From Chitinophagaceae bacterium (GTDB lineage: Bacteria > Bacteroidota > Bacteroidia > Chitinophagales > Chitinophagaceae): a stretch of 47,374 nt of DNA. Both the position numbers and the translations under genes were made by a program. Shown here in pieces: positions 1 through 47,374 of the stretch. Under the pieces are notes generated by a model, which saw only the letters and a list, made by a program, of their open reading frames with translations, was not told the DNA's origin and did not search any database. The DNA is taken from the NCBI GenBank assembly GCA_019752045.1, contig JAIEMP010000027.1, forward strand, positions 1 to 47,374, given 5' to 3'. Numbering within the stretch: position 1 is the first letter of the stretch; each line of letters begins with the position of its first letter.

Positions 1-14
1 TCTTTTTCATGATT

Positions 15-56
15 TACGTTTTTAAAATTAAGACTTTTGTCTACTTTTAAAACGTA
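15..56. repeat. Long AT-rich inverted repeat (hairpin)
   Basis: The outer arms TACGTTTTTAAAA (15-27) and TTTTAAAACGTA (45-56) are complementary apart from one bulged T. Inside them lies a second stem, AGAC-tttt-GTCT (31-42). Together they can form one stepped hairpin of about 42 nt. It sits just before an unrecognised ORF fragment at the left edge. It is not followed by a T-run in the usual place, so a simple terminator is possible but not obvious. It could also be an end or recombination site of a mobile element. Confidence 0.5.
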
Positions 57-62
57 CTGTTT

Positions 63-272
63 TTGGGGGAGCCTACATGGCGAATACTTAGAAGTGGCAA
101 ACTGTTGGACACAACACAATTTTCAATAAATGCAAGACATTTTGTTCAATCACTTGACAAAAGCGTAAACAAATATCTTGACGAATTAATGCTTAGTAAT
201 TTTGACACACCCATTTGGGAAAAAGCATTTTTAAAACTAAACGACATTTGCGAAAATTGTAAGAGAACTTAA
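63..272 (+). CDS. Unrecognised small ORF, probably a gene fragment
   Basis: I do not recognise this 69-residue reading frame. The only start offered is TTG at 63; the frame is open upstream only as far as a stop at 48-50. The peptide is polar, with tryptophans at both ends (PTWRILRSGK and TPIWEKAF) and a C-terminal CENC motif, so it looks like protein-coding composition. There is no clear ribosome binding site or -7 box. It lies between the edge hairpin and a stretch of DNA without genes. I infer the tail of a decayed or transferred gene; it could also be spurious. Confidence 0.2.
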   Translation: MGEPTWRILRSGKLLDTTQFSINARHFVQSLDKSVNKYLDELMLSNFDTPIWEKAFLKLNDICENCKRT

Positions 273-791
273 TTCGACTTGCCTGCCACCAACATGGGGT
301 TCCTATGTATATAGGTTTTAGAGAGAGATAATATTTAAAGTTATTATTTTTCTTTTGAAAGCAAGAGATAAATGAGAGTTTTAAGTTTCATTTACCTCCC
401 GCCTTCGCCAGATTTTTTTCCCATATCAAAATTATTTTACGTTCCGCAATTACACAAGAGTTTTTCTCCTGCTATTGCAGACTTTTATTACCCATTACCA
501 GCATCCTATGAGTCAACCACACAACATGTGTGATGACAAGCTCCTGTGATTAAATAAATAATTAAGAACAACCTGCTACAGTCTTGCCGAAGTCAATGCT
601 GCGTTGTTTAATTATGTCACTGCTCCTTCCTTTTGCGTTATTTATCACACATAAGCACTCAAATAGAACAACATGATAAGAGCAGATGAATTGTCTTATT
701 GGCGACAAACGGAAAGCATTTTTTTTTGATTCAACAAAATTAAATTACCTTATGTTGAATTTCATTTCTCATTTATACTAAAAATAAAATC
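273..791. other. Gene-free AT-rich stretch
   Basis: No convincing gene is seen here. The stretch is AT-rich and has short frames in all directions. Near its right end is an inverted repeat, TTCAACA (730-736) and TGTTGAA (753-759), with a 16-nt spacer. It lies about 45 bases upstream of the ABM-domain gene and could be an operator for it. The rest looks like decayed sequence next to the IS110 remnant. Confidence 0.4.
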
Positions 792-1085
792 ATGGAAAAA
801 TTTGCAATTTTGGCGAGGGTTGAAGCGAAAGCTGGTAAAGAAAAGGAAGTACTAGAGTTTTTAAAATCGGCGTTGCCACTTGCTGAGGGAGAACCCGGGA
901 CACTAAGATGGTATGCCTTACAAATTGGGCCATCAACTTTTGGCATATTTGACACATTTGAAACAGAAGAAGGACGTAAAGCTCATTTAAATGGGCCAAT
1001 AGCAGCTGCATTAATGGCCAATGCGTCAGCTCTCCTGGCAAAAGACCCTATTATCGAAATGGTAGACCTATTAGCCATCAAATAA
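792..1085 (+). CDS. Antibiotic biosynthesis monooxygenase (ABM) domain protein
   Basis: A 97-residue protein covering one complete ABM (dimeric alpha+beta barrel) domain. The first strand is visible as FAILARVEAKAGKEKEV, followed by the helix that ends in the typical EPGTLRW segment (about residues 33-40), then an F-DTFE strand and the helix with AHL. Small ABM proteins act as cofactor-free quinol monooxygenases (YgiN type) or as heme- or aldehyde-handling dimers; the exact substrate cannot be told here. It is a lone gene with its own upstream region, which carries an inverted repeat at 730-759. The ATG at 792 fits the domain start. Family assignment is firm, function is not. Confidence 0.8.
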   Translation: MEKFAILARVEAKAGKEKEVLEFLKSALPLAEGEPGTLRWYALQIGPSTFGIFDTFETEEGRKAHLNGPIAAALMANASALLAKDPIIEMVDLLAIK

Positions 1086-1207
1086 TTGAGTTCAAATAAC
1101 TTGCTTGAGGGTTTATAAAACATCTCAACCGGTTACCTTTCTTTACGAAAAAGAACGAACGCACAACATGAAATCTGTGTAAAAAACCAAACAAATTTTT
1201 ATCTTTC

Positions 1208-1478
1208 TTACGGTTTAGCTGAACAATAATTTGGTTGATATAAACTGTTGTTTTTTATCCCCACTACTATGGGGACAAATACTTGTTTCCACAGTTTATT
1301 ACACACTGCTATCAAAGCCTGTTTTCCCGTTTTACCATTTGCTCTTAAACTATCGTACAATGCTTTGCAGGCTGTGTTGATTTTCATCGCATTCATACTG
1401 CACATGTAGAGCACATCACTTAAGTTTTTACCGCCACGTTTGTAAATTCTTGGTTTACCCTGTATGCTGCTTCCGCTG
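1208..1478 (-). pseudogene. IS110-family transposase, C-terminal remnant
   Basis: Read on the minus strand from about 1478, the frame gives SGSSIQGKPRIYKRGGKN, then LSDVLYMCSMNA, then the KALYDSLRANGKTGKQA segment, ending at a TAA at 1208-1210. This is the end of the IS116/IS110/IS902 transposase domain: the Gly-Ser-Ser-x-x-(Arg/Gly)-Lys-x-Arg-Ile-x-Lys-x-Gly block followed by the LYM helix. Upstream of the SGSS block the frame continues into unrelated sequence (CRC and so on), so the N-terminal DEDD catalytic domain is missing. No terminal repeats are seen, as expected for IS110. It is a dead fragment that marks past insertion at this edge. Confidence 0.75.
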
Positions 1479-1569
1479 CATCTGCAAAATAAAACAATTC
1501 CGGATCCGGTTTTATAATAATACGTCAGCTAACTTGTATGTTTCAACGTGACTCTTTTAACTTTATAGA

Positions 1570-2151
1570 ATGAACCCAAAAGTTGACTGGTATTTCAGCA
1601 AAAATGAACGCTGGGAAAAAGAAATCAACAAACTAAGAACTATTATTCTTGACTGCGGTTTAACAGAAGAATTGAAATGGGGCTGCCCATGCTACACCCA
1701 TCAAAAAAACAATCTTGTTTTAATTCATGTGTTTAAAGAATACTGTGCCGTATTGTTTTTCAAAGGCGCATTGTTAAGTGATGCAAACGGCATACTCGTT
1801 CAGCAAACAAAAAATGTACAGTCTGCAAGACAACTCCGTTTCACCGGCCTGCAGGAAATAATAAAGAAAGAAAACATCATAAAAGCTTATATCTACGAAG
1901 CTATTGAAGTGGAAAAAGCGGGACTGAAAGTAACATTGAAAAAAACGGCTGAATATACAATCCCCGACGAATTTCAACTGAAGCTGCAAAAAAAACCTGC
2001 ATTAAAAAAAGCATTTGAAGCCTTAACACCGGGGCGACAAAAAGCTTATCTGTTTCATTTTTCTCAGCCAAAACTATCTGCAACACGCAAAGCCAGAGTT
2101 GAAAAATACATGCAGCAGATTCTGAACGGAAAGGGATTGAAAGATCTTTAA
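1570..2151 (+). CDS. YdeI/OmpD-associated family protein (DUF1801 + OmdA)
   Basis: A 193-residue protein with two family regions. The first (about 1-115) is a DUF1801 domain, with the WGCPCYTH segment and the hydrophobic VLFFKGALL strand. The second (about 130-193) is an OmdA/YdeI-type tail, with LKKKPALKKAFEALTPGRQKAY reading in two pieces and then R-KARVEKYMQQILNGKGL. In Bacillus, YdeI-like proteins have been linked to peptide or stress response, but the biochemical role is unknown. It is soluble, with no signal peptide. It stands alone, downstream of the IS110 remnant and on the opposite strand from it. The ATG at 1570 begins the usual family N terminus. Confidence 0.85.
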   Translation: MNPKVDWYFSKNERWEKEINKLRTIILDCGLTEELKWGCPCYTHQKNNLVLIHVFKEYCAVLFFKGALLSDANGILVQQTKNVQSARQLRFTGLQEIIKKENIIKAYIYEAIEVEKAGLKVTLKKTAEYTIPDEFQLKLQKKPALKKAFEALTPGRQKAYLFHFSQPKLSATRKARVEKYMQQILNGKGLKDL

Positions 2152-2408
2152 AAATAGCGGATTGGAGCGCTACGTTGCATTACTGTGAGAATAAAAATAA
2201 ACACAAATAATAAGCTGCAAATAAACCAACCTGCCTGCAGGTAAACCCTCCGCTGAATTTTCAGGACCGGCACTATGTCGTACTTACTCCGCAATAACCA
2301 ATTCAACGTTTACAGCAAAAAAAATCTTCCAAAATCTTCATTCACAAATTAAAAGAATCTGTTTAATATTGCCAGTCCTTCAAATCCACCAAAAAATTAA
2401 GCCATCCA

Positions 2409-4337
2409 TTGATCCGGATCAGTTACTACATAACCAGAACAGCTGCAATTATTGTAATTACAGTTGGTATACTTGTCCTTTGGGGTTGGCATATAAATAA
2501 CATTTCGCTGAAACAGGTTTTGCCAAAAATGGTAGCCATGAATCCGATGGAAGCCGTTTCTTTTATTTTGTGTGGCATCGCTTTTCTTCTCCATCAGCAA
2601 AAAGGATATAAACGCATCCTTGCAATCACTTTGGCATCCCTGGTAATATTGATTGCATTATTAAGAATAGCTGCAATCATTGGTTTGTACGATGCAGGCA
2701 TTGACCGGTTACTGTTTGCTGAGCAATTGCAGTCAACCATTTATAACGGCACAACCAACCATATAGTTCCGCATGCTGCTGTTTCTTTTTTCATTTGCGG
2801 AACAGCGCTTCTGCTGCTAATACACGGCCGTGCAATTACAGCACAGTGGATGGCATTGCCCGTGAATGCATTGAGCATACTTTCGATTATTGGTTACAGT
2901 TACCACATCAGTTCTTATTATGTAGTTACCTCTTTTACACCAATGTCGTTTCATGGAGGCATTACGTTTATGTTTTTATCCATGACCTTATTGCTGGCAG
3001 AAAGTACAAAGGGATTTATGGGCGAGATTACCAACATGCATGCCGGCGGTAAAGCAGCACGAATCTTATTACCTGCTCTTGTTGCCATCCCTGCTTTATT
3101 GGGTTACTATATTTTAAAGGGCATCTCAAAGGGAAATTTTTCTGTAGTTGTATGGATGTCGCTTTTTGTTTGTGCAGTAATTTTTATGTTCGGTTTGCTC
3201 GTTTGGGCAACAGCACGATTCATTAATAAATCGGAAGAAAAAAGATTACTCGAAAAACAAAAAGCAGATGAAGAACGCAGACAGATGACGGAGTATAAAA
3301 TCAAGCAATCGCAGGAACGTTATTTTACCCTTATGAACAGTGTGGATGGTATTGTATGGGAGGCCGATGCACAAACCTTTGCTTTTACATTTATCAGTAA
3401 ACAGGCAGAACAGATATTGGGCTATCCTGCAGAGCGATGGGTAACCGAACCTACTTTCTGGGCCGATCATATTATTGAAGAAGACCGCAAATGGGCAGTA
3501 AATTTTTGTGCTGCAGCAACAGCACAGGGAAAGCCACACCAGTTTGAGTACCGGATGATTGCTGCCGACGGACGAATACTTTGGTTACGGGATTTTGTTT
3601 CTGTATTAATGGAAAACAGGAAACCGGTAAAACTGAGTGGTATTATGGTTGATATTACTGAGCAGAAAAAAATGGAACAGGAATTAAGTGAGAAAGAACG
3701 GTCGAAACAAAAACTGATTACTGAAATCACCATTCTTGCACAGGAAAAGGAACGCAACGAATTAGGGCTTGAGCTGCACGATAATATTAATCAACTGCTG
3801 AGCGTAGTGAAACTTTACCTTGGCAGAGCAAAAACTGAAAAAGCATTGAGTGAAGAAATGATTGATAAAAGTTATCTGCATTTAGAAGAAGCTATTCGTG
3901 ATATACGCAAGTTATCCCATTCACTGGTTGCACCTTCACTGGGTCATGACGGATTAAAAGAAGCGCTGGAAGATCTTACAAGAAGCGTACAGGACCTGAA
4001 CAAAATAGATATCCGGTTATTGCTGGATGAAGATTTTGAACTTGCGCTGCAGGATAAAAAGAAAGAACTGATGCTGTACCGTATAGTGCAGGAACAACTG
4101 ACCAATATTGTAAAGTATGCCAATGCAACTGAAGTTGTGATCTGTCTTGAACTGCAGGAAAATAATCTTACACTGATGATTAATGATAATGGTGTTGGTT
4201 TCGACACACAATTGCAGAGTAACGGTATTGGTTTAAAAAACATCAACAGCAGAGTTCATTTTTATGCCGGTAAAATGTCGCTTACATCAGCACCTGGCGA
4301 AGGCTGCACGTTGGAAATTTCTGTTCCAAAAGACTGA
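2409..4337 (+). CDS. Membrane sensor histidine kinase, PAS + HisKA_3
   Basis: About eight hydrophobic segments fill the first 285 residues, forming a polytopic sensor. A short coiled linker follows, then one PAS domain (about 300-425, ending in the PAC-like VDITEQKK), and a HisKA_3 dimerisation domain with phospho-acceptor His457 in LELHDNINQ. A short HATPase_c domain closes the protein (N-box around QLTNIVKYANA, G-box DNGVGF). This is the NarX/DesK kinase class, which normally pairs with a LuxR-type response regulator, but none is adjacent, so it is an orphan here. The start is uncertain: there is no ATG before the first membrane segment, so I keep the TTG at 2409; the frame is open only to 2367. 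Confidence 0.85.
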   Translation: MIRISYYITRTAAIIVITVGILVLWGWHINNISLKQVLPKMVAMNPMEAVSFILCGIAFLLHQQKGYKRILAITLASLVILIALLRIAAIIGLYDAGIDRLLFAEQLQSTIYNGTTNHIVPHAAVSFFICGTALLLLIHGRAITAQWMALPVNALSILSIIGYSYHISSYYVVTSFTPMSFHGGITFMFLSMTLLLAESTKGFMGEITNMHAGGKAARILLPALVAIPALLGYYILKGISKGNFSVVVWMSLFVCAVIFMFGLLVWATARFINKSEEKRLLEKQKADEERRQMTEYKIKQSQERYFTLMNSVDGIVWEADAQTFAFTFISKQAEQILGYPAERWVTEPTFWADHIIEEDRKWAVNFCAAATAQGKPHQFEYRMIAADGRILWLRDFVSVLMENRKPVKLSGIMVDITEQKKMEQELSEKERSKQKLITEITILAQEKERNELGLELHDNINQLLSVVKLYLGRAKTEKALSEEMIDKSYLHLEEAIRDIRKLSHSLVAPSLGHDGLKEALEDLTRSVQDLNKIDIRLLLDEDFELALQDKKKELMLYRIVQEQLTNIVKYANATEVVICLELQENNLTLMINDNGVGFDTQLQSNGIGLKNINSRVHFYAGKMSLTSAPGEGCTLEISVPKD

Positions 4338-4394
4338 CAATTAGAGCCAATACATTGTTATAAACTGGTAAATAACTCCTCTGGGTTCACCACT

Positions 4395-4402
4395 TATCTT
4401 TG
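4395..4402 (+). promoter_or_regulatory. Bacteroidota -7 promoter box
   Basis: TATCTTTG matches the phylum -7 consensus TAnnTTTG exactly. It ends 15 bases before the ATG at 4418, so it argues for that start rather than a TTG at 4400 that overlaps the box. No clear -33 TTTG is seen at the usual spacing. Confidence 0.6.
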
Positions 4403-4417
4403 CTGCAAATATCAACT

Positions 4418-5449
4418 ATGGAATTAGGCATAAGCATGTTTGGCGATAATCATTACGATGCAAACGGAAAGGCATTTCCTGTGGGCATACGTTTAAAAGA
4501 ACTGGTTGAAGAAATAAAACTGATGGATGAACTGGGACTTGATTTTTATGGACTTGGTGAGCATCACCGCCCCGACTATGCTGTTTCAACTCCTGAAATT
4601 ATTTTAGCTGCTGCTGCAAGTGTAACCAAACAGATTAAACTGGGCAGTGCAGTAACGGTGTTAAGCTCCGCCGATCCTGTTCGGGTATACCAGCAATATG
4701 CAACCATTGATCAGTTAAGCAATGGCCGTGCAGAAATTACTGCAGGCCGTGGAAGTTTTATTGAATCGTTTCCGTTGTATGGTTATAACCTCAACGATTA
4801 TGATGCGTTGTTTGATGAGAAGCTGGATCTGCTGGTACGCATCAATCAAAACGAACGCATCACCTGGAAAGGTGATTTCCGTGCGGCATTAAACGATCAG
4901 GAAATTTTACCAAAAGCAGTTAACAACCAACTGAAATTATGGGTGGCAGTTGGCGGCACACCCGAATCTGTTTTACGTGCAGCTACACATGGGCTGCCGG
5001 TGGTCTTTGCAATTATTGGCGGCAATCCTGCGCAGTTTAAACCGTTGTTTGAGTATTACAAAAAAGCATACCAGCATTTTAAACATAACATGAAGCAGTT
5101 TGAAACAGGGGTACACATGCATTGTTTTTTTGGTACAGACAGTAAACAAACTGCAGACATGTACTATCCTTTGTATGCCGCTCAAATGGACCGTGTAGGA
5201 CACAGCAGAGGATGGCCGCCGTATCAGCGTCAGCAATATGATTATGGACGTGGCAGAGATGGCGCATTATTCATTGGAGATGCATCTGAAGCAATTGATA
5301 AAATTTTGTACATGCAGGAAATGTTTGGCATCACCCGTTTTTCTGCACATATGGATGTTGGCGGCCCATCGCATACTTCACTCATGAAATCAATTGAAAT
5401 TTTTGGAACACAGATTGCACCCAAAGTGAGAGCGGCATTAAAGAAGTAA
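4418..5449 (+). CDS. LLM-class flavin-dependent oxidoreductase
   Basis: A 343-residue bacterial luciferase-like (LLM) monooxygenase fold: MELGISMFGDN, then the E-HH segment GLGEHHRPDYAVSTP near residue 50 and the strand KLGSAVTVLSSADPVRVYQ. The TAGRGSF loop, typical of the family, binds the FMN phosphate. The TIM-barrel continues to the end with GG-P-HTSLMKSIEIF. These enzymes use reduced flavin and oxygen on varied small molecules; the substrate is not visible. The gene stands alone and is driven by the -7 box at 4395-4402. I chose the ATG at 4418 because the longer TTG start would fall inside that box. Confidence 0.88.
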   Translation: MELGISMFGDNHYDANGKAFPVGIRLKELVEEIKLMDELGLDFYGLGEHHRPDYAVSTPEIILAAAASVTKQIKLGSAVTVLSSADPVRVYQQYATIDQLSNGRAEITAGRGSFIESFPLYGYNLNDYDALFDEKLDLLVRINQNERITWKGDFRAALNDQEILPKAVNNQLKLWVAVGGTPESVLRAATHGLPVVFAIIGGNPAQFKPLFEYYKKAYQHFKHNMKQFETGVHMHCFFGTDSKQTADMYYPLYAAQMDRVGHSRGWPPYQRQQYDYGRGRDGALFIGDASEAIDKILYMQEMFGITRFSAHMDVGGPSHTSLMKSIEIFGTQIAPKVRAALKK

Positions 5450-5563
5450 ACATTTGCAGCAGTTTACAATTTTCATTGCTCTGCAGAAAGCAGTCTGCAT
5501 TTTTGTACTGTTGTTTTTCTGCACTTACTTTTCTCCCTGCAATAAAACAACTATTTTGTTGCA

Positions 5564-6532
5564 ATGAAAGCAAGCATATATACCAACTACGGGCAACCGG
5601 AGGTTCTTCAGCTAAAAGAAATTGCCACACCTGTTCCCAAAGACAATGAAGTACTCATAAAAATTTATGCAGCAACCGTTAACCGAACAGACAGTGGTTT
5701 CCTTACAGGCAAACCATACATCGCACGCCTTTTCAGTGGTATTCTTAAACCACGCAATCAAATTACAGGAAACGAGTTTGCAGGTATGGTAACAGAAACA
5801 GGTAAAAATGTTACAGCATTTAAACCGGGCGACAAAGTATTTGGTTATAACGATGTAACATTTGGTACACATGCAGAGTATATCTGTATGAAAGAAGATG
5901 CGCCCATTGCTCTCATGCCATCCAATATCAGATATGAAGAAGCTGCACCGTTAACAGAAGGTGCACATTATGCATTGTGCGATTTGCGTGCAGCAAAAAT
6001 TAAAAGCGGACAACAGATCCTCATCAACGGAGCAACAGGTGCCATTGGATCTGCAGCCGTGCAGCTTGCAAAATATTTTGGCGCAACAGTTACTGCAGTT
6101 TGTGATACCGATCATATTGATTTAATTCAATCGCTTGGTGCAGATATGGTGATTGATTATAAAAAAGAAGACTTCACTCAACTGAAACAATCCTTTGATT
6201 TTATTTTTGATGCAGTAGGAAAAAGTACGTTTGGAAAATGCAAACCACTACTCTCAAAAAAAGGGATTTATATTTCAACTGAACTGGGGCCTATGTCGCA
6301 AAATCCGTTTCTTGCACTCATCACTCCTCTTTTTGGCGGTAAAAAATTGTTGTTCCCCATCCCCACCATTAGCCAGGCTGATGTGGTGTTTTTGAAAGAA
6401 CTTGCAGAAGCCGGTCATTTTAAACCGGTGATTGACCGTACGTATGATTTAAATGAAATTGCTGACGCATACCGGTATGTATTAACCGGACAAAAAACAG
6501 GCAATGTGGTTATCCGCATTGCACAGGAATGA
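5564..6532 (+). CDS. NAD(P)-dependent quinone oxidoreductase-like (MDR family)
   Basis: A 322-residue medium-chain dehydrogenase/reductase. It has the N-terminal GroES-like part (MKASIYTNYGQPEVLQLKE, split here at the family's usual first loop) and the GNEFAGMVTETGKNV signature of the substrate domain. The Rossmann motif ILINGATGAIGSAAVQLAK lies at about 150-168. No structural or catalytic zinc cysteines are apparent, as in the zeta-crystallin/quinone reductase branch. It probably reduces quinones or enones with NADPH. A TATTTTG element (5552-5558) lies just before the ATG, so the mRNA may be leaderless. It ends four bases before the convergent kinase gene. Confidence 0.88.
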   Translation: MKASIYTNYGQPEVLQLKEIATPVPKDNEVLIKIYAATVNRTDSGFLTGKPYIARLFSGILKPRNQITGNEFAGMVTETGKNVTAFKPGDKVFGYNDVTFGTHAEYICMKEDAPIALMPSNIRYEEAAPLTEGAHYALCDLRAAKIKSGQQILINGATGAIGSAAVQLAKYFGATVTAVCDTDHIDLIQSLGADMVIDYKKEDFTQLKQSFDFIFDAVGKSTFGKCKPLLSKKGIYISTELGPMSQNPFLALITPLFGGKKLLFPIPTISQADVVFLKELAEAGHFKPVIDRTYDLNEIADAYRYVLTGQKTGNVVIRIAQE

Positions 6533-6535
6533 TGA

Positions 6536-9500
6536 TTAAGAAATCACCGGCAGCTCAATAAAAAACGTACTGCCATTCCCCTGTTCAGTTGTGAACCAGA
6601 TTTCACCTTTCATCTGTTCTACAATACTTTTACACATGGCCAGTCCTAATCCTGTGCCCGATGTTTTAGTGGTAAAGTTGGGATAGAAAATTTTCTCCTG
6701 CAGCTCAGGTTCAATACCATCGCCATTATCCTGCACATGAATAAGTACAGTATTTCCGGTAACAGTGTAATGAATACTTACGGTTGCCTTGCGATCGGTT
6801 GGTACCGATTCCAATGCATTGCGGATAAGGTTGGTGAATAATCTGTTGAGCTGGGTTTTATCAGCCATAATAAAAACAGATTGATCCGGTTTATCATAAT
6901 CAATTGCTCCCTCTTCATACATGCTGAACAATGCAACAACTGATTGAATAGCTTCGCCAAGATTTACCTGTTCTAATCTTGGATTACCGATGTTTGCAAA
7001 GCTGGAGAAATCGGAAGCGATATTGGAGAGATAATCAATTTGCTCTACCAATGTTTTTGCAACGCTTTGCGAAATATTTTTTGCATCGGGCGAATTGGAA
7101 TCAACCGCCTTTTGCAGATACTGAATACTCAGCTTCATGGGTGTAAGCGGATTTTTTATTTCATGTGCTACCTGCCTTGCCATTTCACGCCAGGCACCTT
7201 CCCGTTCGCTGCGTGCAAGCAGGTTAGCACTTTCTTCCAACTGCAACACCATCTTGTTATATTCCTGTACCAGCTCACCAATTTCATCATTCCTGTTCCA
7301 AACGATTGCTTCGTTGGCCTTACCAAGTTTAATTTCTTTCATCTTATCACTGATAATTGAAAACGAACTGGTGATTCGGCCTGTTACAAAAAACGCAATC
7401 AACCCGGCAATTAAAAAAATAAAGGCATTGAGATTAATGAGCGTAACAAGAAAATTAGAAATCTCCTGTTTCAATTCATCCTGCGAAGTAAAGTAGGGAA
7501 TGTTGAGATAGGCATAGGTTTTACCTTCTTCATCTCTCACAGGTACGTAGATGCTCATATAAGAACGGGTGCCTACTTTTTCATCTTCGATGGTTTGCAC
7601 CAGGTACTCTCTTGACAATTTAAAATAAGCAGCAGGATCTGTTTTACGGCTCAGTAATCCTTTACTGTAATAATAAGGTTGCGATGATATTCTGAGATTG
7701 CCCGAAGGATCATAAATGTTTACATCAACCCCGTGTATTTCTGAAATACGGTTTACTTTCCCCTGCAGATCGGCAGAGCTTACTTCATCATACACTTTCA
7801 GTACATCGTCAAAAACTGCATGCTGGCTGAGCGCTTCCTGTACTTCTGTGAGCATGATCTGTATTGTTCTCGACAAACGTTCTTTATTGATACGGCTGTG
7901 CCTGTTAATAAAAAAGAAAATGGTAGATACGCCGATTACAAGAAATGAAAAAATGCTGATGCCAATAATGGTTGTATGTACCTGTGTACGAAAAGTAAGC
8001 TGTAAATGCTTCTTCCAGCCCGATGGCTTTAAACCGAACTGTGTGATGAAACGTACTATTCGGTAAAAAGCTACCATTAATAAAAACACACAGAACAAAT
8101 ACGCAAACAGGGTAATGGTTTCGAGCAGTTTATTTTGCGGCTTTGCAATCACCACCGTTAAGTTGGAAGCTGCTGTATACCATAGTTCACTAAATCCGTT
8201 CCGCTTAACCTTATTGAAAGATGACTGATTGCTCTGACCTTCGGTTAAATGTACAGGAAACGGATAATCATTATAACTGCTGATGAGTTCCTTGTTTTTA
8301 TATACGGCATAGGCATAGGATGGCATACTCTCCGGTAACAGGTTAAATGTTTTAGAGAAGAGCTGCGGATCAAATTTTTCATCAGCATACCGCTTGGGTC
8401 TTGCTATAATAAACACATATCCTTCAATACGGTTTGTTTGCGGATTGGTGATTTCTTTTTTGGCGATATAATAAAATTTATCGAACGACTCTTCATAAAA
8501 CTGCCAGTCCTTTACAGTAGTGGGCTTGCTTTGCAGCTTGTAAATAATATTGAGTGTATTATAAGAAGTTGAGTCTGCATTGTACAAGGGATACTCCTGT
8601 TGATTAAACGTATACAGCTCAGTTTCAAACTTATTCAGGTATCCGCTGAAATGTTCGCTGAGCAAACTGTCTTTTAAAAACTGGCTACTGCCTGAGGTTG
8701 TAAAACGGCTGAAATTGTCAATCAAAAAATCACTTCTGAAATTTTTCAGTGCTATGCTCAACAGATTTTCTGCAGATGGATCTGTTTGTAAACTCAGTTT
8801 CTCTGCCATCCGCAAACGATCCTGCCATTCACGTTTTGCATTTTCTGTAATTAATAAAAAAGTTAATGACACTGAAAAGAAAAACAGCCAGAAAATACTG
8901 CGCCCACCGGAAGGCAAAAACCTGAAATCAATTTTATTATTATTGAGCAACACAGTTATCAACAGCAGCCAGCCCAGCAGGTACAAATGAAACAGTACAA
9001 TACCTGAATTAAACGTTGCCGTTAAATACAACAGTCCGATAACGGTTAAAGCCAGCAACTGCTGGATTAATTTATTGTGCGTATAGTGTTTAAAAAAACT
9101 AAACAGCCAGTCAATCAGCAGAAAATAATTTAATGCTAAGCAACCCAGCACACAAAATCCTGCAAAGCTGAAAACACTCAGACTGAAAAAATTGGTGACA
9201 TTAAATGATATCTGTGAATCGGCAACCAGGCTTTGAACAATGTTGCCAAACAGAATGGTGATAAAAAAAATTATGGCCGATGTTACCACTAAGCCGGCTA
9301 CCGGATTAATACTGAAACGAAAAAGTGGTTCAGCACTCCGGTATCTTCTGATAAACAGCAATACCCATAACAACAAAAAAGAATTGATAAGTAAATCGCC
9401 CAGTGATTTCAGAATGTTATTGGATCCGTAAATAGAAGGATCAAACAAATCGAACTGACGGAGGTTGAGTGGTATAGGAAAATAGTAACTGCAGATGCGA

Positions 9501-10285
9501 ATGGCAAGAATACATGTAACTAAGAAAAAAAGAGCATAGGAAAATAATTGCTTCTGTGCAATTTCTGCTGCTGCTTTATGTATAAAAAATAAAAAACAAA
9601 ATATGGCCAGTAAACGCAGCACAACAGTTATAGCATTGAGCGGTTGCGGAAAATTGGTTTGCCGGTTGAGCCAAAAAAGAGCAGTACCGTCTTTACTTTT
9701 TACTTCCAGCTCTGTTTTTACCACATCGCTGATGGAATAATATTTTTCGATGCCTTTGAGATAGGCAAAACTGTTGCTTAAATAATCGGTTGTTACAAAA
9801 TAATTCCACTTTACCGGAATCAAAGCCATGGCCAGGCATGTGCTGTCATTCGCAAGCCGGCATGTTTTTTTATACACCGTATAATATCCATTGATGAGCT
9901 GTTCAAACCAAACACCATCTGCACGTTTCCACAATTCTTCATCGGGCAGTATACTTTGTGTATTCCAGAAACGTGTTTGAAATCCATCGTTGCCGGCAGA
10001 TGCCACAAATACAAAATAGTCTTTGTTTAAGAGTTGATTAAAAACTGTTTTATTGTACGTTCCATTATTTAAACTGGCCAGCAGCAACGAATCTCCAAGT
10101 ATTGTTTCAAAATCTGTTTCCCTGCTGTGAATGGTTCGTTGAATTGTTTTTTTAACCTGAACAGGAGCCGAAGTGTAAGACCAGTAATATTCAAACAGAA
10201 AAGAAAAAGTTAACAGCCATCCGGCTAAAATGAGCAGGTATCCATTTTTGAACAAAAAGTGGCGGATGGTTTGAATGTGGTTCAA
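6536..10285 (-). CDS. Very large NtrY-like membrane sensor histidine kinase
   Basis: At 1249 residues this is about twice the usual kinase length. The first ~480 residues hold an N-terminal anchor, an extracytoplasmic loop and a series of membrane helices. A second periplasmic part follows (about 490-740), then more membrane helices bracketing a sensor region at about 800-960. A HAMP domain (about 965-1015, with NRNDEIGELVQEYNKM) leads into HisKA, with phospho-acceptor His1041 in QVAHEIKNPLTPMK, and HATPase_c (NLIRNALES, DNGDGIEP, GTGLGLAM). The HEIKNPLTP block is typical of NtrY-like kinases. It is the last gene of a tight run with mazG, 10 bases downstream of it. No response regulator is adjacent. 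Confidence 0.85.
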   Translation of the reverse strand: MNHIQTIRHFLFKNGYLLILAGWLLTFSFLFEYYWSYTSAPVQVKKTIQRTIHSRETDFETILGDSLLLASLNNGTYNKTVFNQLLNKDYFVFVASAGNDGFQTRFWNTQSILPDEELWKRADGVWFEQLINGYYTVYKKTCRLANDSTCLAMALIPVKWNYFVTTDYLSNSFAYLKGIEKYYSISDVVKTELEVKSKDGTALFWLNRQTNFPQPLNAITVVLRLLAIFCFLFFIHKAAAEIAQKQLFSYALFFLVTCILAIRICSYYFPIPLNLRQFDLFDPSIYGSNNILKSLGDLLINSFLLLWVLLFIRRYRSAEPLFRFSINPVAGLVVTSAIIFFITILFGNIVQSLVADSQISFNVTNFFSLSVFSFAGFCVLGCLALNYFLLIDWLFSFFKHYTHNKLIQQLLALTVIGLLYLTATFNSGIVLFHLYLLGWLLLITVLLNNNKIDFRFLPSGGRSIFWLFFFSVSLTFLLITENAKREWQDRLRMAEKLSLQTDPSAENLLSIALKNFRSDFLIDNFSRFTTSGSSQFLKDSLLSEHFSGYLNKFETELYTFNQQEYPLYNADSTSYNTLNIIYKLQSKPTTVKDWQFYEESFDKFYYIAKKEITNPQTNRIEGYVFIIARPKRYADEKFDPQLFSKTFNLLPESMPSYAYAVYKNKELISSYNDYPFPVHLTEGQSNQSSFNKVKRNGFSELWYTAASNLTVVIAKPQNKLLETITLFAYLFCVFLLMVAFYRIVRFITQFGLKPSGWKKHLQLTFRTQVHTTIIGISIFSFLVIGVSTIFFFINRHSRINKERLSRTIQIMLTEVQEALSQHAVFDDVLKVYDEVSSADLQGKVNRISEIHGVDVNIYDPSGNLRISSQPYYYSKGLLSRKTDPAAYFKLSREYLVQTIEDEKVGTRSYMSIYVPVRDEEGKTYAYLNIPYFTSQDELKQEISNFLVTLINLNAFIFLIAGLIAFFVTGRITSSFSIISDKMKEIKLGKANEAIVWNRNDEIGELVQEYNKMVLQLEESANLLARSEREGAWREMARQVAHEIKNPLTPMKLSIQYLQKAVDSNSPDAKNISQSVAKTLVEQIDYLSNIASDFSSFANIGNPRLEQVNLGEAIQSVVALFSMYEEGAIDYDKPDQSVFIMADKTQLNRLFTNLIRNALESVPTDRKATVSIHYTVTGNTVLIHVQDNGDGIEPELQEKIFYPNFTTKTSGTGLGLAMCKSIVEQMKGEIWFTTEQGNGSTFFIELPVIS

Positions 10286-10295
10286 GTGATCAGAA

Positions 10296-11087
10296 TTAAA
10301 CTTCTCTGTTTTTTATTTTAATCCGGTTCCAGATAAGATCCATTTCCTGCAGGCTCATATCAACCAGTTGTTTTCCTTCACCAACAGCTTCCTGTTCCAT
10401 TTGTGTAAACCGTTGAATAAACTTGCGGTTGGTGCGTTCCAGCGCATGGTCTGCGTCTATCTGCAAAAACCGTGCATAATTCACGAGTGAAAAAAACACA
10501 TCGCCCAGTTCTTCTTCCATCTGATCCCTGTTATTTGCCAGCACCACTTCTTTCAGCTCGCCCATTTCTTCTTCTATTTTTTGAAACACCTGGTCTTTAT
10601 TATCCCATTCAAAACCCACCTGCTTTGCTTTTTCCTGTATGCGGATGGCTTTTACCAGCGATGGTAATCCTTTGGGTACACCGCTGAGTACAGAAGTTTT
10701 TCCTTCTTTCAGTTTTAATTTTTCCCAGTTGCGTTTTACATCTTCTTCATTCTTTACTTCTACTGTTTCAGAACCGGCCGGAGGATAAATGTGCGGATGC
10801 CTTGCAATCAATTTTTCACACACTCCGTTAATCACTTCATCTAATGTAAACTGTTGCTGTTCGGTACCGATTTTAGAATAGAACAAGAGGTGCAGCATCA
10901 GATCGCCCAGTTCTTCTTTGATGTGCTGCCAGTTTTTTTCGGTAATGGCATCGGCTAACTCATAGGTTTCTTCAATGGTTAACGGCCGCAGGGTTTCAAT
11001 GGTTTGTTTTTTATCCCATGGACATTGTTCACGGAGTTCATCCATAATTTTTACCAATCGCAAAAAACTATCGGCGGTTACTTGCAT
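10296..11087 (-). CDS. mazG: Nucleoside triphosphate pyrophosphohydrolase MazG
   Basis: A 263-residue two-domain MazG, the usual length. It hydrolyses (d)NTPs to NMP and pyrophosphate and helps clean the nucleotide pool; in other bacteria it also lowers (p)ppGpp signalling. The N-terminal family block RLVKIMDELREQCPWDKKQT is intact. The metal-binding EExxE ... EExxD motifs are seen at residues 39-43 (EETYE) and 58-62 (EELGD), and are repeated in the second half (EEEMGEL and EEELGDVFF). It lies 3 bases downstream of the DUF3667 gene and 10 bases upstream of the large kinase, so the three are probably co-transcribed. It is complete. Confidence 0.95.
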   Translation of the reverse strand: MQVTADSFLRLVKIMDELREQCPWDKKQTIETLRPLTIEETYELADAITEKNWQHIKEELGDLMLHLLFYSKIGTEQQQFTLDEVINGVCEKLIARHPHIYPPAGSETVEVKNEEDVKRNWEKLKLKEGKTSVLSGVPKGLPSLVKAIRIQEKAKQVGFEWDNKDQVFQKIEEEMGELKEVVLANNRDQMEEELGDVFFSLVNYARFLQIDADHALERTNRKFIQRFTQMEQEAVGEGKQLVDMSLQEMDLIWNRIKIKNREV

Positions 11088-11090
11088 ACA

Positions 11091-12212
11091 TTAAATATTA
11101 AAAGCTGAAAAAACTAAAAACCCTGTAAAAAGAAAAAGAACAAAAAAGAAAAAAATGAAGTTAAGCAGAAAGAATTTGATGACAGTAATGGCTCTTCGCT
11201 GCCGGTAATAATTCCGCATGGCCTTATATAAATAAATAAAGGAGGCAAAAAACAGACATACATTGATCCATGAAAACAATGACCAGCCGGTAATATTTAA
11301 AAGTTTATCTGAAGCAAAGGAAATGAGCATCAACAGAAAACAAAAAATATAATAGTATATGCTGAAGATGGAATGATTGACAAAATTAAAGCGGCTGCGG
11401 TGCCGTATGAATAAGAGGGAAAGTATAAAGGCAAAGATGGGCAACGAAATAAAAAAGATAGTGGGTAATTTATGCAGAAACACATCTGTCATGCGTGCAA
11501 AAGCCAGACCGGGCCTGTCGCCGTATTTTTCATTGAGCGCTGCCGATTTTCTGTTCAGTGCTTTTTTAAACCAACCGTCTTTAGCTTCAGGCGGCAAACT
11601 GTTTTGTATTGAATCGTACTCTGAAATACTGTTGTATTGTTTTCCGAAATTGATCACATTAAATGAAGATTTCTTATTCTCTTCTACAGTAGTATCCTTC
11701 TTTTCCTCCAGATCGGCTGCTTTCACCAGTGAATCAATCAAGGGTTCGTTCATCTCAGATAACTGATTGATGTTACCAACCTTTACTCCATTTACTTTAA
11801 TATCCCCGGTAGTAAAACCTACATTGAAATCAGCAGAGGTATTACGGAAACGTTCCTGCAACTTACTGTAACCAATTTCCATTTCAGTATCATTCACTTT
11901 AAAAATGGAAAAGAAGATGATGAAAAAGAAAGCCGATGAAAATACATACATCCGCACCGGGTTCATGTAAGCAGCACGGCGGCCACGGGTATACTCAGAC
12001 GGCAAAAAACCAGGTTTAAATAAGAGATAGCGAATAGCGGTGAGAAATTTTCCTTCAAAGTGAGTGATGTCGTTAAAGAAATGCACAATCAGCCCGCCCA
12101 GCGATTCTTTTGGCTCAACATTTTCCTGTCCGCAAAAATGACAATACCTGCCAAACACCCTCGCATTACAATTTAAACAGTTCTTTTCTTTGCGTTCCTT
12201 CCCGTGGGACAT
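11091..12212 (-). CDS. DUF3667 domain membrane protein
   Basis: The N terminus carries two CxxC knuckles (NCLNCNARVFGRYCHFCGQE), which likely bind zinc. The DUF3667 core follows: HFFNDITHFEGKFLTAIRYL, then LLFKPGFLPSEYTRGRRAAY and a membrane helix. After a long soluble loop (about residues 110-250) come four further hydrophobic segments up to the C terminus. The family is common in Bacteroidota; its function is unknown. A longer frame starts at 12260, but the ATG at 12212 (MSHGKERKEKN) begins directly before the zinc knuckles and is the better start. It heads the mazG operon. Confidence 0.8.
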   Translation of the reverse strand: MSHGKERKEKNCLNCNARVFGRYCHFCGQENVEPKESLGGLIVHFFNDITHFEGKFLTAIRYLLFKPGFLPSEYTRGRRAAYMNPVRMYVFSSAFFFIIFFSIFKVNDTEMEIGYSKLQERFRNTSADFNVGFTTGDIKVNGVKVGNINQLSEMNEPLIDSLVKAADLEEKKDTTVEENKKSSFNVINFGKQYNSISEYDSIQNSLPPEAKDGWFKKALNRKSAALNEKYGDRPGLAFARMTDVFLHKLPTIFFISLPIFAFILSLLFIRHRSRFNFVNHSIFSIYYYIFCFLLMLISFASDKLLNITGWSLFSWINVCLFFASFIYLYKAMRNYYRQRRAITVIKFFLLNFIFFFFVLFLFTGFLVFSAFNI

Positions 12213-12371
12213 ACAGCTGATTTTTGCTAAAAATAGAAAATCGGCCTCAACTTTAATCAAGTTTTGAGCTTTGCCTGCTTTTCAGAGTAAACAGGTACAA
12301 CATTTCATGAGCACCAAACGTTTAAGCACCGTGAACTGTGGAAAAACACAGAAAACCACGTCTACTTCAAA

Positions 12372-12379
12372 TATCTTTG
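12372..12379 (+). promoter_or_regulatory. Bacteroidota -7 promoter box
   Basis: TATCTTTG, an exact match to TAnnTTTG, ends 8 bases before the ATG at 12388. It supports that start over longer in-frame starts from 12271. Confidence 0.6.
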
Positions 12380-12387
12380 CCCTTACC

Positions 12388-13230
12388 ATGAACATTAAGC
12401 ATTATTTAGTTACACTGTTAACCATCGCAGTTATTCCATTCTGCAGCTACAGCCAGTTTTATCAAAAAGATATACTTAGTACCAAAGAAGCTGCCAGCCA
12501 GTTGAAACAATACAAAACGAATAAGATAAAAAAAGTAATCCTCAATTCGTTTGAAGCAACAGGTGAACCGGTTGATAAATTTATCTGCTACCAGGAAGTG
12601 TCACCCTCTTACAACAGTATTAAAACATACAGCCAAACTATTCAAACATTGCAATCAGTTTTGAGCAGTCAGTTTAATTTTAAAGGACAGCTCACTCGAA
12701 GTGCCGACAGTTCCAATACCACTTTAAATGTATCGTCTTATAACTATGATGCAAACGGAAGTTTAATAAGTGTTGAATCTGTATCGCAGGCGTATGCCTA
12801 CCAAACAAAAGAAATTGAAAAAAGATACTGGACCTACGACTCTGCTAACCTGCCCGTAAAAATGGTCCGGATCAAAAACAATACAGATACCATTGTTGTA
12901 CTTTTTACGGCCGATGAAAAAGGAAATATTGCAGAAGAAAGATGGCTCAGCAAAGGAACAGAAACACAGGCATGGTATTATTATTACGATGAGCAGAACC
13001 GCCTAACCGATATTGTACGTTTCAATGACCGTGTACAAAAATTATTACCCGATTATATTTACGAATACAATGAGCAATCGCAGCTTGCACAAATGATCTC
13101 TGTGCAAAGTGGCAGCAGCAATTATGTTACCTGGAAATATCAATACAACCCGCAGGGATTAAAAATCAGGGAAAGCTGTTTCAGCAAACAGAAGCAGTTG
13201 ATGGGATATATTACGTATAGGTATGAGTGA
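12388..13230 (+). CDS. Secreted protein with YD-repeat-like strands
   Basis: A 280-residue exported protein. A signal peptide is visible (MNIKHYLVTLLTIAVIPFCSYSQ), ending in a likely AYSQ/SYSQ-type cleavage site as is usual in this phylum. The mature part contains repeated tyrosine-rich strands of the form Y-YD-NG-L, for example NYDANGSLI, YYYYDEQNRLTDI, YEYNEQSQLAQM and YQYNPQGLKI, which resemble YD/RHS-type repeats but are too few for a toxin shell. I do not recognise a named family. The role is unknown; the repeats suggest a beta-rich surface or periplasmic protein. The start is supported by the -7 box at 12372-12379, and a strong terminator follows. Confidence 0.7.
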   Translation: MNIKHYLVTLLTIAVIPFCSYSQFYQKDILSTKEAASQLKQYKTNKIKKVILNSFEATGEPVDKFICYQEVSPSYNSIKTYSQTIQTLQSVLSSQFNFKGQLTRSADSSNTTLNVSSYNYDANGSLISVESVSQAYAYQTKEIEKRYWTYDSANLPVKMVRIKNNTDTIVVLFTADEKGNIAEERWLSKGTETQAWYYYYDEQNRLTDIVRFNDRVQKLLPDYIYEYNEQSQLAQMISVQSGSSNYVTWKYQYNPQGLKIRESCFSKQKQLMGYITYRYE

Positions 13231-13280
13231 TGAATGGTGAGTAGCAGAATTCTAAAAAAATGAAATAAACTATTGGATCA

Positions 13281-13310
13281 AAAAAAGCAACGATTACTCG
13301 TTGCTTTTTT
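13281..13310. terminator. Bidirectional intrinsic terminator
   Basis: A perfect 13-bp stem, AAAAAAGCAACGA (13281-13293) against TCGTTGCTTTTTT (13298-13310), with a TTAC loop and a T-run on either strand. It closes the YD-like gene and insulates the restriction-modification block that follows. Confidence 0.9.
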
Positions 13311-13374
13311 TATCCTAACTACATAGCCAAAATTGATTTTAAAAAAATTACTAAAATATTTGGCACTACCGATT

Positions 13375-13411
13375 TTGTCCGTAAATTTGTCCGTGTCCGC
13401 AAAATTGTCCG
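13375..13411 (+). promoter_or_regulatory. Four GTCCG repeats before the methyltransferase start
   Basis: GTCCG occurs at 13377, 13389, 13395 and 13407, so the starts are spaced 12, 6 and 12 bases apart. Three copies extend to TTGTCCG (from 13375, 13387 and 13405). The last ends 4 bases before the ATG at 13416. The regular spacing and the position over the expected promoter/leader suggest protein binding sites. Because the protein encoded next starts with a recombinase Arm-type DNA-binding domain, they may be its own sites (inference). Confidence 0.55.
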
Positions 13412-13415
13412 CAAA

Positions 13416-15641
13416 ATGATTAATGTCAAATTTTACCTAGATAAAGCAGATAAGAATAAGCTTTTCCCTATTCACCTTGTGCTCCGTCAGAAAGATGTAC
13501 AGGTGAAAGTTGCAACCGGTGAAAAAATAAAAAAGAAAGATTGGGATAATGCGTCCCAGTCTGTAAAAGATAGTTGCTATAACCACAAAGGGATAAATAA
13601 ATTCCTGTCGTTCTTAAAACAGGAAGTTGAGAAACATTTGGAAACTGCTCCACACTCCCAACTGACTGATAAAAAGATAAAAGAGAAAATACTTTCGCTT
13701 GTAAATAGTCGTAGAGGTAATACAGATGTAAAAATGGTTTGCGAAGACAAGGAATACTACGAGGGTAAACAGAAAATTACATTTTTGGATTTGTTCGCTG
13801 GTGCTGGGGGGTTCAGTGAAGGCTTTTTACAGGCGGAGCATGGAAATAAAGTGTATGATTTCTTGTTAGGAAGTGATATAAATGAAAACTGCGAATTAAC
13901 TCACCTTGCCCGGTACAATTATCAATTAGGACTTGATGCTGAATTTTTACGACAAGATATTAGTGAGCCGGATTTTCTCGATAATTTATTAAAGAGATTA
14001 AAAGGTAAACAAGTTGATGTTGTCTGCGGTGGACCTCCTTGTCAAAGCTTTAGTCTTGCAGGCAAAAGAAAGAAATTTGATAAGAAAGATGATTTGTTTG
14101 CACACTACTTAAAAGTTATAAGGCAGTTGAGGCCGAAATACTTTGTAATGGAAAATGTGAAAGGCATCCTAACAAAAGAGGAAGGAAGAATTCGTGAAAT
14201 GATTTTGCAAGAAATTAGGTCTATTGTTGATTTAAAAGAGTTTCACCAATTAATTCATTTTGTTGCTCAACTAAGGCGTCAGGAAAAAGAACAAGCATTT
14301 ATTCTTGATTGCTACAATTTGCGTTTACAATTCGAAACTGCCAATGACAAGGAAATTGAAGGAATAAAAGAAAGATACATTCAGAATGTCGAGAATAAGT
14401 TTAGGATTCTCACTCCAAAAATTGTTGATTACAAAACAAGTAAAACAGATTCAAGTATTAGTACAATCCGGCACGGATTTAATTTGTTGAAAAGGGCACA
14501 TGAACTTGCTTTTATCAGGAAGAAAGTAATTAATGAAAAAGCATTTTGTGATTTGGATAATGATTTCTTTTATGAAGATTTTAATAATTTTTTGACAGCC
14601 ATAGAATCCGAATCAATTGTTGAAAGGGTTAATACGGCCTTTAAAAACCTCAAGCCTGCAAAAGAATTTATTACTGACGTAAATGAAATAGTAAAGGCTT
14701 TAGAAATTTATGCTTATTCTTTTGATGAATGTATGGATGGATTGGCCGGATTTGTGAAAAATGCGAAACTCGAAAGTGAGTTTAATGAAATCTTGTCGCA
14801 CATAAGACTTTATAATATTGATGAACCTTTTGTAGCATTGGCTTCAAATTATGGAGTGCCACAAAACCGGGAAAGGGTTTTATTCATTGGTTGCCGCAAA
14901 GACCAGCAATTAATTAAACAAGTACCAGCAACTGTTTCAGGAAAAGAAAAGGTAACCATTTTTGAAGCATTATACGATTTAGATTTTGTGGGTAATGATG
15001 AAGAAAAGTTTAACTATGAAAAAGTGGACTTAAAAGCAAAGTATAATGGTACTACTGAAAAGATGGTGTCATTAGTAAAGAAGAGAACGGTAGATGGAAA
15101 GATTGATGAACGTAAAGGAATGACTTATTCAGAGTGGTCTAAACAAGGCCGTTTGAATGGCAGATTTGCGAATGCTAAGAATCCATTCTATGTTAGGAAT
15201 TTTGAAGAGTTAGAGAATCATTTAACTCACATGGTTGCCCCTTTGCATAATCATAAGACGAGCAAGCAAAACGATGATGTAGTAAAAAGGCTTGATGTTA
15301 TTTTGAGTGCCGGGGATTATGACCTGGCAAAGAAAAAATTAAAGCAGATTGGGCTTGAATCTGAAAAAAGAAACTATAATGTTTTGAAGGCAGACGGGCA
15401 AAGTCCAACTGTAATGACAATTCCGGATGATTATATCCATTATTCAACCCCAAGAGCACTGACAGTTCGTGAGATGGCCCGATTGCAATCATTCGATGAT
15501 TCATTCGTTTTTCAGGGGAAACGCTCAACTGGCGGGAATAAAAGGAAAATGGAAGTACCTCAATTTACTTTAGTCGGAAATGCTGTTCCACCATTAATGG
15601 CTAGAGCGGTGGCTTTGGAGATACTTAAAAACATTAGATAA
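13416..15641 (+). CDS. C5 cytosine DNA methyltransferase with N-terminal Arm domain
   Basis: A 741-residue type II methyltransferase. The C5-MTase motifs appear in order: motif I FLDLFAGAGGFSEGF (123-137), motif IV GGPPCQSF with catalytic Cys209, motif VI ENV (246-248), motif VIII QNRERV (483-488), motif IX RALTVREMARLQSF (680-693) and motif X GNAVPP (721-726). Two things are odd. Residues 1-75 look like the Arm DNA-binding domain of Bacteroidota tyrosine recombinases (VKFYLDK, VATGEKIKKKDWD, INKFLSFLK). Between motifs VI and VIII there are about 235 residues where 40-60 are usual, so roughly 180-200 extra, mostly charged and helical. It converges with the endonuclease gene, with 3 bases between them. 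The DNA looks AT-richer than its flanks, suggesting transfer. Confidence 0.92.
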   Translation: MINVKFYLDKADKNKLFPIHLVLRQKDVQVKVATGEKIKKKDWDNASQSVKDSCYNHKGINKFLSFLKQEVEKHLETAPHSQLTDKKIKEKILSLVNSRRGNTDVKMVCEDKEYYEGKQKITFLDLFAGAGGFSEGFLQAEHGNKVYDFLLGSDINENCELTHLARYNYQLGLDAEFLRQDISEPDFLDNLLKRLKGKQVDVVCGGPPCQSFSLAGKRKKFDKKDDLFAHYLKVIRQLRPKYFVMENVKGILTKEEGRIREMILQEIRSIVDLKEFHQLIHFVAQLRRQEKEQAFILDCYNLRLQFETANDKEIEGIKERYIQNVENKFRILTPKIVDYKTSKTDSSISTIRHGFNLLKRAHELAFIRKKVINEKAFCDLDNDFFYEDFNNFLTAIESESIVERVNTAFKNLKPAKEFITDVNEIVKALEIYAYSFDECMDGLAGFVKNAKLESEFNEILSHIRLYNIDEPFVALASNYGVPQNRERVLFIGCRKDQQLIKQVPATVSGKEKVTIFEALYDLDFVGNDEEKFNYEKVDLKAKYNGTTEKMVSLVKKRTVDGKIDERKGMTYSEWSKQGRLNGRFANAKNPFYVRNFEELENHLTHMVAPLHNHKTSKQNDDVVKRLDVILSAGDYDLAKKKLKQIGLESEKRNYNVLKADGQSPTVMTIPDDYIHYSTPRALTVREMARLQSFDDSFVFQGKRSTGGNKRKMEVPQFTLVGNAVPPLMARAVALEILKNIR

Positions 15642-15644
15642 CAA

Positions 15645-16589
15645 TTACCAGAATCGTTGCAAAGTCTTTAATTCGTCAAACCAATCTTGATAAGACATAA
15701 CAGCTTTACTTTTCCTAAGTCGATTGTCAATGCCATTTGAAATAATGACAAATTTTACACCATTCCTTTTGGCTTCTTCAAGTTTGTTGTCAGTTAAACT
15801 GGATGGACCTAATTTTTTACCGAAATTGCTATTCCCAATTGCAGTGCAAGCTCTATTTCTAGTATCATGCGGCATTTGAGCAAATGTCAACCGGAACCTA
15901 TCATTTGAAGTTGTTTGACAGGCTACAGCACAACAATTTTTTGGTTCTTCTTTATAAGCTTCAAGGTTAGGGAAAAAGAAGTCTAATTTGCAGCCTGTCT
16001 TAAGTACAAATTCTCGTTGATAATCTTGTCTGTAAATAAACCCATTTTTCAGTAGAAGATAAGATATATGATTCATTAAACTTGATCCAGATCTTGAAAC
16101 TCTCGATTGTCGGTTGGAGTCTGCTAATGACACAATTATATTAACTATCCCATCTAAAATTTTTGTTGGTTCGGATTCTAACAAAGGAGATCTCTTGTAT
16201 TCATCAATGATTGTTCTAACAGTTGGAAAGTCTATAGCATTTGCATCCTTATCAGCATATTCAATGAATCGATCAGTTATTTCCTTTTGTTTCTGAAGAA
16301 AAATTTCATACTCCAGAATTAGCAATTTATCAAGTGCCACATCAATATCAGTAGACTGACTACTTAATGACTCATATTTTTGTTGAGCTAATTCGGCCAT
16401 AGCCAAAGTTTGGGGTAAGTGTCTTTCACGTACAATCTTAATCAATCCCTTTTGCCCTTGAAGCTCATTCTTTATTTTTAGAAAATCGATTCTCATTATA
16501 TTAATATCTAAATTTTCATTTAAAGATACAATTATTGAATTTAGAACCCTTTTCGAGCAAGTTGCAACAACAAATTCAAGTATGGTCAC
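15645..16589 (-). CDS. EcoRII-like type II restriction endonuclease
   Basis: A 314-residue protein; I assign its second half (about 160-290) to the EcoRII C-terminal catalytic domain. The matching blocks are SRSGSSLMNHISYLL, KLDFFFPNLEAY (Asp203) and ACQTTSNDRFR (220s), equivalent to the R-x-G, PD and xKTTxKDRWR blocks of EcoRII. The catalytic lysine is replaced by Gln225. BglII also uses Gln at that position, so activity is possible. The N-terminal half lacks a clear EcoRII effector domain. The start is uncertain: GTG at 16589 or ATG at 16496 (MRIDFLKIK). Paired with the convergent methyltransferase, it makes a complete R-M unit; the target, perhaps CCNGG/CCWGG-like, cannot be read. Confidence 0.72.
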   Translation of the reverse strand: MTILEFVVATCSKRVLNSIIVSLNENLDINIMRIDFLKIKNELQGQKGLIKIVRERHLPQTLAMAELAQQKYESLSSQSTDIDVALDKLLILEYEIFLQKQKEITDRFIEYADKDANAIDFPTVRTIIDEYKRSPLLESEPTKILDGIVNIIVSLADSNRQSRVSRSGSSLMNHISYLLLKNGFIYRQDYQREFVLKTGCKLDFFFPNLEAYKEEPKNCCAVACQTTSNDRFRLTFAQMPHDTRNRACTAIGNSNFGKKLGPSSLTDNKLEEAKRNGVKFVIISNGIDNRLRKSKAVMSYQDWFDELKTLQRFW

Positions 16590-16896
16590 TCAACAATAAT
16601 AGTATTTGAATGCACTAAAAATTCGCACTACGGCTTTTGTAGATAAAGTCATAAATCATGTCGGCAAATCCCGTTTTCCAAAATAGTAATCAAATAATCT
16701 TGTACTGTTTTATTCGCTTATTTATCGATTAAAAGTGCCTATCATTAAATTCGTACAATTTTAAAAGTGCGCCTAGAAATTTGAGAATATCGTTTCAGGT
16801 GTTCTTGTTTATAAATAATCGATTATACTATACTTACAAGAACCCAGCGATCTTGGGGATAAGGATAGAGAATAGGTGATAATTCCATTTTAAATC
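16590..16896. other. Intergenic region with a spaced inverted repeat
   Basis: No gene is seen. The region is AT-rich and holds the start region of the endonuclease gene at its left. GTTCTTGT (16801-16808) and ACAAGAAC (16836-16843) form an 8-bp inverted repeat around an AT-rich core containing ATCGAT. It could be an operator or a recombination core; no T-run makes it a terminator. It marks the probable right boundary of the restriction-modification block. Confidence 0.4.
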
Positions 16897-16928
16897 AAAA
16901 AAGCCTTGATCGTTAATCGATCAAGGCT
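16897..16928 (-). terminator. Terminator after tRNA-Leu(UAA)
   Basis: The 11-bp stem AGCCTTGATCG (16902-16912) with CGATCAAGGCT (16918-16928) ends, on the minus strand, in six T residues (A-run at 16897-16902). It closes the minus-strand tRNA unit. Confidence 0.85.
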
Positions 16929-16941
16929 CTTACATTTTTTG

Positions 16942-17027
16942 TGCCCCGGAACGGAGTTGAACCGTTACGACCGTTGCGGGTCACAGGATTTTAAGTCCTG
17001 CGTGTCTACCAATTCCACCACCGGGGC
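16942..17027 (-). tRNA. tRNA-Leu (UAA)
   Basis: An 86-nt class II tRNA. The acceptor stem GCCCCGG/CCGGGGC is perfect, the D-arm reads GGTGGAATTGGTAGACAC, and the anticodon stem CAGGA/TCCTG holds the loop CTTAAAA with anticodon TAA (UAA, Leu). A long variable arm (GACCCGCAACGGTCG) and a T-arm with GGTTCAACTCC follow. The discriminator base is A; CCA is not encoded. It lies downstream of tRNA-Gly on the same strand. Confidence 0.95.
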
Positions 17028-17039
17028 TCCAAAGAGGTG

Positions 17040-17066
17040 AAAAAAAATCCCGCTTTAGATGCGGGA
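17040..17066 (-). terminator. Short hairpin with T-run between two tRNA genes
   Basis: On the minus strand TCCCGC-atctaaa-GCGGGA is followed by eight T residues. It has the form of an intrinsic terminator for tRNA-Gly, yet only 12 bases separate it from the 5' end of tRNA-Leu and no new promoter is visible there. It may act as an attenuator or processing hairpin. Confidence 0.65.
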
Positions 17067-17071
17067 CTTTG

Positions 17072-17144
<73 letters not shown>

Positions 17145-17166
17145 TTAAAAAAGAACTATCGGGGTG

Positions 17167-17197
17167 CAAATGTAAAGAAGCCTTTGTAATTGACAAA
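17167..17197 (-). promoter_or_regulatory. Bacteroidota promoter of the tRNA-Gly/tRNA-Leu unit
   Basis: On the minus strand a -33 TTTG (17197-17194) and a -7 box TACATTTG (17174-17167) are separated by 19 bases, the expected spacing for the phylum's main sigma factor. The tRNA begins 22 bases after the -7 box. Confidence 0.75.
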
Positions 17198-17273
17198 AAA
17201 CTCACCCAATTATTTCTGATAAAAAAAATCCCTTCGCAAAAAAGGAAGGGATTAATGTATTGAAACAGTTTGT

Positions 17274-17477
17274 TTATTTATACTTGGGATTATACAATGT
17301 ACTCTCCGGTACTTCAACCGTTGGTTTGCCTTTGTAACGGTAGCTGTATAACTGATAACAGCCGCCAAGTAAAAACGCAACAATACAAAACAACTGTACA
17401 TAAAAAAGGAAACGGGAAGATGTTACCCAGTTACCAGTGATGTCTTTTGCCTTGTTATCGATGATTTCCTGTGCCAT
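17274..17477 (-). CDS. Small single-pass membrane protein, unknown
   Basis: A 67-residue protein with a polar N terminus (MAQEIIDNKAKDITGNW), one membrane helix at about residues 24-45 (FLFYVQLFCIVAFLLGGCYQL) written here in the order seen, and a short basic-acidic tail ending PKYK. I do not recognise a family. The gene is probably real: a -7 box (17504-17497) sits 19 bases before the ATG, and the reading frame lies between two well-defined units, tRNA-Gly and the glycosyltransferase gene. Function is unknown. Confidence 0.6.
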   Translation of the reverse strand: MAQEIIDNKAKDITGNWVTSSRFLFYVQLFCIVAFLLGGCYQLYSYRYKGKPTVEVPESTLYNPKYK

Positions 17478-17496
17478 ATCAATTTATTTTCTGCTG

Positions 17497-17504
17497 CAAA
17501 TGTA
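17497..17504 (-). promoter_or_regulatory. -7 promoter box of the small membrane protein
   Basis: The minus strand reads TACATTTG, an exact TAnnTTTG match, 19 bases before the ATG at 17477. No -33 element is seen at the usual spacing. Confidence 0.55.
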
Positions 17505-17526
17505 AGGGATGATTAAACATATCCTG

Positions 17527-18567
17527 TTAATCGGGCTGCACAATTTCTGAAAAAATCCTTCTTTTTTTGACGAAATACTGCCACACAATACTTCCTTTAT
17601 ATACTCCCTTCATGGCCGGATAGCCTGCTTGTATTTTTTCTTTTTTACGTAACACCCATGCTGTAAAATGTACATGGGCCTTTACTACTGCCATAAAGTA
17701 ACCGGTTTTGCCACTCAGCAATTCTTTGTATGCAGAAAGCGCATCGAGTGCCAAACGCAAGGGAAGTTTCCAAATGAGTTGAGAAAAGGGCAGATTTTTA
17801 TACAGCATGATGAGGTTGTTCCTGAAGTTGAGATACACTTTTAAGGAACTGCCTGTTGGTAATGTGCCACCTCCCACATGATAGACGACCGATTGCGGAC
17901 ATGTATATATAAGGTATCCGTTGCGTTGCAACCGCCAGCAAAGATCAATCTCTTCCTGGTGAGCAAAGAAATGTGCATCAAACCCACCCATTTCATGAAA
18001 GAGTTTTGCTTTTATAAACATAGCTGCGCCGCTGGCCCAAAAAACAGGAGCGGCATTGTTGTACTGTCCTCTGTCTTCTTCTAACTCATCAAACACCCTC
18101 CCTCTTGAAAAAGGATAACCCAGGCTGTCTATCCAGCCACCGGCCGCACCGGCATATTCAAACTGATGTTTGTTGTAATAAGCAAGAATTTTTGGCTGAC
18201 AAGCCGCAATCAATGTATTGCCTTCCATGAGTTGTATCACCGGTTCAATCCAACCGGGCTCAACTTCCACATCACTATTGAGCAATACATAATAATCTGC
18301 TTCAACCTGTTTTAAAAAATGATTGTATCCTTTAGCAAAGCCATTATTGGTGCTGCTGGTTAATACTTCAACGGTAGGGAATTGCTGTTGTACAAATGCA
18401 ACCGAATCATCTGCCGATGCATTATCGGCCACAATTATCCGCTTGTTTGTGTAGGCTGATGCCAGTACCGAAAGAAGAAACTGTTGCAGGAATTTTTTCC
18501 CGTTCCAGTTTAAAATAACAATCGCAACAGATGGTTGATGCAGCAAGTGTGATAAATATTTTTTCAA
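17527..18567 (-). CDS. Glycosyltransferase family 2
   Basis: A 346-residue GT2 enzyme of the rhamnosyltransferase-like type. The nucleotide-sugar binding strand VAIVILNWNGKKF lies at residues 14-26, ADNASADDS near 47-55, and the metal-binding segment LLNSDVEVEPGW at 95-106. The acceptor-side segments GGFDAHFFAHQEEIDLCWR and HVGGGT follow, then a C-terminal basic region without clear membrane anchoring. It most likely adds a sugar to a cell-surface polysaccharide or lipid. It stands alone, divergent from the sensor kinase gene with 40 bases between them. The donor sugar cannot be inferred. Confidence 0.9.
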   Translation of the reverse strand: MKKYLSHLLHQPSVAIVILNWNGKKFLQQFLLSVLASAYTNKRIIVADNASADDSVAFVQQQFPTVEVLTSSTNNGFAKGYNHFLKQVEADYYVLLNSDVEVEPGWIEPVIQLMEGNTLIAACQPKILAYYNKHQFEYAGAAGGWIDSLGYPFSRGRVFDELEEDRGQYNNAAPVFWASGAAMFIKAKLFHEMGGFDAHFFAHQEEIDLCWRLQRNGYLIYTCPQSVVYHVGGGTLPTGSSLKVYLNFRNNLIMLYKNLPFSQLIWKLPLRLALDALSAYKELLSGKTGYFMAVVKAHVHFTAWVLRKKEKIQAGYPAMKGVYKGSIVWQYFVKKRRIFSEIVQPD

Positions 18568-18607
18568 AAATAGCTGTTGGCAGCCAAACCTTCTCTAAAT
18601 TAGGTGC

Positions 18608-19756
18608 ATGCTTGGTCAATATTTTAACTGGAGAACGCTTTTGGCACTGGTGGCCATTGGTATTGTAACAGGAACCATCTTTTACTCAGACTTTCTTGCG
18701 GGAAAAATTGCAAAAGACGAACGGCAAAAAGTAGAGCAATGGGTTGAAGCCGGCAAGTTCATCATCAACGCACCTGTTGATGCAGATACCAAACTGCCAT
18801 CGTTGATCCGCAACGAACAAAAAAGCATCCCCATTATTGAAACGGATGAAAAAGACAGCGTGGTGAGTTTTATAAATATTGATACAGCCAAAGCTGCTGC
18901 AGACCCTGCCTATGTTCAAAAAAAATTAAAAGAGTTTAAAACAGAGAACAATCCCATTACATTAGAAGTAAGCAAAGATCCCTTGCTCATCAATAAATAT
19001 TACTACGGTCATTCGGTGTTGTTACAACAGGTGCGTTATTATCCCATTGTGCAGTTATTGATTGTGGCTTTGTTTATCATCATCACAATTTTTTCATTAC
19101 AGGCAAGAAATAAATCAACACAAAATCAGGTATGGGCGGGCATGGCTAAAGAAACAGCTCACCAGCTTGGCACACCGGTTACTTCATTGCAGGGTTGGGT
19201 TGAAATGCTGAAAGAAAATAACGTCCATGATCCCATTGCAGTTGAAATTGAAAAAGATGTACAACGTTTGCGTTTGGTAAGTGACCGTTTTGGAAAGATT
19301 GGCAGTATTCCGCAGCTTGAACCCCATAATGTAGTTCGGCAGGTGGAAGAAATGGTGGAGTACATCCGCAAACGGGCAACAGGTAAAGTGCATCTGGAAG
19401 TAAAAAAAGATCATGCAGATATGATTGCACCTATTTCGGCTCCTTTGTTTGATTGGGTGATTGAAAACTTATTAAAAAATGCGCTTGATGCAATGGATGG
19501 CAAAGGCTCCATTATTGTACTGATGAAAGAAGAAGAAAAAAACATCCTGATTGATGTAACAGATACCGGCAAAGGCATTTCATCGCAAAACATCAGCCGA
19601 GTATTTAAGCCGGGCTTTACCACAAAAAAACGTGGATGGGGCTTAGGCCTTTCACTCAGCAAACGGATCATAGAGCAATATCATAAAGGACAACTCTATG
19701 TAAAACATTCTGAACAGGGAAAAGGAACTACGTTCAGGATTGTGTTGAAGAAGTGA
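18608..19756 (+). CDS. Two-pass sensor histidine kinase
   Basis: A 382-residue kinase with an N-terminal membrane helix (about 8-28), a periplasmic sensor of about 115 residues, a second helix (146-165), then a degenerate HisKA with phospho-acceptor His185 in KETAHQLGTPVTSLQGWVEM. HATPase_c follows (ENLLKNALDAMDG, DTGKGIS, GWGLGLSL). The ETAHQLGTP form of the H-box is typical of a Bacteroidota kinase subgroup. There is no HAMP and no neighbouring response regulator. The periplasmic part shows no recognised ligand-binding signature. It starts 40 bases from the divergent glycosyltransferase gene, so the two promoters must overlap. Confidence 0.88.
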   Translation: MLGQYFNWRTLLALVAIGIVTGTIFYSDFLAGKIAKDERQKVEQWVEAGKFIINAPVDADTKLPSLIRNEQKSIPIIETDEKDSVVSFINIDTAKAAADPAYVQKKLKEFKTENNPITLEVSKDPLLINKYYYGHSVLLQQVRYYPIVQLLIVALFIIITIFSLQARNKSTQNQVWAGMAKETAHQLGTPVTSLQGWVEMLKENNVHDPIAVEIEKDVQRLRLVSDRFGKIGSIPQLEPHNVVRQVEEMVEYIRKRATGKVHLEVKKDHADMIAPISAPLFDWVIENLLKNALDAMDGKGSIIVLMKEEEKNILIDVTDTGKGISSQNISRVFKPGFTTKKRGWGLGLSLSKRIIEQYHKGQLYVKHSEQGKGTTFRIVLKK

Positions 19757-19824
19757 GTTAAGCCGATAGTCATTAGCCGATAGTTGATAGTTGTTTTTAA
19801 TTTTTCACTTTGCACATTTCATTT

Positions 19825-19832
19825 TACATTTG
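19825..19832 (+). promoter_or_regulatory. -7 promoter box of tRNA-Leu(GAG)
   Basis: TACATTTG, an exact TAnnTTTG match, lies 12 bases before the tRNA 5' end. The same octamer serves tRNA-Gly. A -33 TTTG at the exact 19-base spacing is not evident. Confidence 0.6.
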
Positions 19833-19844
19833 CTCCCCTCCCGA

Positions 19845-19928
19845 GCCCGGGTGTTGAAATTGGTAGACAAGCCACTTTGAGGTGGTGGTGTTCGAAAGGA
19901 CGTGCTGGTTCGAATCCAGTCCCGGGCA
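19845..19928 (+). tRNA. tRNA-Leu (GAG)
   Basis: An 84-nt class II tRNA. The acceptor stem GCCCGGG/CCCGGGC is perfect, the D-arm reads TTGAAATTGGTAGACA, and the anticodon stem CCACT/GGTGG (one T-G pair) holds TTGAGGT with anticodon GAG. A long variable arm and a T-arm with GGTTCGAATCC follow. The discriminator is A, without an encoded CCA. Confidence 0.95.
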
Positions 19929-19930
19929 CA

Positions 19931-19966
19931 AAAAAGGATAAACAGATTCATTTGTTTATCCTTTTT
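19931..19966 (+). terminator. Terminator after tRNA-Leu(GAG)
   Basis: A 14-bp stem, AAAAAGGATAAACA (19931-19944) against TGTTTATCCTTTTT (19953-19966), with an 8-nt loop and T-run. It can also serve the convergent galT transcript from the other side. Confidence 0.85.
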
Positions 19967-19984
19967 CATTTTTACCAATTGCAA

Positions 19985-21025
19985 CTACTGATCTTTATAA
20001 TGCTGCTCAGGCAATGAACGGAGTGCAGCAGCAGCTGTCTCTGCTGTTATATCCCGTTGCGGATTAGCCAGCATTTCATACCCCACCATAAATTTTTTAA
20101 CAGTAGCACTACGGAGCAAAGGCGGATAAAAATGCATATGCCAATGCCATTCTTCATGAGCACCATCGTTCACGGGTGCCTGATGCATACCTGCTGAATA
20201 AGGGAACGATACATTAAAGAGGTTATCGTATTTAGTGGTAAGTTTTTTTAACAGCGAAGCAAGCGATTCTTTTTCTGCATCGGTAAACTGAAGCAGATGT
20301 TGCACATGCCGTTTACTGATGATCATTGTCTCATAAGGCCATACTGCCCAGAAAGGAACCAGTGCTGCAAAATGTTCATTCTCCACAACCATACGTTCCT
20401 GTTGCTGCAGTTCAATTTGTAAATAATCGCCCAGCAAACTTTTACCGTTGCTGTTATAATACAACTGTTGTTGTGTAGTTTCTTTTGAAAGTTCTAATGG
20501 AATGGATGATGAAGCCCAGATTTGTCCATGTGGGTGCGGATTACTGCAACCCATGATCTCTCCTTTGTTTTCAAAAATCTGGATGTACTTGATATATTGC
20601 CGTTGAGACAGTTCAGCAAATTCCTGTTGCCACAGTTCAATTACTTTTTCAATTGCCTGTTCACTCATGCGTGGCAACGTTAAACTGTGATCGGGTGAAA
20701 AACAAATCACTTTACAAATTCCGCTTTCACTTTTTGCCATCAGCAACGATGCATTGTTGTATTCACCGTCGGGTGTATCTGCAAGCAATGCAGAAAAATC
20801 GTTGGTAAACACATAAGCGTTTTCATATACCGGATTAACTGTACCATCCGACCGTTTATTACCGGGGCATAAATAACAACCTACATCATATTGCGGCCGG
20901 TCATCTGCAGGAAGATCTTCAACCTTCCCTTGCCAGGGGCGCTTCATGCGGTGTGGTGATACCAGAATCCAGTCGCCGGTAAGAATATTTTTTCTTGTAT
21001 GAGAATGTTCTTTTAAATCAAACAT
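19985..21025 (-). CDS. galT: Galactose-1-phosphate uridylyltransferase
   Basis: A 346-residue GalT, the normal length. It exchanges UMP between UDP-glucose and galactose-1-phosphate in the Leloir pathway. The catalytic HPH is seen at residues 164-166 in SNPHPHGQIWA, with His166 the expected nucleophile. Zinc-site cysteines are at 50 and 53 (GCYLCPG), and the second HIT-like half ends with HMHFYPP (near 297). It follows galK with only 3 bases between stop and start, so the two are one operon. An epimerase gene is not in the window. Confidence 0.97.
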   Translation of the reverse strand: MFDLKEHSHTRKNILTGDWILVSPHRMKRPWQGKVEDLPADDRPQYDVGCYLCPGNKRSDGTVNPVYENAYVFTNDFSALLADTPDGEYNNASLLMAKSESGICKVICFSPDHSLTLPRMSEQAIEKVIELWQQEFAELSQRQYIKYIQIFENKGEIMGCSNPHPHGQIWASSSIPLELSKETTQQQLYYNSNGKSLLGDYLQIELQQQERMVVENEHFAALVPFWAVWPYETMIISKRHVQHLLQFTDAEKESLASLLKKLTTKYDNLFNVSFPYSAGMHQAPVNDGAHEEWHWHMHFYPPLLRSATVKKFMVGYEMLANPQRDITAETAAAALRSLPEQHYKDQ

Positions 21026-21028
21026 GGT

Positions 21029-22186
21029 TTATGCAATTATTTCTGTTCCGTTTTCAATTGTTGCGATGTAATAAGTAAGTGGCAGTTGCATAGCTGCTTC
21101 ATAAGCAGGCTGCAAAGTTTGTATGAGTGGTTCAATAGCTTCTTCTCTTATTAAGTTGATGGTACAACCACCAAAGCCGCCACCCATCATACGTGCACCC
21201 ATCACTGCCGGATTATTTTTTACCTGATCTGCGAGCCAATCGAGTTCTTTACAACTCACTGCATACATTTCGCTGAGGCCCTGATGTGTTTGAAACATTT
21301 TTGCGCCAAGTGCTTTTGTATCACCCCTCTCCAGATCTGTACAACCTGTTAAAAGACGGTTGATTTCCTGTACCACAAAACGACTTCGTTTATCAATCAA
21401 TGCATCTTTGGGCAATACATATTTATCCAACATTGTTTCATCTGCATCTCTCAATGCTTTTACTTCTGGATGATGCTCCTGTATCCATTGAACAGCCTGT
21501 GTGCATTCTTTTCTGCGTGTATTGTATTCACTTGAAGCAAGCGAATGCTTTACATTGGTATTCAGCAACAGAATTTTATACCCTTCAAGTTTAAACGGTT
21601 TGTATTCGTAATGCAGCGTGCGGCAATCTAATTGTATAACATGATCTTTTTTGCCCATCATGGAGGCAAACTGATCCATAATACCACACATCACACCGGC
21701 GTATTCATGTTCTGCTTTTTGAGCCATTTGCAGCATGGTAATACGATCGAGTTTTGCACCCAGCAATTCATTTAATGCAAACACAACAGCACATTCCACT
21801 GCAGCAGAAGATGATAAACCTGCTCCCATTGGCACATCGCTTGAGAGGACTGCATTAAATCCTTTTAACTGCATACCCCGTTTCAGAAACTGCGCTGCAC
21901 TGCCCAGCATATAATTGGGCCAGCTGATATCTCCTACCGGTTTTAAATCACTGATGGTTGTTGAAAATGTTTCATTAAGATCATGTGCAAGCAAATGTAT
22001 TTCGTCATCGTTACGAAGACTCATGGCAATGTAAGCGGCTTTATCAATTGCTGCAGGCAATACAAATCCATCATTGTAATCGGTGTGTTCGCCAATGATA
22101 TTAATGCGCCCGGGTGATCGAACGATGAGCGGATCAGAAGAAAACTGACGAATGAACGCTTGTTTAATGGTATCTTTTGTGTGCAT
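21029..22186 (-). CDS. galK: Galactokinase
   Basis: A 385-residue GHMP kinase that phosphorylates galactose at C1. The galactokinase signature is seen at residues 25-41 (PGRINIIGEHTDYNDG), the ATP-binding GHMP motif as MGAGLSSSAAVECA (about 123-136) and the C-terminal motif 3 as MMGGGFGGCTI. Length and all three motifs match functional enzymes. It is the first gene of the galK-galT operon on the minus strand. The upstream 400 bases are shared with the divergent universal stress protein gene. No obvious -7 box was found for it. Confidence 0.97.
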   Translation of the reverse strand: MHTKDTIKQAFIRQFSSDPLIVRSPGRINIIGEHTDYNDGFVLPAAIDKAAYIAMSLRNDDEIHLLAHDLNETFSTTISDLKPVGDISWPNYMLGSAAQFLKRGMQLKGFNAVLSSDVPMGAGLSSSAAVECAVVFALNELLGAKLDRITMLQMAQKAEHEYAGVMCGIMDQFASMMGKKDHVIQLDCRTLHYEYKPFKLEGYKILLLNTNVKHSLASSEYNTRRKECTQAVQWIQEHHPEVKALRDADETMLDKYVLPKDALIDKRSRFVVQEINRLLTGCTDLERGDTKALGAKMFQTHQGLSEMYAVSCKELDWLADQVKNNPAVMGARMMGGGFGGCTINLIREEAIEPLIQTLQPAYEAAMQLPLTYYIATIENGTEIIA

Positions 22187-22330
22187 GTATAAATTTTTAG
22201 TACTCCCCCGTAAATTATGAAAGCAACTGCTGTTTCAAAAACACTGCAAAGAAGTAATATTTACTACCGGGTTAAACTTTTGTAAGATTACAAAACATTT
22301 AAATATTATTTGTTTCATAAATTATTCCGT

Positions 22331-22344
22331 TTGATTCATTTCAA
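22331..22344. promoter_or_regulatory. FNR/CRP-like palindrome (imperfect)
   Basis: TTGATTCATTTCAA fits TTGATnnnnATCAA with one mismatch. It lies in the galK-usp intergenic region, 240 bases before the stress-protein start, so on its own it is weak; it gains weight from the better site at 22500. Confidence 0.35.
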
Positions 22345-22499
22345 AGACATGTTGCGGGTATACATTTTTGAATAAGTCTATCCGGTTTTTTATTGTGAAT
22401 CTCTAAAATCTGATTCAGCTTTTCAATAAAAGCAGACTTGAAGAAAACACAATTATTCATCCTTGGAGGGCAGTGTTGAGATAGACTATAAAACGCAAC

Positions 22500-22549
22500 C
22501 TGATACAGATCATTTTTCTCCCTATCAGCCATCATGCCATTTTTGGCAT
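22500..22549 (+). promoter_or_regulatory. FNR/CRP-like site and overlapping palindrome before usp
   Basis: CTGATACAGATCAT (22500-22513) has perfect TGAT/ATCA half-sites with the 4-base gap of FNR boxes. About 30 bases on, a possible -7 box CATTTTTG (22538-22545, one mismatch) lies within a second palindrome, ATGCCA-tttt-TGGCAT (22534-22549), which could be a repressor operator. The arrangement resembles a class II activated promoter for the stress-protein gene. Confidence 0.5.
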
Positions 22550-22583
22550 AATGTATGACCTTTGTAAAGTAAATACATGCATT

Positions 22584-23405
22584 ATGAAAAAGATACTACT
22601 GGCGTTTGACGGAAGTCACTTTTCATCCGGTGCATTTGAATTTGCCCGGCAGTTACATGAACTGGAACCTGTTTTGGTAACAGGTGCATTTTTACCACAG
22701 GCACAAACAACCAATGCCTGGAGTTATGCCGATGGAATGACGGCACCCATGTTTATTCCCTTAGCGGATAGTATGGATGATGAACGACTGAAAGCTTCGG
22801 TTGAAAAATTTGAAACCCTTTGCCAAAAAAATGGCATGGAGTACAGAGTACATGAAGACAGGTATGATTTTGCTTTACCCGAATTAAGAGAAGAAACCCG
22901 GTTTGCTGATTTACTCATCATTGGCAGCGAAGTATTTTATCAGCAAATGGGCAATACCATCAATGAATATTTACAGGATGTTTTGCATACAGCTGAGTGC
23001 CCCGTGATTGTTGTTCCTGAAAAATTTGAATTCCCCACTTCGGTTATACTCAGTTACGATGGCAGCAGTTCATCGGTATATGCCATCAAACAGTTTTCTT
23101 ATGTACTGCCTGCATTGAGTGAAAAACCGGCCATTCTGGTGTATGCAGAAGATGGAGGCGATAATGAAGTGCCAAAGCAATCGAATATTGAAGAACTGGC
23201 TGCAAGACATTTCAAAGATCTCACACTCATGAAACTCGATATGCCTCCTGAAAAATATTTCAGCACCTGGATGGAAAACAGAAAAGGAGCTTTACTTGTA
23301 TCGGGCGCATTCGGACGTTCAGGTTTTTCTCAACTGTTCAAAAAAAGTTTTATAGCCGATATTATTGCCAACAGGCATTTACCGGTTTTTATAGCACATA
23401 AGTAG
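22584..23405 (+). CDS. Universal stress protein, tandem Usp domains
   Basis: A 273-residue protein made of two Usp folds. The first begins MKKILLAFDGSHFSSGAFEFA and the second FPTSVILSYDGSSSSVYAIKQ at about residue 150, each with the Asp of the nucleotide-binding first strand. The second ends GALLVSGAFGRSGFSQLF, matching the G-x-x-G-(S) ATP-binding loop. UspA proteins support survival under stress, starvation and low oxygen. I chose the ATG at 22584 because it begins exactly at the domain; the frame is open further up. FNR-like sites upstream suggest induction at low oxygen (inference). A hairpin terminator follows. Confidence 0.88.
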   Translation: MKKILLAFDGSHFSSGAFEFARQLHELEPVLVTGAFLPQAQTTNAWSYADGMTAPMFIPLADSMDDERLKASVEKFETLCQKNGMEYRVHEDRYDFALPELREETRFADLLIIGSEVFYQQMGNTINEYLQDVLHTAECPVIVVPEKFEFPTSVILSYDGSSSSVYAIKQFSYVLPALSEKPAILVYAEDGGDNEVPKQSNIEELAARHFKDLTLMKLDMPPEKYFSTWMENRKGALLVSGAFGRSGFSQLFKKSFIADIIANRHLPVFIAHK

Positions 23406-23428
23406 TTTTTTTGGTTGTTATTGTTTCT

Positions 23429-23452
23429 AAGGCTGGATGTTTATCCGGCCTT
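23429..23452 (+). terminator. Likely terminator after usp
   Basis: AAGGCTGGAT (23429-23438) pairs with ATCCGGCCTT (23443-23452) over a GTTT loop, with one T-G pair. The following T-run is weak (ACTTTGTT). Confidence 0.6.
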
Positions 23453-23460
23453 ACTTTGTT

Positions 23461-23474
23461 ATGATCATGATCAT
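23461..23474. promoter_or_regulatory. FNR/CRP-like palindrome before the DUF2892 gene
   Basis: ATGATCATGATCAT is a perfect palindrome whose inner half-sites TGAT-catg-ATCA fit the FNR core. It lies about 50 bases before a possible -7 box (TATATTTT, 23517-23524), a class I distance, and 110 bases before the ATG at 23584. Confidence 0.5.
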
Positions 23475-23583
23475 ACAATCAGGCATTCGTTATCATATAC
23501 AGCCCCAACAGGACAATATATTTTTACACTGTTACTGCAACAAATGAACCGGTTGCTTTTCTTAAACTCTTAAACTATATAAA

Positions 23584-23805
23584 ATGAAACAGAATATGGG
23601 AAATACAGACCGCATTATACGGTTGATAATTGCAGGTACACTTGCGCTGCTGTGGTTTCAGCAAATTATTACCGGCACATGGGGATATGCAGCACTGGCA
23701 GTTGCCGGAATATTTTTACTTACAAGCTTTGTAAGTTTTTGCCCCATCTATTCATTGTTCGGCATTTCAACCTGTAAAGTAAAGAAGGCACATAAGCATT
23801 CATAA
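23584..23805 (+). CDS. DUF2892 inner-membrane protein
   Basis: A 73-residue protein with two membrane helices. The N terminus MKQNMGNTDRIIRLIIAGTL is typical of the DUF2892 (YgaP C-terminal-like) family, and the segment FCPIYSLFGISTCK near the end carries the usual FCPIY motif with two cysteines. Its function is unknown; relatives often sit beside rhodanese, heavy-metal or stress genes. It follows a terminator and a perfect FNR-like palindrome, so it probably has its own oxygen- or stress-controlled promoter. Complete. Confidence 0.85.
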   Translation: MKQNMGNTDRIIRLIIAGTLALLWFQQIITGTWGYAALAVAGIFLLTSFVSFCPIYSLFGISTCKVKKAHKHS

Positions 23806-23876
23806 ATTAAAGAAAGTTGCTGTTTATACCAAGGTGTAAATGCTATTCGGTTTATATTCACTCTTTAAAACAGTGA

Positions 23877-24887
23877 ATGGATTCCATTACTCATATTGCC
23901 ATTGGCGCATGTATAGGTGAAGCTTTTTTTGAAAAAGGTTTTGGTAAAAAAGCCATGATCTGGGGTGCATTGGCACAGAGCATTCCGGATATTGATTTTG
24001 TTGCATCGTTCTGGATGGACACGGCAGAAGACCTGCTGGCACACCGGGGGTTTACGCATTCTATTCTCTTTGCGCTGCTTATTGTTCCGGTGTTTGCATT
24101 AACAGCAGAAAAAATTCACCGGCCACATAATATTTCATTCAAAAGATGGATATTATTTTTTGCTGCAGAAGTGTTTCTGCATTTATTTCTTGATGGATTT
24201 AATAATTATGGTATTGGCTGGCTTATTCCTTTCAGCAATCAGCGCTTCTCTTTCAATATGCTGTACGTTGCTGATCTGTTTTTTTCCATCTGGCCTGGCA
24301 TTGCACTGTTGTTATTAATAGTATTACATCGTTTTCACAGATGGCGTTCAGTTATATGGAAAACAGGTCTGTTACTGCCTGCACTTTATCTGCTGTATTG
24401 CTGCTACAATAAATATCAGATAGATAAAGAAGTAAACAAACAGTTTGCAAAACAACAAATTCCACATGAACGTTATTTTACAACACCTGCTCCGCTCAAC
24501 AACTGGCTATGGTATGTGGTGGCAGGTAACGACAGTGGTTACTACGTTGGTTTCCGTTCGGTATTTGACAAAACAGAAATGATGAAGTTTACTTTCTTTC
24601 CCCGTAACGATTCGTTGCTGAAACCGGTAGAAGATCATGAAGATGTGCAACTCCTTCGTCGTTTTTCACAGGAATTTTATACGGTAGAAAAACGAAACGA
24701 TACACTGTTGATGAATGATCTGCGTTTTGGCCAAAGGTTCGGATGGCAAAATCCGCAGGGAGGATTTGTATTTTATTATTACCTGCAACACCCTGACGAA
24801 AATGATTTGATTGTACAACGTGGCCGTTTCAGCGGCTGGAATAAAAACGAGCTTCGTAATTATATTAAACGTATTGGCGGACTTTAA
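23877..24887 (+). CDS. Membrane-bound metal-dependent hydrolase (YdjM/DUF457 type)
   Basis: A 336-residue polytopic protein. The N-terminal block MDSITHIAIGACIGEAFF, then SIPDIDF and HRGFTHSILFALL, is the LexA-regulated YdjM/DUF457 signature with conserved histidines and aspartates that suggest a bound metal. Four to five membrane helices occupy the first 180 residues. The C-terminal ~150 residues are soluble and not recognised. The substrate is unknown; phospholipid turnover has been proposed for the family. It overlaps by a few bases the end of the convergent phospholipase D gene. No FNR-like site is seen before it; it may be read from the DUF2892 promoter. Confidence 0.85.
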   Translation: MDSITHIAIGACIGEAFFEKGFGKKAMIWGALAQSIPDIDFVASFWMDTAEDLLAHRGFTHSILFALLIVPVFALTAEKIHRPHNISFKRWILFFAAEVFLHLFLDGFNNYGIGWLIPFSNQRFSFNMLYVADLFFSIWPGIALLLLIVLHRFHRWRSVIWKTGLLLPALYLLYCCYNKYQIDKEVNKQFAKQQIPHERYFTTPAPLNNWLWYVVAGNDSGYYVGFRSVFDKTEMMKFTFFPRNDSLLKPVEDHEDVQLLRRFSQEFYTVEKRNDTLLMNDLRFGQRFGWQNPQGGFVFYYYLQHPDENDLIVQRGRFSGWNKNELRNYIKRIGGL

Positions 24888-26074
24888 CCTCTTTGCCGCA
24901 TATAGAACGTAAATAAAAACAGAACAAAGCGAATCAGTTCGTAACAGATACGTTGCCAGATACGTTTCAAAAATGTATTGTGTTGCTCAAACCACTTTTC
25001 AGTTACCTGTATACAATCTTTTTGCATGATGTGGTTTAACTGCTGTTCAACAGTTTTTGCAAAGGGCCGGTTATGTACATCCAGATTTAATTCGATACTT
25101 GCATAGGCACTTAAATTATTAATGTTATAAGAACCGGCTGTTACAAAGCGGCTGTCGCATGTGCTCAGCTTGCCATGCAATACATTGGGTTGATATTCGT
25201 AAATAGCCATCTTATTTTTCAGCATCCAGCGGTAGAGATAACGTTCTGCATGTTTCACCAACGCAACATCACTGGTGCCTGCAGTAATAACATTCAGTTG
25301 CACACCACGTTTTGATGCCAGTGCCATGTTGCGCCTGAACGAACGGCCGGGTAAAAAATAACTCGACATAATTGTGATATGAGATTCCGCTTTTCTGAAC
25401 ATCTCCAGATAACTCCGGCTGATTTGATTTTTACCTCTCACCCAATCGTTATACCTCACACGAACCAGGCATTCTTCTTCTTTATAATGAACAGTTGATT
25501 CCTCTTTAAGCAGTTGATCTTTCTTTTTGCCCCACCCTGCTTTATTCCATGTATCAACACAAAGATGATATAACTCTGCACTTACTTCGCCCTTGCAATA
25601 CAGTGCCCAATCGAGCCATGCAGGTTGCCCGGGCAAATCATTGTAACGGTTCGAAATATTTACACCACCTGTTAAAGTGTTTAACCCATCTGTTACAATA
25701 ATTTTTTGATGCAGTCTGCGACCAATATAAAAATGCCGGCTTTTAAATACCGGCTCAAACCAACGGAACTGAACAGCGCTTTCTTTTAAGGCTGCAATAA
25801 ATGCAGCAGATAATTGTTGCGATGCGTATCCATCAACCAACAGATAAACCTGTACACCACGTTTTGCAGCTTTCATTAATGCTTCTGCAACAGCTATACC
25901 TGTTTCATCTGCTTCAAAAATGTAGGTTTGTAAGTGAATACTGTGTGTAGCTTTATCAATCATGCGATGGAGGGTGGCAAAATAATCTACACCGCCCCTT
26001 ACCAATTGTACATGATTGTACAAACTGTAAGCCGATGAGACAGGAAAAAGTTTACCCGATGACATGCATGGCAA
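24884..26074 (-). CDS. Phospholipase D-like / cardiolipin synthase-type protein
   Basis: A 396-residue PLD-superfamily protein with two HKD motifs: HQKIIVTDGLNTLTGGVN (first half) and HGKLSTCDSRFVTAGSYN (second half). These two HxKx4D sites form one active site that transfers phosphatidyl groups through a phospho-histidine. The length and architecture suit cardiolipin synthase or an outer-leaflet phospholipase. A hydrophobic, basic C terminus (RFVLFLFTFYMRQRG) may bind membrane. It starts 8 bases after the stop of the flavin-binding protein gene, so the pair form an operon under the site at 26593-26606. The start could also be the ATG three codons later. Confidence 0.88.
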   Translation of the reverse strand: MPCMSSGKLFPVSSAYSLYNHVQLVRGGVDYFATLHRMIDKATHSIHLQTYIFEADETGIAVAEALMKAAKRGVQVYLLVDGYASQQLSAAFIAALKESAVQFRWFEPVFKSRHFYIGRRLHQKIIVTDGLNTLTGGVNISNRYNDLPGQPAWLDWALYCKGEVSAELYHLCVDTWNKAGWGKKKDQLLKEESTVHYKEEECLVRVRYNDWVRGKNQISRSYLEMFRKAESHITIMSSYFLPGRSFRRNMALASKRGVQLNVITAGTSDVALVKHAERYLYRWMLKNKMAIYEYQPNVLHGKLSTCDSRFVTAGSYNINNLSAYASIELNLDVHNRPFAKTVEQQLNHIMQKDCIQVTEKWFEQHNTFLKRIWQRICYELIRFVLFLFTFYMRQRG

Positions 26075-26082
26075 GTTACTCC

Positions 26083-26532
26083 TTATCTTTTTTGGAACCG
26101 TCCGGTTTTTTTAATGATGCGGATCCGGTACACAACGGGCTTTATATTTTCAATAGTCTCCATTTCAGACACAGAGTCATGTTCATGCAAATGAACTTTA
26201 GAAGTGCTTGCAAGCGAATAATGTTTGTAAAAAAATCGTTTATGTGCTTCCTCCGCATCTTCGCCATGCAGTTCTTCAAACCTTCCTCTTACAACAACAC
26301 TTTGCCAATGAATCATATCAGTTATCAGATCTACTTCAAAAGAAACTTTTGGATTTTTACGCAACAGTTTCAACTTTATCCCGTCAGACGTTTGTCCATA
26401 AATATACTCACCATCAAAAAAATAAGTAACAGGTACAATATAAGGCTGCGTGCCATTGGTACAGGCTATACGCCCAATTCCCTGACTTGAAAGCAGGTTG
26501 TTCATCTCCTGTTCGTTGAGTGTTCCGTGCAT
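26083..26532 (-). CDS. Pyridoxamine 5'-phosphate oxidase-like flavin protein
   Basis: A 149-residue split-barrel protein of the PNPOx/NimA type. Visible are ERI-like IGRIACTNGTQPYIVPVTYFFDG in two adjoining segments, the SDGIKLKLLRKNPKVSFEVD stretch that contacts FMN phosphate, and WQSVVVRGRFEEL. Members bind FMN or F420/heme and reduce or hold small molecules; the exact role is unknown. The gene heads an operon with the phospholipase D gene. On the minus strand a -7 box TAGCTTAG (26570-26563, one mismatch) lies about 36 bases from the centre of an FNR-like site, fitting class II activation. Confidence 0.85.
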   Translation of the reverse strand: MHGTLNEQEMNNLLSSQGIGRIACTNGTQPYIVPVTYFFDGEYIYGQTSDGIKLKLLRKNPKVSFEVDLITDMIHWQSVVVRGRFEELHGEDAEEAHKRFFYKHYSLASTSKVHLHEHDSVSEMETIENIKPVVYRIRIIKKTGRFQKR

Positions 26533-26592
26533 AACCGGTAGTTGTGTAATGAAGAATAGCAGCTAAGCTATTTCAGTTTTTGAACAGAAGAA

Positions 26593-26606
26593 ATGATCAG
26601 CATCAA
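26593..26606. promoter_or_regulatory. FNR/CRP-like palindrome before the flavin protein operon
   Basis: ATGATCAGCATCAA has perfect TGAT/ATCA half-sites and differs from TTGATnnnnATCAA at one outer base. Its centre is about 41 bases upstream of the start point predicted from a minus-strand -7 box. It could also serve the divergent YtxH operon from a distance. Confidence 0.55.
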
Positions 26607-26701
26607 CTGTTGTATTGATGGTTCTCATAGCAATTACCCGATTTATGAAGTATGTTATAGAATGTATCATCTAAATACAGCTGTTCTTTTGATTTTTCGG
26701 G

Positions 26702-26715
26702 TTGACAACTGTCAC
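26702..26715. promoter_or_regulatory. Possible Crp/Fnr-family site before the YtxH gene
   Basis: TTGACAACTGTCAC is a palindrome TGAC-aact-GTCA with the same 4-base gap but C/G instead of T/A next to TGA. A second ACTGTCA occurs 22 bases further on (26730-26736). The variant might be read by a different family member; weak alone. Confidence 0.3.
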
Positions 26716-26802
26716 AGATACCAATGAGTACTGTCATTGTGCAGAAGAAAAGATGAACATAGTTTAGGGAGGTCAATTATTATTCACCTTAAAAACATGC
26801 AC

Positions 26803-27027
26803 ATGAATACCATTGGAAAAATTGCTATTGCTGCAACAGCTGGGTTGGCGGTTGGAAGCGTACTGGGTATTTTGTTTGCACCTGATAAAGGTACAGCTAC
26901 CAGAAAAAAAATAGCAGATAGCAGCAACCGCTTAACAGACACTGTAAAGGACAAACTGAGCAGCCTGCGGGTAAATATCAAAAACAAAACAGAGGAACTG
27001 AAGAAAATGGAAGGCGAACTTTCATAA
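26803..27027 (+). CDS. YtxH domain protein
   Basis: A 74-residue protein starting MNTIGKIAIAATAGLAVGSV, with one membrane helix, then the GILFAPDKGTATRKKIADSS block that defines the YtxH (general stress) family, and a charged coiled tail (TVKDKLSSLRVNIKNKTEELKK in part). In Bacillus, YtxH is a general stress protein; a role in envelope integrity is likely but unproven. It is the first gene of a three-gene run with the holin-family and helical proteins. An ATG six bases earlier (26797) is also possible. Longer starts would cover the predicted promoter region. Confidence 0.85.
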   Translation: MNTIGKIAIAATAGLAVGSVLGILFAPDKGTATRKKIADSSNRLTDTVKDKLSSLRVNIKNKTEELKKMEGELS

Positions 27028-27076
27028 ATCATGATTGCCCTTTTTTCAAAAGCAGTTACCATTCAAAAACAACACA

Positions 27077-27436
27077 ATGAAAGAAACATTTGCCAAAGCT
27101 GAAGAACTGGCGGAGCATTTGAAAGAGTACATCAACAACCGGATGGATGAAGTAAAGCTGAGCACAGCAGAAAAAACATCCGGGCTTGCAGCTGCAGTGA
27201 TTGCAGGGGCAGTTGTATTTTTCTTTTTCATGAGCTTTATTTTCTTTGCCAGCATTGCTTTGGCATTTGTTTTTACAAAAATCACCGGTGAGTTGTACTG
27301 GGGCTTTTTGATTACCGGCGGATTCTATCTCATCATGGCATTACTGATCTGGATCTTAAAAGAGCGACTGCTTCAATTACCATTGATGAATGCATTGCTG
27401 AAACAATTTTATACTGAGAATGAAGAGGATGAATAA
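27077..27436 (+). CDS. Phage-holin-family (DUF1469-like) membrane protein
   Basis: A 119-residue protein with an amphipathic N-terminal helix (MKETFAKAEELAEHLKEYIN), two membrane helices (about 38-66 and 74-96) and an acidic tail. This is the putative Actinobacterial Holin-X/DUF1469 form found in many non-phage chromosomes beside YtxH genes; there are no phage genes here. It probably acts in the cell envelope under stress. I chose the ATG at 27077; the frame is open further upstream. Its end overlaps the start of the next gene, indicating translational coupling. Confidence 0.8.
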   Translation: MKETFAKAEELAEHLKEYINNRMDEVKLSTAEKTSGLAAAVIAGAVVFFFFMSFIFFASIALAFVFTKITGELYWGFLITGGFYLIMALLIWILKERLLQLPLMNALLKQFYTENEEDE

Positions 27437-27719
27437 AATTCGATCTATACAATTTCTCAAAGCCGAAAAAAAACGGCTGCATCAACGCAGGAAAGAACTG
27501 GAAAAAGCCATCCGTTACGATTGGCGTGATGTAAAAGACAGCCTGCGACCTGCTTCACTTACAGAAGAAGCATTGAAACAGTTTCTGCATACAGAAAAAA
27601 ATGAAGAAAAACATACACTGGCCGATATTCTGGCAGCCGTTGCTGCTGCTTTTACTAAAAATGCAATTGAAACTGCAGCAGAAAAAATAATCAGATGGAT
27701 GCAGGAGAAAAAAGAATAG
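27429..27719 (+). CDS. Small helical protein of the YtxH/holin cluster, unknown
   Basis: A 96-residue protein (from the ATG at 27429), basic and helical at the N terminus (KAEKKRLHQRRKELEKAIRYDW), then an acidic linker and a C-terminal helix rich in alanine (LADILAAVAAAFTKNAIETA). I do not recognise a named family. An ATG three codons earlier (27420) is also in frame. The start overlaps the last bases of the holin-family gene (ATGAATAA), so it is translated with it. The trio order YtxH, holin-like, helical protein suggests a shared envelope or stress role. Confidence 0.65.
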   Translation: MNKIRSIQFLKAEKKRLHQRRKELEKAIRYDWRDVKDSLRPASLTEEALKQFLHTEKNEEKHTLADILAAVAAAFTKNAIETAAEKIIRWMQEKKE

Positions 27720-27826
27720 CAGTTTTTAATGACTACTCTCATGCTATTTATTGACGACCGTTCTTGTATTCAGCCATTCAAAAAAATAACTTTAAACTGT
27801 TAACATTATTTATTGATTGATAAACA

Positions 27827-27834
27827 AAAGGAGG
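27827..27834 (+). promoter_or_regulatory. Strong Shine-Dalgarno site of hsp20
   Basis: AAAGGAGG ends four bases before the ATG at 27839. Nearly all other genes in the window lack such a site, as usual in Bacteroidota, so this gene is likely translated at a high rate. Confidence 0.65.
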
Positions 27835-27838
27835 ATGT

Positions 27839-28282
27839 ATGTCTACAAGAGCTATTGCTAAATCAGGCATGTTACCTGCTGTATTGGATGATTTTTTTAA
27901 GCCATGGAACGAGTGGTTTGATCATGGCAGTTCATTCTTTGGCCGTGTAATGACTGTGCCGGCTGTAAATATCATTGAAACTAAAAACGAGTACAATGTA
28001 TCGCTGGCCATACCCGGTATGAAAAAAGAAGATTTTAATATTGATGTGGAAGGCAACATGATCACCATCAGCAGTGAACAGGAAGAGAGCAAAGAAGAAA
28101 ATGAAAAAATGTATACCCGGAAGGAATACAACTATTCTTCTTTCAGCCGCAGCTTTACATTGCCTGAGGAAGTAAACAAAGAAAACATTGAAGCAAAGTA
28201 CGAAGAAGGCGTTTTAAAACTCATGCTTCCTAAAAAAGAGGAAACAAAGCTGGCAGCGGGCAAACACATCGCTGTAAAATAA
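27839..28282 (+). CDS. Hsp20/alpha-crystallin small heat-shock protein
   Basis: A 147-residue small heat-shock protein that holds unfolding proteins without using ATP. The alpha-crystallin domain runs from about residue 38 to 135: VPAVNIIETKNEYNVSLAIPG in two strands, GMKKEDFNIDVEGN, and the closing A-x-x-x-G-V-L motif seen as EEGVLKLMLPKKE. The N-terminal arm contains the common FFKPWNEWFD stretch. It has a strong ribosome binding site, unusual here, and a terminator after it. Its promoter is not obvious in the 119 bases upstream; a weak ATGA-N6-TCAT palindrome lies at 27729-27742. Confidence 0.95.
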   Translation: MSTRAIAKSGMLPAVLDDFFKPWNEWFDHGSSFFGRVMTVPAVNIIETKNEYNVSLAIPGMKKEDFNIDVEGNMITISSEQEESKEENEKMYTRKEYNYSSFSRSFTLPEEVNKENIEAKYEEGVLKLMLPKKEETKLAAGKHIAVK

Positions 28283-28310
28283 TCCTGCCAATGGCGGGAT
28301 GGTAAAACCG

Positions 28311-28345
28311 GCCCTGCCGCAAACGATTTGTGGCGGGGCTTTTTA
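28311..28345 (+). terminator. Terminator after hsp20
   Basis: GCCCTGCCGCAAA pairs with TTTGTGGCGGGGC (one mismatch and a G-T pair) over a CGA-type loop, followed by TTTTT. Confidence 0.75.
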
Positions 28346-28366
28346 TGAGATTGATCAGAGAATGTG

Positions 28367-28380
28367 ATGATCTGCATCAA
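28367..28380. promoter_or_regulatory. FNR/CRP-like palindrome before ccoI
   Basis: ATGATCTGCATCAA, the same form as the site at 26593. Its centre is 36 bases before the end of a -7-like element TATTTTG (28403-28409), so the predicted start point is about 42 bases away: a class II activator position. Confidence 0.6.
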
Positions 28381-28415
28381 CTGCTGTGCAGCAGCTGCAG
28401 ATTATTTTGCATGCT

Positions 28416-30803
28416 ATGAAAGTAACTGCAAAACCCATTGCTCAATGTTATCATTGCGGAGAAGATTGCACTGCAGATCAGATTACATACAACAATCAAT
28501 CGTTTTGCTGCCAGGGTTGCAAAACCGTGTACCAAATCCTCAGCAAGAGTGATCTGTGCCAATATTATCAACTGAATAACAATCCGGGATCTGCACAACG
28601 CATAACTGTACGCAAAGACAAATTTTCATTTTTAACCGATGAAAAAATACAGAAGCAGCTCATTTCTTTTAAAGATGATGAGCAAACTCATGTTACGTTT
28701 TATCTGCCGCAAATACACTGCAGCTCCTGTTTGTGGTTGCTGGAGCACTTACACAAACTGAATGCTGATATTATTTCATCAAGAGTAGACTTTGGCAAAA
28801 AAGAAATTGATCTGGTGTTTAATCACCAAAATACATCATTACGGTCCGTTGCTGAACTGCTTACCAGCATTGGCTATGAACCATACATCAGCTTACAAAA
28901 TTTACAAAAAGCTAAACCGGTTTTAGAACGCAGTTTAATTTATCAGTTAGGTATTGCAGGGTTTTGCTTTGCTAACATTATGCTCATGAGCTTTCCGGAA
29001 TATCTGGGACTGGATGATGCTGAAAAAAATCTGCAGCAATTATTCCGTTATGCAAACATGGCATTGGCACTTCCTGTATTGCTGTACTGTTCGTTACCTT
29101 TTTATACCAGTGCATGGGGAAGTCTTACACACAAGTATTTAAATATTGATGCGCCCATTGCTTTAGCCATTCTTATGACCTTTGGCCGCAGTGCTTATGA
29201 AGTACTTAGCAATACCGGCAGTGGATATTTTGATTCAATGAGCGGCATTGTTTTCTTTATGCTGGCCGGCCGTGCATTGCAGGAAAAAACATACCGGCAA
29301 TTATCCTTTGAAAGAGATTATACCTCCTACTTTCCGATTGCTGTTACAGTTTTAAAAAACGAACAAAAAACGGAAACTGCCCTGCCCGATCTGAAAGCGG
29401 GAGATACCATTATTATACATCACGGAGAATTAATTCCTGTTGACGGATTACTTACAAGAGGCGAAGCAGTGATTGATTACAGTTTTGTTACAGGTGAATC
29501 GTTACCCGTTGTAAAAGAGATGGGAGAATTATTATATGCCGGCGGTAAACAAACCGGCGGCGTTATGGAGCTGCTGGTAATGAAAGAAATGGCACAGAGC
29601 TATTTAACCAAACTATGGAACAACACAGATAAACAAACATCACATACCTATTCATTCATTAACAGCATCAGCCGTTATTTTACCTGGATTGTTTTTGGCA
29701 TTGCGGCTGTTGCTGCATTGTACTGGAGTTTTTACGACAGCAGTAAAGCATGGAATGTAGTAACCACTATTCTTATTGTGGCCTGCCCATGTGCATTACT
29801 GCTTTCTAATACATTTACCAACGGCCATGTGCTGCGCATCTTCAGCCGCAACAAATTGTATTTACGCAACGCACAGGTAATAGAAGAACTGGCAACTGCA
29901 AACCATTTGGTGTTTGATAAAACAGGCACACTTACTTCATCGGAAAAACAGGACATCGCATTTACAGGCAAACATTTAACGGATGAAGAACTTACCTGTA
30001 TTGCTGCACTGGCTGCACAAAGCAATCATCCGCTCAGTAAAGAGTTGGTTAAATGGCTGAATAGAAAAGAATATTTCGCTGTTTCAAACTTTAACGAACT
30101 GCCGGGCAAAGGCATACGGGGTATCATTGATCAGCATATCATTGCCATCGGCTCTGATGAATTTGTTACAGGCGAAAAAATAAATACACATACCGGCAGT
30201 GTATTGTACATTTCAATTGATGGAGATACAAAAGGATATTTCAGCATCCGCAATCATTACCGTCCGGCACTGCTTGCTCAAATTAAACAGTTACAAAAAC
30301 ACTATAAAATTTCAGTACTCTCCGGAGATAACGAACACGAACGGAAAACACTGCAGCAGGCCATTGGAAAAAAAGCAGCACTTTTCTTCGGTCAGCAACC
30401 GCATGATAAGCTCAACTATATTCAACTGCAACAAAAAACAGGCGACCGTGTAGTAATGATTGGTGATGGCCTGAATGATGCCGGCGCTTTAAAGCAAAGC
30501 AATGCAGGCATTGCCATTACTGCAGGCACTAATAATTTTACTCCTGCAAGCGATGCCATACTTGAAGCAGGCCATTTGCAGCACTTACCTTCTTATTTGC
30601 GTTTGGCTAAAGCCAATAAAAAAATTATACTGGCCAGTTTTATTTTTTCAATTCTGTATAATATCATCGGGTTAACATTTGCCGTGCAGGGTGTGCTTTC
30701 ACCTTTAATTGCTGCTATTCTTATGCCTGCCAGCTCCATTACAATTATCCTGTTTACTTATGCCGCAACAGCTATTTACGCCAAACTGATCAGGCTTGGC
30801 TAA
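28416..30803 (+). CDS. ccoI: Copper-type P1B ATPase for cbb3 oxidase assembly
   Basis: A 795-residue heavy-metal P-type ATPase of the CcoI/FixI (CopA2) type, which supplies copper to the CuB site of cbb3 oxidase. In order: an N-terminal Cys-rich metal-binding region (C11, C14, C18 and C31, C32, C35), an HMA-like domain with HCSSC (101-105), membrane helices, the TGES-type phosphatase loop (VTGESLPVVKE), the CPC transport motif (VACPCALLLS), DKTGTL with the phosphorylated Asp, and GDGLNDAGAL. It lies directly upstream of ccoS and the oxidase genes. I chose the ATG at 28416; a longer start at 28386 would begin close to the FNR-like site. Confidence 0.94.
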   Translation: MKVTAKPIAQCYHCGEDCTADQITYNNQSFCCQGCKTVYQILSKSDLCQYYQLNNNPGSAQRITVRKDKFSFLTDEKIQKQLISFKDDEQTHVTFYLPQIHCSSCLWLLEHLHKLNADIISSRVDFGKKEIDLVFNHQNTSLRSVAELLTSIGYEPYISLQNLQKAKPVLERSLIYQLGIAGFCFANIMLMSFPEYLGLDDAEKNLQQLFRYANMALALPVLLYCSLPFYTSAWGSLTHKYLNIDAPIALAILMTFGRSAYEVLSNTGSGYFDSMSGIVFFMLAGRALQEKTYRQLSFERDYTSYFPIAVTVLKNEQKTETALPDLKAGDTIIIHHGELIPVDGLLTRGEAVIDYSFVTGESLPVVKEMGELLYAGGKQTGGVMELLVMKEMAQSYLTKLWNNTDKQTSHTYSFINSISRYFTWIVFGIAAVAALYWSFYDSSKAWNVVTTILIVACPCALLLSNTFTNGHVLRIFSRNKLYLRNAQVIEELATANHLVFDKTGTLTSSEKQDIAFTGKHLTDEELTCIAALAAQSNHPLSKELVKWLNRKEYFAVSNFNELPGKGIRGIIDQHIIAIGSDEFVTGEKINTHTGSVLYISIDGDTKGYFSIRNHYRPALLAQIKQLQKHYKISVLSGDNEHERKTLQQAIGKKAALFFGQQPHDKLNYIQLQQKTGDRVVMIGDGLNDAGALKQSNAGIAITAGTNNFTPASDAILEAGHLQHLPSYLRLAKANKKIILASFIFSILYNIIGLTFAVQGVLSPLIAAILMPASSITIILFTYAATAIYAKLIRLG

Positions 30804-30830
30804 CAGAAACATGAGCAAGATCATATGTAT

Positions 30831-30844
30831 TTGATCACAATCAA
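30831..30844. promoter_or_regulatory. Perfect FNR box before ccoS-ccoNO
   Basis: TTGATCACAATCAA matches the FNR consensus TTGATnnnnATCAA at every defined base. It lies between ccoI and ccoS, 74 bases before the ccoS start, and is the best site in the window. A possible -7 element (GCTTTTTG, 30873-30880) follows. Confidence 0.75.
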
Positions 30845-30917
30845 GCATTTGTCTGATTTCCATCAGCATTCAGCTTTTTGGGCAACAATAGTTTTACAAC
30901 ATCAAAAACAACCGTTC

Positions 30918-31115
30918 ATGTCTGTTATCTTTTTACTTCTTATTGTAAGCATTACAGTGGCCGGCTTGTTTCTGGCGGCATTTATCTGGAATGTAAAAAA
31001 CGGGCAGTACGATGATGAAGCCGCTGCTCCCCTGCGAATGTTGTTTGATGATACTGCAGCACCCGAAAAAGAAACCAAAGCTGCCAACATCAACCCTCCG
31101 TCAAAATCATTATAA
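30918..31115 (+). CDS. ccoS: cbb3 oxidase assembly protein CcoS
   Basis: A 65-residue protein with one membrane helix at the N terminus (MSVIFLLLIVSITVAGLFLAAF), then the CcoS signature IWNVKNGQYDDEAAAPLRML. CcoS is needed for cofactor insertion into the cbb3 oxidase. I chose the ATG at 30918 because the family begins exactly there; a longer frame from 30825 would contain the FNR box within its coding sequence. It is the first gene of the oxidase operon, 13 bases before ccoNO. Confidence 0.92.
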   Translation: MSVIFLLLIVSITVAGLFLAAFIWNVKNGQYDDEAAAPLRMLFDDTAAPEKETKAANINPPSKSL

Positions 31116-31128
31116 CCAAACTGATACT

Positions 31129-33261
31129 ATGCAACTGGAAAAATTTTATTACGACAACAAGATTGTAAAATACTTTGCCAACGCCACAGCGCTTTGGGGG
31201 TTAGTAGGTATGACCGCCGGGTTATGGGTAGCCATTCAATTTTATTTTCCTGCGGCATCGCTTGATTATGCAGGTACCACTTTTGGACGCTTACGCCCCA
31301 TCCACACCAATGCCATCATCTTTGCTTTTGTTGGTAATTGTATGTTTACAGGTGTTTATTATTCGCTGCAACGTTTATGCAAAGCAAGAATGTTCAGTGA
31401 TAAGCTGAGCCAGATTCATTTCTGGGGCTGGCAATCCATTATTACAGCAGCAGCACTTACTTTGTTTTTTGGTTATACAACCGGCAAAGAATATGCAGAG
31501 CTGGAATGGCCCATTGATATCATGATCACTTTAGTGTGGGTTGTATTCGGCATCAATATGTTTGGCACTATTTTCAAAAGAAGAGAGAAACATTTATACG
31601 TAGCCATCTGGTTTTATATCGCCACCTGGATTACTGTGGCCATGTTACACATTGTAAACTCATTTGAAATTCCGGTATCACTGTTTAAAAGTTACAGTTG
31701 GTATGCAGGCGTACAGGATGCATTGGTTCAGTGGTGGTACGGACATAATGCGGTTGCCTTCTTTTTAACTACTCCTATTCTTGGTTTGATGTATTACTTC
31801 TTACCAAAAGCTGCCAACCGTCCTGTTTATTCCTATCGTTTATCCATCATCCACTTCTGGGCCCTCATCTTTATTTATATATGGGCTGGGCCCCACCATT
31901 TGTTGTATACCGCCCTGCCCGATTGGGCACAGTCGCTCGGTGTTGTATTCAGCATCATGTTGATTGCTCCCAGTTGGGGCGGTATGCTCAATGGTTTATT
32001 TACACTTCGTGGTGCATGGGATAAAGTGCGTGAAGAACCGGTGTTGAAATTTTTTGTAGTTGCTGTTACCTGTTATGGTATGGCAACTTTTGAAGGACCG
32101 ATGATGAGTTTGAAAAGTGTGAACGCCATTGCACACTTTACTGATTGGGTAATCGGGCATGTGCATATTGGCGGTTTGGGTTGGAATGGTTTCATGGCTT
32201 TTGGTATGCTCTATTGGCTCTTTCCAAAAATGTGGGGCACTACCATCTATTCAAAAAAATTAGCCAACAATCATTTCTGGTTAGGAACAATCGGAATTGT
32301 CATCTACGCCATACCGTTATACTGGGCAGGTTTTGCACAGGCTGATATGTGGAAGACCTTCACTGAATCTGGTCAATTAAAATTTCAGTTTCTTGAAACA
32401 GTTACCAGCATCATTCCCATGTACATTACACGTAGTGTAGGTGGAACGCTTTATCTCATTGGTGCATTCATGATGGTTTACAATTTATATAAAACCGCTA
32501 AACAGGGTTCCTTTATTGCAAATGAAGCAGCAGAAGCAGCACCACTTGTAAAAGCAAGTTCACATGCAAAAGAATATTGGCACAGATGGATTGAAAGAAG
32601 ACCTGCTACCTTACTTGTATTCAGTTTAATTGTAGTTGCCATTGGTGGTTTACTTGAACTGGTACCAACCTTCCTCATTAAATCGAATGTACCTACCATC
32701 AGCAGTGTAAAACCTTATACTCCGCTTGAACTGCAGGGAAGAGATCTCTATATCAGGGAAGGATGTTATACCTGTCACTCACAAATGATTCGTCCCTTCC
32801 GTGATGAAGTTGCACGTTATGGTGAATACTCTAAAGCCGGTGAGTTTATTTATGATCACCCGTTTCAGTGGGGAAGCAAACGTACAGGACCGGATCTTGC
32901 ACGTGAAGGTGGAAAATATCCCGACAGCTGGCACTACAATCATATGATGGAACCTGCCTTGATGTCGCCCGGTTCTATTATGCCACGCTATGGATGGTTA
33001 TTGGATGATAACCTGGATACAGCTTCTACGCCGGCTAAGATCAGGGCAATGCAAACATTGGGTGTTCCTTATCCCAAGGGTTACGATCAACAGGCCAACA
33101 GAGATTTAATGATACAGGCCAACAGCATCCGCATTAATTTAAAAATGGATAAAATAGAAACACCGGCTACTAAAGAAATTATTGCACTCATTGCTTACCT
33201 GCAACGTTTGGGAAAAGATATTAAAGCAGAAAAAAGAACAGAAACTGCTGCAATAAAATAA
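31129..33261 (+). CDS. ccoNO: cbb3 cytochrome c oxidase, fused subunits I and II
   Basis: A 710-residue fusion of CcoN (heme-copper catalytic subunit) and CcoO (membrane-anchored mono-heme cytochrome c). CcoN occupies about 1-470 with twelve-plus membrane helices and conserved histidines in RPIHTNAIIFAF, WWYGHNAVAFF, GPHHLLY and GHVHIGGLGWNG. After an additional membrane helix (about 490-515), CcoO carries the heme c motif CYTCH at 546-550 within EGCYTCHSQMIRPFRDE. The fusion is usual in Bacteroidota. The enzyme is the high-affinity terminal oxidase for low oxygen. The ATG at 31129 starts at the family N terminus MQLEKFYYDNKIV; longer starts overlap ccoS. Confidence 0.96.
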   Translation: MQLEKFYYDNKIVKYFANATALWGLVGMTAGLWVAIQFYFPAASLDYAGTTFGRLRPIHTNAIIFAFVGNCMFTGVYYSLQRLCKARMFSDKLSQIHFWGWQSIITAAALTLFFGYTTGKEYAELEWPIDIMITLVWVVFGINMFGTIFKRREKHLYVAIWFYIATWITVAMLHIVNSFEIPVSLFKSYSWYAGVQDALVQWWYGHNAVAFFLTTPILGLMYYFLPKAANRPVYSYRLSIIHFWALIFIYIWAGPHHLLYTALPDWAQSLGVVFSIMLIAPSWGGMLNGLFTLRGAWDKVREEPVLKFFVVAVTCYGMATFEGPMMSLKSVNAIAHFTDWVIGHVHIGGLGWNGFMAFGMLYWLFPKMWGTTIYSKKLANNHFWLGTIGIVIYAIPLYWAGFAQADMWKTFTESGQLKFQFLETVTSIIPMYITRSVGGTLYLIGAFMMVYNLYKTAKQGSFIANEAAEAAPLVKASSHAKEYWHRWIERRPATLLVFSLIVVAIGGLLELVPTFLIKSNVPTISSVKPYTPLELQGRDLYIREGCYTCHSQMIRPFRDEVARYGEYSKAGEFIYDHPFQWGSKRTGPDLAREGGKYPDSWHYNHMMEPALMSPGSIMPRYGWLLDDNLDTASTPAKIRAMQTLGVPYPKGYDQQANRDLMIQANSIRINLKMDKIETPATKEIIALIAYLQRLGKDIKAEKRTETAAIK

Positions 33262-33291
33262 TCATTCAATCATCAACTAATTCAACACAAG

Positions 33292-33450
33292 ATGAAATTT
33301 ATACACTATCTCGAAAAGATCAGCAACGTAAGTGTTTACGGTCTCAGTTCCTTTCTCATCTTTTTTATTTTCTTCTGCGCTGTGTTCATTTATGTGCTCC
33401 GTGCAGATAAAAAAGAATTGAACAGCATCAGTCGTATTCCATTGGATTAA
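33292..33450 (+). CDS. ccoQ: Small cbb3 oxidase subunit CcoQ-like
   Basis: A short gene between ccoNO and ccoP encoding 52 residues: MKFIHYLEKISNVSVYGLSS, then one membrane helix (about residues 18-37, very rich in Phe and Ile), a short basic ADKKEL turn and the end SRIPLD. Position, size and the single N-terminal helix followed by a basic turn match CcoQ/FixQ, which stabilises the core oxidase. Sequence conservation of this subunit is poor, so the call rests mainly on position. It starts 30 bases after the ccoNO stop and ends 17 bases before ccoP. Confidence 0.8.
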   Translation: MKFIHYLEKISNVSVYGLSSFLIFFIFFCAVFIYVLRADKKELNSISRIPLD

Positions 33451-33467
33451 CTCATAAATATATTTCT

Positions 33468-34622
33468 ATGTTCACGCTACAACCATTTCTTACAAAAAGG
33501 CATTTGCTGAAACCATTGCTCATGCTGTTTCTTCTGCTCATTACATTTAGCGTTACCGCACAGCAGGCAGCAGCTTCAAAACCACCTTCTACCTGGAGCA
33601 ATCCATTAGCAATTACATTGCTCATGGTTATACTTGCATTGCTGCTGATTATATTCTTATTGGCAAATGTGTTATTAGGTACAGCAAAGTTGTTTACCGA
33701 TAAAGAGAGAAAAAAAGCAAAGGCATTTACTGTATTTTCAGTTCTCTTTACGCCTTTACTTTCTACTGCACAAGATGCGGTTGTAACAGCTCCTGCAGTG
33801 TCTTCCTATAGCGGACTGTCTGCAACCACATTCTGGTTGCTGGTTACGGTTATTATAATTGAACTGCTGGTGATAGTGGTCATGAGTTTGTTTGTAAAAC
33901 GTTTTCTTGCAAAAGAAGAGGTTGCATTTGCAGCTAAACAAACAATAGAAAAACCTGCATTCGTTAAAACATGGTGGGATAAATTCAACCGTTTTAAACC
34001 GGTGGAGCAGGAAGCCGACATGGATCTTGGTCATGATTATGATGGCATTCGTGAACTGGATAACCGTTTACCGCCATGGTGGTTGTATGGATTTTATGTA
34101 ACGATTCTTATTGCCGGCATTTATTTATGGCGTTATCATATTGCAGAAACAGCTCCATTGAGCAAACAGGAATATGAAATAGCTATGCGTCATGCAGAAG
34201 AAGAAAAAGCTGTGTATCTCGCAAAAGCGGCTAATAATATTGATGAAAATACAGTTGTGATGCTTACTGAAGCAACAGCACTGAATGCAGGCAAAAATAA
34301 TTTTGTACAAATGTGTGCTGCCTGTCATGGTAAAGCAGGAGAAGGTGCTGTTGGACCAAATCTTACTGACGATTACTGGTTAAATGGCGGGAGCATAAAA
34401 GATGTGTTTAAAATGATTAAATATGGACGCCCGGAAAAAGGAATGAAGAGCTGGCAGGAAGATTATTCTCCAATACAAATTGCACAGCTTGCCAGTTTTA
34501 TTAAATCATTAAAGGGTACCAATCCTCCAAACGGAAAAGAAAAGCAGGGAGAACTATATAAAGAAACTGCTGAGGTAACTGTTGATTCAACTGCAGTGAA
34601 AGAAGTTGCAGTGAATCATTAA
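33468..34622 (+). CDS. ccoP: cbb3 oxidase subunit III (CcoP), mono-heme
   Basis: A 384-residue protein. The N-terminal part is longer than in Proteobacteria: a signal-like helix (about 15-32), a membrane helix (48-70), another at about 118-142, and the CcoP anchor with DGIRELDNRLPPWWLYGFY and a fourth helix. The C-terminal cytochrome c domain has one CAACH motif (283-287), with GMKSW as the likely axial Met region. Proteobacterial CcoP normally has two hemes; one heme is common in Bacteroidota. It passes electrons to CcoNO. Between ccoQ and ccoG, short spacing, one operon. Confidence 0.93.
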   Translation: MFTLQPFLTKRHLLKPLLMLFLLLITFSVTAQQAAASKPPSTWSNPLAITLLMVILALLLIIFLLANVLLGTAKLFTDKERKKAKAFTVFSVLFTPLLSTAQDAVVTAPAVSSYSGLSATTFWLLVTVIIIELLVIVVMSLFVKRFLAKEEVAFAAKQTIEKPAFVKTWWDKFNRFKPVEQEADMDLGHDYDGIRELDNRLPPWWLYGFYVTILIAGIYLWRYHIAETAPLSKQEYEIAMRHAEEEKAVYLAKAANNIDENTVVMLTEATALNAGKNNFVQMCAACHGKAGEGAVGPNLTDDYWLNGGSIKDVFKMIKYGRPEKGMKSWQEDYSPIQIAQLASFIKSLKGTNPPNGKEKQGELYKETAEVTVDSTAVKEVAVNH

Positions 34623-34643
34623 TGAACAAAGTGAATATAAAAG

Positions 34644-36044
34644 ATGAACAACCAGCAACCTGTAGAATCATTTCGTGACCGTTTGGCAACCGTGGATGCA
34701 GAAGGCAAACGCAATTGGATTTTTGCAAAAAAACCAAAGGGAAAATTTTACAACATCCGCACTTATGTAAGCTGGTTCTTTTTTGTGTTGTTTGTTGCGT
34801 TACCCTTTATTCACATCAATGGACGGCCTTTGTTTCTCTTCAACATAACCACAGCAAAATTCATTTTGTTTGGCAAAGTGTTTTGGCCCCAGGACTTTTT
34901 CATCTTCGGCATCATCATGATCACATTCATTGTGTTCATTGTATTGTTTACAGCCGCATTCGGTCGTTTGTTTTGCGGATGGGTTTGTCCGCAAACCATT
35001 TTTATGGAAATGCTGTTCCGTAAACTGGAATATTTGATTGAAGGTGACAGAGCTCAGCAAAAGCTTTTAGCGGCTGCCCCATGGACAACTGAAAAAATCC
35101 TCCGTAAATCAACCAAGCATCTTGTTTTTTATTTGCTGGCCTTTATCATTGCCAATCTTTTTCTTGCTTACATCATTGGCACGAAGGAACTGTGGGCCAT
35201 GATTAAACAACCTTCTGAGAATGTTGGAACCATTGCATCGCTCATGATTTTTTCTGCGGTGTTCTATGCAGTGTATGCCTTTTTTCGTGAGCAGGCTTGT
35301 ACCGTTGTTTGTCCCTATGGACGATTGCAGGGTGTATTGCTCGACAAGAACTCCATGGTAGTAGCGTATGATTACAAACGTGGTGAAGAAAGAAAAAAAA
35401 TCAACAAAAAGGAAGAACGCACAGCAGGCGATTGCATTGATTGTTTTCAATGTGTAAACGTTTGCCCTACAGGAATTGACATCCGCAACGGCACTCAAAT
35501 GGAATGTGTGGGCTGCACCGCCTGTATAGATGCATGCGATCACATGATGGAACAGGTAGGGTTTGAAAAAGGTCTTGTGCGTTATGCCAGTGAAAATGGC
35601 ATTGCCAATCACCAAAAATTACGCTATACACGCCGTATGAAAATGTATACAGTTTTGCTGATTGTTTTAACAGGGCTCTTAACAGCTTTACTGGTTACAA
35701 GAAAAGATATTACTGCTACGGTTATGCGTACGCCTGGTTTATTGTATCAGGAAAAAGGAAGCGATAGTATTTCAAACCTGTACAACATTAAAATTGTAAA
35801 CAAAACAGTGCATGAAATTCCATTGACTGTACAACTGGAAAATGCGTTTGGATCTGTACAGCTCATCGGTCATCGCATTCAGGTGCAAAAAGAAGGACAA
35901 GGCGCCGGATCATTTTTTATCATTCTGCCCAAACAAAAAATTGAACAACGTAAAACCGTATTGTATGTCGGGCTATATCAGGGAACAAGAAAAATTGATG
36001 TTGTAAAGACCAGTTTCCTTGGTCCTGTTTTCAGTAACAACTAA
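34644..36044 (+). CDS. ccoG: Cytochrome c oxidase accessory protein CcoG
   Basis: A 466-residue membrane iron-sulfur protein (FixG/RdxA). Membrane helices lie in the first 230 residues, with the FCGWVCPQT and CTVVCPYGR segments, and two ferredoxin-type 4Fe-4S clusters are seen as CIDCFQCVNVCPTGID and CVGCTACIDACDHMM. A further helix and a C-terminal Ig-like FixG_C domain follow. CcoG is a cupric reductase that helps deliver copper to the oxidase. It lies 21 bases after ccoP and 10 bases before ccoH, in the same operon. Complete. Confidence 0.95.
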   Translation: MNNQQPVESFRDRLATVDAEGKRNWIFAKKPKGKFYNIRTYVSWFFFVLFVALPFIHINGRPLFLFNITTAKFILFGKVFWPQDFFIFGIIMITFIVFIVLFTAAFGRLFCGWVCPQTIFMEMLFRKLEYLIEGDRAQQKLLAAAPWTTEKILRKSTKHLVFYLLAFIIANLFLAYIIGTKELWAMIKQPSENVGTIASLMIFSAVFYAVYAFFREQACTVVCPYGRLQGVLLDKNSMVVAYDYKRGEERKKINKKEERTAGDCIDCFQCVNVCPTGIDIRNGTQMECVGCTACIDACDHMMEQVGFEKGLVRYASENGIANHQKLRYTRRMKMYTVLLIVLTGLLTALLVTRKDITATVMRTPGLLYQEKGSDSISNLYNIKIVNKTVHEIPLTVQLENAFGSVQLIGHRIQVQKEGQGAGSFFIILPKQKIEQRKTVLYVGLYQGTRKIDVVKTSFLGPVFSNN

Positions 36045-36054
36045 AAAAATAATT

Positions 36055-36498
36055 ATGACAATAAACTGGGGACATAAAATAACAATCGTATTTCTTGCTT
36101 TTGCAGCATTCATTTTATTGTTGGTGTATAAAAGTATGCACACCGATTTTCAATTAGTATCAAAAGAATACTACAAAGAAGAACTGGCTTACCAGCAGGT
36201 AATTGATGGCAGCAACCGGGCCAACCATTTAAGTTCGGCTGTCTCAGTTCAGCAAATAAACAATGAATTGATTGTGCAATTGCCAAACGAAATGAAATTC
36301 AAAAACATTACCGGAGGCATCTGGCTCTATTGCCCAACAGATGACAAGAAAGACAGAAAACTGAAATTGATTTTGGATGATAACGGAAGACAGGCTATTT
36401 CAACCAAAACAATTTTACCAGCCGGTTATTTAATCAAAATAAACTGGCAGGCCGATGAACAAACGTATTACAACGAACAGCATTTACAGATCAAATGA
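36055..36498 (+). CDS. ccoH: FixH/CcoH family protein
   Basis: A 147-residue protein with one N-terminal membrane helix (MTINWGHKITIVFLAFAAFI) followed by the FixH-type region with YKSMHTDFQLVSKEYY and EELAYQQVIDGSNRA, then a beta-rich periplasmic part ending in a WQADEQTYY-like strand. FixH/CcoH stabilises cbb3 oxidase during assembly. The ATG at 36055 begins at the family N terminus; a longer frame from 36019 overlaps ccoG. Its stop overlaps the next start (ATGA), so it is coupled to the TauE/SafE-like gene. Confidence 0.88.
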   Translation: MTINWGHKITIVFLAFAAFILLLVYKSMHTDFQLVSKEYYKEELAYQQVIDGSNRANHLSSAVSVQQINNELIVQLPNEMKFKNITGGIWLYCPTDDKKDRKLKLILDDNGRQAISTKTILPAGYLIKINWQADEQTYYNEQHLQIK

Positions 36499-37202
36499 TA
36501 ACAGAAGCCATTACAGGAGGTTTATTATTGGGTGCGTTCAGCAGCTTGCATTGCATTGGTATGTGTGGCCCGCTGGCACTGGCACTACCTGTACAGCATT
36601 TATCTGTGTGGCAGCAACGTTTTGCTGCACTTATGTATAATGCCGGCCGCATACTTACTTATAGTTTATTTGGATTATTGTTTGGTTTTGCCGGGCACAG
36701 TTTAAACATCGCCGGTTTACAACAATGGTTATCCATTATCAGCGGAGCCGTTATCTTATTTTTCATCATTCAATACTATGTATTACACAAAGACTGGCAA
36801 CCGAAATGGACAACACGATTACATACAACAGTTCAGCAGATCATGATCCGTTTATTACATACAGACAGAAAAGAGTTGTTCCTGTTGTTTGGAATGTTAA
36901 ACGCTTTACTTCCCTGCGGGATGGTTTACATTGCCCTGGCAGCAGCATTAAATTTCAGTGAAGTGCAAACCAGCGTTTTGTTTATGGCAGCTTTTGGAGC
37001 AGGTACTTTACCGTTAATGCTTTTATTAAGTATGGCAGGTCATCGGATTTCTTTTCCTGTAAGGCTAAAAATCAGGAGGGCTGTTCCGTACATGATGATG
37101 CTGATTGCAGTGATGCTGATTTTACGTGGACTGAATCTGGGCATTCCGTTTATTAGCCCCATCATGGCTGGGCCATCGGCAGCTGCAGTACCCTGTCATT
37201 AA
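36495..37202 (+). CDS. Sulfite exporter TauE/SafE-family protein of the cco operon
   Basis: A 235-residue protein with six to seven membrane helices. The start MITEAITGGLLLGAFSSLHC, continued by IGMCGPLALALP, is the signature of the DsbD_2/TauE-like family regularly found at the end of ccoGHIS operons. The repeat of this motif in the second half (LNALLPCGMVYIALAAA) has a paired cysteine. Such proteins are thought to move copper or reducing equivalents for oxidase assembly, not sulfite; this is inference from context. It overlaps ccoH by four bases. Confidence 0.88.
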   Translation: MITEAITGGLLLGAFSSLHCIGMCGPLALALPVQHLSVWQQRFAALMYNAGRILTYSLFGLLFGFAGHSLNIAGLQQWLSIISGAVILFFIIQYYVLHKDWQPKWTTRLHTTVQQIMIRLLHTDRKELFLLFGMLNALLPCGMVYIALAAALNFSEVQTSVLFMAAFGAGTLPLMLLLSMAGHRISFPVRLKIRRAVPYMMMLIAVMLILRGLNLGIPFISPIMAGPSAAAVPCH

Positions 37203-37213
37203 AACCCAGTTGA

Positions 37214-37227
37214 ATGATTTGTATCAG
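37214..37227. promoter_or_regulatory. FNR/CRP-like palindrome before the coiled-coil protein gene
   Basis: ATGATTTGTATCAG has perfect TGAT/ATCA half-sites. A perfect -7 box TATATTTG (37272-37279) begins 45 bases further on, placing the site about 65 bases before the start point, a class I position. Confidence 0.55.
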
Positions 37228-37330
37228 CATGTATATTGATAGCAGTTATTTACAAGCCTCAGGGTAAAATTTATATTTGTTTAACGGTGAAGCTCATTTG
37301 TTCACATCTAATTCAATGATCACTATTGCT

Positions 37331-37714
37331 ATGACTCTTAACAAGAAATTTCGACAGTTCCGGCACGAAAGTGATACGTGGAAACGCTACCTGCAGTTTA
37401 TTCAGCAGGAGAACAATCATTTAAAAAACCGTTTATCACAGGTGTTACAACATGATACAGATGAGCAGTTCCTGGAAAGAGCTGAATATTTTCAAAGCCG
37501 GTTTCTTACTGAAGATGATACAGTGAATATGCTGCGCCAGGATATTCATGAACTGGACCATTTACTTTCAAAAGAATTGCATGAGGATGACGGCACTTTC
37601 TTAAAAGAGCTGCAAAAGAAATTAAAGAAGATGCAGAAAGATATGGAGATTGTTGAGCGGCAGTTCAGCAAACTGAAGTCAGACTTCAATCTGTACTTAA
37701 TGCAAATGCTGTAG
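37331..37714 (+). CDS. Small coiled-coil protein, unknown
   Basis: A 127-residue soluble protein, almost wholly helical: MTLNKKFRQFRHESDTWKRY, a long stretch of heptad-like pattern (FIQQENNHLKNRLSQVLQ) and a charged C-terminal coiled coil (LQKKLKKMQKDMEIVERQ). I do not recognise a family. The site at 37214 and the -7 box at 37272 give it a clear promoter of its own, which rules out the longer start at 37277 because that lies inside the box; an ATG at 37316 is also possible. It lies between the cbb3 operon and the two-component genes, so a role in low-oxygen physiology is plausible. Confidence 0.65.
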   Translation: MTLNKKFRQFRHESDTWKRYLQFIQQENNHLKNRLSQVLQHDTDEQFLERAEYFQSRFLTEDDTVNMLRQDIHELDHLLSKELHEDDGTFLKELQKKLKKMQKDMEIVERQFSKLKSDFNLYLMQML

Positions 37715-37756
37715 CATATTGCAGAAAATTGAATGTTGGAAAATCTGCTGAAGAGT

Positions 37757-38812
37757 TTAGTTCAGCAGATTTTCCAGTTTCTTTTCGTTGAGTATAATAA
37801 TCTGTCCGTCTTTAATATCAATTAATTTTTCTGAGCGGAAATCGCCTAATGTTCGTATGAGTGATTCAGTAGCAGTACCTGCAATGCTCGCCAGATTTTC
37901 ACGACTGATGTTAATGGAAAAACTACCCTCGCTGTTTTGATATTTTTTTTGCAGGCTCATCAGCGCATCAGCTACTTTTTTACGGAGTGAGTTGTATGCC
38001 AGTCCCAGCAAATGATCTTCTTTTTCCACTACATTTTTTGCAAGCAGTTGTATAAACTTTTTAGCTACCTGGCTGCTGTTATTCATCAGCTCATCAAAAT
38101 CGGCTTTGGGAATAATGGCCAGCTCGCTGTCTTCCATTGCCTCTGCCGTTTCTTTGTAAGAGCTGGCTTCAAGTAATGCAACATAGCCCAGAAAATCACC
38201 TTCGTTATACAACCCTACCACCAGCTCTTTTCCATCATCATTTGTTTTGTAGGTTTTTACTTTCCCTTTCACTACGTAAAACAAACGTGCAGCACGGTTC
38301 CCTTCATTATAAACCACCTGTTTCTTTTTATACTTGTTTACATCTCTGTCGGCAGTAAGCATTTCAAGTGCATCCTTCGATCCTGTTGCTGCAAGTAATT
38401 TGTTAACACCTTCAATACCTGATGTATATTCTTCTTTCAGCAGATCAGCTTTTTTCATCCGTCCTTCAATGGCATTCAGCAATTCAGTACCGCTGAAAGG
38501 TTTGGTGATATAATCATCTGCCCCCATTTCCATTCCCCTGCGCTGATCACTGCGTTCTGTTTTAGCTGTAAGAAAAATAAACGGAATATTTTTTACCGAT
38601 TCATTTTTATGCAGGGCATGCAGCACCCCGTAACCATCAAGTACCGGCATCATTACATCACACACAATTAAATCGGGGGTTTCAGCCAGTGCAGCTTCCA
38701 CGCCCAGTTTTCCGTTTTCTGCCGTTACAACTTTGTAATTGGCCAGTTCCAGAATCTCGGCGGTATTCTCTCTTATTTCATCATTATCTTCTATCAGTAA
38801 AATCTTTTTCAT
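37757..38812 (-). CDS. Receiver-cNMP-Crp fusion response regulator
   Basis: A 351-residue regulator that joins two regulator types. Residues 1-120 are a receiver domain (acidic pair E8/D9, phosphorylated Asp52 in VCDVMMP, Thr82, Lys104). Residues 145-255 are a cyclic-nucleotide-binding-like domain (RLFYVVKGKVK, EGDFLGYVALL). Residues 300-335 are a Crp-type helix-turn-helix with recognition helix TATESLIRTLGDF, in which Glu316 and Arg320 align with the TGA-contacting Glu209 and Arg213 of FNR. There are no FNR-type iron-sulfur cysteines. The gene overlaps the upstream PAS kinase by one base (TAATG), so the kinase is its partner. I infer that it reads the TGATnnnnATCA sites nearby. Confidence 0.93.
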   Translation of the reverse strand: MKKILLIEDNDEIRENTAEILELANYKVVTAENGKLGVEAALAETPDLIVCDVMMPVLDGYGVLHALHKNESVKNIPFIFLTAKTERSDQRRGMEMGADDYITKPFSGTELLNAIEGRMKKADLLKEEYTSGIEGVNKLLAATGSKDALEMLTADRDVNKYKKKQVVYNEGNRAARLFYVVKGKVKTYKTNDDGKELVVGLYNEGDFLGYVALLEASSYKETAEAMEDSELAIIPKADFDELMNNSSQVAKKFIQLLAKNVVEKEDHLLGLAYNSLRKKVADALMSLQKKYQNSEGSFSINISRENLASIAGTATESLIRTLGDFRSEKLIDIKDGQIIILNEKKLENLLN

Positions 38813-40038
38813 TACAGATCTGTATTGTGTTTAAATGTAATTCTAAATTCGGTTCCTTCTTCCAGCATACTGTTGCAGGTAATTGTTCCGTTCATCAGTT
38901 CTGCATATTTTGAAACAATGTGCAGCCCTAATCCCGTTCCCTGAATATTGATCGCATTTCTGGCTCGGAAAAAACGCTCAAACAAATGCTCCTGATCTTC
39001 TTTTGATATGCCAATTCCACTGTCCTTTATTCGTAGCTGAATATTGCTGTCTTCAACTGCAGTAGTAATATCAATGCGCCCGTTTTCGGGTGAGAATTTA
39101 ATTGCATTCGAAAGTAAATTTAGCAAGATATGTTTAAACATGGTAGGGTCAAGTTCTGCATCAGTTTTACCTGTATGTGTGTACTTTATTTGCTGGCCGC
39201 TTTTACAAATGGCGTTCATCTCTGTAATGGTTTCGTTAACCATTTTCTGCAAATCAAAGATGCTGAACCTTGCCTGAATTTTTCCTTCTTCAATTTTACC
39301 AACAGAAAGAAAATCATTTAATATATCAGTGAGCAGATTTACGGAAGATATAATTCGTTGTATATGCTTTTCCCTTTTAGGCTGGTCTTCTGTACTGGTA
39401 TATTTCTGTAACAGATAGGTGGATGAAAGTACCGTGCTGAGAGGAGTTCTGAACTCATGTGAGGCCACTGAAACAAAACGGGACTTCAATTCGCCCAGTT
39501 CTTTTTCTTTACTCAATGCGGCACGCAGCTCAATATCTTTTTCTTCCGTTTCTTTTATCTGATCGTTCAGTTGCCCCACAATATGCTGTAAACTGGTTGT
39601 ACGTTCTTCTACTTTTTTCTCCAGTTCTGCATTGAGTTGTATGATCGAATCCTCGGCCTTTTTACGTAATGTAATATCAATCACAAATGCAACCACATAC
39701 TTGTTGTGCTCTACCTGATAATTACCCAAACTGATTTCAACCGGGAATTCTGTGCCGTCTTTTTTTACTGCAAACAGATCCAGTCCAATACCCATTGGTC
39801 TGCTTTTAGGATCGCCCAGATAATGATCACGGTGATTTTCATGCCTGTGCCGAAATCTGCCCGGTATCAACACTTCAATTTTTTTTCCCACCAGTTCCTC
39901 TACATCATCATATCCAAACTGGGCTAACGCAAACCTGTTGCAAAGTGTAATTTCAGCCTGTCCGTTTACTACAACTATACCAATGCTGGCATTATTAAAG
40001 ACGGTTTCGAAGAGTTTTATTTCGTCAATCGATTGCAT
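38812..40038 (-). CDS. PAS-domain sensor histidine kinase (soluble, FixL-like PAS)
   Basis: A 408-residue soluble kinase. An N-terminal PAS domain (about 8-125) contains IPGRFRHRHENH and KDGTEFPVEISLGNY; His66 aligns with the heme-ligand histidine of FixL, but the FixL oxygen-sensing arginine (GIGR) is Leu here (GIGL), so heme binding is uncertain. A coiled coil (130-185) leads to HisKA, with phospho-acceptor His194 in SVASHEFRTPLSTV, and HATPase_c (LLSNAIKFSP, DSGIGIS, GTGLGLHIVSKY). There are no membrane helices, so the signal is cytoplasmic. It forms a coupled pair with the receiver-Crp regulator, transcribed away from the cbb3 genes. Confidence 0.92.
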   Translation of the reverse strand: MQSIDEIKLFETVFNNASIGIVVVNGQAEITLCNRFALAQFGYDDVEELVGKKIEVLIPGRFRHRHENHRDHYLGDPKSRPMGIGLDLFAVKKDGTEFPVEISLGNYQVEHNKYVVAFVIDITLRKKAEDSIIQLNAELEKKVEERTTSLQHIVGQLNDQIKETEEKDIELRAALSKEKELGELKSRFVSVASHEFRTPLSTVLSSTYLLQKYTSTEDQPKREKHIQRIISSVNLLTDILNDFLSVGKIEEGKIQARFSIFDLQKMVNETITEMNAICKSGQQIKYTHTGKTDAELDPTMFKHILLNLLSNAIKFSPENGRIDITTAVEDSNIQLRIKDSGIGISKEDQEHLFERFFRARNAINIQGTGLGLHIVSKYAELMNGTITCNSMLEEGTEFRITFKHNTDL

Positions 40039-40212
40039 CGTTAAAGATAATTAAAAACCCTGCCCGAACATGATTTAAAACTTCAAAATTAAAAGCCATC
40101 ACCATAAAGCCGGCTTGAAGAATAGCAGCTGCAATTTTTCTTTCATTAAATTAAAATAGAATGTTATTTTGAGTGAAACATTTCCGTTTGTTTAAACGCA
40201 ATTCTTTAGATC

Positions 40213-40278
40213 ATGGAATATATTGCCGTTTCACGGGAACAGGCAGTATCCTATCTTCGTAAACGATTAAAAAAATAA
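40213..40278 (+). CDS. Possible 21-residue leader peptide
   Basis: ATG at 40213 opens a short frame, MEYIAVSREQAVSYLRKRLK plus one Lys, ending in TAA at 40276-40278, two bases before the ATG of the DUF2130 gene. The composition is protein-like and basic at the end. It could be a translated leader coupled to the next gene. It could also be chance; no ribosome binding site or exact -7 box supports it. Confidence 0.25.
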   Translation: MEYIAVSREQAVSYLRKRLKK

Positions 40279-40280
40279 GC

Positions 40281-41474
40281 ATGTCAACTGAAATAAAATG
40301 CCCGCACTGTGGTCATGAATTTGAACCTACAGAAAGTATCCGTGAAGAAGTACAGAAAGAGCTGCGTTCAAAAATGACGGAGTGGCAAAAAACGCAGCAA
40401 CAAAAATTTGATGTGCAACTTGCTGAAGAAAAAAAGAAAACACAGCAGGAAACAGAAGAGATCATCCGAAAATCCATTGCCTCCGATTTTGAAAACAAAC
40501 TCCGGATGCTGGAAGAAAATAATAAAGACACGCAGGAAAAATTAAAACTTGCCCGAGAAAAAGAAATTGAATTTCTGAAAAAAGAACAGGCCTTATTATC
40601 AAAGGAACAGGAACTGGATCTGCAGTTGCAAAAAATGTTACTGGAAGAGCGCAACAAACTGGCCGACATCATCCGCAAAGAAGAAGCTGAAAAAATTTCG
40701 TTGAAAGAAACAGAGTATCAGCTACGGAATAAAGAACTGGAAGAAAAGCTGGAAGCGCAGAAAAAATTAGTAGATGAAATGAAACGGAAGTCTGAACAGG
40801 GATCTATGCAGTTGCAGGGCGAAGTGCAGGAACTGATGCTGGAAGATTTGCTGCGTCAATCGTTCCCTTACGATTCAATTGAAGAAGTGGGAAAAGGAAT
40901 TAAAGGCGCCGATTGTATGTTAATTGTGCGGAATAAATTCGGACAGGAATGTGGCAAGATTATTTTTGAAAGCAAGCGCACCAAAGATTTTTCTGAGCAG
41001 TGGATTGAAAAATTAAAAAAAGATATGCGAAGCCAGGCTGCAGATATTGCAGTAATTGTTACACAGGCGATGCCAAAAGGATTAGATCGCTTTGGCGAAA
41101 AAGATGGTGTATGGGTTTGCAGTTTTGCTGAAGTAAAAGCATTAACACACGTGCTGAGAGACAGTATTGTTCGTATTGCACAGGCAACAACAGGGCAGGA
41201 AAACAAAGGTGAAAAAATGCACATGCTCTATGATTATCTTACCGGGAATGAATTTGCAGAACAATGGAAAGCCATCCGTGAAGGATTTATGAGTATGAAA
41301 ATTTCGATCCAGAAAGAACGGGATGCCATGGAAAAATTATGGAAGCAACGTGAAAAGCAACTAGAGAAAGTGTTGCTTAATGCGGCGCATATCCGTGGCT
41401 CTGTTGAAGGGATTGCAGGTTCCGATGTAAACATTAATTTACTGGAAGATAATGATCTGTTAACCGAAGAATAA
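40281..41474 (+). CDS. DUF2130 protein: zinc knuckle, coiled coil, nuclease-like core
   Basis: A 397-residue protein. It begins with a zinc-ribbon-like CPHCGHEF (7-14), continues with a very long charged coiled coil (about 20-175) and ends in the DUF2130 core (about 180-365). In that core GADCMLIVRN (Asp211) is followed by GKIIFESKRT (Glu230, Lys232), which has the D...ExK spacing of PD-(D/E)xK nucleases, with a helix containing Glu182/Glu185 before it. The function is uncharacterised; I infer a nuclease-like fold, perhaps acting on DNA or tethered at the coil. It forms a unit with the MtfA-like gene one base downstream. Confidence 0.82.
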   Translation: MSTEIKCPHCGHEFEPTESIREEVQKELRSKMTEWQKTQQQKFDVQLAEEKKKTQQETEEIIRKSIASDFENKLRMLEENNKDTQEKLKLAREKEIEFLKKEQALLSKEQELDLQLQKMLLEERNKLADIIRKEEAEKISLKETEYQLRNKELEEKLEAQKKLVDEMKRKSEQGSMQLQGEVQELMLEDLLRQSFPYDSIEEVGKGIKGADCMLIVRNKFGQECGKIIFESKRTKDFSEQWIEKLKKDMRSQAADIAVIVTQAMPKGLDRFGEKDGVWVCSFAEVKALTHVLRDSIVRIAQATTGQENKGEKMHMLYDYLTGNEFAEQWKAIREGFMSMKISIQKERDAMEKLWKQREKQLEKVLLNAAHIRGSVEGIAGSDVNINLLEDNDLLTEE

Positions 41475-41475
41475 T

Positions 41476-42468
41476 ATGCCGCAGGATACCATTCCCTTTC
41501 TTATTACTTATGATGATACCAGCTTTTTGCTTTCCTCCATGGAAGAGTACAACCAACTCCCTGATTCATTGAAGCAGCCGGAAGTATTGCAGCAAATACA
41601 AAGCTATTTATCAGAGAACTATCCGGCAGAAACGGATACAAAAGATACACCTGTTGTATTTATGCTGGTTTCTGCATTTATGTTCATCATGTTCATGAAG
41701 ATGATCTGGTCTGCAAAAAAGGAGCTGCGTAAAACTATTGTCGATAATAGCGATCCGAATTCTGCTGATTCATGTTTAACCTATAAAGGAGCTGAATTAC
41801 ATTTTGGCACAGAGGAAATAAAATCTGTTTGCTTAAAATACAATTCTTACTTCAGAAACCTGAGTCCGGAGAAGCAATCCCGTTTTATTGAACGTGTACA
41901 GCAATTCATCCGGCATAAAAACTTTCATATTTATTCGTCAAAAGGCTACAAGGAAATGCCCATCCTCATTTCTGCTGCTGCCATCCAGATCAGTTTTGGA
42001 TTGAACCATTTTTTACTCCCTCATTTTTCTGATATTATTATTCATCCGGAAGAATATTTTGCAACAGATCCTCTACGAATACTGGTTGGCAATGTACAGG
42101 GACAATCCATTACACTTTCCTGGAAACATTTTCTTGACGATTATCAAAAACCGGCAGATGGAAAAAATGTAGGGCTGCATGAAATGGCTCATGCATTACA
42201 GGTACAATATTTATTCAGAAAATCCAGGGGAGAAAATGAGTTTAAACATGACTTTGAGCATTACGACCGGATTGATGACAAAATACGAAGTGAAGAAAAA
42301 ATAAAAACCAACTCTCTCTTTGATAAAAATGCATTGAGCAATCAAAATGAATTCTGGGCAACCTCCGTTGAACTGTTTTTCGAAAAACCGGCTGATCTTA
42401 AACAGGATCATCCGGCTCTGTATGAAAGCATTTGCAATGTATTAAATCAGGATATGCTTCACCGTTAA
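41476..42468 (+). CDS. MtfA-like zinc-dependent peptidase (M90)
   Basis: A 330-residue protein with one membrane helix near residues 60-77 and a C-terminal metallopeptidase domain. The zinc motif HEMAH is at 235-239 within NVGLHEMAHALQVQYLF, and a downstream acidic region NEFWATSVELFFEKP supplies the further ligand area. E. coli MtfA titrates the glucose repressor Mlc and is an aminopeptidase; the partner here is unknown. The N-terminal membrane helix is absent in E. coli MtfA, so this version is probably anchored to the inner membrane. It starts one base after the DUF2130 stop. Confidence 0.87.
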   Translation: MPQDTIPFLITYDDTSFLLSSMEEYNQLPDSLKQPEVLQQIQSYLSENYPAETDTKDTPVVFMLVSAFMFIMFMKMIWSAKKELRKTIVDNSDPNSADSCLTYKGAELHFGTEEIKSVCLKYNSYFRNLSPEKQSRFIERVQQFIRHKNFHIYSSKGYKEMPILISAAAIQISFGLNHFLLPHFSDIIIHPEEYFATDPLRILVGNVQGQSITLSWKHFLDDYQKPADGKNVGLHEMAHALQVQYLFRKSRGENEFKHDFEHYDRIDDKIRSEEKIKTNSLFDKNALSNQNEFWATSVELFFEKPADLKQDHPALYESICNVLNQDMLHR

Positions 42469-42507
42469 GAAAAAATAAAAGCAAAGCAGCTATCCTTCTG
42501 CACAAGG

Positions 42508-42515
42508 TATCTTTG
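42508..42515 (+). promoter_or_regulatory. Bacteroidota -7 promoter box
   Basis: TATCTTTG, an exact TAnnTTTG match and the same octamer as at 4395 and 12372, lies 14 bases before the ATG at 42530. Confidence 0.6.
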
Positions 42516-42529
42516 TTATAAACACACAC

Positions 42530-43027
42530 ATGAAAAAGGCAATTGTATGCAGCTTAGGCGTTCTGTTCTTCGTTCTTCAGTTACATGCACAGGAATCTGC
42601 TCCTGTAAAAAAACCGGGCATGTCCATTTTTATTGAAGCAGGCGGACCGGGAGTAATTTCCTTTAATTACGACACAAGATTTACTGCATCTGATAAAGGT
42701 ATTGGCGGACGTATAGGTATAGGCGGCTATAAAGCCAACAACACCGGCGCCATTTATATACCCATTGGTATCACTCATCTGCTCACAAAAAATGACCGTG
42801 ACTATTTTGAAATTGGTGCAGGCTTTACATATGTAAACTATACAAGAGATAATAATGATTTCATTGAATTCTCACCTTTTACACAAAATTTCGGCCATCT
42901 CAATTTCGGTTACCGCTATCAGCAAAAAGAAGGCGGACTAACATTAAGAGTTGCGTTTAATCCGGTTTTTGGTAATGGTTTTTTTAACCCTGCTTATGGC
43001 GGTGCATCGATCGGTTATAAATTTTAA
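42530..43027 (+). CDS. Exported outer-membrane beta-barrel-like protein
   Basis: A 165-residue protein with a clear signal peptide (MKKAIVCSLGVLFFVLQLHA, cleaved before QES). The mature part is a series of alternating beta strands rich in Gly, Tyr and Phe, such as GISFNYDTRF, YFEIGAGFTYVNYT and GHLNFGYRYQQ, and ends in GYKF with a terminal aromatic, as outer-membrane barrels do. The size suggests an eight-stranded barrel. The specific function is unknown. It has its own -7 box and is followed by a bidirectional terminator. Confidence 0.75.
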   Translation: MKKAIVCSLGVLFFVLQLHAQESAPVKKPGMSIFIEAGGPGVISFNYDTRFTASDKGIGGRIGIGGYKANNTGAIYIPIGITHLLTKNDRDYFEIGAGFTYVNYTRDNNDFIEFSPFTQNFGHLNFGYRYQQKEGGLTLRVAFNPVFGNGFFNPAYGGASIGYKF

Positions 43028-43050
43028 ACAAACAGCATAACTGTATTTAA

Positions 43051-43080
43051 AAGAGGTGAGCAAATGCTCACCTCTTTTTT
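43051..43080. terminator. Bidirectional terminator
   Basis: AAGAGGTGAGCA (43051-43062) pairs perfectly with TGCTCACCTCTT (43065-43076) over an AA loop, followed by TTTT. On the minus strand an A-rich flank gives a weaker T-run. It separates the barrel gene from the convergent AAA+ gene. Confidence 0.85.
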
Positions 43081-43105
43081 ATGATACCGGTATACTAAAT
43101 TATTA

Positions 43106-44623
43106 TCAGGTAAAATCTTCGCTGTCAAAATCATCTTCATCGTTATCATTGTCTGAGCCAAGATTAATCATGCTGCCCATCAAATCACTGAACTGTACCT
43201 TTCCCTCAACAATTTTTTTACTGATAAGAGAGTAAGCCGATAACCCATGCAACACAAATTCCATCAGCAATGCAGCCTGCTTCTCATTGGCACCTTTAAA
43301 ATATTTTTTTACCAAAGGATACAATCCATCAACACTGTACAGCTGCTGAATTTTATCTTCGTCTTTTATGTTCATCATCAGACTTAACTGGTTGCCTTTA
43401 TCAAACCAGTTGGTGATGGATTTGTATGGATTATCTGCAGTTGCATCCTGCTTTCGTTTTTTCAATTGTTCAGGATTGGGAAAGAACTGCAGAAACTGTG
43501 TGCGTACAGCTTTATCCAGCAAATGAAACGCCACCTGATAAGGGCCTTCCTGCTCTCCTTCATAAACTAATTCAATTTTTCCGGTAATAGATGGAATGAT
43601 GCCGATTAGATCGCCCATCCACACCTGTGTATGTTTTTCTTTGTTTTGAATGGCACGTAACTCTGCTGTACTTACCGCATTTTCAAATGCAGAAATAGTG
43701 AGCCTTGCACTTACACCACTTTTCTTATCTACATATTCGCTGCTTCTTGCTTCAAATGCAACCTGTTCAATTAACCGTTTCATTAAATCACTTACATCCA
43801 CTCTTTTTTGCTGATCGGGATGGAGTTTTGCTTCCTGTTCGGTAATGGCCAAGCCCACTTCAATGGTTTTTGGATAGTGCGTAAGTATCTGGCTTTCGAT
43901 ACGGTCTTTCAACGGTGTTACAATAGATCCACGGTTGGTATAATCTTCCGGGTTAGCAGTAAACACAAATAAAATATCTAACGGCAATCGTAATTTAAAT
44001 CCACGAATCTGCACATCGCCTTCTTCTAAAATATTAAACAGTGATACCTGAATACGTGCCTGCAGATCAGGAATTTCATTGATGACAAAAATGCTGCGGT
44101 TGCTTCTTGGAATAATACCGTAATGGATTACACGCTCATCTGCAAAACTTAATTTAAGATTGGCAGCTTTAATGGGATCAATATCACCAATGAGATCGGC
44201 TACACTTACATCGGGTGTTGCTAATTTTTCACCATATCGTTTTGAACGATGAACCCACTCGATGGGTGTTGCATCGCCCTTTTCAGCAATGAGCTCTTTT
44301 GCAAAATGAGAGATTGGGTTGAATGGATCGTCATTTACTTCACTGCCTGCAATAACCGGAACATATTCATCCAGAAGATCCGTCATTAAACGGGCCATTC
44401 TGGTTTTTGCCTGTCCACGCAAACCAAGAAATAAAATGTTATGCTGAGAAAGCAATGCCCGCTCAACATCCGGTATTACTGAATCTTCATAACCCAGTAT
44501 GCCTTCAAACACATTCTCTTTGTCTTGTAATTTTGCAATGAGATTTTGGCGTACTTCTTCTTTGATGCTTTTTGGTTTGTAACCACTTTTTTTTAGTTCA
44601 CCTAATGTTTTTATCTGAATCAT
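43106..44623 (-). CDS. AAA+ ATPase of the magnesium-chelatase/MoxR type
   Basis: A 505-residue protein of the BchI/ChlI-like AAA+ family. The Walker A GLRGQAKT is at 67-74 and Walker B IFVINE at 178-183, followed by the helix with LFNILEEGDVQIRGFKL and the sensor TANPEDYTNRGS, with the arginine-finger region PLKDRIES after it. These ATPases work with a VWA-domain partner to remodel or load metal into target proteins; there is no chlorophyll pathway here. The VWA partner is the gene at 45111, but a GxxExxY gene lies between them. The inverted repeat ends one base before this ATG. Confidence 0.88.
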   Translation of the reverse strand: MIQIKTLGELKKSGYKPKSIKEEVRQNLIAKLQDKENVFEGILGYEDSVIPDVERALLSQHNILFLGLRGQAKTRMARLMTDLLDEYVPVIAGSEVNDDPFNPISHFAKELIAEKGDATPIEWVHRSKRYGEKLATPDVSVADLIGDIDPIKAANLKLSFADERVIHYGIIPRSNRSIFVINEIPDLQARIQVSLFNILEEGDVQIRGFKLRLPLDILFVFTANPEDYTNRGSIVTPLKDRIESQILTHYPKTIEVGLAITEQEAKLHPDQQKRVDVSDLMKRLIEQVAFEARSSEYVDKKSGVSARLTISAFENAVSTAELRAIQNKEKHTQVWMGDLIGIIPSITGKIELVYEGEQEGPYQVAFHLLDKAVRTQFLQFFPNPEQLKKRKQDATADNPYKSITNWFDKGNQLSLMMNIKDEDKIQQLYSVDGLYPLVKKYFKGANEKQAALLMEFVLHGLSAYSLISKKIVEGKVQFSDLMGSMINLGSDNDNDEDDFDSEDFT

Positions 44624-44624
44624 A

Positions 44625-44645
44625 GCCGGTAAGTCGGGAAGACGG
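44625..44645 (+). repeat. Left 21-bp inverted repeat of the GxxExxY element
   Basis: GCCGGTAAGTCGGGAAGACG plus a final G, followed by AAAA, pairs with the right repeat at 45065-45085 in inverted orientation, 18 of 21 bases matching. Internally it reads as repeated 8-mers of the form CGGTAAGA. It directly abuts the ATG of the AAA+ gene. Confidence 0.7.
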
Positions 44646-44657
44646 AAAACTCCCGTT

Positions 44658-45047
44658 TTATTCTACACAATAGCGTCTGATTCCGTCTTTTATCAACGCT
44701 GTATTAAAATTTATTAGAAATCCAACCTTCAAAGAAGTCAGTTTTAAATGACTGATTATTTGAGCTTGCCATACTTTATTAATTATATCAATTGCTTTTA
44801 ATTCACAAATTATCGTTTCATCAACCAACACATCCATTTTTAATCCTTCATCAAACATTTTTCCATCATAGTAAATCGGCAGTTTTACCTGCCGCTGAAA
44901 AGGAATATTCTTTTTTTCAAGTTCGTAACAGAAACAGGCTTCATAAATTTTTTCAAGCAAACCCGGACCAAGTTGTTTGTGTACTTTATAAGCACAATCA
45001 ACAATTTCACCGCACAGGTAATTTTCATGATCAGATAGTATATGCAT
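44658..45047 (-). CDS. GxxExxY protein (PD-(D/E)xK-like)
   Basis: A 129-residue protein of the GxxExxY family. The name-giving motif is GLLEKIY at residues 29-35. A nuclease-like core follows: MDVLVDE (Asp72) and ICELKAID (Glu82, Lys84), the D...ExK pattern of the PD-(D/E)xK superfamily, and the C-terminal LKVGFLINF strand. The family occurs in many scattered copies in Bacteroidota and other phyla; its function is not established. Here it lies between an AAA+ gene and its VWA partner, on the same strand, and is bracketed by 21-bp inverted repeats. I infer an inserted element that is expressed by read-through. Confidence 0.85.
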   Translation of the reverse strand: MHILSDHENYLCGEIVDCAYKVHKQLGPGLLEKIYEACFCYELEKKNIPFQRQVKLPIYYDGKMFDEGLKMDVLVDETIICELKAIDIINKVWQAQIISHLKLTSLKVGFLINFNTALIKDGIRRYCVE

Positions 45048-45064
45048 AGTATCTATTTTCCTTA

Positions 45065-45085
45065 CCGCCTTCCCGTCTTTCCGGC
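45065..45085 (-). repeat. Right 21-bp inverted repeat of the GxxExxY element
   Basis: On the minus strand it reads GCCGGAAAGACGGGAAGGCG plus a final G, matching the left repeat at 18 of 21 bases. An imperfect palindrome (AGATAGTATATGCATAGTAT, then CT) overlaps the GxxExxY start codon just inside it. Confidence 0.7.
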
Positions 45086-45110
45086 AAAAACAATAATCTT
45101 CACAAGGCCC

Positions 45111-46208
45111 TTAATACACCGTCTTCCTTTTTCCACTTTCAAAATCCTTAAAAATAAATGCCCCCAGTTTATCCAGCGAAGCAAAGAATGCTTTGCCATG
45201 ATTGGTTTCTGTAAACTCCTGTACAAATTTTTGCAGATAAGGATCGGTGGCAATCATAAACGTTGTAATAGGAATTTTTAATTTCTTGCATTGTGCTGCC
45301 AGATTAATACAACGGTTCACCACTTTACGGTCTAACCCAAAACTGTTCTTGTAATATTTTTTGCCAATTTTTAAACAGGTGGGTTTACCATCGGTGATCA
45401 TAAAAATCTGTTTGTTGGGATTTTTTCTGCGGCGCAATATTTCCATCGCCAGCTCTAACCCTGCCACTGTATTGGTATGATAAGGCCCTACCTGTAAATA
45501 CGGAAGATCTTTAATTTCAATTTGCCAGGCATCATTACCAAACACCACAATATCGAGTGTATCTTTTGGATAGCGTGTGGTAATTAATTCACTCAACGCC
45601 ATGGCTACTTTTTTTGCAGGCGTAATTCTGTCTTCGCCATAAAGTATCATAGAGTGAGAAATATCAATCATCAACACTGTTGATGTTTGTGTTTTAAAAT
45701 CGGTTTCCCGAATTTCCAGATCATCTTCCCGCATCTGAAAACTATCTATTCCATGATTGATCTGTGCATTGCGGATGGAGCTGGTAAAATCAATTTGCTC
45801 TAATGTATCGCCAAACTGAAACGGTCTTGTCTCCGGATTAATCTCATCACCCATTCCCGGCTTAAATGTCTGGTGGTTACCCTGTTTTGTTTTTTTCAGT
45901 TTGCCGAATATTTCCTCCAGAGATTGTTTGCGGATGGTTTGTTCTGTTTTGGATGTGATGTTGAATTGACCGGTAATATTATTTTCTTCCAGATAACCTT
46001 TCTCTTTCAGCTCATCAATAAAATCGCCCATTCCATACTCATCATTGGTGAGTTGAAATTTACGATCTAACTGATTGAGCCAATCCATGGCTTCGGTTAC
46101 ATCGCCACTGGTATAAGTGAGTAACTGCGTAAACAGATCAAGCAATTGCTCAAACTTAGATTTATTGTTTTCTGAAGGATCATATTTAGAAAAGAAATGG
46201 CCTGTCAT
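45111..46208 (-). CDS. VWA-domain partner of the AAA+ ATPase
   Basis: A 365-residue protein with a C-terminal von Willebrand A domain. The metal-dependent adhesion motif DISHS is at 182-186 (LMIDISHSMI), with the further ligands in the NTVAGLELAME and ITDGKPT segments. The N-terminal ~170 residues are helical and acidic and contain a RPFQFGDTLEQIDF stretch typical of VWA proteins that pair with MoxR/BchI-type ATPases. It probably binds the ATPase and a metal or target protein. Its partner gene is 450 bases further on, separated by the GxxExxY insertion; the two are normally adjacent. Confidence 0.85.
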   Translation of the reverse strand: MTGHFFSKYDPSENNKSKFEQLLDLFTQLLTYTSGDVTEAMDWLNQLDRKFQLTNDEYGMGDFIDELKEKGYLEENNITGQFNITSKTEQTIRKQSLEEIFGKLKKTKQGNHQTFKPGMGDEINPETRPFQFGDTLEQIDFTSSIRNAQINHGIDSFQMREDDLEIRETDFKTQTSTVLMIDISHSMILYGEDRITPAKKVAMALSELITTRYPKDTLDIVVFGNDAWQIEIKDLPYLQVGPYHTNTVAGLELAMEILRRRKNPNKQIFMITDGKPTCLKIGKKYYKNSFGLDRKVVNRCINLAAQCKKLKIPITTFMIATDPYLQKFVQEFTETNHGKAFFASLDKLGAFIFKDFESGKRKTVY

Positions 46209-46503
46209 TGTTGTTTCAATTTACTTCAAATTCAATTCACCGTTTAAAAAAGGATGTCCACTTTAAAAAAAATCATCTTTAAATTAACTTTGGCAAAGTT
46301 GTAAAAGCCCGCTAAAATGAATCTGCTAAATCGAACTTTGCTTAAATTGCAAAAGCGGGTTGAAATGGATAAACCCACTCTGCACTTTCCCAAAATTGTT
46401 CCTCATCCGGCAGATCAACCATAGTAACAAATACCGAACCTGAAAAGTTCTTGACAGGTTTACTGCTGATTTCTTATTTTGCTGGCAGATAAATCACTTC
46501 TCC
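46209..46503. other. Intergenic region with imperfect tandem repeat and small ORF
   Basis: Two ~37-base imperfect direct repeats (about 46288-46324 and 46334-46370) share AACTTTG, TTG-AAAAGC and AAATG-AT blocks. A -7 box TAACTTTG (46285-46292) precedes the first, and ATG at 46317 opens a 35-residue frame (MNLLNRTLLKLQKRVEMDKP and 15 more) ending at 46424. The frame may be a true small protein or simply run through a repeated regulatory region. A TATTTTG element near 46476 may serve the next gene. Confidence 0.4.
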
Positions 46504-47103
46504 ATGCGTAACACCGTTCATTTTGTCATTCTGCTTGTTTTTACATTGTTCTTTTCCGCTTCCTGTAAAGGACCAAAACTGTTGGTGAAACAGGGGGCCA
46601 GAATAGACACTTTACACCTGCAACTGGATTTACGGATTGTACAGGAATACGAATATCAGCAGGCTATCATTAAAAAGATGACAAAATTTGTGGACGTGTA
46701 TAACAGCGAATCTCATCCATTTAAATTATCCTTAAACAGCGGGGTGCAAACAACCAGTTGTGAGGTAAAAGTAGTACGGGTAAAATTTGTTCGATCTAAA
46801 CAAAATCTTATTGGCACCGCTGTAACCGTTGCAGGTATTGGAACTGCCACTGCATTAATTGCAACCGGTTTTGCTGTGCCTCTTGGTTGGGTATATATTC
46901 CGAGTGCAAGAACAACCATAACCCCGCAACTGAGTAGTGATATTACAGATGTTGCCAATTTTCAAAAAGTAGGGATCTCCTCTGTGGGCATGTATGTGAA
47001 GCTTGATAAGCAGATAGACAAACAGAGTACCAAGTTTGTAAAATACATGGTGTCTGTTGTACAAACAATTGAACAGGAATATCAATTGAATGCAGCTAAA
47101 TAA
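46504..47103 (+). CDS. Putative lipoprotein, unknown
   Basis: A 199-residue protein. The N terminus MRNTVHFVILLVFTLFFSAS followed by CKGPK fits a lipoprotein signal, with Cys21 as the lipidated residue. The mature part has a hydrophobic stretch rich in Gly, Ala, Thr and Val at about 102-125 (GTAVTVAGIGTATALIATGF), then a beta-rich segment and a C-terminal polar helix (TKFVKYMVSVVQTIEQEYQ). I do not recognise a family. It stands alone, divergent from the VWA gene, with a TATTTTG element upstream. A palindromic repeat array follows it. Confidence 0.7.
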   Translation: MRNTVHFVILLVFTLFFSASCKGPKLLVKQGARIDTLHLQLDLRIVQEYEYQQAIIKKMTKFVDVYNSESHPFKLSLNSGVQTTSCEVKVVRVKFVRSKQNLIGTAVTVAGIGTATALIATGFAVPLGWVYIPSARTTITPQLSSDITDVANFQKVGISSVGMYVKLDKQIDKQSTKFVKYMVSVVQTIEQEYQLNAAK

Positions 47104-47138
47104 GTGGATTGTGCTTTGTTAACGTTCAATGCAAAAAA

Positions 47139-47374
47139 TTGTCGGTAAGGAAAAAAGAAGGGAAGTAGTTGACTCTTTTCCGCCTTACCGTCTTACCGGC
47201 AAAAAATATACTCTGTAGTTATCTTTTTTGTTTTTCTGAAAAATAATTGCCGGGAAGGAAAGAAGACGAGAAGTAGTTGATTCTTTTCCGCCTTACAGTC
47301 TTACCGGCAAAAAATATACTCTGTAGTTATCTTTTTGTTTTTCTGAAAAATAATTGCCGGGAAGGAAAGAAGAC
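47139..47374. repeat. Tandem array of ~107-bp palindromic units
   Basis: Three units begin at 47139, 47247 and 47354 (periods 108 and 107; the third is cut by the window end). Each has a 60-nt imperfect palindrome, for example 47141-47200 and 47249-47308, whose right arm on the minus strand begins GCCGGTAAGACGGTAAGG. A nearly identical AT-rich spacer follows (AAAAAATATACTCTGTAGTT and on). The arm sequence is the same family as the inverted repeats around the GxxExxY gene at 44625 and 45065. No gene lies inside these units. Confidence 0.75.

Follow-up and report, generated by a model that had tools for sequence, protein, structure and literature searches.

Inverted arrays of cognate 7-bp units around GxxExxY genes: a candidate class of REPtron-like elements

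The window, that is, the whole stretch of 47,374 nucleotides that was analyzed (contig JAIEMP010000027.1, Chitinophagaceae bacterium), carries a GxxExxY gene that lies with two flanking arms between an AAA+ gene and a VWA gene. The features of the locus are as follows.

43106..44623, minus strand: AAA+ ATPase gene (Pfam AAA_5, Mg_chelatase), the downstream neighbour, whose start codon adjoins the arm
44625..44649, plus strand: 3'-side arm of the GxxExxY gene, GCCGGTAAG-TCGGGAAG-ACGGAAAA, three ~8-bp units
44658..45047, minus strand: GxxExxY / PDDEXK_3 gene for a 129-aa protein that retains D72, E82 and K84 (profile matches, alignment and model)
45060..45085, minus strand: 5'-side arm, GCCGGAAAG-ACGGGAAG-GCGGTAAGG, inverted partner of 44625-44649
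45111..46208, minus strand: gene of a VWA-domain protein, the upstream neighbour, which adjoins the AAA+ gene where relatives lack the element
47133..47374, no strand assigned: tandem array of 107-108-bp units, 2.3 copies
47141..47200, no strand assigned: gene-less palindrome of the window arms, array unit 1
47249..47308, no strand assigned: gene-less palindrome of the window arms, array unit 2
47356..47374, no strand assigned: array unit 3, cut by the contig end

The arms at 44625-44645 (plus strand) and 45065-45085 (minus strand) were identical at 18 of 21 bases, as the initial annotation had reported when it described a GxxExxY gene between 21-bp inverted repeats. The gene-less palindromes that it had placed in a tandem array of ~107-bp units were also found, each array unit consisting of a ~60-bp palindrome with ~25-nt arms of window-arm sequence and a ~9-nt middle. 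The AAA+ and VWA genes had been taken to be normally adjacent, and a search for the empty site in relatives had been proposed. A VWA match was present in 29 genomes, the window's own included, and 26 of them allowed the position of both genes to be assigned; a GxxExxY gene was absent from between them in 18 of these and present in 8, which bears out the normal adjacency. The bracketed gene is thus confirmed, and the observation is far more general than the initial annotation said. No known RNA family reached the gathering score in 44000-47374.

The window protein was compared with family profiles, and it matched TIGR04256 GxxExxY with 139.1 bits (cut-off 35, E 7.7e-41) and PF13366 PDDEXK_3 with 134.8 bits (cut-off 22, E 2.3e-39). 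Both scores are above the curated cut-offs, and the protein is a member of these families; no transposase family matched it, PF13366 and TIGR04256 being the only families found. Residues D72, E82 and K84 were invariant among 84 aligned sequences, and the motif D-x(6-14)-E-x-K was present in all 185 GxxExxY proteins. In the AlphaFold model of the window protein (pLDDT 95.4), strands were assigned to residues 63-65, 70-75 and 79-84. The nearest Foldseek matches of the model were SSO0001 and lambda exonuclease, both weak (best E 6.6e-3, SSO0001), and a search of the PDB by sequence gave only two chance-level matches and one other. The PD-(D/E)XK active-site letters are present on a modelled alpha/beta core, and nuclease activity is predicted from them, the fold match being weak. 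The values for the window gene and its orthologue in genome G001 (dN 0.059, dS 1.39) indicate that this lineage of the gene is under purifying selection.

GxxExxY genes were detected in 59 of 118 sampled Bacteroidota genomes, with 1-12 copies in each. The genome of the window held nine, the other eight being 30-48% identical to the window's, and a search of it for recent copies of the gene-bearing form gave none. Spread by phages or plasmids was considered and rejected, since phages gave no match and only 8 of 72,556 plasmid records did, all below 60% identity. A defence-gene label was likewise rejected after four proteins of this genome were searched with PADLOC: those of the window and of copy L007 had no match, L003 had weak Cas4-like matches and L009 had one weak match.

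Inverted flanks were then scored across genomes. In Bacteroidota, 64 of 101 GxxExxY genes had matching inverted flanks (score >=26), compared with 24 of 562 other ORFs from those stretches and with 64 of 1496 mismatched flank pairs; the other 37 genes were below the threshold. The two genes of contig G129:C4 had been counted double (L103 and L117, all <26), and the corrected tally is 64/99. Sampling of stretches ended after 60, the contig-edge genes in G042:C52 and G047:C53 were skipped, and L105 was left out because it duplicated a locus of the window's own genome. A search for a downstream arm of copy L003 found none. In an independent set, grouped by record title, inverted flanks were found at 30 of 44 GxxExxY genes of Bacteroidota (controls, 20/346) and at 20 of 30 genes of other phyla (controls, 10/197). 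Cross pairs outside Bacteroidota matched at >=26 in 116 of 870 cases because the unit is common to them.

Most arms were arrays of a 7-bp unit, C-R-C-N-R-A-K, at a spacing of 8-11 bp. Outward-facing CRCNRAK pairs stood on both flanks of 74 of 178 GxxExxY genes and of 1 of 562 ORFs. In 76 genes the two arms agreed at R2 in 93%, at R5 in 82%, at K7 in 98% and at N4 in 66%, compared with 50, 52, 62 and 50% in cross pairs, and the linker length agreed in 67 of the 76 genes but in 39% of cross pairs. When arm class was placed on the protein tree, 9 changes were needed, against a mean of 38 and a minimum of 33 after shuffling. Arm class follows the GxxExxY protein tree, and clades own distinct array classes; a single repeat sequence common to all GxxExxY genes was therefore rejected. 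For example, the flanks contained GTCTGAA for 8 of the 11 GNGFQE proteins and for none of 174 others (p 5.7e-12), while the string alone was present in the flanks of 18 of 562 control ORFs, a chance-like level. Over 64 genes, arm similarity and protein similarity were significantly but weakly correlated in a Mantel test (r 0.22, 0/999 permutations), and the protein-tree test is the better measure.

A degenerate 21-mer made from the window arms was used to search the 4.16-Mb genome of the window with <=2 mismatches. It gave 24 hits and the reversed pattern gave 0, and on this comparison and that of own with mismatched flanks, chance repeats were rejected. The hits lay mostly away from the gene, 22 of the 24 not being within 600 bp of any GxxExxY gene. 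The initial annotation had counted repeats found mostly without such genes against a mobile element, and for the window-type repeat this is literally what was seen; in our judgement it is also what is expected of miniature derivatives. Within the genus, window-type repeats were present in 11 of 14 genomes and the cognate gene in only 5 (one broken), so that the repeats persist in six genomes that lack it (p 0.06 for copy number with versus without the gene). One of the six, G012, held 15 copies, of which at least one (L030) stood at the same position as in the window's genome, which indicates that it was inherited and not newly moved. Across the sampled genomes, a strict array pattern was found in 24 of 59 genomes with a GxxExxY gene and in 2 of 59 without a detected one (within-family permutation p 0.003), these two contributing 4 of the 90 hits.

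Orthologous sites in relatives were examined for copies of the window's genome. The gene and its arms were jointly absent for six of the nine; L006 (palindrome only), L003 and L007 are outside this tally. These data support the view that gene and arms act together as a single unit, for which relatives have empty sites. The relatives are too diverged for a target-site duplication or a sharp junction to be read at the aligned sites. The proposal in the initial annotation of a mobile element with miniature derivatives is strengthened by the joint unit with its empty sites, by the genome-wide gene-less palindromes and by the link of repeat and gene across genomes and phyla. The GxxExxY protein as the mover is a candidate only, no target-site duplication being readable, no recent gene-bearing copies being seen in the genome, and window-type repeats being present in six relatives without the cognate gene.

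The element was compared with known systems. In the available text of two reports, REP/RAYT (REPtron, REPIN) and TIRYT (TIRtron) systems have a low-copy gene within inverted repeats and paired gene-less copies dispersed in the genome, generally with one full-length gene per repeat type, and the genes are said to coevolve with the repeats (PMC3733652, PMC6006769). The window gene resembles a REPtron in being flanked by repeats that occur gene-less elsewhere. It differs in that its protein is PD-(D/E)XK nuclease-like and does not qualify as a Y1 HUH enzyme, and in that most GxxExxY arms consist of arrayed 7-bp units whose sequence and spacing are conserved, whereas REP/RAYT repeats are hairpins with a GTAG or CGTC tag at one foot. 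MITEs and insertion sequences share the terminal inverted repeats, the short gene-less forms and presence or absence at orthologous sites, but no target-site duplication could be read here, no recent multi-copy gene-bearing form was seen and no transposase matched. Searches of the literature by gene name and by unit strings found no description of GxxExxY genes in matching inverted repeat arrays or of such intergenic repeats; the available text of papers naming GxxExxY made no link to repeats, and no stated role of these genes was found.

On balance, we favour the reading that GxxExxY genes are small REPtron-like elements of a widespread class, with a PD-(D/E)XK nuclease as the candidate agent. 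Such an element would consist of a gene for a ~125-aa PD-(D/E)XK nuclease-like protein, usually inside inverted arrays in which a cognate ~7-bp unit is repeated ~2-4 times at 8-11 bp spacing, and gene-less array palindromes would be its miniature derivatives (or relics). We infer that the GxxExxY nuclease moves the element: it may recognise several units of its own arrays together as one binding site and nick or cut there, after which replication or repair could place a copy of the array pair, alone or with the gene, at new intergenic positions. A bolder form, which we put forward tentatively as possible but short of probable, is that GxxExxY proteins are the agents of unrecognised bacterial, perhaps archaeal, repeat-making elements, in which each clade reads inverted arrays of its own 7-bp unit and a PD-(D/E)XK nuclease, rather than a transposase, spreads copies of array pairs over the chromosome, either together with the gene or alone. 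If so, an unrelated nuclease gave rise to a RAYT-like lifestyle, as a non-HUH counterpart of RAYT/REPIN, and GxxExxY proteins would have produced many of the intergenic repeats of the CACAGAG, CGCAAAG and CACGGAT types that lack an explanation. The cognate arrays give these common genes a testable biochemical target, the elements offer a source for intergenic repeats for which the literature search by unit strings gave no description, and the arm classes offer a ready-made specificity code from protein clade to 7-bp unit.

Some orthologous sites suggest a homing-like process, in which the protein cuts existing palindromes made otherwise and recombination across shared arrays copies the gene in, so that the palindromes would be targets of the element instead of its derivatives. 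At the L006 site, relative G007 carries a gene-less palindrome of L006's unit class instead of the gene. Relatives differ in what occupies the window site, where GxxExxY genes from two distant clades, with two arm classes, were found; the L002 and L009 sites, too, are occupied by other GxxExxY genes in G013 and G012, as if refilled. However, the six empty sites lacked an array palindrome, most window-type hits were away from any gene, and the arms are coupled to the protein and so appear to travel with the gene. We regard homing as unlikely.

It is quite improbable that a trans-acting host or RAYT-type enzyme spreads the arrays and that GxxExxY is cargo with another role. The genome has eight Y1 transposase (PF01797) matches, the window-type repeats persist without the cognate gene, and genes of PF05635 four-helix proteins are bracketed in a similar way (7 of 12). 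However, six of the eight Y1 loci show other inverted repeats and two only weak ones, and Y1 transposases were rejected as owners of the arms; the tracking of the GxxExxY tree by arm class, and of the gene by arrays within families, would also be unexpected of a passenger.

The 23S rRNA intervening sequences likewise have a small ORF (S23p) inside terminal inverted repeats, according to the available part of one report (PMC4990558). Unlike them, the window element lies between VWA and AAA+ genes, encodes a PF13366 and not a PF05635 protein, and has cognate arrays as arms. We take S23p to belong to PF05635, the family often bracketed here. An RNA-level process of this kind, in which the arm stem in the transcript isolates or excises the insert and the protein drives no DNA transaction, is very improbable: an RNA fold of the complete window element has its ends paired (z -4.8), and among three gene-less palindromes folded as DNA one, L018, gave a good fold (z -4.4), but the two window palindromes as DNA were little better than shuffles (z -1.4 and -1.1), and linker letters agreed between arms in 44% (cross pairs, 31%) while unit letters and linker length were kept, so that a read sequence rather than base pairing seems to be conserved.

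The window is one of the 29 contigs (C18) of a draft genome of 4.16 Mb; its GxxExxY gene and the repeats are placed as follows.

44658-45047, minus strand: GxxExxY gene, 129 aa; TIGR04256, PF13366
44625-44645 and 45065-45085: arm pair of the window gene, 18/21 bases identical
47133-47374: tandem array of ~60-bp palindromes built from the window gene's arm

These positions agree with the initial annotation, which had described the gene as lying inside 21-bp inverted repeats matching at 18 of 21 bases, with gene-less palindromes of the arm sequence nearby. A search of the genome with the arm consensus, as a degenerate 21-mer with up to two mismatches, gave 24 matches, and the reversed pattern gave none. 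Of the 24 matches, 22 had no GxxExxY gene within 600 bp, and the other two were the window gene's own arms. The 16 matches listed mostly consisted of an arm of ~25 nt, a middle of 15-40 nt and an inverted arm, while a few had no plain inverted partner. The contig end truncates the window's tandem array, and contig C9 of the same genome opens with the same unit (L011, first ~96 bases), so an assembly gap may lie within the array.

The same genome carries nine GxxExxY genes, the eight others being 30-48% identical to that of the window. Each gene's flanks were scored by reverse-complementing the downstream 200 bp and aligning it locally with the 200 bp upstream, and six of the nine genes passed the threshold (score ≥26), with differing repeat sequences. 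L007 (GTCTGAAC) and L008 had weaker inverted pairs. At L003 a downstream arm was sought and none was found; two CACAAAG-type gene-less palindromes lay just upstream.

Of 118 sampled Bacteroidota genomes, 59 carried GxxExxY genes, with 195 matches altogether. The flank sample comprised 60 stretches, taken in order of E-value rank, best first, among rows without a locus and with two contig-edge genes omitted, 29 further loci from the genome survey and the nine loci of the window's genome. A score of at least 26 was reached by 64/101 GxxExxY genes, compared with 24/562 other ORFs of the same stretches and 64/1496 mismatched upstream/downstream pairs; at a score of at least 34 the counts were 42, 9 and 5, respectively. 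A GTDB contig scan with one peptide pattern found more than 568 relatives, and the best of them supplied another 80 loci. Grouped by record title alone, with MAG contamination possible, the 47 loci with Bacteroidota-like titles reached a score of 26 in 30/44 genes, 20/346 ORFs and 130/1892 cross pairs, and the 33 under other titles (among them Planctomycetota, Alphaproteobacteria, a Nostoc, a Roseiflexus and an archaeal MAG) in 20/30, 10/197 and 116/870. The many cross-pair matches in the latter group arise because the unit is shared.

Most arms consisted of two to four copies of C-R-C-N-R-A-K with linkers of 1-4 nt, for example ACCACAGAG-ACACAGAG-ACACAGAG, and the window arm had the same layout with CGGNAAG units. 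An outward-facing pair of C-R-C units was found on both flanks of 74/178 GxxExxY genes but only 1/562 control ORFs, and on at least one flank of 118/178 and 29/562, respectively; when the controls were restricted to the 393 ORFs away from GxxExxY genes, their numbers were 0 and 13. Where both sides had a unit pair (76 genes), the two arms of one gene agreed at R2 (93%), N4 (66%), R5 (82%) and K7 (98%), compared with 50, 50, 52 and 62% in cross pairs. Linker length was equal in 67/76 (cross pairs, 39%), and linker letters agreed in 44% (cross pairs, 31%). What is conserved in the arms looks like a sequence read at set spacing and not a base-paired stem.

The arm class follows the protein. On a FastTree tree of 185 distinct proteins, 135 of which were labelled with an arm class (AG, AT, CGG or GTCTGAA), the class changed 9 times, compared with a mean of 38 and a minimum of 33 in 100 shuffles. 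AG and AT alone required 6 changes (shuffled 25.7, minimum 21), and CAC/CGC required 16 (shuffled 40, minimum 30). GTCTGAA occurred in the flanks of 8/11 GNGFQE-motif proteins and 0/174 others (p = 5.7e-12); the string was also present in 18/562 control ORF flanks.

Thirteen sites of the window's genome (seven with a gene, six gene-less) were joined across their flanks and searched in 14 genomes of the genus, that genome included, and 20 stretches from among the site matches listed were aligned. At the sites read, the gene and its cognate arms were a single unit, wholly present or wholly absent. Among the matches listed, six of the nine copies (window, L002, L004, L005, L008 and L009) each had at least one relative without gene and arms together; L003 and L007 fall outside this count, L007 being absent from the queries. 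Gene-less forms exist: at the L006 site, which carries the gene in the window's genome, genome G007 had instead a palindrome of ~60 bp without a gene, its units of the same class, and other relatives among the matches listed appeared filled, judged by gap size alone. Three of the six gene-less sites were aligned; L018 and L010 were absent from G013, and G012 had L030, its loop differing by 8 bp. Some relatives had a CCCCTTTAGGGG-like palindrome type instead at the L004 and L005 sites, and different GxxExxY genes sat at L002 in G013 and at L009 in G012. No target-site duplication was readable at the aligned sites.

The VWA-AAA+ locus was also compared with relatives. A VWA match was found in 29 of 39 genomes searched, and the AAA+ gene was also placed in 26 of these, the window's genome included. 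A GxxExxY gene lay between the pair in 8/26 and none did in 18/26, in line with the insertion that had been proposed. Orthologues in G001, G002, G011 and G009 of the same genus were 70-89% identical with the same arm class; that of G009 (L043), at the window site, had an internal stop, yet its arms were still recognisable. In G013 and G007 the GxxExxY gene at this site belonged to another clade (about 37% identical) and was enclosed by a different inverted repeat starting GTCTGAACC or a close variant, and G020, of another genus, had a 66% identical gene with arms of CCACAAAGGCACTAAG type. The same intergenic spots (window 44624-45110, counterparts L036, L037; L298; L287) held different-clade GxxExxY genes or other palindromes, depending on the relative, which could reflect either shared docking spots or refilling.

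A strict array pattern, three units following AACC, gave 90 matches in 26 of the 118 genomes (reversed control, one match). It was found in 24/59 genomes with a GxxExxY gene (86 matches) versus 2/59 without (4 matches; Fisher p = 8e-7; within-family permutation p = 0.003). By manual comparison with the genes listed, at least 12 of the 90 matches had one no more than 600 bp away, so most seem to be gene-less. Window-type repeats occurred in 11/14 genomes of the genus and in 0 of 25 genomes searched outside it, and the cognate gene (≥70% identity) in 5/14. That these repeats are found in more genomes of the genus than the cognate gene counts against a cross-genome link, and their copy number with versus without the gene gave a p of only 0.06. 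When reversed as a control, the window-arm pattern matched 10 times in G028, where it may have met an unrelated repeat, and once each in G014 and G019.

In the protein, D72, E82 and K84 were invariant in 84 sequences, as were the name-motif residues G27, G29, E32 and Y35. The AlphaFold model had a pLDDT of 95.4, and the nearest Foldseek structures, all weak (best E 6.6e-3), were lambda exonuclease and SSO0001, a Cas4-like nuclease. The window lineage of the gene is under strong purifying selection: against G001, dN was 0.059 and dS, near saturation, was 1.39. The protein had no matches in phages and 8 among 72,556 plasmid records.

We lean slightly towards a RAYT-like reading, in which the GxxExxY protein would bind its own array and cut or nick there, and host replication or repair would then copy the array pair. 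A homing-like variant is unlikely, and it is quite improbable that the gene is a passenger. An RNA-level element is very improbable. REPtrons and TIRtrons have the same lifestyle (PMC3733652, PMC6006769), but GxxExxY elements failed the HUH test and so are not members; the elements also resemble 23S rRNA intervening sequences (PMC4990558). In the portions of the open-access literature covered, searches on the family, its arrays and related element types gave no description of such an element.

Other gene families in this genome were also bracketed. There were 16 PF05635 four-helix (23S rRNA IVP) matches, 15 of them above the cut-off, and inverted flanks scoring at least 26 were found in 7/12 loci examined (L072-L083) versus 6/271 control ORFs of contig C4. 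These flanks were built of short tandem units, e.g. GTTTGTAGTTTGTAGTTT, and we label the loci a parallel element type. Two of five DUF559 (PF04480) matches (L301, L305) had CCCCCTTCAGGGGG- or CCCCTCACTGGAGGGG-type inverted repeats on both sides, and DUF559 may be a third nuclease that has repeats of its own. Gene-less palindromes similar to these flanks were present at the relatives' L004 and L005 sites (L272-L275, L278).
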